The position numbers and the translations under genes were made by a program. DNA of 35,348 bases from a virus: IMG/VR virus record IMGVR_UViG_3300044846_001218, positions 1 through 35,348 of that record; one strand, given 5' to 3'. Positions 1-35,348 of this stretch are shown here, in pieces. The notes under the pieces were generated by a model. That model saw nothing but the letters and a program-made list of their open reading frames with translations, was not told the DNA's origin and searched no databases. Within the stretch, counting starts at the first letter, position 1. The number at the start of each line of letters is the position of its first letter.

Positions 1-127
1 TTCTATCGGAGTGTCCTAATGTGCAAATGTCACTTAGCGAGCTCTTCATCGAAGTTGGTCAGCGTGAGCAACTTCCTTTTCTTGAGTTCTTACTTTCACC
101 TGAGAACGCAAAACTTATCCGCACTGA
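1..127. repeat. Contig-end overlap, left copy
   Basis: These 127 bases are identical to the last 127 bases of the window. They lie inside the capsid gene and join the two ends in the same reading frame, so the molecule is circular or circularly permuted with a unit length of 35,221 bp. A length of exactly 127 equals a common maximum assembler k-mer, so I read it as an assembly overlap rather than a biological terminal repeat. Confidence 0.95.
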
Positions 128-1028
128 AGTATCTCCAGGCGGTGGAAAATTAAAAACCGTTCAAGCACGTTGGATTCAGCGTTTGCCTGAGACTGAAGTT
201 GAAGAGGGTGGTGACATCCTTACTTGTACTTCAACCAACACTTACGGTGACAGCACTACAACTTACACAGTTGATACGACTGACACTTACACTGCATCAC
301 AGCTTATCAATGCTGCTGATATCGCTCGTCATTGCCAAGAGAACTCTCGCTATGTGCTTGAGTCAGTAATGCGCTTGATGGACGTAATCGACCGCAAGGT
401 TGCTTCTGCTGCTGCTGTTCAAGCTGTTGCTGACATCGGAAAGTGGGGAACTGATGTAGAAGGTTTCTACACTGTAACTGGTGACTGCTTAGAGATTGCT
501 ACAATGAACGGCACAACTGAGCCGAATCCATTTGCAATCGCTGACATTCAGCAAGCAACTCGCATGGCGAACTACCCTGGTGCACCAGTTGCATTCGGTG
601 GCGCAGCGATGCAGCGTTATGCTAACGCTATGGCAGCAGGCTGCTGCTCTCAGTACGGCTTAGACCTTCTTGCAATCACTCAGCAGAACGGTTTCGGCTT
701 TGCTTACGATTCTCGTTTAGCTGCTGCTCAGGGAGACCAAAACAGCGCGTTGGTGACAACTGCCGGAGCAATCCAGTGGTTATCTTTCAACCTTGCTGAT
801 TGGAACACTGGCATCACTCCTGTGGCTGGAAGCAACTACTCTAAGACTTTGGTGTTCACACCGGCTGGAGTTCCTGTTGACTTGACCATGAAGGATGACT
901 GCGGTAACTTGTCAATCGTGTTGACTACAACTGGAAAGATTGTAACTCTTCCGACTGACATCTACGAATCAGCAGACAAGTTCGCTGGTGTTAACTATGT
1001 GAACTGCGTTTCTATCGTAAACCCGTAA
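1..1028 (+). CDS. Major capsid protein (3' part; gene starts at 35206 across the circular join)
   Basis: The frame is open from base 1. Once the ends are joined it begins at ATG 35206 (MSISRILSECPN...), giving 347 residues; the GTG at 21 is an internal codon. The capsid call rests on position and size: it directly follows portal, MuF-like protein and scaffold-like protein, is a single-domain-sized protein, and has its own promoter, about 100-nt leader and strong flanking terminators, as expected for the most abundant virion protein. The composition (many A, T, G and V residues, a Thr/Tyr-rich stretch near joined residues 85-105) is typical of a structural protein. I cannot confirm the HK97 fold by eye. 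A different abundant head protein is the alternative. Confidence 0.75.
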   Translation, partial: LSECPNVQMSLSELFIEVGQREQLPFLEFLLSPENAKLIRTEVSPGGGKLKTVQARWIQRLPETEVEEGGDILTCTSTNTYGDSTTTYTVDTTDTYTASQLINAADIARHCQENSRYVLESVMRLMDVIDRKVASAAAVQAVADIGKWGTDVEGFYTVTGDCLEIATMNGTTEPNPFAIADIQQATRMANYPGAPVAFGGAAMQRYANAMAAGCCSQYGLDLLAITQQNGFGFAYDSRLAAAQGDQNSALVTTAGAIQWLSFNLADWNTGITPVAGSNYSKTLVFTPAGVPVDLTMKDDCGNLSIVLTTTGKIVTLPTDIYESADKFAGVNYVNCVSIVNP

Positions 1029-1110
1029 TCGGGTCGGTAGGTTTACTCTCGCAAGCCGATGAGGACTTATTGACCCAAAGTGGGCTCGACAATTTAATGA
1101 CCCAATAAAG

Positions 1111-1137
1111 GGAGGGCTTCGTGCCCTCCTTTTTTTT
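1111..1137 (+). terminator. Intrinsic terminator after the capsid gene
   Basis: A perfect 7-bp stem, GGAGGGC (1111-1117) with GCCCTCC (1123-1129), and a TTCGT loop, is followed at once by eight T. It ends the capsid transcript. Confidence 0.92.
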
Positions 1138-1144
1138 ATCTTTG
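1137..1144 (+). promoter_or_regulatory. Bacteroidota-type -7 box (TATCTTTG)
   Basis: TATCTTTG matches TAnnTTTG and begins in the terminator's T-run, 15 nt before the ATG at 1160. No clear TTTG -33 box is seen at the usual distance. It would restart transcription for the connector and fibre genes. Confidence 0.55.
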
Positions 1145-1159
1145 TAAAAACTTCAAGAG

Positions 1160-2197
1160 ATGTGCATTGAATCACTACTCGGATTGAGAGGCTGCGAATC
1201 ACCAGAGCCATCGACAGGGCTCTACATTGATGACCTCGGAATCAATCAGACATTCTTAGGGCAACTTATCACGGACCAATATCTCAACGGCGTTGAGCTG
1301 TTTGAAGATAAGCGAGCCTTCGCATGGCGCAAGATATCATCCGATGTGCTGACTAAGCTCAGCCCGATGATGAAGAGCGACACTGTAATTGAGAATAAGC
1401 GAGTTGGACAAGTTGTGTCCAATTATGCCAATGTGCAGACCGCCCTTGGTGCTGGCAATTATGGCGGCATCAGATTAAAGATTGACCCGAATACGGTTAG
1501 TTACTTGAATTTTTACCTTGCAGATATTAACCTGGCAATTGCTTCAGCGAATACCAACGTTCCGGTGCTTATCTTCGACATGACCACAGGCAAGTTAATT
1601 GAGACGATCACTTATGCAGAGGGTGCGCTTGACCAGTTCATTGGCAAGACATTCACCTCAGCAAAGCGCAAGCTTGACATTGCAATCGTGTACGAGTCGG
1701 ACATCAATACTGTGAAGTTCACTCCAAAGAAGGGCACATGCACTTCTTGCGGAGGCGGTCCAAGAGAATCGCACATTTGCCCTTTCGTGGATGCGATTGG
1801 GATTGAACTGACTACAGATGGCACGAACGTGCTGACCAGTAGCAACTCAAAGTACACCACAGGCATGAGCCTCACATATAGCATTAACTGCGACCGCCAA
1901 GGATGGATGTGCTCCATCGGTGGGCTGATGGCCTTGCCGCTTGCATACGCTACCGCTGTTGAGGTTTACAACTATGCGCTGACCATAAGCCCTAACCAAA
2001 GGGTGAATACTTCTGTGATTGTGAATAGGGGCCAAAACAAGCCCGAACTCATGGAGGGAATTATGGCAGCCCGTGACATCGCAGCAACAAGATACAATGA
2101 AGAGCTTGGTGCCATGTTGCAGAACATGCGCCTGCCTGATGACACGCATTGCTGGGATTGCAGAAAGAACATGAAATATGTGACAGCCCTGCCGTAA
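1160..2197 (+). CDS. Structural protein following the capsid (345 aa, function unknown)
   Basis: I do not recognise a named family. The gene lies between the capsid gene and a probable head-tail joining gene, 15 nt after a -7 box, so a head or head-tail connector role is the simplest reading. The N-terminal third (about residues 20-90) is mixed and charged. A cysteine cluster near residues 192-206 (CTSCGGG, then HICPF) could bind a metal. The C-terminal part contains a hydrophobic stretch (GGLMALPLAYATAVEVYNYA) and ends with a CWDC motif. It has no signal peptide. Its length is large for a simple connector, so a minor capsid or decoration protein is also possible. Confidence 0.6.
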   Translation: MCIESLLGLRGCESPEPSTGLYIDDLGINQTFLGQLITDQYLNGVELFEDKRAFAWRKISSDVLTKLSPMMKSDTVIENKRVGQVVSNYANVQTALGAGNYGGIRLKIDPNTVSYLNFYLADINLAIASANTNVPVLIFDMTTGKLIETITYAEGALDQFIGKTFTSAKRKLDIAIVYESDINTVKFTPKKGTCTSCGGGPRESHICPFVDAIGIELTTDGTNVLTSSNSKYTTGMSLTYSINCDRQGWMCSIGGLMALPLAYATAVEVYNYALTISPNQRVNTSVIVNRGQNKPELMEGIMAARDIAATRYNEELGAMLQNMRLPDDTHCWDCRKNMKYVTALP

Positions 2198-2198
2198 T

Positions 2199-2756
2199 AT
2201 GCCAACGCCTGCCGAAATTCAGAAGAACCTCGACAGCTTGTATGAAGGCTGGACCTCCAAGTTCACACCTTTGTATTCGGCAGCGAGGGAATTGAAGCGC
2301 ATCATGTTTAAGCGAATCTTTGGCACTGGCTCCAGTGGAGGCAGCAACTCAGCAGGCGAAAAGCTTCCGACTAAGCCATACAGCACGACTCCGATTTACG
2401 TTTCTCCAAGAGCCTTGGCAAATGCGCCAAGCAAGTACAAGGTGGGTAAACGAGGTGAGCCAATTGAGTCCTTATATTTCCCAGGTGGATATGCTGAGTT
2501 AAAGAAAGGAACATCAAGGAAGCTGCCATTGGAATTGACTGGCAAGTTGAAGGGTGGATTCTTATCTGAGGACGTAATCACAGAAGGACTTGAGGCGGCA
2601 ATTGCTTTGCCTGGATCGGAGACTGGAAAGGTCGATGGCCTTGAGGCGAAGTACGGTGCAATCTTTTTGCCCACAGAACAAGAGCAGGCCGAGATGCTTG
2701 AGGACCACGCGCAGCAATTAGTTGAGCAAATTATAAACGCAATGAGCAAACGATGA
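2199..2756 (+). CDS. Probable head-tail joining / HK97 gp10-like neck protein (185 aa)
   Basis: It starts one base after the preceding stop. Residues 1-45 look helical and basic. A Gly/Ser linker (GTGSSGGSNS) follows, then a region with PLELTGKLKGGF, which resembles the stretch in gp10-type neck/tail-completion proteins where TG-L precedes a hydrophobic strand. The C-terminus is an acidic helix rich in Glu and Gln. Position after the capsid and before the neck/fibre gene supports this. The assignment is by context and weak motif resemblance only. The stop overlaps the next start (ATGA). Confidence 0.45.
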   Translation: MPTPAEIQKNLDSLYEGWTSKFTPLYSAARELKRIMFKRIFGTGSSGGSNSAGEKLPTKPYSTTPIYVSPRALANAPSKYKVGKRGEPIESLYFPGGYAELKKGTSRKLPLELTGKLKGGFLSEDVITEGLEAAIALPGSETGKVDGLEAKYGAIFLPTEQEQAEMLEDHAQQLVEQIINAMSKR

Positions 2757-5410
2757 ACTTACTCTCTACCATACTTGACAGACTCAACCAACGCATTGAA
2801 GTTGGCAATATCTTCGACCAGATATACGGCCTCAGCGAGCTTGTAGGCGAAGGCAATGACAAAGCCTGGGCTTTTTATATCGGTAACGGCCAAGCGATTC
2901 CTGTGACTAATTACGATGCGAAGCAGGGCACATTGTTCTGGGCCAAGCGTGGCAAGATTACAGTGAGCAAGAATGATTCGCTCAGACTTGCAGGCTGCAA
3001 GTCGATATACGAGACTAAGTTCAGCATGACCGCCTATGCGATGGTCCGCAAATCGCACCTACCTTGCGACTCTGCTGATGCGCAGGATTGGGTAGCATCT
3101 CGAGTGCTTCGCTTGATTAGCGGCACAGACCCACAATTCAAGACAGCCATCGGAGTGATTGCTTACGAAGTTGTGCCAAGTGGGTACGCAACGGAGGCGA
3201 GGTACTTGCCAGTGAATTACGAATGGGCCGCTGTTGCAATCGATGTGGATGTCAACATCAGCACCTCATCTGAGGACGGCTGCTATGACACATGCGCAAC
3301 TGGTGACATTCCGCTTCCTGACTTCGAGCCTTGTGAGCCTTGCCTTACATCGGTTGCTGTGGATGGGGTGACCATAACAGGGAACGGAACACCAGCCGAT
3401 CCGTTGGTTGCAATTGGTGGAGGCGGTGGCACGCCATTGCGCACGCAGGAAGAAGGAGTAAACCTAAGCACCAACACCACGACTTTAAACTTCACCGGTG
3501 CAGGCGTGACTGCATCACTAACTTCACCCGGAGTTGTTGAGGTGAATGTGCCTGGTGGTGGTGGAGGTGGTGGTACACTTGTGGCCTTGCCATTTAGCAC
3601 GGACCATTTAACCGCAACAGGCAACGCTTATGCGATTAATGATGTGGTGTATTACTTAGGTAATGTTTACCGCTGCATCGCAAGTAATGATTCGATACTT
3701 CCAACGAACGCAACTTATTGGACTAACCTCGGAGCAGGCTTTCCGCTTGTGCAACAGCCTTCCGATTGGAACGCAACAACTGGCAACAATCAGATATTAA
3801 ACAAGCCAACAATTCCCGTTTCGATTGTTGAAGACGTAACGGCAACCGCTCCGCTAAGTTCTACGGGTGGGGCTACACCCGATATAAGCATCACGCAAGC
3901 GAGCGCAAGTACCGACGGCTATTTAAGCGCAACCGACTTTAATACATTCGACGGTAAGCAAGACGCGTTAACAGCGGGTACTGGTATCGACCTAACGGGT
4001 AACATCGTAACGAATACAGCACCAGACCAAATCGTAAGCATCACAGGAGGCACGGATATAACTGTAAGCGGTACTTATCCGAGCTTCACAATAGATAGCA
4101 CCGCAACGGGCGGTATGCAAGGCGGTCAGGCAACGGGGACGGATACCTACGCGGTAACTATACCGGGCGTTACGGGTTACAACCTCAACGATGCATACGC
4201 GATAGGATTTACAAACGCGAATACGGGTGCATCCACGATAAACATCAACGGGCTTGGCGCGGTTAACATTGCAAAGAATAACACCGTGCCGATTATCGGC
4301 GGCGACATTGCAGCAAACCAACAATTCGTTGCAATATATGACGGCACGAACTTTCAAATTTTGGGAGTTGCGCCTAATCAAATGTTCGCATACATCACAA
4401 ATGCGGACAGCGTAACGATTAACAGAGGGCAGCCCGTGTACGCCTTTGGCGCAACTGGCGACCGCATGACAGTCAAGCTCGCAGATAATACCACAGAGGC
4501 GACAAGCTCAAAAACGGTGGGGCTTGTATTTAGTAGTTCGATTGCACCAAATCAGAAAGGGTATATCATAACTCAGGGCGTAATCGATGGCATCAATACG
4601 GGAATGTTTACCGCAGGCGATACGCTCTATGTAGGCAATACACCCGGAGCAAAAACAAACGTGCTACCATTAGCCCCGAACCATTTGACACGTATCGGAA
4701 TCGTTGAGCGTGCGAATGCAGGCAACGGGCAAATTTACGTGCTTGTGCAAAATGGCTTCCAGCTTGACGAACTTTCAGATGTTGACATCACAACCGTTAC
4801 GCCCGTTAATAATGACTTTTTGGTTTACACAACTGGCGTTAACAACCTTTGGAAGAATCGAAGTTTGGGCAATGTGTTAGGCGGTACGACCTCGCAGTAT
4901 GTTCGAGGCGATGGCAGCATTGCGACTTTCCCGACATTGCCTATAATTTACAAAAGCACGACCGATACAGCAGGACACGCAAATACTAATAATACAGTTA
5001 AATACACGCAGCTAATCCCTGCTAATACCTTTGCGGCTGGCGATGTCATTAGGATTGCATACAGAACTCGTAAAACTGGTACAAACGGGAATCAAACTCT
5101 AAGGATATACGCCAATACAACTGCTAATTTAAGCGGTACGCCAATATTGCTCATGACTTATTTGAATGCCAGTAACGCATCATTTTTAGTCAACCAAACA
5201 CAAAGGAATTTAGTAATAAAAACTTCTAATAACAATACAGAAGTATTTTCAGCCACAACAGTTGGTACTGCTGCTGATTTAGGGCTTTTTAATGGAGTAA
5301 CGACCTGCGCGGTTGATTGGACTACTGACCAATATTTAGTATTCGCACTTCAGAACAGCGGTGCTACTGATAATAATTTTGGTTCGATGTATTTAATAGA
5401 ACGACTATGA
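2753..5410 (+). CDS. Neck-domain/tail-fibre fusion protein (885 aa)
   Basis: Residues about 1-190 form a compact alpha/beta region unlike the rest: it begins LLSTILDRLNQRI and ends with WAAVAIDVDVNIST, the layout of small tail-terminator or neck proteins. A Cys-rich linker (residues about 183-205) leads to fibre sequence with two glycine runs; the second has seven Gly codons at 3554-3574. Residues about 275-330 contain AYAINDVVYYLGNVYRC...WTNLG, like CBM5/12 chitin-binding-type modules found in fibres. Repetitive beta segments follow (SITGGTDITVSG; SSSIAPNQKGYIITQG), then a C-terminal beta-rich head from about residue 735. Its place with the neck genes, not after the tail-tip genes, suggests a fibre fixed at the neck. 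The 3' third is AT-richer, which suggests mosaic exchange of the receptor-binding end. Confidence 0.7.
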   Translation: MNLLSTILDRLNQRIEVGNIFDQIYGLSELVGEGNDKAWAFYIGNGQAIPVTNYDAKQGTLFWAKRGKITVSKNDSLRLAGCKSIYETKFSMTAYAMVRKSHLPCDSADAQDWVASRVLRLISGTDPQFKTAIGVIAYEVVPSGYATEARYLPVNYEWAAVAIDVDVNISTSSEDGCYDTCATGDIPLPDFEPCEPCLTSVAVDGVTITGNGTPADPLVAIGGGGGTPLRTQEEGVNLSTNTTTLNFTGAGVTASLTSPGVVEVNVPGGGGGGGTLVALPFSTDHLTATGNAYAINDVVYYLGNVYRCIASNDSILPTNATYWTNLGAGFPLVQQPSDWNATTGNNQILNKPTIPVSIVEDVTATAPLSSTGGATPDISITQASASTDGYLSATDFNTFDGKQDALTAGTGIDLTGNIVTNTAPDQIVSITGGTDITVSGTYPSFTIDSTATGGMQGGQATGTDTYAVTIPGVTGYNLNDAYAIGFTNANTGASTININGLGAVNIAKNNTVPIIGGDIAANQQFVAIYDGTNFQILGVAPNQMFAYITNADSVTINRGQPVYAFGATGDRMTVKLADNTTEATSSKTVGLVFSSSIAPNQKGYIITQGVIDGINTGMFTAGDTLYVGNTPGAKTNVLPLAPNHLTRIGIVERANAGNGQIYVLVQNGFQLDELSDVDITTVTPVNNDFLVYTTGVNNLWKNRSLGNVLGGTTSQYVRGDGSIATFPTLPIIYKSTTDTAGHANTNNTVKYTQLIPANTFAAGDVIRIAYRTRKTGTNGNQTLRIYANTTANLSGTPILLMTYLNASNASFLVNQTQRNLVIKTSNNNTEVFSATTVGTAADLGLFNGVTTCAVDWTTDQYLVFALQNSGATDNNFGSMYLIERL

Positions 5411-5625
5411 CCAACATAAACATAACATCCACAAATATTGAATTTACATCTACTCCTACGCCGTGGCTTACGCTAACCGAGCCGCGATGGGAAATGGTAG
5501 ACGAATATTCCTTTCATGTATCGACCGAGCAGGGCGTGTATTTGGTATATGTTACCGAGCATAAAATAAATGCGCAAGTATTTAAGACTTCAGATGATGC
5601 GATTTCGTATCTGAATAATTTGTAA
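5407..5625 (+). CDS. Small protein coupled to the fibre gene (72 aa, unknown)
   Basis: The start overlaps the fibre stop (ATGA), so the two are probably translated together. The sequence is rich in Thr and Ile at the N-terminus, then shows an aromatic stretch (WLTLTEPRWEMVDEYSFHV) and a short alpha/beta end. No signal peptide or membrane segment is present. Fibre-adjacent genes of this size are often fibre-assembly chaperones or tip adaptors, but nothing in the sequence proves that role. Its base composition matches the AT-richer end of the fibre gene. Confidence 0.5.
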   Translation: MTNINITSTNIEFTSTPTPWLTLTEPRWEMVDEYSFHVSTEQGVYLVYVTEHKINAQVFKTSDDAISYLNNL

Positions 5626-5648
5626 ATTAGTGGGCAAATTTTACAACT

Positions 5649-6146
5649 ATGGCAGGCGTTAAAGTAACCGATTTGACCACGTTAGGCACGGCAGATGCTA
5701 ACGATATAATGTATATCGTGGACACAACTGCAAACCAGTCCAAGCAAATCCAAGTGCAGAATATCTATGACGGCTTGCCACAGTTGGATAGTGGTACATT
5801 CACGCCTACAATTAGTAATATAACCCCAAGCACGACAGCGATAACTGAACAGAATGGATACTATCAGCGTATAGATAACATTGTATCAATGTCTTTCTTT
5901 TTTGAGTTGCAATTTGACCCTGGTGATAATGATGTAACCTTTGAATTTTCTTTACCAATTGCATCAGATTTTACATCGCAAAAAGATTTAATAGGTGTTG
6001 TTGTTCCTGACACTACAACCGATTGGGTTTTAAGTTATGTGCAAGCAGATGTAAGCTCGAATAATGGCGTTATTCGTTTTCAATCAAGCACGTCAGGCTC
6101 AAATTACGCATATATACGCGCTTATTTTCAATACGAGATTAAATAA
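5649..6146 (+). CDS. Secondary tail fibre / receptor-binding-like protein (165 aa)
   Basis: The N-terminal 38 residues (VTDLTTLGTADANDIMYIVD) form a motif recurrent at the N-termini of Bacteroidota phage fibre proteins, probably an attachment region. The remainder is Thr-, Ser- and aromatic-rich beta sequence ending in YIRAYFQYEIK, consistent with a small trimeric tip. It starts 23 nt after the previous stop, and its stop shares a base with the lysozyme start (TAATG). The role is inferred from sequence style and neighbours. Confidence 0.6.
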   Translation: MAGVKVTDLTTLGTADANDIMYIVDTTANQSKQIQVQNIYDGLPQLDSGTFTPTISNITPSTTAITEQNGYYQRIDNIVSMSFFFELQFDPGDNDVTFEFSLPIASDFTSQKDLIGVVVPDTTTDWVLSYVQADVSSNNGVIRFQSSTSGSNYAYIRAYFQYEIK

Positions 6147-6604
6147 TGCGCTCAACCTCGCTGCTTGGTCTGAATCTGATTAAGAAGTACGAGGGCTTAC
6201 GGCTTAGTTCCTACCTTTGCCCTGCTGGCGTTCCGACAATAGGCTACGGCAGCACTCGCCATCCGAACGGCAAGAAGGTGCTACTGGGAGAGAAACTAAC
6301 AGGCGAAAAGGAAGCAACGCAATTGCTACTCGCTACGCTTTCGCCATATGAGGATGCAGTAAACAAACACCTACCTAACCTTAATCAATGCCAGTTCGAT
6401 GCGTTAGTAGCATTCAGCTACAACGTGGGAACTGGTGCGTTGGTGAAATCCACGCTGCTCAAGAAGGCCAAAGCAAACGCAGCAGACCCAAGCATCTTGG
6501 ATGAGTTCCTGAAGTGGAACAAGGCAGGCGGCAAAGTGCTTAATGGCTTAACCAATCGCCGCCGCGAAGAGGCGAATCTGTATTTCTCACTTTGTAACTT
6601 CTGA
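6146..6604 (+). CDS. Endolysin, GH24 phage lysozyme (152 aa)
   Basis: It cleaves the glycan strands of peptidoglycan for host lysis. The GH24 signature is clear: KKYEGLRL with catalytic Glu16, then CPAGVPTIGYGS with Thr31. Cys25 stands where T4 lysozyme has its catalytic Asp, a variation seen in many GH24 endolysins. Later motifs QFDALVAFSYNVG and LTNRRREEANLY are also typical. Length is normal for a single-domain enzyme. There is no signal or SAR-type N-terminal membrane segment, so it should need a holin, and a holin-like gene follows. Translation is coupled to the fibre gene through a shared TAATG. Confidence 0.95.
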   Translation: MRSTSLLGLNLIKKYEGLRLSSYLCPAGVPTIGYGSTRHPNGKKVLLGEKLTGEKEATQLLLATLSPYEDAVNKHLPNLNQCQFDALVAFSYNVGTGALVKSTLLKKAKANAADPSILDEFLKWNKAGGKVLNGLTNRRREEANLYFSLCNF

Positions 6605-6650
6605 GCTACTATTGCCCCAACACGGGCCGCCTCTTTGCGTAAACTTACCT

Positions 6651-6857
6651 ATGAGGAAAAGGGCTACCAAACCAAGGCGAGTTGTGGATGTCGTTGTCAA
6701 GCACTGGCGTGGCACCATCGGCTCGCTGATGATTCTGGTATCCATATTTTTACTAATCTTCAAAGTGATAACAGCCGAGACATTAACCGCTATCATTGCA
6801 GCATTAATCGCTGCTGGGTATATTCCAAAAGCAAAAAGCGATGCAGCAGATTCGTAG
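6651..6857 (+). CDS. Holin-like small membrane protein (68 aa)
   Basis: I chose ATG 6651 over TTG 6612 because it gives a short basic N-terminus (MRKRATKPRR) followed by two hydrophobic segments, about residues 22-38 (GTIGSLMILVSIFLLIF) and 43-56 (LTAIIAALIAAGY). The C-terminal tail is short and charged. Size, membrane content and position directly after the lysozyme match holins that open the inner membrane for the endolysin. The family cannot be named by eye. The 3' end overlaps the next gene by 17 nt. Confidence 0.65.
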   Translation: MRKRATKPRRVVDVVVKHWRGTIGSLMILVSIFLLIFKVITAETLTAIIAALIAAGYIPKAKSDAADS

Positions 6858-7239
6858 GGATACAATAAAGATTGCAAGGCACAACAAGCTCAACATCGAC
6901 ACCATGAGCTGGGAGGCAGCCAATGCAGATACAAGCTTCGCCCAGGCTAACCGCGAAAGCTTCGAGGCCGTCATGGCACAGCCTCGCAAGGAGAAAGTTC
7001 TCACCGCATTCGATACTATTCAGCCATGCGATGTATCTTTGTTGACTGCTCCCACGTACTATACTGCCAAACCTCAGCCTGTAAGGAATACGCAAGAATT
7101 GGAAACGCCTATGGATTACGATATACTTTTAAACGGCATTGTTTTCAGCTTCACTCTGTGGATGTCTGCAAAGTATCTTATGGGGTGCGGTGCTGCCTGG
7201 TCAAATCTTTTGCAGGACTTACGTAAAGAATTGGCCTAA
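6841..7239 (+). CDS. Unknown lysis-region protein (132 aa)
   Basis: No family is recognised. The N-terminal 90 residues are polar and mostly helical. A moderately hydrophobic stretch near residues 95-118 (ILLNGIVFSFTLWMSAKYL) could be one membrane segment, with a short amphipathic tail. It overlaps the holin-like gene and lies in the lysis block, so a lysis accessory such as a spanin or antiholin is possible but not shown. A promoter for the PAS-HisKA gene follows its stop. Confidence 0.5.
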   Translation: MQQIRRDTIKIARHNKLNIDTMSWEAANADTSFAQANRESFEAVMAQPRKEKVLTAFDTIQPCDVSLLTAPTYYTAKPQPVRNTQELETPMDYDILLNGIVFSFTLWMSAKYLMGCGAAWSNLLQDLRKELA

Positions 7240-7256
7240 AAGTTCAATCCTTGCCT

Positions 7257-7264
7257 TATCTTTG
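7257..7264 (+). promoter_or_regulatory. -7 box immediately before the PAS-HisKA start (TATCTTTG)
   Basis: TATCTTTG ends only 4 nt before ATG 7269. Transcription would begin at or next to the start codon, giving a leaderless message. No good -33 TTTG is seen. Confidence 0.55.
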
Positions 7265-7268
7265 CGAT

Positions 7269-7835
7269 ATGGCAAGCCTGCACATCCTTGAGTCATCAAT
7301 TGACCTCTTCTATGTGATCACCGATAAGGATGGCAATATCGTCACCTCCAATGATTTATTCAAGGAGTACAGCAGCCACATCAAGCCTACCAACATTCTC
7401 GACATTGCGGCCAATGATTCCGACCGCGATGAGCTGCTTCAGGCAATAAGGAAGTCGCAGAAGAAAACACCCGATCCGATTCGGACCTATGCCAAGACAA
7501 AGCAGAAGATGGCCTCTGAGAGGTACAACATGTGGAATGTTTATTCAATTGTTGACATGCTGCACTTCATCGGAATCCAGCTTGTCGATGTGACTTCCAT
7601 CAGCAACCATGAGCATGAACGCCAGAAGATACTTCTGGAAGAGTTCCGCTTCATGCTATCGCACGAACTGCGCCAGCCATTGACTTCAATCGGGGGCTTG
7701 GTGAAGATGATGATTGAGCACAACAATGCAACGGATCAGGAGCGCGATGATGTGATGAAGATGCTTGCCAGTAGCGTTGACAAGCTTGATGATGTGATTC
7801 GGCTATTAGTTAAGAAAGCAACCAGGCAAATATGA
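7269..7835 (+). CDS. Orphan PAS-HisKA protein: histidine-kinase dimerisation domain without ATPase (188 aa)
   Basis: Residues about 5-112 read as a PAS sensor domain (LFYVITDKDGNIVTSN at 13-28, closing strands VYSIVDM and FIGIQLVDVTSI). Residues 119-185 form a HisKA (DHp) helical hairpin with the H-box FMLSHELRQPLTSIGG; His132 is the predicted phospho-acceptor. The frame stops just after the second DHp helix, so the HATPase_c domain (N, G1 and G2 boxes) is absent, and it is not found in any frame downstream. It therefore cannot phosphorylate itself. It could accept or drain phosphate, form mixed dimers with a host kinase, or titrate a response regulator. Start ATG 7269 is chosen over TTG 7251, which precedes the promoter box. 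Its stop overlaps the next gene (ATGA). There is no membrane segment, so it should be cytoplasmic. Confidence 0.88.
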   Translation: MASLHILESSIDLFYVITDKDGNIVTSNDLFKEYSSHIKPTNILDIAANDSDRDELLQAIRKSQKKTPDPIRTYAKTKQKMASERYNMWNVYSIVDMLHFIGIQLVDVTSISNHEHERQKILLEEFRFMLSHELRQPLTSIGGLVKMMIEHNNATDQERDDVMKMLASSVDKLDDVIRLLVKKATRQI

Positions 7836-8026
7836 GCAACCTACCGGCTACCGACTGCGAATGCGATGAGAGACTTGTGAAGGTGCTGGCAGTTTACATA
7901 GCCGAGAAGGCCATGCCGCTGAAGGTGGCAGCGGATATATTGCTCAATGAACTCAGAGACAAAAGCACCTACATCAAACGTCTTAACGAACTAATCCTAT
8001 GCAGCAAAGCAACATCAGCACACTGA
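7832..8026 (+). CDS. Small helical protein coupled to the PAS-HisKA gene (64 aa)
   Basis: The ATGA overlap with the PAS-HisKA stop implies coupled translation and perhaps a shared role. It has an acidic, Cys-containing N-terminus (ATDCECDERL) and two predicted helices ending in KRLNELILCSK. No family is recognised; it lacks the Asp/Lys pattern of a receiver domain and is too short for an ATPase domain. It overlaps the next gene by 28 nt. Confidence 0.55.
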   Translation: MSNLPATDCECDERLVKVLAVYIAEKAMPLKVAADILLNELRDKSTYIKRLNELILCSKATSAH

Positions 8027-8643
8027 GTCTTTTGGCAATCTGCTTATTCATTTTGCTTCTGCTATTGCGCACATGTGGTGCATTGCGTGAATCCGAAAGC
8101 AATGCCATGTATCTCGATTCACTAAACTCGGAGTACACTGTGCGCATTGCAAGTGACAGCTCGAAGATTTACAGCCAATCCATCCAGCTTGCAGCGGCCG
8201 GCACCAAGCTTCGAGCATTGGAACTGCGAGAGCCTGAGGTGGTGGTGCGGTATCAGACTAAGACGGTGGTGAAGACTGAGCTGCAACTGGGCGAAACGGT
8301 GTACATCGACAGCTTTCCGCACTTGCGCCTGCCGAGGTCATTCAGTCGGGAGGGTAAGTTCCTTCAGATAGGTGGGTCAATAAACCGCTTAGGAAGGCTT
8401 CAAATCGATTCGATTATCATTCCGGTGTCTTATACCGTTGCAATTGGAGATACGATGCGAGGGGGCTTATTTTCGCGTAAGCGTGACAAGGTTGTTCGCC
8501 TTGGTATCGACAACCCATATGTGAGCGTCACAGGAATGCACAACGTGATCGTGGCAGACAAGCCGAAAAAATGGTACCAGACCCAACTTGCAGGGGCTGT
8601 ATTCGGTGGCCTTGTCGGATTCGCAATTTGTCGCGCAAATTAA
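7999..8643 (+). CDS. Membrane-anchored protein with TM segments at both ends (214 aa)
   Basis: A hydrophobic segment at about residues 8-23 (TLSLLAICLFILLLLL) is followed by a long periplasm-sized region with charged helix (about 30-75) and beta-rich sequence (TVVKTELQLGETVYIDSF). A second hydrophobic stretch lies near the C-terminus (AGAVFGGLVGFAIC). This layout resembles a group of Bacteroidota phage proteins annotated only by DUF numbers (possibly DUF6549), named here with low certainty. Being last in the lysis block, it could serve as a spanin, although no lipobox is visible. Its stop ends the block; the early promoter follows. Confidence 0.6.
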   Translation: MQQSNISTLSLLAICLFILLLLLRTCGALRESESNAMYLDSLNSEYTVRIASDSSKIYSQSIQLAAAGTKLRALELREPEVVVRYQTKTVVKTELQLGETVYIDSFPHLRLPRSFSREGKFLQIGGSINRLGRLQIDSIIIPVSYTVAIGDTMRGGLFSRKRDKVVRLGIDNPYVSVTGMHNVIVADKPKKWYQTQLAGAVFGGLVGFAICRAN

Positions 8644-8697
8644 TTGCGCTGATAATTAGCGAGTTAAGTAAATTTGTGCTGGTGGTTTGCTTTTTGT

Positions 8698-8728
8698 TTT
8701 GCTAATTCAAAAGATAGGTGTACATTTG
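8698..8728 (+). promoter_or_regulatory. Early-operon promoter (TTTG - 19 nt - TACATTTG)
   Basis: A -33 box TTTG (8698-8701) and a -7 box TACATTTG (8721-8728) are separated by 19 nt, the textbook Bacteroidota primary-sigma arrangement. The segment is AT-rich and non-coding. It should drive the DNA-metabolism operon beginning at 8753. Confidence 0.85.
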
Positions 8729-8752
8729 CTGCATACTAAAACACACAGCAAT

Positions 8753-9064
8753 ATGAACACACCAGAACTCTCAACAGCAACGACCTTCAAGAATTGGAAG
8801 GGCACTGAATTTTTTCACTACAATCATTTAACTGGCACTTTGGTCATGGTTGTCAATGACGGCTGCATCAAAGGTCTCTACACCCGATGCGACTCTCAAG
8901 CCGCTAACTTAGCACGCCAATATCATCGCAGCATGGAGCATGGCGTTGCACCTGAAAAACGACTTTGGGATCCTTGCAAGATGGATGAATTCCACAATCA
9001 GTTTGCACTTGTTACCGAGTATCTCCACGAACAATCAACTCAAGCACTTTTAACCACAATTTAA
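8753..9064 (+). CDS. First gene of the early operon (103 aa, unknown)
   Basis: The start is set at ATG 8753 because the promoter -7 box ends at 8728; the upstream TTG at 8687 would lie before transcription starts. The protein is small, soluble and aromatic (KNWKGTEFFHYNHLTGTLVMV), with His and Cys scattered and no recognised domain. First genes of early phage operons often act on the host, but there is no direct evidence here. Confidence 0.6.
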   Translation: MNTPELSTATTFKNWKGTEFFHYNHLTGTLVMVVNDGCIKGLYTRCDSQAANLARQYHRSMEHGVAPEKRLWDPCKMDEFHNQFALVTEYLHEQSTQALLTTI

Positions 9065-9074
9065 TCTTTTAAAC

Positions 9075-9737
9075 ATGAAAGCACCAGTAAACTCTGGCAA
9101 CGGCTCAAGCCGCCAAATCGCTCCCGAAGGAGCACACGTAGCACGCTGCTACCAAATCATTGACAAAGGCACTACCTTCGATGAGAAGTGGGGCAACAAG
9201 AAACGCAAAGTGCAATTCTTATTCGAGCTTCCGCTTGAGACAGCAGTTTTCAGCGATGAGAAAGGCGAGCAGCCCTTCTACGTGAAGACAGTATTCAACC
9301 TCAGCATGGGCGAGAAGGCATCACTTCGCAAGTTCGTGGAGTCATGGGTCGGCAAAAAGATGACCGATGCGCAAGCTGGAGACTTCGACATCATAAAGCT
9401 ACTCGGACATCCTTGCATGTTGAACATCGCACACAACGGCAAAGAAGACCGCACCTATGCGAACATCATGAGCATCTCGCCGCTACCGAAAGGCATGGCC
9501 TGCCCTCCAGCCGTGAACGAATTGCTAAGCTATGACACCACTGAGCACGATGATGCAGTATTCAACAAGCTGCCGGACTTCCTCAAGGAAGACATCCGCA
9601 AGAGCGATGAGTGGATTGCTCGCACAACTGCGAAGCCTGCCGCTGTGCCTGCACCAAAGTGGGAGAGCACAACCGTGACTGATGAGCAGGATCTCGACAG
9701 CTTATTCTCTAACGACTCAACAGGGCTACCATTCTAA
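9075..9737 (+). CDS. Putative single-stranded-DNA-binding protein (220 aa)
   Basis: Residues about 15-140 are beta-rich in the style of phage SSB-like/OB-fold proteins placed at the start of recombination operons (GAHVARCYQIIDKGT, then KRKVQFLFELP). The C-terminus is acidic and ends DLDSLFSNDSTGLPF, closely resembling the acidic, Pro-Phe-terminated tail by which bacterial SSBs recruit partner proteins. A Pro/Ala-rich linker precedes the tail. The gene lies upstream of a RecB/RecE-type nuclease, helicase and primase, which fits a replication/recombination role. The exact family is uncertain. Confidence 0.65.
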   Translation: MKAPVNSGNGSSRQIAPEGAHVARCYQIIDKGTTFDEKWGNKKRKVQFLFELPLETAVFSDEKGEQPFYVKTVFNLSMGEKASLRKFVESWVGKKMTDAQAGDFDIIKLLGHPCMLNIAHNGKEDRTYANIMSISPLPKGMACPPAVNELLSYDTTEHDDAVFNKLPDFLKEDIRKSDEWIARTTAKPAAVPAPKWESTTVTDEQDLDSLFSNDSTGLPF

Positions 9738-9745
9738 AAACAACA

Positions 9746-9776
9746 AAGGCCGAGGACACACACAACCCTCGGCCTT
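9746..9776 (+). terminator. Strong hairpin without U-tract after the SSB-like gene
   Basis: A perfect 10-bp stem, AAGGCCGAGG (9746-9755) with CCTCGGCCTT (9767-9776), has an 11-nt AC-rich loop. No T-run follows, so it may stabilise the upstream mRNA or attenuate partly rather than terminate fully. It would allow the SSB-like protein to be made in excess of later operon genes. Confidence 0.55.
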
Positions 9777-9795
9777 ACTCACATATCAAAAACAC

Positions 9796-10425
9796 ATGAA
9801 CAGCATTGCAAAGATAACAATTCCAATCGAGAAATTGTATCAGACAATAAATTCTGCTGAGGTCCTGTCAGCCCAGCAACTAATAGAACGCAACAGCTAT
9901 GAAGGCGTTGCTTATCCAATCGAGAACGTCATGCACTACACCGCTGCATCAAATGCAATCGCGGAAGTGAACAAGGCCATCAAAGCCATCCAAGATGCGC
10001 GCAAGATGGTGACAGGTCCGCTTGATGCCTACAAGAAAGAACTCATGCGCATCGAGAGCGATGCAGTCACACCACTTGCCACCTTCATCGCATCGACCAA
10101 AACGGCCATGCTCGAATATAACGCAGCTTGCGAGAAGCAATTCGCAGCAGAGCAAGAGAAGGCAAGCACCTTAGAGAGCCTGGTGGATAATCTCACCGAG
10201 GTCAGCATCAAGCACGATCACATCAAAGGCATACGCACTATTCGCAAAGTGCGCATTGCTGGAGAGGTCGACTGGCTCAAGGTGCTCGGAGTCCTGTTCG
10301 GCTCCGGCATGTACAAGCCTGAAGACTTCACGCAGAATCTACTCAAGGCAATGGAGAAGTGCGGCGTGGATTCAATCCCTGGCATTGAGATTTACGAAGA
10401 GAAAATTCAAACAATAACACGATGA
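9796..10425 (+). CDS. DUF1351-like phage protein (209 aa)
   Basis: ATG 9796 is used because an upstream frame start at 9682 would overlap the SSB-like gene and run through the hairpin. Residues about 50-125 are a long helical, Ala-rich segment (KAIKAIQDARKMVTGPLDAY, then SDAVTPLATFIASTKTAML), and a smaller C-terminal domain follows (IRTIRKVRIAGEVDW). This helical segment followed by a compact end is the pattern of DUF1351-type proteins commonly found beside phage recombination genes. The biochemical role is unknown. The stop overlaps the next start (ATGA). Confidence 0.6.
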   Translation: MNSIAKITIPIEKLYQTINSAEVLSAQQLIERNSYEGVAYPIENVMHYTAASNAIAEVNKAIKAIQDARKMVTGPLDAYKKELMRIESDAVTPLATFIASTKTAMLEYNAACEKQFAAEQEKASTLESLVDNLTEVSIKHDHIKGIRTIRKVRIAGEVDWLKVLGVLFGSGMYKPEDFTQNLLKAMEKCGVDSIPGIEIYEEKIQTITR

Positions 10426-10658
10426 AACACAACCCTACCAAGCAGGTCCGCGCAATACTTGAGCGCGTGCCTGCAACACGCAAGAATGATGCAAGGCTTA
10501 TTGCATACGTTTGGGCCGATATCATTGGCTATGATAAGCTTAACCAAACCACAGCAAAGCAATTGCTCGACATGATGAGCGAGGGCAAGCTTCCAGCTGC
10601 TGAGAGTATTCGCAGGGCACGCCAAAGAGCACAACAGTCTAATCCAAATTTGAAGTGA
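10422..10658 (+). CDS. Small phage protein with a C-terminal IRRARQ motif (78 aa)
   Basis: The protein is helical and basic. Its end (KLPAAESIRRARQRAQQSNP) resembles a motif recurring at the C-termini of small phage proteins in early operons, whose function is unknown to me. The N-terminal half (TKQVRAILERVPATRKNDARL) is also helical. Translation is coupled to the previous gene; the next gene begins one base after its stop. Confidence 0.55.
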   Translation: MKHNPTKQVRAILERVPATRKNDARLIAYVWADIIGYDKLNQTTAKQLLDMMSEGKLPAAESIRRARQRAQQSNPNLK

Positions 10659-10659
10659 T

Positions 10660-10863
10660 ATGGCAACTAAGATGACAGCAGTGCAATGGCTTGAGATAGC
10701 CGTGCAGAACAAGCTCAAGGCCGAGATGGGGCCATACTTTGCCGAGGCATTTGAGCAAGCGAAGGAGATGGAGAAACAGCAGATAATTGAAACTTACAAC
10801 GAAGGCGCACTCGACGGCCTGCAACTGGGAGAGCAATATTATAATTTTGTTTATAAGTCATGA
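10660..10863 (+). CDS. Small helical protein, first of a tandem paralogous pair (67 aa)
   Basis: It shares the layout TAVQWLE...QAKEMEKQQI..YNEG..DG...YYN with the next gene, so the two are tandem duplicates that have diverged. Proteins with this QAK-MEK-QI pattern are common as orphan genes in Bacteroidota phages and elements. The function is unknown. The ATGA overlap with its paralogue implies co-translation. Confidence 0.6.
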   Translation: MATKMTAVQWLEIAVQNKLKAEMGPYFAEAFEQAKEMEKQQIIETYNEGALDGLQLGEQYYNFVYKS

Positions 10864-11078
10864 AACAAACGGCAGTAGAATGGTTGGTTGAGCAATTGGA
10901 ACAGCACCATACCAGCATCGACATCAAGAATACGGTTGTGTTCCAACAAGCCAAAGCAATGGAAAAGGAGCAGATAATGGATGCTTATCGCGAAGGCAGA
11001 ACAGACCAACAGACTCGAGTTCAAAAGTACTACAATCGGAGCTCTGCAATCTACTACACCTCAACCTTCAACTCATGA
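10860..11078 (+). CDS. Small helical protein, second paralogue (72 aa)
   Basis: It repeats the pattern of the upstream gene (KQTAVEWLVEQLE, then QQAKAMEKEQIMDAYREG and QKYYN). Spacing between the blocks is nearly the same, but the C-terminus differs. No known catalytic motif is visible. It overlaps the next gene by ATGA. Confidence 0.6.
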   Translation: MKQTAVEWLVEQLEQHHTSIDIKNTVVFQQAKAMEKEQIMDAYREGRTDQQTRVQKYYNRSSAIYYTSTFNS

Positions 11079-11665
11079 CACGCGAAGACTACATCAAGTA
11101 CCCAGCCGTATCGGCAAGCCGCATCAAACGGCACTACACTGGAGACATCAGCTACGCTAAGGCATCGCTGAACTACGGCAAGGACTTTCACTTCGCGCTG
11201 CTTGAGTGCGAATACGAGACAATGGGCAATCCAGTGCGCAACACTTATGACGCAATTCACCAGGTGCAACTCCTTGGCGAGATGTTCGACAAGAGTGAGA
11301 AGGAGCGCATCGTGGTGAGCGAAATCACAGTTGCAGACAAGACTTTACTCGGCAAGGGCGCAATGGACCTTTGCTGGGATGAGATGAAGATTATCGCTGA
11401 TGTGAAGACAACCACGGCAAAAAACCTGCAAGCCTTCGCTGATGACATGATAAAACACTGCAACCACGTGCAGGCCGTTTGGTATTCTATGCTGATGGGC
11501 TGGAATCCAAAAGACTTCTACTACATCGGCGTGCCACCCAAGGTCAAGAAGTCGGGGCAGTTCAAAGACCTCTACCTCTACCGCCATAATCAGCAAGAGC
11601 TTGACCAGGCATATGAGCTTATCGCAGGATTTTTGAATCAATTTGATGGGAACTATGGGAAGTAG
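11075..11665 (+). CDS. PD-(D/E)XK exonuclease, RecB/RecE-like (196 aa)
   Basis: The N-terminus (YPAVSASRIKRHY, then GKDFHFALLE with His39) matches the start of RecE/Exo VIII-type nuclease domains. The core has G-AMD (Asp98) and IIADVKTTT (Asp109, Lys111), which give the D...DxK metal site, then HVQAVWYSML (Gln133, Tyr137), the RecB-family QxxxY motif. It should degrade or resect DNA ends in recombination or genome processing. No RecT-type annealase is seen beside it; the SSB-like protein may partner it. Translation is coupled to the upstream small gene. Confidence 0.85.
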   Translation: MTREDYIKYPAVSASRIKRHYTGDISYAKASLNYGKDFHFALLECEYETMGNPVRNTYDAIHQVQLLGEMFDKSEKERIVVSEITVADKTLLGKGAMDLCWDEMKIIADVKTTTAKNLQAFADDMIKHCNHVQAVWYSMLMGWNPKDFYYIGVPPKVKKSGQFKDLYLYRHNQQELDQAYELIAGFLNQFDGNYGK

Positions 11666-12272
11666 ATATCCACAAGAGGTCATTGACTACGTCATCGAAT
11701 CCTATCCGACAACGCGCACATCAGAGATGGCCAAGGTGCTCGGCATAAGCGAAAACAAGATTCACCAACTCGCCAACTCTCGCGGCATCAAGAAGACAAA
11801 GGAGTACATCCGCGAGGTGCATGGCAAGGTTGTGAAAGAAGCAGGCAAGCAGCACAGATACCCAAAAGGTTCCACGCCTTGGAACAAAGGAGTCAAAGGC
11901 AAGAATAATCCACCTGAGCACACGCTATTTCAGCCGGGCCATCTCCCTGCAAACCACAAGCCGGTCGGATGGACTCGCGTGGATGGCGAAGGCTATACTT
12001 GGATGAAAATCGCAGAAGGCCGCAATGGATGGGTCATGATTCACCGCCTTGCCTGGGAGATGGAGAACGGCCCGATCCCAGAAGGCAAGTTCCTGCGATT
12101 CATCGATGGCAACAAAGACAATTGGCAAGTGGAGAACCTCATGCTGGTAGACCGCGAAAGCAACATGCGACTCAACACGATTCACCGCTATCCTGAAGAA
12201 GTTAAGGTGGCAATGAAAATACTCTCAAAACTAAAACGCAAAATCCAAACACATGGCAAAGAACAAGATTGA
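11655..12272 (+). CDS. HNH endonuclease with N-terminal HTH (about 205 aa)
   Basis: Residues about 5-48 form a helix-turn-helix (TSEMAKVLGISENKIHQLA). A NUMOD-like stretch follows (GSTPWNKGVKGK, then GWTRVDGEGYTWMKI), and the HNH core is HRLAWEMENGPIPEG with His130, then FIDGNKDNWQVENL with Asp151, Asn153, Asn156 and Asn161. It resembles free-standing phage HNH nucleases of the homing type. ATG 11655 is preferred over ATG 11646 or TTG 11643 because it gives the smallest overlap (11 nt) with the nuclease gene; the choice is not certain. It may be a mobile gene inserted in the operon. Confidence 0.88.
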   Translation: MGSRYPQEVIDYVIESYPTTRTSEMAKVLGISENKIHQLANSRGIKKTKEYIREVHGKVVKEAGKQHRYPKGSTPWNKGVKGKNNPPEHTLFQPGHLPANHKPVGWTRVDGEGYTWMKIAEGRNGWVMIHRLAWEMENGPIPEGKFLRFIDGNKDNWQVENLMLVDRESNMRLNTIHRYPEEVKVAMKILSKLKRKIQTHGKEQD

Positions 12273-12465
12273 ACACCTAAGAGACCACCTATTCGAGACA
12301 ATCGAGATGCTCAAAGATGGTGACATGGAGCTCGACAAAGCACGCACAATTGCTGAGGTCGCTCAAGTAATTATCAACTCCGCAAAGGTTGAAGTGGACT
12401 TCATCAAGACCGTGCATGGCAACGGCTCCGACTTCATCCCAATGGATAAGCGACTGGAGTCATGA
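12253..12465 (+). CDS. Conserved small phage protein (70 aa)
   Basis: It is a helical protein with KIEHLRDHLFETIEML and ARTIAEVAQVIINSAKVEVD, blocks that recur in small proteins of early operons in phages of many hosts. No catalytic site is visible and its role is not known to me. It overlaps the HNH gene by 20 nt and the helicase start by ATGA. Confidence 0.65.
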   Translation: MAKNKIEHLRDHLFETIEMLKDGDMELDKARTIAEVAQVIINSAKVEVDFIKTVHGNGSDFIPMDKRLES

Positions 12466-14030
12466 CACTCCGCCCCTATCAGGAACGCTTCATTAACAAC
12501 ATCGCTGCGAAGCTTGTCACTACAAAAAGAGTGGTGGCACAGCTCGCAACTGGTGGAGGCAAGACGGTATGCTTCGCAGCAATCTGCGACCGCTTTTGCA
12601 AGCGCAACAGCACCGACATCCTGATTCTTGTGCATCGGGAGGAACTGCTGAATCAAGCATGCAAGGCCATCGCACTGCCCACACAGCCAGTAGTTGCAGG
12701 CATGCGGACCATCCCTCCGGCTCGCGTTTACGTGGCAATGGTTGAGACGGCATATAAGCGGCTGCACCAGTTCACTAACATCGGACTGGTCATTGTGGAT
12801 GAATGCCACATCGGGAACTTCACAAAGGTCATTGAGCACTTCGATAGCCAGTACATCATCGGCTTCACTGCCACACCTCTTGCAGCACGCAAGAGCAATC
12901 CGCTGCGCAACTACTTCGATGACATCATCTGCGGCATCGACATCCCCGAACTCATTGAGCAGGGATTCCTTTGCCCTGAGCTGACCTACTCCGCTGCTCA
13001 GATAGTGGACCGCGCAAAGCTCAAGATGAAAGCAGGCGAGTTCGACCAAGCGCAGATGGCAGCAGCATACAAAGCACCAAAGTACATTGACAGCACGGTC
13101 AACGCCTACAAGGCACATTCGCTTGGCAAAAAGACCATCATCTTCAACTGCAATGTTGAGCACTCGCAAGCCGTGAACGCAGCCTTCTGTGCTGCCGGAT
13201 TCAATTCGCGCCATCTCGATGCGGACTCGCCTGATCGCGCCGCAACATTGGAGTGGTTCGCCAACACGCCCGATGCAATTCTCAACAACATCGGCATCGC
13301 AACAACAGGCTTTGACCAGCCAGACATCGAGACCGTAATTGTAAACAAGGCCACAGCATCAATGCCGCTTTGGCTTCAGATGTGCGGAAGAGGTGCACGG
13401 CCGCATAACATCAAGCTTGCATTCACCATCATCGACCTCGGAGGCAATTGCATCACGCATGGTCTCTGGTCATCACCTCGCAACTGGAGCAATATCTTCC
13501 ACAACCCGAAGAAGCCAGGCGAAGGTGTGGCACCAGTTAGGCAGTGCCCAAAGTGCGGAGCCCTGCATCACACAGCAAAAAAGGTATGCGATGCGCAATA
13601 CCTCGGAATGTATTTTCCTTGCGGCCATGTCTTTCCGGTCATCAAGCCAAAGGACGAACGCATTGAGAAGTTTATCCAAGTATCCAAGGCCATCGATGTA
13701 AAAAAGATAATCGAATCACATGCTCACAACAAGACTTATCGCTCACTGTATGTGCTTGTTGAGCAAGTTTTCAACAAAGCTGTGCGCATATTTCATAACC
13801 CAACACCTCAGCATCACGCACAAATCGAAAAAGAAATTCACGAACTTGCGAGGCTCTGGTGCAAAGAACAAGGCAAACGCTTTGACCAATTTCACAGGGA
13901 TTTCGTAAACAGCAAACTCACACAATTATGCTCATCTCACATTACTCAAGTATCTACACTAAACACGCCGACTCTTTCGAGCTTTCCTCATTCTTGGAAG
14001 GAGTCAGAACCGGCAAATGGCAGGACATAG
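12462..14030 (+). CDS. SF2 DEAD/DEAH-type helicase with zinc motif (522 aa)
   Basis: An ATP-dependent DNA helicase/translocase of the phage UvsW/RadD-like kind. Walker A is ATGGGKT (residues 29-35), motif Ia/Ib lies near LVHREELLNQA, the DECH box is at 113-116, and motif III is GFTATP (134-139). The second RecA domain ends with motif VI QMCGRGAR (306-313). A cysteine/histidine cluster (CPKCGALHH...C...PCGH, about 362-390) suggests a zinc ribbon. The C-terminal 34 residues overlap the primase gene by 103 nt and are Ser/Thr-rich, so that end is probably dispensable. It should unwind or anneal replication/recombination intermediates. Confidence 0.92.
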   Translation: MTLRPYQERFINNIAAKLVTTKRVVAQLATGGGKTVCFAAICDRFCKRNSTDILILVHREELLNQACKAIALPTQPVVAGMRTIPPARVYVAMVETAYKRLHQFTNIGLVIVDECHIGNFTKVIEHFDSQYIIGFTATPLAARKSNPLRNYFDDIICGIDIPELIEQGFLCPELTYSAAQIVDRAKLKMKAGEFDQAQMAAAYKAPKYIDSTVNAYKAHSLGKKTIIFNCNVEHSQAVNAAFCAAGFNSRHLDADSPDRAATLEWFANTPDAILNNIGIATTGFDQPDIETVIVNKATASMPLWLQMCGRGARPHNIKLAFTIIDLGGNCITHGLWSSPRNWSNIFHNPKKPGEGVAPVRQCPKCGALHHTAKKVCDAQYLGMYFPCGHVFPVIKPKDERIEKFIQVSKAIDVKKIIESHAHNKTYRSLYVLVEQVFNKAVRIFHNPTPQHHAQIEKEIHELARLWCKEQGKRFDQFHRDFVNSKLTQLCSSHITQVSTLNTPTLSSFPHSWKESEPANGRT

Positions 14031-16051
14031 TTCTGCAAGTTCGCGCAACTCCAGATAAGGCCGAGCGTGATAAACTCAAGAAATCTGCACCGCTTGTGAC
14101 CGTATCAGGTCAATTCAGCGATCGCAAGGACGATGCTCTCAAGGAGCACTCTGGATTCATTGCCATTGACATCGACAACATCGACAACCCAGAAGAGGCC
14201 AAGAAGTTGGTGCAAGCGGATAGCTACATTTATAGCGCGTTTACTTCCATCAGTGGGCATGGACTATGCTTGATAGTGAAAATCGACGGCACAAGGCACG
14301 CAGATGCGTTTAATGGCATCGCATCGTACTTGTACCACACCTATCAACTCATCGTTGACCAGTCAGGCAAGAACGTCTCGCGTGCTCGCTTCATCTCATA
14401 CGATCCTTGGATTCACATCAACACCAAGGCAATATTATTTAAGAAGTACCTTGCCAAGCCTAAGGAGCGCAAGCTCGCAAAGGTCGCAGTCATCAAGACT
14501 GACTTCGATGCCATGATTGCTGAGATGGACCGCAAAGGCCTCAACCTCTGCGAAGATTACTCCGAATGGATTCAAATCGCTTATGCACTTGTATCTGAAT
14601 TCGGTGAAGGTGGTCGTGACTACTTTCACACGCTGTCATCTCACTCTTCCAAGTACAACTCCGATGATTGCAACAACCAGTACACAGCCTGCCTGAAGAA
14701 CCACAGCGAGAGCAAAGGCAAGCGGTCCACAATTGCGACAATCTACTATCACGCCAAGCAAAACGGCATACAAGCCTACTCAGAGCAGACCAAGGAAATA
14801 CTTCGCGCTGCAAGCTCGCAACGTGCTGCCGGATTAGGTCCAGATGCCATCGTGAAATCACTCCAAGCTTCTGGCATTTCACCAGAGCAAAGTGAGAAAG
14901 TTGTCAATGAGATAGTAGCAAAGGATATCAAATTCAAATCGGAGAACGTAAGTGCTGATATTGCGGCGTTTATAAAGACTTTCGACCTTCGAAAAAACAT
15001 CGTTACGCGCAACGTTGAACTGAATGGAAGGCCCATCGATGACAGTGACATCAACTCAATTTTTCTTGACTGCAAAGCCATCTTCAAAGAGGCCACAAAA
15101 GACCTGGTAACGGCCATCATTTTCTCCAATCGTGTCGAGACATACAACCCATTGCATGAGTTCTTCGAGCAGGATCTGCACATCGGTGATGAGTACCCGA
15201 ATGTCGATTTACTAATCAACAGCGTCATCACTGACACGCCTGATGCAGACAAGTGGATCGGCAAGTGGCTGGTGTCCGTTGTCGCTTCCGCATACGGTCA
15301 ACACTCGCCCTTGGTGCTTATCTTCTCAGGTGAGAAGCAAGGCACAGGAAAGACTCACTGGTTCCGCTATCTTCTCCCAAAGCAGTTGAGGTACATGTTC
15401 GCTGAGTCAAAGATGGATGCTGGCAAGGATGATGAGATTCTAATGTGCAAGAAGTGGATCATTCTCGATGACGAGTATGGCGGTAAATCCAAGAAGGAAG
15501 AGAAGCGACTCAAGGAATTAACCTCGAAGGAGTTCATCAACGTGCGTGAGCCTTATGGCCGCGTCTCTGTGGACCTTCGCCGCTTGGCGGTGTTCTGTGG
15601 TACATCGAACGAAACGCAGATACTGAACGATCCGACTGGCAACCGCAGGCAGCTACCGATTCACATCATCGATATTGACCAGGAGATGTACAACAAAGTC
15701 GATAAGGTTGAATTATGGCGTGAGCTCTATGCGCTGTATCGCATTGGATTTGACTTCACTATATTGCGTGATGATATTGAGTCGCTTAATGATTCAACGC
15801 TAACCTTCAAGCATTCGACTCCAGAAGAGGACCTCATCCACAAGAAGCTCATGCCTGGCAGTGCGACATCATACGGTGAGTGGCTATCGCTTACCGAAAT
15901 TCAACAGTGCTTGCTGGTGGATACTAAGCTCAACTTCCTGAATCTGCAACGTATCGGCTCGATTCTTACCATGTTAGGCTATGAGAAAGACCGTAAGCGC
16001 AAGGGCTCTTCAATCGTTACGATGTACTATGTCAGCAGGAATCCGATGTAA
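13928..16051 (+). CDS. Primase-helicase: BT4734/VirE-N-type AEP primase plus VapE ATPase (707 aa)
   Basis: Residues 1-150 match the VirE-N/BT4734-type domain (VTVSGQFSDRKDDALKEHSG) and carry archaeo-eukaryotic primase motifs: FIAIDID (Asp81, Asp83), ISGHG (His111) and KID (Asp120). A helical linker with PriCT-like sequence (about 175-265) follows. The VapE/VirE ATPase has Walker A GEKQGTGKTH (about 467-476), Walker B WIILDDEYG, and GTSNE and NRRQLPI motifs later. A C-terminal winged-helix-like region closes the protein. It would prime and unwind DNA as the replicative primase-helicase. The start at 13928 is needed for the intact N-terminal domain despite the 103-nt overlap with the helicase gene. 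Confidence 0.9.
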   Translation: MLISHYSSIYTKHADSFELSSFLEGVRTGKWQDIVLQVRATPDKAERDKLKKSAPLVTVSGQFSDRKDDALKEHSGFIAIDIDNIDNPEEAKKLVQADSYIYSAFTSISGHGLCLIVKIDGTRHADAFNGIASYLYHTYQLIVDQSGKNVSRARFISYDPWIHINTKAILFKKYLAKPKERKLAKVAVIKTDFDAMIAEMDRKGLNLCEDYSEWIQIAYALVSEFGEGGRDYFHTLSSHSSKYNSDDCNNQYTACLKNHSESKGKRSTIATIYYHAKQNGIQAYSEQTKEILRAASSQRAAGLGPDAIVKSLQASGISPEQSEKVVNEIVAKDIKFKSENVSADIAAFIKTFDLRKNIVTRNVELNGRPIDDSDINSIFLDCKAIFKEATKDLVTAIIFSNRVETYNPLHEFFEQDLHIGDEYPNVDLLINSVITDTPDADKWIGKWLVSVVASAYGQHSPLVLIFSGEKQGTGKTHWFRYLLPKQLRYMFAESKMDAGKDDEILMCKKWIILDDEYGGKSKKEEKRLKELTSKEFINVREPYGRVSVDLRRLAVFCGTSNETQILNDPTGNRRQLPIHIIDIDQEMYNKVDKVELWRELYALYRIGFDFTILRDDIESLNDSTLTFKHSTPEEDLIHKKLMPGSATSYGEWLSLTEIQQCLLVDTKLNFLNLQRIGSILTMLGYEKDRKRKGSSIVTMYYVSRNPM

Positions 16052-16052
16052 T

Positions 16053-16082
16053 TTGTTGCAGCTTGTTGCAGCTTGTTGCAGC
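16053..16082 (+). repeat. Three tandem 10-bp iterons (TTGTTGCAGC)
   Basis: Three exact head-to-tail copies begin two bases after the primase-helicase stop, with a 10-bp period close to one helical turn. The same decamer recurs inverted at 16251-16260 and 16334-16343. They are candidate binding sites for a replication initiator or repressor. Confidence 0.9.
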
Positions 16083-16092
16083 TTTGTAAAAA

Positions 16093-16153
16093 GTAAGTTG
16101 CAACATCTTGCGCCCTACTCTCGTGCAGCCTTCAGCGATTTGTTGCAACTTAC
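16093..16153. repeat. 13-bp inverted repeat (GTAAGTTGCAACA / TGTTGCAACTTAC)
   Basis: Perfect 13-bp arms at 16093-16105 and 16141-16153 are separated by 35 bp. Each arm contains the TTGCAA core of the iterons. It can form a stem-loop or bind a dimeric protein. Confidence 0.88.
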
Positions 16154-16193
16154 AACTTACTTTTCTATTATTAACAACATATATACACACATG

Positions 16194-16217
16194 CACACAC
16201 ACACACACACACACACA
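16194..16217. repeat. (CA)12 microsatellite
   Basis: Twelve uninterrupted CA dinucleotides, preceded by a short ACACAC tract and followed by TATAGTATATA. Such tracts can adopt Z-DNA and are prone to length change. It is the only such tract noticed in the genome. Confidence 0.97.
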
Positions 16218-16240
16218 TATAGTATATATAGGGGCACTTT

Positions 16241-16261
16241 TTTGTTGCAAGCTGCAACAAA
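16241..16261. repeat. 9-bp inverted repeat with 3-bp spacer (TTTGTTGCA agc TGCAACAAA)
   Basis: Two iteron cores face each other across three bases. The 14-mer GCAAGCTGCAACAA within it recurs exactly at 16330-16343, three bases before the VRR-NUC start. This is the form of a dimer operator. Confidence 0.9.
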
Positions 16262-16345
16262 TGGATGCGCGCTTAGATGCTCTAAGCATACAGACGATTT
16301 TTACCATTGTTTTGAGTGTTGCACCATTAGCAAGCTGCAACAATT

Positions 16346-16672
16346 ATGAGTGAGGTAAAAGCACAGGCGAAGGCATTCACAAACCTCTGGAATGCGCGCC
16401 CTGACTTACGTGGAAGAGTTTTCGCCATCAACAACAACAGCGTGAACGGCATCAAGGGAGCAATGAATAAAGCCATGGGAGTTGTGCCTGGTGTTGCAGA
16501 TATGTGCTTCATGAAGCCTGAAGGTAGAACGTGCTGGATCGAATGGAAGACAGACACCGGCAAGCAGTCACCATTGCAAATCAAGTTTCAGCAACTCTGC
16601 ATATCTTTGGGCCATGAGTATCACATCGTGCGAAATGAAGAGGAATTCTTGAAGGTGATAAATTGCACATAA
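16346..16672 (+). CDS. VRR-NUC domain nuclease (108 aa)
   Basis: A stand-alone VRR-NUC (PD-(D/E)XK superfamily) nuclease of typical phage length. Motifs: GVVPGVADMCF with Asp52, CWIEWKTDTG with Glu66 and Lys68 (ExK), then SPLQIKFQQL with Gln78. Such enzymes can act as structure-specific or junction-resolving nucleases. Start ATG 16346 directly follows an iteron copy (16336-16343), so expression is probably controlled by whatever binds there. Its stop codon begins the first junction repeat of the AT-richer island. Confidence 0.9.
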   Translation: MSEVKAQAKAFTNLWNARPDLRGRVFAINNNSVNGIKGAMNKAMGVVPGVADMCFMKPEGRTCWIEWKTDTGKQSPLQIKFQQLCISLGHEYHIVRNEEEFLKVINCT

Positions 16673-16705
16673 CGTGATGCAGCTAAACGAGGTGGCTGAT
16701 TAATA
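16670..16705 (+). repeat. Gene-junction repeat, copy 1 (TAACG ... GTGGCTGATTAATA)
   Basis: It begins with the TAA stop of the VRR-NUC gene and ends with GTGGCTGATTAATA. A related copy lies at 17405-17439, also beginning at a stop codon. The pair marks the start and an internal boundary of the AT-richer island. Confidence 0.7.
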
Positions 16706-16733
16706 CCTCAAAAATTAATTTAAAAACGAATTT

Positions 16734-16943
16734 ATGAATACAGATAAAACTTCAATTGGAAACGAAAGCCAGCCATCTTGTTTAGCTGCTGTTAGCAACC
16801 GTTTATACATTTGGGCTATCATTGAAAATATTGTAACAATATTAGTAACTGCTGGATTGTTTTGGTTTACAAAGTCGGGTTGGTGCTTTTTATTTCTACT
16901 AAATCTCAATAGTATCAAAACCAATTTTAAACGCAAATCTTAA
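16734..16943 (+). CDS. Small membrane protein in the AT-richer island (69 aa)
   Basis: A polar N-terminus of about 26 residues is followed by a hydrophobic segment (YIWAIIENIVTILVTAGLFW, residues 25-44) and a second, shorter one (WCFLFLLNL), with a basic C-terminus (KTNFKRKS). No family is recognised. Codon use is AT-richer than the replication genes upstream, which suggests a separate origin. An attC-like inverted repeat follows its stop directly. It could be a cargo membrane protein such as a toxin or superinfection factor, but there is no evidence for either. Confidence 0.5.
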   Translation: MNTDKTSIGNESQPSCLAAVSNRLYIWAIIENIVTILVTAGLFWFTKSGWCFLFLLNLNSIKTNFKRKS

Positions 16944-16949
16944 ATGGTT

Positions 16950-17078
16950 GCTAACGGCAAAATATTGGCGAAGGGCGGGATAAATAGCACTACTGATGAG
17001 TTATGTAGGAATGTTGCCAAAAGTGCAAATGCTCATTCTAATTACCGTCTGCCTACCTTTTGCCAATATATTGTTAGC
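16950..17078. repeat. Imperfect inverted repeat resembling an integron-type attC site
   Basis: The left arm begins GCTAACGGCAAAATATTGGC (16950-16969) and continues to 16975. The right arm (17054-17078) contains TTTTGCCAATATATTGTTAGC split as TTTTGCCAATA and TATTGTTAGC. The arms pair with small bulges around a roughly 78-nt centre. The outer GCTAAC/GTTAGC is close to, but not identical with, the attC core RYYYAAC/GTTRRRY. Its 129-bp size is in the attC range. It directly follows a small orphan gene, as attC sites do in cassettes. No integron integrase is present. Confidence 0.55.
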
Positions 17079-17096
17079 TGCCGTTTTTCGTCAACC

Positions 17097-17143
17097 TATA
17101 ACTTGACAAATTGATTAAAAAAGTAAACATATAACTTGACAAA
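17097..17143 (+). repeat. Two 14-bp direct repeats (TATAACTTGACAAA) before an orphan gene
   Basis: Exact copies at 17097-17110 and 17130-17143; the second abuts ATG 17144. The start-to-start spacing is 33 bp, about three helical turns, which suits an operator or a duplicated promoter element. Confidence 0.85.
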
Positions 17144-17407
17144 ATGAATATAGAAAAACAACAAAAAGCAATTATTGAAGCTATTGAACACGAATTGTCT
17201 TTAGCCGATGAATTTTACAAACCACAAGGAATGTTTCATTCTGTTTGGTTTTTACCCGATGCTGGGGAATTTATGTATGCTGATGCACTTGTTAAACACG
17301 AAGTAATAAAGCCTTTAATTGAAGCTAAAAAACTTGTTTACAAAGGAATTGAAAAGCATCAAGGAGAACTAATGCCGAGATATGTACTGTCCGCAAATGG
17401 AAGCTAA
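17144..17407 (+). CDS. Orphan small protein in the AT-richer island (87 aa)
   Basis: A soluble protein, helical at the N-terminus (EKQQKAIIEAIEHELSLADE), then WFLPDAGEFMYADALVKHEV and a Lys-rich end. No family is recognised. It is flanked upstream by 14-bp direct repeats and an attC-like inverted repeat, and downstream by a junction repeat beginning at its stop, so it looks like one cassette of an acquired array. AT-richer codon use supports this. Confidence 0.55.
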   Translation: MNIEKQQKAIIEAIEHELSLADEFYKPQGMFHSVWFLPDAGEFMYADALVKHEVIKPLIEAKKLVYKGIEKHQGELMPRYVLSANGS

Positions 17408-17439
17408 CGTAAAAGTATAACCGCAGTGGCGGATTAATA
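17405..17439 (+). repeat. Gene-junction repeat, copy 2 (TAACG ... GTGGCGGATTAATA)
   Basis: It begins at the stop codon of the 87-residue gene. GTGGCGGATTAATA (17426-17439) matches 13 of 14 bases of copy 1, with the same TAACG start and nearly equal spacing. Confidence 0.7.
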
Positions 17440-17457
17440 ACACTAAACATTCAGATT

Positions 17458-17706
17458 ATGACTAAAGTATGTAAAAAGCAGAAACAATCGGTAAACACTG
17501 AACCCGCCATTGACGGTTATACAGTGTTGTATGCAGTGCTTAAATTAAGCCAAGATATAACATACACCGACCCATTTACAAGAGAAGAACGTAAAGAGAA
17601 GATACAAGGTATTGCAGGCTTTATTCCTTGCTATGCAACTTATGAAGAAGCAGAAGAAGCTGCCTGTGACGGTAAATTTCAGATATACCCGATTAAGCCT
17701 GCATAG
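17458..17706 (+). CDS. Orphan small protein in the AT-richer island (82 aa)
   Basis: ATG 17458 lies 18 nt after junction repeat 2, much as the 69-residue gene lies 28 nt after copy 1. The protein is soluble with a basic N-terminus (MTKVCKKQKQ), a central TREERKEKIQGIAGFIPCYA stretch and an acidic helix (YEEAEEAAC). No family is recognised. It ends the AT-richer stretch; GC content rises again after about 17750. Confidence 0.55.
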   Translation: MTKVCKKQKQSVNTEPAIDGYTVLYAVLKLSQDITYTDPFTREERKEKIQGIAGFIPCYATYEEAEEAACDGKFQIYPIKPA

Positions 17707-17735
17707 CATTGCATACAACTCTCCGATAGCCGCTA

Positions 17736-17747
17736 TAAACTTTCGCA
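17736..17747 (+). promoter_or_regulatory. TAAACTTTCGCA motif, possible variant promoter
   Basis: It matches 11 of 12 bases of TAAACTTTGGCA at 18189-18200; both lie shortly before a small early gene (4 nt before ATG 17752 and 35 nt before ATG 18236). They resemble a -7 box with one extra base between TA and TTTG. Evidence is limited to the two copies. Confidence 0.35.
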
Positions 17748-17751
17748 TTAT

Positions 17752-17988
17752 ATGACCACCGAGCAGAAGATTATCCACTACATGACCACGATGGCACCAG
17801 CCGACTGCAAGCTTGTCGATGGGCCGACCACTTACAACTCAACGCAGCACACGCATCAGTCATTCGCCAGGTACCTGATGGCAACAGAGAGGACCAGCCA
17901 AGTATATCGCAGCTACTTGCTGAGGTGCTACAACTGGCTAAAGCTTCTGCACAAGAATAATATTAATTTGCAAAACACAAACAAATAA
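17752..17988 (+). CDS. Small basic protein (78 aa, unknown)
   Basis: Composition returns to that of the phage core. The sequence is His- and Thr-rich (TTYNSTQHTHQSFARYL) with an aromatic, basic C-terminal half (VYRSYLLRCYNWLKLLHK). No domain is recognised. The promoter of the next gene lies within its 3' end. Confidence 0.5.
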   Translation: MTTEQKIIHYMTTMAPADCKLVDGPTTYNSTQHTHQSFARYLMATERTSQVYRSYLLRCYNWLKLLHKNNINLQNTNK

Positions 17989-17997
17989 ATACCTTTG
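17967..17997 (+). promoter_or_regulatory. Promoter (TTTG - 19 nt - TACCTTTG) for the GRRPGAGRK gene
   Basis: The -33 TTTG (17967-17970) and -7 TACCTTTG (17990-17997) are exactly 19 nt apart. The -7 box ends 5 nt before ATG 18003, so the transcript should be leaderless or nearly so. Confidence 0.82.
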
Positions 17998-18002
17998 CAC
18001 AC

Positions 18003-18191
18003 ATGAAAACAGAAAAACGCGGAGGCAGGCGACCTGGTGCCGGGCGAAAGTCGATGTATGGCGAAAGCATGTCGACAATTTCCTTCAGGGTTCCTGCATC
18101 TGCCAAAGAAACAATTCTACAAATGGTTCGCAATTATCTTGCAAGCTTGACCATCGAGCGCAAGAGACATGAGCCTGAAGACGGTTGCTAA
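18003..18191 (+). CDS. Small DNA-binding-like protein, ribbon-helix-helix type (62 aa)
   Basis: The N-terminus GGRRPGAGRK is a basic, AT-hook-like extension. STISFRVPASAKETILQMVR then has the strand-helix-helix order of ribbon-helix-helix regulators. With its strong nearby promoter it is a reasonable candidate for an early phage regulator, perhaps of the repeated motifs around it. No direct target can be assigned from sequence. Confidence 0.6.
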   Translation: MKTEKRGGRRPGAGRKSMYGESMSTISFRVPASAKETILQMVRNYLASLTIERKRHEPEDGC

Positions 18192-18235
18192 ACTTTGGCA
18201 CGATAAATGCAAAACAATATCAAAACACACACAAC

Positions 18236-18469
18236 ATGACAACAGCAGAAGTAAAAAAAGAAAATTGCCTAAAATACTTTGGGCAAGAAAAAGAAGACCT
18301 AACAAGCCAAAACTACCAAGAGTACGTTGAGGCAATGAGAACTTGGTACACAAGCTCTGAGCGTTACTGGTTAGGAGTTGAACAGTTGCAGCAAGAGGCT
18401 GTCGAAGAAAAAGATTACTACACTCTCGGATGCGATAAATACCACGCCTGGAAAGATGACCAGTTATAA
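18236..18469 (+). CDS. Small acidic helical protein (77 aa, unknown)
   Basis: ATG 18236 is chosen over the upstream TTG 18185 because TTG would overlap the previous gene and the TAAACTTTGGCA motif (18189-18200). The protein is Glu-, Lys- and Tyr-rich (EVKKENCLKYFGQEKEDL, then VEQLQQEAVEEKDYY), probably helical. No family is recognised. It overlaps the next gene by 14 nt. Confidence 0.5.
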   Translation: MTTAEVKKENCLKYFGQEKEDLTSQNYQEYVEAMRTWYTSSERYWLGVEQLQQEAVEEKDYYTLGCDKYHAWKDDQL

Positions 18470-18854
18470 ACACAAACAGTGCACACGCCGGCTCAGAGCT
18501 GGCGTGTTTGTCGATTCGGCATACATGAAGGACCATTGCTACTTTGGATATTTAACACATCCGGCAATTGATTACGATGTTGCAGTGGCATTTGATGTTG
18601 ATGACATTCGAAAGCTTGGCAAGATCAATAAGCTTGTCTTGAGCAAAGAGAAGGATGTGCAGTATCACTTTGGAATACTTACGCCAACAGCAGACAAAAG
18701 CGGAGTAATTGGTCACACTGTCAAAGCTTTTATTGAAGGCAAAATACACGATTTGTTCATCTATCAATCGCAACTGGATGAGATGATATACAAGGGCCAC
18801 GCAATTAATGTCACACAAGAAAGCTTGTTTTTCGAAAATTTAGTAAATTTGTAG
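18456..18854 (+). CDS. Unknown soluble protein (132 aa)
   Basis: ATG 18456 gives a basic start (MTSYKHKQCTRRLR). The body alternates strands and helices: FDVDDIRKLGKINKLVLSKE, IGHTVKAFIEGKIHDLF. It is unlike any family I know. The last codons double as a -7 box (TAAATTTG) for the next small gene. Confidence 0.5.
   Translation: MTSYKHKQCTRRLRAGVFVDSAYMKDHCYFGYLTHPAIDYDVAVAFDVDDIRKLGKINKLVLSKEKDVQYHFGILTPTADKSGVIGHTVKAFIEGKIHDLFIYQSQLDEMIYKGHAINVTQESLFFENLVNL
18844..18851 (+). promoter_or_regulatory. -7 box (TAAATTTG) ending 4 nt before a start codon
   Basis: It matches TAnnTTTG and sits at the end of the upstream gene. A TTG at 18825-18827 is 16 nt upstream, a little short for a -33 box. The downstream message would be leaderless. 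Confidence 0.5.
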
Positions 18855-18855
18855 C

Positions 18856-18999
18856 ATGCCACTATTCCAAGGAGACAGTCAGGAGATTATCAGCATGAAC
18901 ATCCGCAAGCTTATCAGCGAAGGATATTCATCACAGCAAGCAGCAGCCATTGCACTGTCAGAGGCTGAGAAATTTCGTAAAGCACGCAACCGCCGATGA
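18856..18999 (+). CDS. Small conserved phage protein of the QAxAIAL type (47 aa)
   Basis: ATG 18856 follows a -7 box by 4 nt and the frame runs to TGA 18999, which overlaps the next start (ATGA). The sequence has NIRKLISEGYSSQQAAAIAL followed by a basic end (EKFRKARNRR). This N-I..L..EG...QA.AIAL pattern recurs in short phage proteins of unknown function, which supports a real gene despite its size. Confidence 0.7.
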   Translation: MPLFQGDSQEIISMNIRKLISEGYSSQQAAAIALSEAEKFRKARNRR

Positions 19000-19307
19000 G
19001 AGTATCATTCGACATCGATGGAGTGCTGGACACTTTAGCAGGGCAAGATATTGCGATTCGTGCCATCGAGAAGGGCGATGATGTTTTTATCATCACAGCC
19101 CGAAATGAAGGCCGTGCATCTGCTGAGGTGTTTGAGATAGCCACGAAACTTGGAATCCCTCGCTTGCGTATTTACTTTACCAACGGAGCAGACAAGTGGA
19201 GAACAGTTGAGCGATTGGACATTGATTTGCACTACGACAACAGCCGAGAGCAAGTCGATAAAATTGAGCAAAACACTGACGCACAGGCTGTGCTGTTCAT
19301 GAGTTAA
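18996..19307 (+). CDS. HAD-superfamily phosphatase (103 aa)
   Basis: HAD motif I is FDIDGVLD (Asp6, Asp8), motif II is IITAR (Thr35), the motif III lysine is in ADKW (Lys67), and motif IV is DLHYDNS (Asp81). It is short, with no large cap domain, like phage nucleotidases and polynucleotide 3'-phosphatases. Likely substrates are nucleotides or DNA ends, but specificity cannot be read. It is translated with the upstream 47-residue gene, and its stop falls in an 11-bp tandem repeat. Confidence 0.85.
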   Translation: MRVSFDIDGVLDTLAGQDIAIRAIEKGDDVFIITARNEGRASAEVFEIATKLGIPRLRIYFTNGADKWRTVERLDIDLHYDNSREQVDKIEQNTDAQAVLFMS

Positions 19308-19325
19308 ACATCGTTTAAACATCGT
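19304..19325 (+). repeat. Two tandem 11-bp repeats (TTAAACATCGT) before terS
   Basis: Exact copies at 19304-19314 and 19315-19325 sit between the HAD stop and the TerS start at 19331. The period is one helical turn. They could bind TerS (packaging start), a repressor, or the host RNA polymerase. Confidence 0.9.
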
Positions 19326-19330
19326 AAACC

Positions 19331-19633
19331 ATGAGAGAAGGCAGAAACGGAGGCAAGTTAAGAACTGGAGGAACAGGCGCAGGGGGAAGACCTCCTAAGC
19401 TTCCCGACTTGCACATCTTGCTGGCCAATGTGCTTGGCAAGGAGAACAAGGACGGGCTGACTGCTGCTGAGGAGATACTGCTTGCACTTCATGCGAAGGC
19501 AAAGAAGGGTGACACCAGAGCAGCGGAGTTGCTACTTGACCGAGGGTATGGCAAGCCGAAGCAGACAAGTGAGACCACGCTCAAGACTACGGAGCCGCTT
19601 GTGATAATCAAGACAAAAGACTCCGATGATTAA
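19331..19633 (+). CDS. Probable terminase small subunit (100 aa)
   Basis: The N-terminus is basic and Gly-rich (GGTGAGGRPPKLPDL). A helical stretch GLTAAEEILLALHAKAKKGD and RAAELLLDRGYGKPKQ follow, as in DUF5681/small-terminase-like proteins that precede TerL. It would recognise phage DNA and load TerL. Position upstream of TerL, separated only by a microprotein gene, strengthens the call. The 11-bp tandem repeat directly upstream is a natural candidate binding site. Confidence 0.7.
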   Translation: MREGRNGGKLRTGGTGAGGRPPKLPDLHILLANVLGKENKDGLTAAEEILLALHAKAKKGDTRAAELLLDRGYGKPKQTSETTLKTTEPLVIIKTKDSDD

Positions 19634-19763
19634 TGGCGCAGTGATAACGATTGCCACCTTGCTGCTATGTGCAGCGTTCGGCTGGTTCATCATCCTTGCG
19701 GTGCAGTCCTTCATGAAAGAGCATCCAGAGGATGACGATGATCACTTATGGCCTTCAGTTTAA
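19626..19763 (+). CDS. Single-TM microprotein between terminase subunits (45 aa)
   Basis: ATG 19626 overlaps the TerS end by 8 nt and the frame ends at TAA 19763, overlapping TerL by 16 nt. It fills an otherwise empty 114-nt gap. The protein has one clear membrane segment (VITIATLLLCAAFGWFIILA, residues 6-25) and an acidic tail (EHPEDDDDHLW). No family is recognised. The clean overlap geometry and defined TM/acid layout argue for a real gene, but this is not proven. Confidence 0.55.
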   Translation: MINGAVITIATLLLCAAFGWFIILAVQSFMKEHPEDDDDHLWPSV

Positions 19764-21025
19764 CCAAGAGGCAAACCAAAGCATTTAACCAGGCAACTTC
19801 AGGCACTCATCGCGTGGTGGTGTTTGGAGGCGCGATTCGAGGCGGCAAGACTTACTGGCTGCTGCTGACCCTCAGCTATCTCGCACTGGAATATCCGCGC
19901 AGCCGCTGGGTGATTATTCGCCGCAGCCTGCCTGACCTTAAGCGCACAACCTTCCCAAGCTTCAGCGCAATTCTCGATGACGGCATCAACCAGTACGTGC
20001 AGAGTTGGAACAGAGACACGCAAGTGGTTACCTTCATCAATGGCAGCGAGTTGCTGTTCATGGCAGAGAGTTACGATGATGACAAGGACCTCAACCGCTT
20101 CAAAGGGCTTGAGGTGAATGGTGCAGGACTGGATGAGGTGAATGAGTTGCAGGAGCAGACGTTCTACAAGGTGCAGGAGCGCATCGGAAGTTGGAACAAG
20201 GCCGAAGGAAGGCCACCGATTGTCTGCATGGCAACGTGCAACCCGGCGAACAACTGGGTGAAGAGCATAATCTATGAACGCTACAAGGACGGCACATTGC
20301 CTGAGCGTTGGAGCTTCATTCCTTCCAAGATAACTGACAACCCTCACATCCCTGCTGAGTACCTCGAATCTTTGAAGGAGCTGCCACCGGTCCAGTACGC
20401 AAGATTCGTGGAGGGTGATTGGGATGTGATGGATGACGTGGCGAATCCGTTCCTGTATGAGTGGGCTGATGAGAAGCACATCGACGACAGCGTGCAGCTC
20501 AATCGCAATGTGCCGGTGCATGTCTCTGTCGACTTTAACATCAATCCGCTTTGTGCCCTGGTCATTCAGCACGTGGGCAGGGGCGCGGTGGTGGTGGATG
20601 AGATAAAGATTGAGAAGGGCAGCGTGGATGCGTTCTGCGATGCGGTCCTTGCGCTTGGCGTGCCGATGGGCCTCATCAGGATTACTGGTGATGCGATGGG
20701 CAAGGGCGGAACAGTGCAGCAGCGTGACAACTCCAGTGCGTACACGCAAATCAAGCGGCGGCTCGGCATGAGTGACAGCCAGTTTCTCATTCCAGCAAAC
20801 CCGACTCATTACAACAGCAGGATTGATTGCAATGCTGCGCTGCGCAAGTTGGACATTCGCGTGAACTCCAAGCGGTGCAAGGGATTCGTGTTCGATGCGA
20901 AGCAAGTGCAGTGCGATGCGAATGGAGGTATCATAAAGACGAACAGGAAAAATATTGCTGAGCGTGCTGACTTTTTAGATTGTTTTCGTTACTTTGTGAA
21001 CGCAATCCTAAAGCGTTACTTATGA
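19748..21025 (+). CDS. terL: Terminase large subunit (425 aa)
   Basis: The DNA-packaging motor ATPase and nuclease. Walker A is GGAIRGGKT (27-35), Walker B is GAGLDEVNE (about 124-132) and the coupling motif is ATCNPANNW. The nuclease domain keeps its acidic triad: VSVDFNINP (Asp about 262), ITGDAMG (Asp about 315) and DFLDCFRY (Asp about 408 and 411). The length is normal. It cuts concatemers and drives DNA into the procapsid through the portal encoded at 30832. The stop overlaps the next start (TTATGAG). Confidence 0.96.
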   Translation: MAFSLTKRQTKAFNQATSGTHRVVVFGGAIRGGKTYWLLLTLSYLALEYPRSRWVIIRRSLPDLKRTTFPSFSAILDDGINQYVQSWNRDTQVVTFINGSELLFMAESYDDDKDLNRFKGLEVNGAGLDEVNELQEQTFYKVQERIGSWNKAEGRPPIVCMATCNPANNWVKSIIYERYKDGTLPERWSFIPSKITDNPHIPAEYLESLKELPPVQYARFVEGDWDVMDDVANPFLYEWADEKHIDDSVQLNRNVPVHVSVDFNINPLCALVIQHVGRGAVVVDEIKIEKGSVDAFCDAVLALGVPMGLIRITGDAMGKGGTVQQRDNSSAYTQIKRRLGMSDSQFLIPANPTHYNSRIDCNAALRKLDIRVNSKRCKGFVFDAKQVQCDANGGIIKTNRKNIAERADFLDCFRYFVNAILKRYL

Positions 21026-21360
21026 GCGTATGCAGTCCTTGTTTTGATTCAGGCATCAATGTAGCGGCTTGCAATGCAGGCATAAGCTTCGGGCTTGTTA
21101 CGCCTGAGACTGAATACACCGTTACCATCACGCACAATGCCACCAAGCGGATTCAAAGCTTTGTGGTGACATCGGACATCGATGGCATCATCACGATCAT
21201 CGGGGCGAAGATGGATGCGCTGCAAGGGTACACCATCAGGTTGAACTGTGACCAGTTCAGCATCTGCGATGTGCTGTATGACTGCATCAGCTTCAGCGTT
21301 GTGAACATGGACGTTGACGAACCACAAACCATAAACTTGCTCGAATGTTTAGAGTGCTAA
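21022..21360 (+). CDS. Small cysteine-rich beta protein (112 aa, unknown)
   Basis: Translation is coupled to TerL. The sequence is beta-rich with regular Thr/Ile/Val alternation (TEYTVTITHNATKRIQSFVV) and nine cysteines, four within the first 17 residues (CSPC, AAC). It looks like a small immunoglobulin-like or decoration domain, but no family is recognised. It overlaps the next gene by 16 nt. Confidence 0.5.
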   Translation: MSVCSPCFDSGINVAACNAGISFGLVTPETEYTVTITHNATKRIQSFVVTSDIDGIITIIGAKMDALQGYTIRLNCDQFSICDVLYDCISFSVVNMDVDEPQTINLLECLEC

Positions 21361-21554
21361 AGAATATCGCGCACGGCTGGGCGTTGTGGGCGTTTGACAC
21401 CAAGGAGAGCAGAGAAGTATCGAAGCCTCGAATGGAGATTTGCAAGGAGTGTCCGTATCGCATCAAGGCAACCAACACATGCCGAGAGTGCGGCTGCTTC
21501 CTTCCAGCTAAGACGAGATTGACAGATGAAGCCTGCCCGTTGTTACGCTGGTAA
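21345..21554 (+). CDS. Small zinc-ribbon-like protein (69 aa)
   Basis: Cysteines are arranged CKECP (33-37), then CRECGC (46-51) and a final ACPL (63-66), consistent with a treble-clef or zinc-ribbon fold. Basic residues lie between. Similar small zinc proteins sit between TerL and tail genes in Bacteroidota phages. The molecular role is unknown. Confidence 0.6.
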   Translation: MFRVLKNIAHGWALWAFDTKESREVSKPRMEICKECPYRIKATNTCRECGCFLPAKTRLTDEACPLLRW

Positions 21555-21555
21555 T

Positions 21556-21810
21556 ATGCTCACGGGATTCATCATTGTCGAAGCCTTGCTCATTGATGAT
21601 GAAATCGACAAGCTGCTTGAGCGCGAGGAAAGGTGGACGGATTTACTGATTAACACACATGACATAAGCACAGTGCATGAGGACAATGAAGCAGAGCGTT
21701 GCTTCATCACGTTCTTGAGCACGGACAAAGAAGTCACAACAAAGAACACACTGGATGAAATTATTCAAAAGATTAGGCGAGCGACTGCGATCAACTTTTA
21801 TACGCAGTAA
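21556..21810 (+). CDS. Small helical protein (84 aa, unknown)
   Basis: ATG 21556 begins one base after the previous stop; ATG 21526 would overlap it. The protein has a short hydrophobic start (LTGFIIVEALLI) then acidic helices (DDEIDKLLEREERWTDLL). It overlaps the chaperone start by 56 nt, so one of the two ends may be trimmed in reality. No family is recognised. Confidence 0.45.
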   Translation: MLTGFIIVEALLIDDEIDKLLEREERWTDLLINTHDISTVHEDNEAERCFITFLSTDKEVTTKNTLDEIIQKIRRATAINFYTQ

Positions 21811-22396
21811 GAAAACAAACTACAATCTTGTTGAGGTATTCAAGCACGGCGGCCATAGGTACTATCGCTTCCCGAAGGAGTTGAACATGCCACTTGAGAG
21901 GTTCGCCATGAGCATGACACTGCTGGAGCGATTGAGCTCTGGGCTATCAGGCAGCGAGATGGACAGGATATTGAATGAGATGGAGAAGGCACTTGCTGCC
22001 GGACTCAGCAATCCAAAGACAGCGGCATTGATGGGCGCATACATCCACGTGATTCGCGAAAGGCAGAACACTGTCATCCATCGCGATCTTTTGCTCAACA
22101 TCGCAGCGACTTGGATAATCCGCGAAGACGAGAATCCGGCTGTGGTCAATCCCGATGTGCACCAGCAGAAGCTAACCTTATTCGAAGAGTTGAGCAAGGG
22201 GGCGGCTCACGATTTTTTTTACAGCTTGGGTATCGAGCCGCTGATGCCCTTATTCAATATTTCTCCCGAAGAGTTTCAGACATTGTGGGAATACAACACG
22301 GTGGAAATTCAAAAGCTGAGCGAGGCGTTACGCCAGCTGAGTTCTCACCGCAAAGCAGGGCTAAAAGGACAGCAGAGAGATTCCGAGAGCAAGTGA
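21755..22396 (+). CDS. Probable tail-assembly chaperone (213 aa)
   Basis: It lies directly upstream of the tape measure, the standard place of gpG/gpGT-type chaperones. The sequence is mostly helical (RFAMSMTLLERLSSGLSGSE; MDRILNEMEKALAAGL) with a C-terminal part (FNISPEEFQTLWEYN). A T8 run at 22213-22220, in frame as GAT TTT TTT TAC, is a perfect slippery heptamer; a -1 shift there would open a 252-residue product ending at 22512. The T-frame tail is also reachable from ATG 22396 through TGATG. No family is identified by sequence alone. Confidence 0.6.
   Translation: MKLFKRLGERLRSTFIRSKKTNYNLVEVFKHGGHRYYRFPKELNMPLERFAMSMTLLERLSSGLSGSEMDRILNEMEKALAAGLSNPKTAALMGAYIHVIRERQNTVIHRDLLLNIAATWIIREDENPAVVNPDVHQQKLTLFEELSKGAAHDFFYSLGIEPLMPLFNISPEEFQTLWEYNTVEIQKLSEALRQLSSHRKAGLKGQQRDSESK
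22213..22219 (+). promoter_or_regulatory. Slippery heptamer T TTT TTT, candidate -1 frameshift site
   Basis: In the chaperone frame the codons are GAT TTT TTT TAC, so tRNAs in both sites can re-pair one base back. The -1 frame stays open for 97 codons to TGA 22512. I see no strong downstream pseudoknot by eye. Confidence 0.5.
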
Positions 22397-22512
22397 TGAG
22401 CTTGGCAGGTGGCAGCATATCTGAGTTCAATGAGTTAATGGCCTCCGATGTTTCAGTTTATTTGCTTAAATTTGAGGCAGCAATAAAGGCTCAAAATGGC
22501 AACAAAGGTTGA
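22396..22512 (+). CDS. 38-residue reading frame between chaperone and tape measure
   Basis: ATG 22396 shares a base with the chaperone stop (TGATG), and the frame ends inside the tape measure start (17-nt overlap). The sequence (SISEFNELMASDVSVYLLKF, then EAAIKAQ) has a plausible amphipathic helix. It is either a small coupled gene or the T-like extension of a frameshifted chaperone. The -1 frame carrying it is open from 22111. Confidence 0.5.
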   Translation: MSLAGGSISEFNELMASDVSVYLLKFEAAIKAQNGNKG

Positions 22513-24946
22513 GATCATCTATGAGGCCGAGGCTACGAGCCTAAAGGCAACAGTCAACGAAGTAAACAAGGCGAATGATGCGGTTGTCGCATCGGCACAG
22601 GAAAGCTCTAAGGAGGTTGCCAATGCCTACAAGAGCGCAGGCAAGAGCATCGCTGCTGCGTTCTCAGGCGGTGAAGTGAAGAAAGCCCTGGCAGACCAGA
22701 ACAAAGCATTCGACCAGTTGACATCCAAGGGCAAGACCTTAACAGGACAACTAAGGGGATTGAAGAATGAGCTATCATTGCTTGAGGCATCAGGCAAAGG
22801 TGGCACGGCTCAGTTCCGGCAGTTGACACTTGAGGCCGCAAGACTTGAGGACCAGATTGGAGATACAAGAGCGCGAGTTGCAAACCTTGCAAGCGATACA
22901 TTCAAGTTTGATGCGGCAGTGCAAGCCACGCAAGGACTTGCGGCAGGCTTCGAGATTGCACAAGGTGCGGCTGCGTTGTTCGGCTCAGAGAGCGAGGACT
23001 TGCAGAAGGCATTGCTAAAGGTCCAAGCAGCAACAGCCATTGCCAACGGAGTGCAGCAAGTTGCGAACTTACTGCTTGAGGAAAGCAAGATAAAGACACT
23101 GGTGCTGACTAATGCACAGGCAGGATATGCCGCAGTAGTTGGAACTTCGACCGGCGCAATGAAGGCATTCAGGATTGCACTTGCTGCAACTGGTGTCGGC
23201 TTGTTGGTGATTGGCTTGATTGCATTGGTTGAGAACTTCGATAAGGTGAAGGCTGCGATATTCAATGCGGTGCCAGGATTAAAGACATTTTCTGATGGCG
23301 TTGGTTCGGTGATTGATGCAACAAAGGAACTGATTGGAATCAGCGACAAGCAAAGCGCACCCAGTGCGATTGCAAAGTATATTGAAGCAGAGCAACGCCG
23401 TGTTGATGCATCGGTAAAAGCTACTGAGAGGCGCATCCAGTTGGCGCAAGCTGAAGGTCGTGACACCTCAGCACTTGAAGCTGAAAAAGAAAAGATACTA
23501 CTTGACTTCGCACAGCGCAAGTTGCAGGCTATTGAAAAAAATGAAGCAGCCATTCGTGCTGCTGGTATAAACACAAAAGAACTTGAGATTGAACTTGAGG
23601 ATGAGGTTGCAGATCGCAGAGCCAACATTCAGGCATTAAGAATTGAAGGAGCCAAGGCAGCGGCTGAGGCAGAAAAGAAAAGAGCAGAGGCAGAGAAGAA
23701 AGCGGCAGAAGAAGCGGAGAAGGAACGCGAGGCATTACTGAAGAAGCGTATCGCAACAAACAAGCAAGTAACTGATGACATTGCCAAGGCACGCGAGGCT
23801 GATTTGCAAGAACAATTGCAGGCTGTTGGCGTTGCTGAAGATGCAAGCTTCCAGGCAAAGATTGAAAGCTTGCAGAAGCAGAAGGCAATTGAAGTTGCTG
23901 CCGCTGAAGAAGCTGGACAATTGACAGTTGAAATTGAGAAGAAGTACAATGACCAGATTGAAGAATTGACAATTCAATCTGCAACTGCGCAAACCAATGC
24001 ACGCATAAATGAGCTGAAGCGTTTGGAGATTGAGCAAGGCAGCACGCTGGATAGAAGGATTGAGATCATCAATTCAGAGGCTGACAAGCGCAAGCAAGAT
24101 GCAGAGAATAGCATCAAGGATGAGAAGGAGCGAGCAAGTGCCATCGAGTTAATCAACGCCGAAACACAGCAAGCTATTCGCGATGAGCAGAAGAAGACAC
24201 GCGATGAGCAGATTGATAATTTATCAGAGATAGCTCAAGCAACTGCTGACTTATTAGGTAGTGTTATTAAGCTTCAAGGCATCCAAGCAGAAAAACGCAT
24301 TGAGGAATTAACTGCCACATCAGAAGCCGAGAAGCTTGCCATCGAGAAGAGTACATCAAGCGAAAGAGAGAAGCAGGCCAAGCTTGAGGCATTACGTATC
24401 AGGACTGAGCAAAAGATTGCAGCAGAGAAGCGCAGGCAAGCAATTGCTGACAAGGCTGCGGCTATATTCTCAGCAACCATCAACACAGCGGTGGCTGTTG
24501 CAAAGGCTGCAACAGTTCCAGAGAAGGCAATCGCACTTGCATCAGGGCTTGCTCAGATCGCCATCATTGCTGCCACTCCAATTCCTAAGTTCAAGAAGGG
24601 GGGCGCAGTTGGAGGAAGAAGCCATGAGGCAGGCGGCACATTGATTGAAGCTGAGAAGGGCGAGTACGTGGTGAATAAGGTGTCAGTGTCTCAGCATCGC
24701 AAGGCACTGGATGCGATGAACACCTCAAGTGCTGCATTCAGAAAGTATATCGATGAGAAGTATGTGCGCCCTGCAATCGCTGGCTATTCGATGAACGCCA
24801 AGCGCGATGGCATAACAGTCAACGCATCGCTTAACAGCAAGAGCATGGAGAAGGAAATCAAAGGACTGCGCAGGGATATGCGGAACAAGAATACAGTTGT
24901 AAACATCAACGGCTTTGACTCAAGATACGCATGGCATCAGAATTGA
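22496..24946 (+). CDS. Tail tape measure protein (816 aa)
   Basis: A long, Ala/Glu/Lys-rich coiled-coil protein. Residues about 25-135 and 320-640 are heptad-rich helices (EAEKKRAEAEKKAAEEAEK). A membrane-like segment lies at about 227-247 (ALAATGVGLLVIGLIALV) and an Ala-rich hydrophobic segment near 660-705. By the usual ratio of about 0.15 nm per residue it would set a tail of roughly 120 nm, which fits a siphovirus. The N-terminus starts inside the preceding small frame and the C-terminus overlaps the next tail gene by 16 nt. No lysozyme or peptidase domain is visible. Confidence 0.93.
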   Translation: MATKVEIIYEAEATSLKATVNEVNKANDAVVASAQESSKEVANAYKSAGKSIAAAFSGGEVKKALADQNKAFDQLTSKGKTLTGQLRGLKNELSLLEASGKGGTAQFRQLTLEAARLEDQIGDTRARVANLASDTFKFDAAVQATQGLAAGFEIAQGAAALFGSESEDLQKALLKVQAATAIANGVQQVANLLLEESKIKTLVLTNAQAGYAAVVGTSTGAMKAFRIALAATGVGLLVIGLIALVENFDKVKAAIFNAVPGLKTFSDGVGSVIDATKELIGISDKQSAPSAIAKYIEAEQRRVDASVKATERRIQLAQAEGRDTSALEAEKEKILLDFAQRKLQAIEKNEAAIRAAGINTKELEIELEDEVADRRANIQALRIEGAKAAAEAEKKRAEAEKKAAEEAEKEREALLKKRIATNKQVTDDIAKAREADLQEQLQAVGVAEDASFQAKIESLQKQKAIEVAAAEEAGQLTVEIEKKYNDQIEELTIQSATAQTNARINELKRLEIEQGSTLDRRIEIINSEADKRKQDAENSIKDEKERASAIELINAETQQAIRDEQKKTRDEQIDNLSEIAQATADLLGSVIKLQGIQAEKRIEELTATSEAEKLAIEKSTSSEREKQAKLEALRIRTEQKIAAEKRRQAIADKAAAIFSATINTAVAVAKAATVPEKAIALASGLAQIAIIAATPIPKFKKGGAVGGRSHEAGGTLIEAEKGEYVVNKVSVSQHRKALDAMNTSSAAFRKYIDEKYVRPAIAGYSMNAKRDGITVNASLNSKSMEKEIKGLRRDMRNKNTVVNINGFDSRYAWHQN

Positions 24947-27003
24947 AATTCTTAATTGATAACCTTGACAGAGGTCAGCCGCTTAACCCTGAGGACTTCG
25001 GCATCAACATCACAGAAGATGACAGCATCGGGTCTCGCATCACATCCTTTGACAATGAGTTAATCTTTGGCGGTGATGTGTTTACCTATCTCTACACCAA
25101 GCTTGCGACATCTGGCTATTGCGAACTGGTGAAATGCTCGGTGCAATATCTTTGCGCATCAGGAACGTGGGAGAAGCTTGTGGATGGGTACATCATTGCA
25201 ACAGAATGCAACTTCCTGCTCGACCGGTGCCAGGTGAAGACCAAGCTGTATGATGAGACATTCAGCACCAAGATAAATAACAACAAGAGCATTCCTTTCT
25301 CGCTGCGGCTGACTACTTCAAAGAATGGCGTGGCAATAACACCGCCACCATTTCAATTGCTATATGTTTACAATCCTGGTGTTTCATTTTACACTGATCC
25401 TGCATGGGGCTACACGGTTTATGATGTATTTGAGCATCTTGTGAACTGCATGAGTGATGGCTTGATTGACTTTGCTTCAAACTACTTTGCTGCAAGCTAT
25501 CCGCAGAATGATGTAATCTTCTACACGAATGGTCAGTCGATTCGCATCAAGGCAGGCAGTGAGATACTCGCAACATTCGAAGACTTGTATGGATCGTTGA
25601 GGTCAAAGCTTAACCTTGGCATGGGCTTCGAGAAGCAAGCTAACGGAAGACCTTTGCTGCGCATTGAGCCGATTGCATACTTTCAACAAAGCACACCATC
25701 CAGCAACTTGTATGACCAGCCTGAGATTGAAATGCAATTCGATACTTCACGACTATATCAAGCTGCCGAGTTTGGCAATGATGAATACCTTGAAGTAGGT
25801 CAGTGCGACAATGGCAATTCGCCTTGCGAGTTCGTGCAGACTCCATTCAGAGGCTTCCGCAATGAGACATTCGGATTCATTGGACAATGCAATACATCGA
25901 ACATATTGAACTTGAAGACAAGCAATGTGATATTCGATACAAATCTAATTCAGGACATTGTCGTTTTTAATAACACCGGATATGATACAAACGGAGTTGT
26001 CATCATTGCGAATTGGACTGGCACATACTTCCCAGGATCAGCATCAGCTCGCGGATATGATCCGTATGGAGTTGGAAACAGCATTTACAATGGGCCATTC
26101 ACAAATGAATTCGTTTCTGCTAATTGGCTTAGTGGATATCCAAGTTCGCTTGAGTCATTCTTTGAAGGCTTTAATCCAACAACTGCAACTGGTACTTTAA
26201 GATTTGATAATACGCTCGGCAATATTATTTTAAATGCCTTCAGCGTTGTCAATGCTCCGACATTGAATACATTGTCAGCATTAAATTCGCATTACTTCAT
26301 TTACCTTGATGCGGTAACTAATCCGGGCAACTTCACTCAGCCAGTGCCAGGCACATATGAGTATTACAAGGTAGCTAATCCGGGAATTTATACAGTGAAC
26401 GCAGGCCTTGTGCTTGGCGAGTATTTGGATCCTACGACCAATACACCAATCACTTTTGCAGCAGGCAGAGGTATTGCGTTGATGATAAAGCGATTTGATG
26501 CAGGGCTGAATCTTTTGGAGACAAGGCAAATCGGAGGAAGTGATCCAGCTGCACCAGGTCAGCCTGCATGGTATGAGATAAACAATGAAGTATTTGTTTG
26601 CGAGACTGGAGACTTTATTGCAATTGATATCGGAGTTCAGGCAACAGCAACCGCACCGTTTCCGAATGTTATACAACCATTCTTGAGATTCGGAAGCGGA
26701 TTCCAGAACACAACATTGCCATCAGCATTTTCTTACTTCTCGGTTACTGGTGTGCCATTCACACCTCAGACGCTTGAGCCCGTTAATATTGACGATGTGC
26801 AGACCTATCTCTATAAGTTCAAGCGACCGCTGTCAATGGCCGAGATTAACGCCATCACAAGCGAGACATCGAAGCCGATTCTACTGGGTCGGAAAGATGA
26901 TGCACTGGCTGTTTCTCCGACCTACATCAAGAATATTCAGATTGAATCAGTAATGCGCAAGGGCGCACAATTCGAACTAAGATCCAACAAACTTCTGCCA
27001 TGA
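24931..27003 (+). CDS. Large tail-tip protein, distal tail/hub-like (690 aa)
   Basis: It follows the tape measure, the usual place of distal-tail and hub proteins. It starts ASELKFLIDNLDRGQPLNPE, with beta-rich sequence and cysteines in the first 300 residues (YCELVKCSVQYLC). A later region with large beta insertions (GYDTNGVVIIANWTGTYF; PNVIQPFLRFGSG) looks like a jelly-roll module and may bind carbohydrate. The last 80 residues return to a core-like fold (LYKFKRPLSMAEINAITSE). The sequence alone does not separate distal-tail from hub protein. The stop overlaps the next start (ATGA). Confidence 0.6.
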   Translation: MASELKFLIDNLDRGQPLNPEDFGINITEDDSIGSRITSFDNELIFGGDVFTYLYTKLATSGYCELVKCSVQYLCASGTWEKLVDGYIIATECNFLLDRCQVKTKLYDETFSTKINNNKSIPFSLRLTTSKNGVAITPPPFQLLYVYNPGVSFYTDPAWGYTVYDVFEHLVNCMSDGLIDFASNYFAASYPQNDVIFYTNGQSIRIKAGSEILATFEDLYGSLRSKLNLGMGFEKQANGRPLLRIEPIAYFQQSTPSSNLYDQPEIEMQFDTSRLYQAAEFGNDEYLEVGQCDNGNSPCEFVQTPFRGFRNETFGFIGQCNTSNILNLKTSNVIFDTNLIQDIVVFNNTGYDTNGVVIIANWTGTYFPGSASARGYDPYGVGNSIYNGPFTNEFVSANWLSGYPSSLESFFEGFNPTTATGTLRFDNTLGNIILNAFSVVNAPTLNTLSALNSHYFIYLDAVTNPGNFTQPVPGTYEYYKVANPGIYTVNAGLVLGEYLDPTTNTPITFAAGRGIALMIKRFDAGLNLLETRQIGGSDPAAPGQPAWYEINNEVFVCETGDFIAIDIGVQATATAPFPNVIQPFLRFGSGFQNTTLPSAFSYFSVTGVPFTPQTLEPVNIDDVQTYLYKFKRPLSMAEINAITSETSKPILLGRKDDALAVSPTYIKNIQIESVMRKGAQFELRSNKLLP

Positions 27004-28652
27004 GTTACACATCGATACCTAACCAACCGATTATATTCAACAGCCAACTGCCTGAAGTATGTGAGGGCTGTGGTACTGAGTTCGCACAGCTTGCTGACTT
27101 CAATGATCAGTTATTCTGGCAGCTTGAAGCAGGCGAGTGCGGTGCACTGAGGTTAGCTGCTGAAAGCTTAACGGGAGACTGGACTCAAAGCGGCAGCGAG
27201 ATAACCGGTACAGGCAATACTGGCGGTTATCTTGTGGCCTATGAGCGATACGATGTGGTGCTAAACTTCAAGCTGACCATCACGATTGATACATACAACA
27301 GCGGCACGTTGGTGGCTGGCATCTTCCCTGTTGGCTCGTTTCTTTACTTGACTGCACCAGGCACGCATACGATATACCTCAACACATCGGATGTGAGTTC
27401 GAATTCGCTGATTTTCTCATTCTATGGCTTGGCCGGTGATGAGTTCGATGGCGTGTTTACAATCGACAGCATCGAGCCTGTGCCAACGGGTGCGCTATTC
27501 GCTGGCTTGGTGGATGCGACAACCTTGGCGGTTGTTGATGTGCTCGACCCGGTGCTCACTGTGAAGGACCAGTATTTAACCGCAGGCATCAACCTTGCTG
27601 ACTATACGATTGAGCCGGGCTGCTACCGGTTAGCGATTGCAGACTACTGCACCAACACGTGTGGACAGTACTTCATTTACAATCCGTACTTCAATGGCGA
27701 TCCGCTTTCACTCAGCCCACCGCCAATCGGATGGACCTCTACGCCATTAGTTGGCGCAGATAATTGGAATGTTGGAGGCGGTGAAGCGCAAATAGACTTA
27801 ACCTCTTTAAACAATGCAACGGAGCTTGTGAGCATCACTGAGCTGTGCGAGGATAAAGACTACTATGTGACCATCGTTGTTGATTCAATCATCAATGCGA
27901 GGCTTAGCTTCCGAGTGGATGGCATTCAATACGATAGCGCAATATCCACAGCAGGCACATACAACTTTGTATTCACCAATACGCAAACCGGATTTGTAAG
28001 CTTGCGTGCTACTCAGTTCGGCGCATCGCTTGATGGCGAGATTACTGTGAGCAAGATAACCGTTCGAGCAGATAAGAACTGGGCCACATACGACCAGTAC
28101 AGCGACCTCATCCAGATTGGCGACTTCAGCGATGATTGCCGTTTCTTCAAGATTGAAGGCTGCAACGGAGAGAATCAATTCGGCATGGCGTTCTATGGCA
28201 CTTCATTCCTTCCAGGCATCCGACTTGAGGGCCGCAGATTCCAGCCGCAATACGACACGGATAGTGACTTGTTCAGATACGCATCAGGCAGATGGCAAGC
28301 AAGCTTTGTGGACCGCAAGAAAAAGCTAAGCTATCACTTCGGCCGATTGCCTGAGTACGTGCTCGACTTCCTTTCGCTGGTGTTCTACTTCGACAACTGC
28401 TATGTGAACGGGCAAGTTGTCTTCCCTGCTGATGGTGAATTCCCGACCATCGAGTATGACAATGCCGATGACCTTGGCAGCTTGACTATCGACTTGTACA
28501 AGAAGAATGACAAGGTGCGCAAGACGGTATGTGTTGGAGTGGATGCGGACTGCTTGCCTTCGATATTGGAGAATAATGACGAGCCGTTTATTCTCACGCA
28601 GGATGGCGAAAGAATTACAACTCAAGACCTGGTGAATTTATATCAGGAATAA
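27000..28652 (+). CDS. Tail-tip protein with two carbohydrate-binding-like modules (550 aa)
   Basis: The N-terminus carries VCEGCGTEF (CxxC). Residues about 58-163 (GDWTQSGSEITGTGNTGGYL) and 240-350 (GWTSTPLVGADNWNVGGGEA) each read as a jelly-roll like CBM4/9 modules, with aromatic and Asn/Gly-rich strands ending in an IDSIEPV- or ISKITV-type last strand. The C-terminal 190 residues form a different domain with paired cysteines (FSDDCRFFKIEGCNGENQF). It is probably part of the tail tip contacting host glycans. Gene order and coupled translation with the previous tail gene support this. Confidence 0.6.
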   Translation: MSYTSIPNQPIIFNSQLPEVCEGCGTEFAQLADFNDQLFWQLEAGECGALRLAAESLTGDWTQSGSEITGTGNTGGYLVAYERYDVVLNFKLTITIDTYNSGTLVAGIFPVGSFLYLTAPGTHTIYLNTSDVSSNSLIFSFYGLAGDEFDGVFTIDSIEPVPTGALFAGLVDATTLAVVDVLDPVLTVKDQYLTAGINLADYTIEPGCYRLAIADYCTNTCGQYFIYNPYFNGDPLSLSPPPIGWTSTPLVGADNWNVGGGEAQIDLTSLNNATELVSITELCEDKDYYVTIVVDSIINARLSFRVDGIQYDSAISTAGTYNFVFTNTQTGFVSLRATQFGASLDGEITVSKITVRADKNWATYDQYSDLIQIGDFSDDCRFFKIEGCNGENQFGMAFYGTSFLPGIRLEGRRFQPQYDTDSDLFRYASGRWQASFVDRKKKLSYHFGRLPEYVLDFLSLVFYFDNCYVNGQVVFPADGEFPTIEYDNADDLGSLTIDLYKKNDKVRKTVCVGVDADCLPSILENNDEPFILTQDGERITTQDLVNLYQE

Positions 28653-28656
28653 TTCG

Positions 28657-28664
28657 TAAATTTG
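28657..28664 (+). promoter_or_regulatory. -7 box (TAAATTTG) of the probable tail-tube gene
   Basis: It matches TAnnTTTG and is followed by CA, as in the capsid promoter. No clean TTTG at -33. A long leader separates it from ATG 28746. Confidence 0.6.
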
Positions 28665-28745
28665 CAGTAGATCATCATAGAGACGTAGGAGTTCGGAAGC
28701 CGTCCTATTCAACAGGCAACCACCAACAATTCAAATCTCTATACT
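28665..28745 (+). promoter_or_regulatory. 81-nt structured leader, related to the capsid leader
   Basis: It holds TAGGA (28686-28690) pairing with TCCTA (28703-28707) around an inner CGG/CCG stem, with GACG/CGTC as an alternative pairing. It then has CCTATTCAACAGGCA, which matches 12 of 15 bases of CCTTTGCAACTGGCA in the capsid leader and ends 27 nt before the ATG (24 nt in the capsid leader). Confidence 0.6.
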
Positions 28746-29285
28746 ATGGCTTGTGTAAGCTACTGCGACTCATCGCTACTTGATCACAACTTAGTAAACT
28801 GCAACGAATACAAGCTCGGAGGCGTATCTGCAATATTGGTAGGTGCCTGCGGAACAGAACTTGTGGATCCTTCAGACGCTGTTGAAGTGGATGCCTTAAT
28901 CACGGCAGGCACTGCAAAGCTCATCGAAGACATCCGCTTCGCTCTTCCTGCTGGCTCTCCAGTAACTGTTGATTCACCAATTGGCTGCGGTACTGCCATT
29001 CGTATCAACGAAGACAGAACTGCTACGCTCTTTGATGCAAACGTAACTGACGAGAATAATACTTTTTGGAATGATGTAAACAACCGCCGCATCGCTTGGG
29101 TACTTGCCTATATGTGCGACAGCGGAAAGGTGATTTATATCAACCCTCCTGTGGGTATTACTACTTCAGCGAACTTCATCCTTCCTGAGCAGAACAATGA
29201 ATTGCAGCGTTACGAAGTAACCTTCTCATGGCGCGATAAGAACATCCCAGCACAATATGATGCCCCTGCTGGCATCTTTGGATAA
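28746..29285 (+). CDS. Probable major tail tube protein (179 aa)
   Basis: It has its own promoter and a leader related to that of the capsid gene, so it is expected to be very abundant. Its size and beta-rich sequence (GSPVTVDSPIGCGTAIRINE; RYEVTFSWRDKNI) suit a tail tube subunit, and it follows the tape measure and tail-tip genes. Five cysteines are present, four in the first 35 residues. Another abundant virion protein such as a decoration protein cannot be excluded. The stop shares a base with the next start (TAATG). Confidence 0.6.
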   Translation: MACVSYCDSSLLDHNLVNCNEYKLGGVSAILVGACGTELVDPSDAVEVDALITAGTAKLIEDIRFALPAGSPVTVDSPIGCGTAIRINEDRTATLFDANVTDENNTFWNDVNNRRIAWVLAYMCDSGKVIYINPPVGITTSANFILPEQNNELQRYEVTFSWRDKNIPAQYDAPAGIFG

Positions 29286-30205
29286 TGGATAGTTCTTCAA
29301 ACATTCAAGGCCAAGGCACTACCTCGCAAGGGGTGGTGCTTGTGGCATTTGGCAAGCCTCAGTATTACTGGGCTGCTTATAACCTCGCTTATTCGATTAA
29401 GCGATTTAATGCCGCACTGCCTATTGCTTTAATTTGCGATAGTAGCGAGCGTGCTGTGTATCATTGCCACGAGCTGGGCCAATGCATCGACACCTTTGTT
29501 GAACTGCCTGAGCAGCACATATACACGAATAAGAAATTGGATCCGGGCAAGGCCAAGGTGCTTTTGTACGATTACTTGCCGTATCACTACAATCTTTACC
29601 TCGATGTTGATGCAGTCTGCTTGAAGGACTTGCAGCCTCTCATCGAGCAGCTAATTGCTAACGATGCGAAGTATGCCACGCGAGTTGTTGGTGAGCATAC
29701 CATCGACAAGGGCCGAGACTTCAAAGAGATGCAATGGGCGTGGGCCGATTCTCTGTGGCAGCACTTCGGGCTGTCTAAGGAAGACAAGATATACGCTATC
29801 AATAGCAGCATCCAGTTCATTGAGAAGTGCGATGAGGCAGAAGCAATATTCAGAACTGCTGCCGACTTGTATCTCAACAATCCGCTTCCGCTTGCCAAGC
29901 TTCGCATGAAATGGGGCGGTGGTCAGCCTGATGAATTGTACTTTAATGTTTCATTCGGCAAGAATAAGTTCAAGCCGTATGAGACTGATGTTGTATGCTT
30001 CCAGATGAACAGAGAATTCACATTCAACCAGATTGAAGAACGGTTCTATTTGATGAGTTATTATGGCGGCAAAGGATTCACGCCAAGCTTTTACATTGAC
30101 TGGCTTGATAGAAAACTTAAAGCATGGATGCAAGAAGATGGCCTCCAGCATAAATACTTTATTCACAGAATTACAGACCACAAACATGCAGACCCAAGAA
30201 GATAA
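29285..30205 (+). CDS. GT-A-type glycosyltransferase (306 aa)
   Basis: It begins with a nucleotide-binding-like strand (GVVLVAFGKPQYYWAAYNLA) and carries NLYLDVDAVCL with a DxD motif (Asp107, Asp109), which holds the metal and sugar nucleotide in GT-A enzymes. The region after it (MKWGGGQPDELYFN) resembles the acceptor side of GT8-like enzymes. No membrane segment or signal is seen. It is coupled by TAATG to the tail-tube gene and followed by a methyltransferase. It may decorate a virion protein or act on a host glycan; the acceptor is unknown. Confidence 0.8.
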   Translation: MDSSSNIQGQGTTSQGVVLVAFGKPQYYWAAYNLAYSIKRFNAALPIALICDSSERAVYHCHELGQCIDTFVELPEQHIYTNKKLDPGKAKVLLYDYLPYHYNLYLDVDAVCLKDLQPLIEQLIANDAKYATRVVGEHTIDKGRDFKEMQWAWADSLWQHFGLSKEDKIYAINSSIQFIEKCDEAEAIFRTAADLYLNNPLPLAKLRMKWGGGQPDELYFNVSFGKNKFKPYETDVVCFQMNREFTFNQIEERFYLMSYYGGKGFTPSFYIDWLDRKLKAWMQEDGLQHKYFIHRITDHKHADPRR

Positions 30206-30755
30206 GCCAAAGAAAGCCGGACGGCCTAAGAAGATTGTGACAACCGAGACATTTACAGAGGTTGCTCGCAATGAGTGGAACAGTGAAGTTGATGTGTGCG
30301 AATTCATCGGCTCGCTAATCAAGATGACAGGCGCAGCCAATGTGCTTGAAATTGGAGTATTCGAAGGCGAGACTTCAGTCAAGATGATTGCAGCCTTGCC
30401 ATATGGCGGCAAATACACTGGCATCGATATCAACAACTACTTGAAGCATGACCTGACTACATTCGGGGCTGAGGTTGATTTCATCCTTGGCGAATCAATC
30501 AAGGTGATGCAAGGCATGAAGCCGAGACAGTTTGATTTCATCTTTGTCGATGGAGACCATAGCTGGGCGAATATCTTGCCGGAGTTCAAAGAAGTTGAGC
30601 GCATGATTAAGCCGGGCGGAACCATTGCCTATCATGACACAATTCATATTCCTGATGTTAAGAAGCTGATGGAGTATGCAAAGTATTACAAGTACAACGT
30701 CATCACATTAAACACATCCGAGGGGCGCGGCCTTTCGCTAATTCAGAAACCATGA
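30186..30755 (+). CDS. Class I SAM-dependent methyltransferase (189 aa)
   Basis: The start is ATG 30186, giving a 20-nt overlap with the glycosyltransferase; an upstream frame start at 30063 lies inside that gene. An AT-hook-like basic start (KPKKAGRPKKIV) precedes motif I LEIGVFEGETS (54-64), motif II GIDINNY (Asp81) and the post-motif FDFIFVDGDHSW (116-127), typical of Methyltransf_24-type enzymes that methylate sugars and small molecules. Pairing with a glycosyltransferase suggests methylation of a transferred sugar. The stop overlaps the next small frame (ATGA). Confidence 0.88.
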   Translation: MQTQEDKPKKAGRPKKIVTTETFTEVARNEWNSEVDVCEFIGSLIKMTGAANVLEIGVFEGETSVKMIAALPYGGKYTGIDINNYLKHDLTTFGAEVDFILGESIKVMQGMKPRQFDFIFVDGDHSWANILPEFKEVERMIKPGGTIAYHDTIHIPDVKKLMEYAKYYKYNVITLNTSEGRGLSLIQKP

Positions 30756-30832
30756 AACCAATCAACTTATGCCGCAGCAAGTCATGCGGCTCGCACGTAA
30801 TTGTACAACCAACAACTAAAGCAGTTGCATAA
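30752..30832 (+). CDS. 26-residue cysteine microprotein coupled to portal
   Basis: ATG 30752 overlaps the methyltransferase stop (ATGA) and its stop shares a base with the portal start (TAATG), so it fills the gap exactly. It reads MKPINLCRSKSCGSHVIVQP with a short tail. The CRSKSC pair could bind metal. The perfect overlaps on both sides argue for translation, though it could simply be a coupling leader for portal. Confidence 0.5.
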   Translation: MKPINLCRSKSCGSHVIVQPTTKAVA

Positions 30833-32739
30833 TGGCACTATCTACTGAGGACATTGACAAGATTGTTCGCAAGTTCGCTTACCAGTACAAGGGATGGGAG
30901 ACGGCTGCGAAGAGCTCACCCATAAACCCCATCACTAAGGAGCGCACTGGTGTATCTCAATATCCTGAGTATTGGCCGGGGTATAACTATGCCGCTAAGA
31001 TGTATGACAGCATTTTGCCGCATACCCGGCCTGACATTTACCCGGCTCACTTGCTCTCAGTGAGAGCCCCGAATCAGACTGATGCGCAGGCTGAGTATAT
31101 CCGAGCCAACTACAAGCCTACAACACTCAGTGTGTTTGAGGACTTCAAAGCCACGATAAGTCGAGCCTTCGCAGACCAGAACTGGTCCATTCGCTACACG
31201 CCAGAGCTTGAGCCAATCTTTGGAGATGATACGTTTCAGCGTTATGTGAATAACGAGATTGAGAAGTTCGGATCCTTGGAGATGTTTGTCAAGACCATGC
31301 TCCCAACATTGAAGCTGATTGACCCGAATGGAATCATTGCAATCGAGCCGCAAGATGTTGACACCATCGAGAATGAAGAAGGCGAAGAAGTAATCAGCAA
31401 CGAACTTATCAAGCCGATGCCGGAATACTATTCCTGCAAGAGCATTGTGGGGCAGAAGTTCGGCGAGTATTATATGGTCATCGCTGATGACAAGAGTGAG
31501 GTGAAGGTCGGCAGCAAGATGGAGCATTCAGGGCTTGTCCTTGAGATATACGACACCGAAGCAATCTGGAAGGTGTATCAGTACGGCAAGAAGTCCGACA
31601 TGCAATTCTCAGAGCCTGTGCTGTACTATCAGCACAACCTTGGATATGTGCCTGCGCAAAAGCTTCAAGGTACGCCTCAGCTCATCAATGGAGAGATTGC
31701 ATTCCAGTCGCCTTTCATCACGGCTGTGCCATTGCTTGACCAGGTCATTCTCGATGAGTCATATTTACAAATCAGCAAAGCGACAAGTGCCTTTCCTTTC
31801 ATGGTTGCTCTTGGCGAGATTTGCGAGTTCATAGACCGAGAAGGCAACAAGTGCCAAGACGGTCAAATCTTTGACCCGATTAACGGAGGGTACCGGACAT
31901 GCTCAAGCTGTAACGGCTCAGGTGTGAAGAGCAGATTCAGCCCGACAGGGATGCTACTCATCAAGCCAAAGACTGCATTGAGCGAAGGAGACAGTGCTCT
32001 ATCTGGTGAGTACCTTAAGTTCGTGAGCCCACCAATGGACACGCTGAACTTCCTGCGCACAGAGATTGAGCAGCAGATGGCGAAGGCTCGCAGAATATTG
32101 CACTTGCCATCATCTGACGAAAGCGGAACCATTGGCGAAGCATCGACAGCAACAGGGTCATTGAATAAGCTGCGTGCACTGTATGCCTTCATCAAGCCTA
32201 TCTCAGACCAGCTATTCAACTTGTATGAGTTCTGCTTGGTGACAATGGGTCAAATGCGATATGGCGAATTCTTTGGAGGTATCAACTTGGTTTATCCTAC
32301 ATCCTTCGACATCTCAACTCCGAGCGACTACCTTGCAGTTATCAGCGAAGGCGTGAAGGCTGGAGTACCGCCATCGATTACCTTCAGCAATGTCTACAAC
32401 TACATCCGAGCAATCCACTACACGGATGAGGAGACCTCAGCGATTTACGACCTTATCATCAATGCAGATGAGTTGCTACTGATGAGCAGCGCAGACATCG
32501 CGTTGCGCGTTGCAAATGGCACGGTTGAGAAGTACCAGGATGTGATTCACCACAGCGCACCTCAGCTTATCATGGAACTGATTCGCAACTACATCCCGAC
32601 TGAAGATGCGCCTCGCTTTATCGACCTACCAATGAGCGAGCAGATTGCTGCATTGAATCGCTTGGCATCGGATAAGATAGGCACGCAACTCGATCCGATT
32701 CAACAGGCGCAACAGGAGCTTCTGAATGGCATCATTTGA
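30832..32739 (+). CDS. Portal protein (635 aa) with zinc-knuckle insert
   Basis: It forms the DNA gateway of the head. The order portal, MuF-like, scaffold and capsid is classical. The sequence is typical of large Bacteroidota portals: an acidic helical N-terminal part, a crown/wing core, and an insert at about residues 332-366 with C..GNKC.DG...YRTCSSCNGSG, resembling a DnaJ-type zinc knuckle. The helix QQMAKARRILHLPSSDES precedes the stem/clip region. The long C-terminus (ADELLLMSSADIALRVANGT; LNRLASDKIGTQLDPIQQAQ) would pack against head proteins. The 3' end overlaps the MuF-like gene by 14 nt. Confidence 0.85.
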   Translation: MALSTEDIDKIVRKFAYQYKGWETAAKSSPINPITKERTGVSQYPEYWPGYNYAAKMYDSILPHTRPDIYPAHLLSVRAPNQTDAQAEYIRANYKPTTLSVFEDFKATISRAFADQNWSIRYTPELEPIFGDDTFQRYVNNEIEKFGSLEMFVKTMLPTLKLIDPNGIIAIEPQDVDTIENEEGEEVISNELIKPMPEYYSCKSIVGQKFGEYYMVIADDKSEVKVGSKMEHSGLVLEIYDTEAIWKVYQYGKKSDMQFSEPVLYYQHNLGYVPAQKLQGTPQLINGEIAFQSPFITAVPLLDQVILDESYLQISKATSAFPFMVALGEICEFIDREGNKCQDGQIFDPINGGYRTCSSCNGSGVKSRFSPTGMLLIKPKTALSEGDSALSGEYLKFVSPPMDTLNFLRTEIEQQMAKARRILHLPSSDESGTIGEASTATGSLNKLRALYAFIKPISDQLFNLYEFCLVTMGQMRYGEFFGGINLVYPTSFDISTPSDYLAVISEGVKAGVPPSITFSNVYNYIRAIHYTDEETSAIYDLIINADELLLMSSADIALRVANGTVEKYQDVIHHSAPQLIMELIRNYIPTEDAPRFIDLPMSEQIAALNRLASDKIGTQLDPIQQAQQELLNGII

Positions 32740-33637
32740 TAAGTTAGTCAAAGACAAGATTGCACTGTTCGAGTCAGTGCCTGAGAAGCTGGCAACGGCT
32801 GCTCAGAAGACTCAAGCTGAGATATGGCGCAAGATTCGCCCTATCTTGGATGATATGGATGTCACCGCTGCTGGGAATATCGAGCAGACTGAAGGCAACA
32901 TAAGGCGCATTGCACTCATCAGCGATGAGCTCAAGAAGGTACTGGCAGGCAGTGAATACCGCGAAGCCGTGCGTGCATTCCTTGGTTCGATTGATGAAGG
33001 CGTGCAACTCACCAATGAGATTGCTCAGACATTCGAGAGTTCATTTGAGCCAACAGAGGTGCAGAAGCAATTGCTGCAACTGAGCAAGCAGAATGCAATC
33101 AATACATTCTTTGGTGCAGGCTTGGATGCACGCTTCACGCAGCCATTCCTTGAGCAGCTTACCACCAACATCGCAGCAAGGTCACCACTACGCGAGACCG
33201 TTGCAGCACTGGAGGGTATTGTCACCGGCACAGAGACAAATGACGGCAGGCTACTTGCCAACATCAAGACCACAGCCACAACCGCGCAAGCCGTTGCAGA
33301 TAGAAGCTATTCAGCGGCTGTCAATGACGAACTTGGGATTCAATGGTTCGAGTACCTTGGTGGGGAGATACCAACAACGCGGCCCTTCTGCGAGCATCGT
33401 GAGGGGCAGATATTTCACCGCAAAGAAATTGAAGCGTGGGGAGATGGCGAGAATAGCGGAGGCATAAGAGACATACGTGACGGCACTTGGGCTGGGCGCA
33501 TAGATGGCACAGATAGCAAGTCAATCTTCACTTTAGTGGGTGGGTGGAATTGCCGACACTATCTGGTGCCAGTGCCTGATCGTAAGGTGCCGGAGACGGT
33601 AAAAGCAAGAGCAAGAGCCGAGGGGTTTTATGATTAA
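32726..33637 (+). CDS. MuF-like minor head protein (303 aa)
   Basis: The C-terminal domain carries TRPFCEHREGQIFHRKEIEA, followed by LVGGWNCRHYLVPVPD, the Cys/His pattern of phage Mu gpF-type minor head proteins. The N-terminal 200 residues are helical and likely contact the portal. The family is packaged in the head and sometimes carries toxins at the C-terminus, but none is fused here. The gene overlaps portal and is followed by a promoter. Confidence 0.85.
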   Translation: MASFDKLVKDKIALFESVPEKLATAAQKTQAEIWRKIRPILDDMDVTAAGNIEQTEGNIRRIALISDELKKVLAGSEYREAVRAFLGSIDEGVQLTNEIAQTFESSFEPTEVQKQLLQLSKQNAINTFFGAGLDARFTQPFLEQLTTNIAARSPLRETVAALEGIVTGTETNDGRLLANIKTTATTAQAVADRSYSAAVNDELGIQWFEYLGGEIPTTRPFCEHREGQIFHRKEIEAWGDGENSGGIRDIRDGTWAGRIDGTDSKSIFTLVGGWNCRHYLVPVPDRKVPETVKARARAEGFYD

Positions 33638-33646
33638 ATAATTTTA

Positions 33647-33654
33647 TACCTTTG
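33647..33654 (+). promoter_or_regulatory. -7 box (TACCTTTG) ending 4 nt before ATG 33659
   Basis: TACCTTTG in an AT-rich gap matches TAnnTTTG. A TTTT at about 33626-33629 takes the place of a -33 box. The message would be leaderless. Confidence 0.6.
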
Positions 33655-33658
33655 TTAC

Positions 33659-33925
33659 ATGAGACACTTGATACTCACAGATGGGCGCATCATTAAGGCC
33701 TCCGATATGGTGGCTGAGCATCTGATTAAAAAGAAAGGCGCGAAAGAATTAGAATTGCAACCAATTAACACCCCTGAAATATATGCCGATCAAACCGGAG
33801 GAAGCACTGGAGATAGTGAACTTCCTAAACCTCAACGAAGCAGAAAACCTCGAGGAAGCAAAAGAGAAGTTCCAGGAGAACTGGGTAAACAGCAAGGAGC
33901 TAAGCGAAAAGCTCGGAAAGATTAA
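33659..33925 (+). CDS. Small basic protein overlapping the scaffold gene (88 aa)
   Basis: It starts just after a -7 box. The first 45 residues (MRHLILTDGRIIKASDMVAE) are ordered and resemble small proteins found at this position in Bacteroidota phages. The C-terminal half is low-complexity and basic (RSRKPRGSKRE...KRKARKD) and is encoded in the 143 nt shared with the scaffold gene. Its basic tail could bind DNA or the acidic scaffold. It is one of the longest apparent dual-coding overlaps in the genome. Confidence 0.6.
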   Translation: MRHLILTDGRIIKASDMVAEHLIKKKGAKELELQPINTPEIYADQTGGSTGDSELPKPQRSRKPRGSKREVPGELGKQQGAKRKARKD

Positions 33926-34604
33926 CGGTACAATTGCCCATGTTGCCAAGCGTGCTTTTGAGCCTTTCGGAGTTACACTGACTGAGGAAGATTTCAAAGA
34001 CAAGAAGGCGCAAGATGTTTTACGCATGGCCTCCGAGCGAGCTCGCGAAGCTTATGAGAAGCAGCAAGATGAATGGCAGCAACGTGCTGACAAGTCAGGC
34101 TCAGAGGAACTTGTGAAGGAATGGGAGAAGAAGTACAAATCTTTGGAGCGCAAAGTTGGAGAGATTGACACTGCACGACAGGAAGCAATCAATCAGTTTG
34201 ACCAGTTCAAGCTGAAGATGGCAGAAGAGCAAAAGCAGAGCAAGATTAACCATACCTTTGAGAAAGAACTTGGGGCCATCAAGCTTGATCCTTCCGTGAA
34301 TGAATTCACCATAAAAGGATTCAAAGCAACCATTGGAGAGAAGTACGCAATCGACCTGGAAGAAGATGGCAATGTATTCGTGAAGGACAAGAAAAGTGGT
34401 GAGCGATTGAAGTCCAAAGAGAAAGCCGGTTCGTTCCTCAATCTTTCCGATGTGCTGCTTCAAGAAGCAACGGCGGCAGGCATCATCCAAAAAAATCCAT
34501 CAGCAGGCCAAAGAGTGCCAAGACCTGGTGCAATCATCCCACAGCTTGAGCCACAAGCAGACAAGAAGATCCGTGGCATTAACCCTCGATTCTTTGCGAA
34601 ATGA
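33783..34604 (+). CDS. Scaffold-like / head morphogenesis protein (273 aa)
   Basis: It lies between the MuF-like gene and the capsid gene, where scaffolds are usual. Sequence is strongly charged and coiled-coil: residues about 15-60 and 80-160 carry repeated E/K heptads (WEKKYKSLERKVGEIDTARQ). The C-terminal part (KDKKSGERLKSKEKAGSFL, then VPRPGAIIPQLEP) is like the capsid-binding end of GP20-type scaffolds. A basic terminus (KKIRGINPRFFAK) could contact the capsid. The stop overlaps the next start (ATGA). Confidence 0.8.
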   Translation: MPIKPEEALEIVNFLNLNEAENLEEAKEKFQENWVNSKELSEKLGKINGTIAHVAKRAFEPFGVTLTEEDFKDKKAQDVLRMASERAREAYEKQQDEWQQRADKSGSEELVKEWEKKYKSLERKVGEIDTARQEAINQFDQFKLKMAEEQKQSKINHTFEKELGAIKLDPSVNEFTIKGFKATIGEKYAIDLEEDGNVFVKDKKSGERLKSKEKAGSFLNLSDVLLQEATAAGIIQKNPSAGQRVPRPGAIIPQLEPQADKKIRGINPRFFAK

Positions 34605-34762
34605 CAATCAAGCAAGCATACAAGGTGTTGAAGCATCATGCCGATTGGAGGCAGGGGCTCAACAATGAAATGCTCGAGCCGGCACAGCTAACCAAAGCAC
34701 TTGAGATCGTGCTCGCATATTTGGAGAACAAGATAAACATGACCACGTATGCCACAGTATGA
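34601..34762 (+). CDS. Small conserved phage protein, HADWRQG type (53 aa)
   Basis: ATG 34601 overlaps the scaffold stop (ATGA), and the end overlaps the next gene by 14 nt. It is helical: AYKVLKHHADWRQGLNNEML, then LTKALEIVLAYLENK. Small proteins with a K...WRRG...P...I..A..V pattern are widespread in phages of many hosts, with unknown function. The overlaps on both sides and this pattern support a real gene. Confidence 0.7.
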   Translation: MTIKQAYKVLKHHADWRQGLNNEMLEPAQLTKALEIVLAYLENKINMTTYATV

Positions 34763-35021
34763 AGGTTTCAATGTCACCTCCTCGGAACGTGTTGGGAAGA
34801 AATATAAGGCAGTAGATGATGAGGGCAATGAGATTCACTTTGGTGCTGAAGGCTATCGGATTAAGCCAGGCACAGATGCAGGGAATTCTTACTGTGCTCG
34901 TAGTGCTGGCATCCCTTCTGAGAAAGGCTCAGCGAATTGGTGGGCTCGGCAGCTTTGGAGCTGCGAAGGCAAAAGGTCAGTAAGCGACAAACCTTTTTTT
35001 GGAAAAATCGAACTGCCTTAG
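34749..35021 (+). CDS. Conserved small phage protein, HFGAEGYRIKPGT type (90 aa)
   Basis: It has KKYKAVDDEGNEIHFGAEGY and YCARSAGIPSEKGSANWWAR, blocks recurring in short phage head-region proteins, with two conserved cysteines (YCARS, SCEGK). Function is unknown; decoration or assembly of the head is the guess from position between scaffold and capsid. A promoter lies in its 3' end. Confidence 0.65.
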   Translation: MPQYEGFNVTSSERVGKKYKAVDDEGNEIHFGAEGYRIKPGTDAGNSYCARSAGIPSEKGSANWWARQLWSCEGKRSVSDKPFFGKIELP

Positions 35022-35029
35022 TATCTTTG
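34998..35029 (+). promoter_or_regulatory. Promoter (TTTG - 20 nt - TATCTTTG) upstream of a short terminated unit
   Basis: TTTG (34998-35001) and TATCTTTG (35022-35029) are 20 nt apart. Transcription would begin near 35035 and meet the intrinsic terminator at 35065-35097. Confidence 0.75.
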
Positions 35030-35034
35030 CCCTG

Positions 35035-35097
35035 TTTCATAGATTTTAAGTTTAGGCTTAGTAAATGACTGCAAGCGACGGCAGTCATTTTTTTTTT
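35035..35097 (+). ncRNA. Candidate small RNA of about 60 nt
   Basis: A good promoter, about 30 nt of unstructured A/T-rich sequence, then an 8-bp hairpin with ten T make a self-contained unit with no room for a gene. It is either a small RNA or a decoy unit that insulates the capsid promoter. The start is estimated from the -7 box. Confidence 0.45.
35065..35097 (+). terminator. Intrinsic terminator before the capsid promoter
   Basis: Perfect 8-bp stem ATGACTGC (35065-35072) and GCAGTCAT (35081-35088) with an 8-nt loop, ending in ten T (35088-35097). Confidence 0.92.
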
Positions 35098-35098
35098 A

Positions 35099-35106
35099 TA
35101 TCTTTG
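35099..35106 (+). promoter_or_regulatory. Capsid gene -7 box (TATCTTTG)
   Basis: It lies one base after the terminator T-run. It matches TAnnTTTG and is followed by CA as at 28657. No separate -33 TTTG is visible because the hairpin occupies that place. Confidence 0.65.
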
Positions 35107-35205
35107 CAACTCTATGATGATGTAGTGTGTGCCGACTTGCTGGCACGAAGTAGGCGCACCTGTCGGCCTTTGCAACTGGCAGAAACTCCAAACTACATTT
35201 CAATC
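35107..35205 (+). promoter_or_regulatory. 99-nt structured leader of the capsid gene
   Basis: Several mutually exclusive pairings are possible: GTGTGCC (35127-35133) with GGCGCAC (35153-35159, one G-U), GTGCC with GGCAC (35142-35146), and GCCGAC (35131-35136) with GTCGGC (35162-35167). A last AGGC/GCCT stem ends in CCTTTGCAACTGGCA, shared with the tail-tube leader. It is probably a stability or translation enhancer for a highly expressed mRNA. Confidence 0.6.
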
Positions 35206-35348
35206 ATGTCTATATCTCGCATTCTATCGGAGTGTCCTAATGTGCAAATGTCACTTAGCGAGCTCTTCATCGAAGTTGGTCAGCGTGAGCAACTTCCTTT
35301 TCTTGAGTTCTTACTTTCACCTGAGAACGCAAAACTTATCCGCACTGA
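35206..35348 (+). CDS. Major capsid protein, 5' part (continues at base 1)
   Basis: ATG 35206 begins MSISRILSECPNVQMSLSEL and is open to the window end. Bases 35222-35348 equal 1-127, so the gene continues in frame to 1028. I chose this start because it follows the structured leader; the frame stays open further upstream through the terminator only by chance. The sequence has no Shine-Dalgarno but an A/T-rich stretch before the ATG. Confidence 0.75.
   Translation, partial: MSISRILSECPNVQMSLSELFIEVGQREQLPFLEFLLSPENAKLIRT
35222..35348. repeat. Contig-end overlap, right copy
   Basis: Identical to bases 1-127. It should be counted once when the genome is circularised. Confidence 0.95.

Follow-up and report, generated by a model that had tools for sequence, protein, structure and literature searches.

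The window analysed here is a 35,348-nt stretch of viral DNA, the full length of IMG/VR record IMGVR_UViG_3300044846_001218, and the exact 127-nt direct repeat found at both of its termini (1-127 and 35222-35348) indicates that it is probably a complete phage genome. Genes for terminase, portal, lysozyme and replication can be recognised in it, and the nearest terminase from a cultured phage, that of Flavobacterium phage 11b, is 31% identical. The locus of interest and its neighborhood comprise the following features:

6146..6604, plus strand: endolysin (T4-type lysozyme; PF00959, E 1.8e-38), preceding the PAS-DHp gene in 167 of 167 testable relatives
6651..6857, plus strand: holin-like 68-aa membrane protein (weak match to the PHROG 565 holin, E 0.02), in 207 of 207 relatives
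6841..7239, plus strand: protein of 132 aa that has a hydrophobic, TM-like stretch at its C-terminus and matches no family, in 211 of 211 relatives
7257..7264, plus strand: TATCTTTG, candidate -7 box of the Bacteroidota type, 4 nt before the ATG (compared with 33 window starts and the upstream regions of relatives)
7269..7835, plus strand: PAS-DHp protein, 188 aa, with no CA (HATPase_c) domain (HisKA Pfam match, AlphaFold2 model, relatives, dN/dS)
7299..7589, plus strand: PAS domain, aa ~11-107 (b-b-a-a-a-b-b-b topology in the AlphaFold2 model at high pLDDT; Foldseek; Pfam threshold not reached)
7605..7826, plus strand: DHp helical hairpin, aa 113-186 (AlphaFold2 helices 113-150 and 156-186; PF00512)
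7662..7664, plus strand: His132, predicted phosphoacceptor in the H-box SHELRQPL, kept in every full-length relative
7832..8026, plus strand: 64-aa coupled partner with the motif [DE]ERL..V...Y[IV].E..MP..[VF]A..[IL]L, downstream in 318 of 318 testable relatives
7999..8643, plus strand: 214-aa spanin-like protein, in 185 of 185 testable relatives

The C-terminal half of the PAS-DHp protein is matched by the HisKA model PF00512 (aa 129-178, 32.7 bits against a cut-off of 26.9), which also matches all 24 family representatives scanned (E <= 0.1). Sequence profiles reach the N-terminal half weakly: no Pfam PAS model exceeds its threshold for the window protein, PAS_9 recovers 3 of 24 family members (best E 0.032), and TIGR00229 remains at 13-16 bits, below its cut-off of 22.9. 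By predicted fold, however, this half is a PAS domain. An AlphaFold2 model computed with 46 relatives displays the full PAS topology (strands 13-18, 23-27, 71-78, 84-94 and 97-105; helices 29-34, 43-46 and 50-65) with pLDDT block means of 82-94; after it comes the DHp hairpin of two helices, in which His132 lies on the first helix and the second is its partner, the chain ending two residues past the latter. The best Foldseek matches to this model are LOV/PAS histidine kinases, and isolated solved PAS domains match it with a TM of about 0.74. ThkA (PDB 3a0r), PhoR and the YF1-type LOV kinases have the same PAS-DHp arrangement over aa 6-182 but possess a CA domain; full-length viral histidine kinases (BFVD matches such as A0A6J5L941, Agrobacterium phage Atu_ph07) resemble the PAS and DHp folds, although they are mostly longer and come from other virus groups, the best Foldseek matches being only 13-20% identical. 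The initial annotation had read here a PAS domain and a HisKA-type DHp with the H-box SHELRQPL and His132, in a gene that stops before any HATPase_c, and had suggested structure prediction as a check; the model yields both the PAS fold and the hairpin, no HATPase_c is present in the protein, and the PAS assignment, while correct, is well shown by structure only.

Searches of viral contigs with the window protein and with a divergent family member as queries returned 162 and 324 related stretches, respectively, and two pattern scans widened the range of the family, the second of them confined to PAS residues 74-92, so that its sample is unbiased with respect to the H-box. The search for PAS-HisKA proteins ending at the DHp thereby recovered 332 full-length IMG/VR relatives (175 distinct proteins of 185-189 aa, with identity to the window protein down to 46%), all of them CA-less and ending just past DHp helix 2, mostly with LVKKA[TA]R[QE][IL]; a tblastn search found no homologues in cultured phages. 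His132 is retained in 332 of 332, including the sample drawn with the PAS-only pattern, and both it and Glu133 (H+1) are invariant in the recovered family, as is nearly the whole His helix. Tallied by locus, the H-box reads LSHELRQP in 317, LSHEIRQP in 22, LSHELRHP in two and LSHEVRQP in one. It is missing from a single locus, a copy broken by a frameshift (L194:5051-5353 and following) whose halves are both otherwise well conserved; this frameshift may be a sequencing error. At position H+4 nearly all members have Gln136; two loci have His there, and the divergent member L342, whose H-box is SHELLSP, has Ser. Pairwise dN/dS is about 0.08 for the protein as a whole, with similar values for its two domains, and judged by this ratio both PAS and DHp are under strong purifying selection. 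The shared end point and the low dN/dS agree with the original view that the gene is selected rather than decaying; homologues that are all full-length kinases, which would have spoken against that view, were not encountered, every relative stopping after DHp helix 2.

We then examined the gene neighborhood, identifying the neighbors by iterated profile searches with match positions and lengths checked. Across 215 distinct loci the order is fixed as endolysin, holin-like protein, TM protein, PAS-DHp, a 52-73-aa gene and the spanin-like gene; the product of the last, inspected by eye, appears to have an N-terminal TM segment followed by a coiled-coil-like and a periplasmic-like part. As these loci were chosen through the PAS-DHp gene itself, relatives were also picked by terminase alone, and 28 of 28 such near-complete genomes contain it: the PAS-DHp gene is a core gene of the whole phage lineage. 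Its more divergent carriers have terminases of 75-87% identity, and in three carriers (G311, G319 and G329, which contain L205, L268 and L334) nothing matches the window terminase, suggesting that the cassette module either predates the terminase lineage or passes from one lineage to another. The placement in a lysis block pointed out in the initial annotation is thus retained in all testable relatives, and a role in timing lysis, proposed there from gene position only, may perhaps follow from it.

Two further features accompany the gene. TATCTTTG ends 4 nt upstream of the ATG and is the only box that close to a start among the 33 window starts checked. In relatives, a TAN2-3TTTG box occurs in 68 of 130 distinct upstream regions, as against a background of 2.6%, and lies exactly 4 nt from the start in 57 of those 68. 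Based on this conservation we infer that TATCTTTG, a box of the -7 type typical of Bacteroidota, is a near-leaderless promoter of the PAS-DHp gene; the box itself had been pointed out earlier. The coupled downstream gene, likewise noted earlier (ORF 7832-8026), is found as a 52-73-aa gene in 318 of 318 testable loci (those in which it is lacking end at a contig edge and are not counted), with an ATGA (4-nt) overlap in 277. Its product diverges fast (27-86% identity around [DE]ERL..V...YV.ER.MP..VA..IL), had no family match in any profile library searched and is probably helical; the constancy of the coupling suggests a stoichiometric companion of the PAS-DHp protein. The first 28 nt of the spanin-like gene (7999-8026) lie within the gene for the 64-aa partner, so that three consecutive genes overlap.

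A six-frame search of the window and 35 near-complete relatives (36 genomes) recovered no HATPase_c, including any that a frameshift might have concealed, and no receiver domain above the cut-off; both searches gave matches in control genomes. A single sub-threshold receiver match in one genome was dropped as a candidate phage-encoded partner. Hence two-component chemistry, if any, needs host proteins as both partners, and we consider that the PAS-DHp protein very probably taps the host's own signalling, in keeping with the action on host two-component systems originally envisaged. Two scans of genome contigs found no close cellular relative, their one match being L342, a phage-like 3.7-kb contig with a matching cassette in a Bacteroidota MAG bin. 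Its binning and the -7 box both fit a Bacteroidota host. That the phages recently captured one particular host kinase was considered and rejected, as these scans turned up no close cellular relative and L342 is phage-like.

The best cellular matches in 296 Bacteroidota genomes are much weaker (E values from 2e-11 upward), and 12-13 of the roughly 30 best ones are themselves CA-less, their chains ending within about 25 residues of the DHp (26 in L364). By Pfam these proteins, which include those encoded at chromosomal loci L497-L507 and L380, have a C-terminal HisKA without HATPase_c, preceded by REC-PAS, multi-PAS, Reg_prop/Y_Y_Y, SBP_bac_3 or TPR regions. In several of them the HisKA match falls below the Pfam cut-off, so that standard annotation would hide the CA-less DHp/REC branch of Bacteroidota to which these findings point. 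They share with the phage proteins an SHxxRxP-form H-box, the lack of HATPase_c and a C-terminus within about 30 residues of DHp helix 2, with an end of the ELDxxIxxIVxK type. They are not phage genes and are usually larger, with sensors of the REC-PAS, multi-PAS, Reg_prop, SBP or TPR kind; furthermore, Glu at H+1 is not fixed in them and H+4 is Gly, Arg, Ala or Ser, whereas the phage family has a fixed Glu and Gln. A single-domain receiver is a frequent though not universal neighbor of the CA-less genes: one lies directly beside the gene in L498, L499 (4-nt overlap), L501 and L507, L380 has one in divergent orientation, and there are further cases, whereas the phage gene adjoins the 52-73-aa protein instead. 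Many ordinary PAS kinases also have such receivers next to them, so that this arrangement does not mark out the class. In a DHp tree the phage clade (support 100/99) and the cellular CA-less clade (96/82, including L364) are sisters at 91/64, a moderate value from 87 columns with long branches. A profile of the cellular CA-less DHps gives the window DHp 61.7 bits (phage DHps 56-66), against 32.7 for the generic HisKA model, although this overlaps the best CA-containing kinase (64.8, most others being below 56) and clear CA-less members score 72-111; scores of at least 70 bits occur in about 14 of 148 genomes. A PhoR profile matches aa 15-181 of the window protein (E 4e-10); an origin from PhoR is nevertheless not supported, the closest cellular DHps being CA-less proteins and assorted PAS kinases.

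The residues around His132 bear on what the hairpin might do. In HisKA proteins the kinase reaction, but not the phosphatase reaction, requires the acidic residue following the His, and the reverse holds for Thr or Asn at H+4; in CrdS, N375Q left about 60% of kinase activity and no measurable phosphatase (PMC3510030). A fixed His-Glu pair with Gln at H+4 therefore predicts a phosphoacceptor that is a poor phosphatase, and on these sequence grounds we lean toward a phosphoacceptor function over a phosphatase-type decoy. With slightly less than even confidence, we propose that the PAS-DHp protein is a stand-alone, soluble, sensor-gated phosphoacceptor in a host phosphorelay. The PAS domain would gate a DHp homodimer in which His132 holds the phosphoryl group, and both its source and its destination would be host proteins, most likely host receivers (REC~P to His to REC, in the manner of Spo0B); alternatively, the CA domain of a host kinase might donate the phosphate across a mixed dimer. 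Produced together with the lysis genes and the coupled 52-73-aa partner, and thus presumably late in infection, the protein would siphon away or redirect the flux through one of the host's two-component pathways. Favoring this proposal are a His132 that is never lost, even in samples not chosen by the H-box, the nearly invariant His helix, the strong purifying selection on both domains, the Glu and Gln at H+1 and H+4, the phages' want of both HATPase_c and receiver, the sister relationship and profile score that point toward the cellular CA-less clade, and the receivers adjoining several members of that clade. Set against it are the lack of an adjacent REC gene in the phage, unlike several of the cellular counterparts, the moderate support for the joint clade with its overlapping profile scores, and the SHELLSP of L342. 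Moreover, the pseudokinase RocA can do without its histidine (PMC7028121), which means that conservation of the residue does not prove that the PAS-DHp protein uses it.

The main rival, which we regard as possible though rather doubtful, is a dominant-negative or allosteric adaptor that forms DHp-mediated mixed dimers and alters the output of host PAS histidine kinases without carrying phosphate. A DHp serves for dimerisation and a CA domain would not be needed; precedents are RetS, which blocks GacS (PMC4866733), and RocA, which acts on CovS and still works without its CA domain when overexpressed (PMC7028121), and PIT4 of phage LSL4 acts on FleS/PilS and binds the HK domains of several kinases (PMC10714779). 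Such an adaptor would, however, not require His132 and Glu133, and yet both are kept family-wide. Next comes a phosphatase or regulator decoy, in which a response regulator of the host either loses its phosphate to the DHp or is simply occupied by it. The DHps of EnvZ and NtrB by themselves suffice for phosphatase activity and give a constitutive phosphatase phenotype in vivo; against this, the H+4 Thr or Asn required is replaced by Gln nearly throughout (apart from the His and Ser noted above), the very substitution that abolished phosphatase in CrdS (PMC3510030), and we consider this reading unlikely. FixL-type kinases also have Gln at H+4, so Gln is no absolute bar to phosphatase activity. 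Improbable as well, and placed behind the decoy, is a sensor acting on the phage's own lysis proteins, whose PAS domain would respond to a cue from the dying cell (redox, proton motive force or a ligand) and whose DHp coiled coil would bind the holin-like, TM or spanin-like protein; the invariant cassette placement and the obligate coupled partner fit such a sensor, but it leaves the invariant H-box unexplained, and position alone may reflect late transcription. A decaying fragment or frameshifted kinase gene is so improbable that we set it aside: one of about 330 copies (L194) is frameshift-broken, whereas all other members end at the identical point, dN/dS is about 0.08 and the six-frame search of 36 genomes is empty of HATPase_c.

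For the phosphoacceptor proposal, a close functional parallel is Spo0B of the Bacillus phosphorelay, whose DHp serves as a phosphotransfer intermediate rather than a kinase (PMC11210211). The likeness is one of function, and Spo0B is without a PAS domain. Effects of phages on two-component systems are already known from PIT4, which resembles the role proposed here as a phage protein acting on host two-component systems; it comes from a Pseudomonas phage, where its gene is an early one, binds HK domains and, compared by description, is not presented as a PAS-DHp protein in the text consulted (PMC10714779). Like the proposed protein, RocA and RetS are kinase-like modulators of a true kinase, but they are cellular, membrane-bound and equipped with CA domains. 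Spo0B, for its part, keeps a degenerate CA-like domain.

We further posit, as a speculative and rather unlikely extension, that Bacteroidota harbor a little-noticed branch of CA-less sensor-DHps that trade phosphate with single-domain receivers, and that a whole phage lineage captured this module and made it, together with a partner of its own, a permanent part of the lysis cassette, where it would read the host state and set the end of infection. In the literature searched, which excludes most subscription papers, there is no description of either the phage PAS-DHp family or the CA-less Bacteroidota class, and priority is not thereby established. The occurrence of a two-component part as a core gene under strong selection, in several hundred phage contigs, would imply a dependence of these viruses on interference with host phosphosignalling. 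With neither kinase nor receiver supplied by the phage, the host partner offers a clean target.

Two other observations concern the phage genomes at large. In the window, a perfect 10-nt tandem repeat (TTGTTGCAGC, 3.2 copies) and an AC microsatellite (16.5 copies) occupy 16053-16217, just ahead of an endonuclease-like gene at 16346. The terminase gene of the window (terL, 19748-21022) is intact; among relatives L417, L446, L447, L472, L486 and L492-L496, several have a 39-41-nt insertion inside the TerL Walker A motif, separating GGAIR from GGKT. A frame-0 stop lies directly at or one to two codons past the split in some and at the hairpin in others, and the 41-nt form also shifts the frame. 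Within the insertion a CCCC...GGGG hairpin is conserved, several of its pairs showing compensatory changes, and the CGN codons at the two edges match each other; by analogy, it resembles a translational bypass element of the T4 gene 60 type situated in an essential gene.
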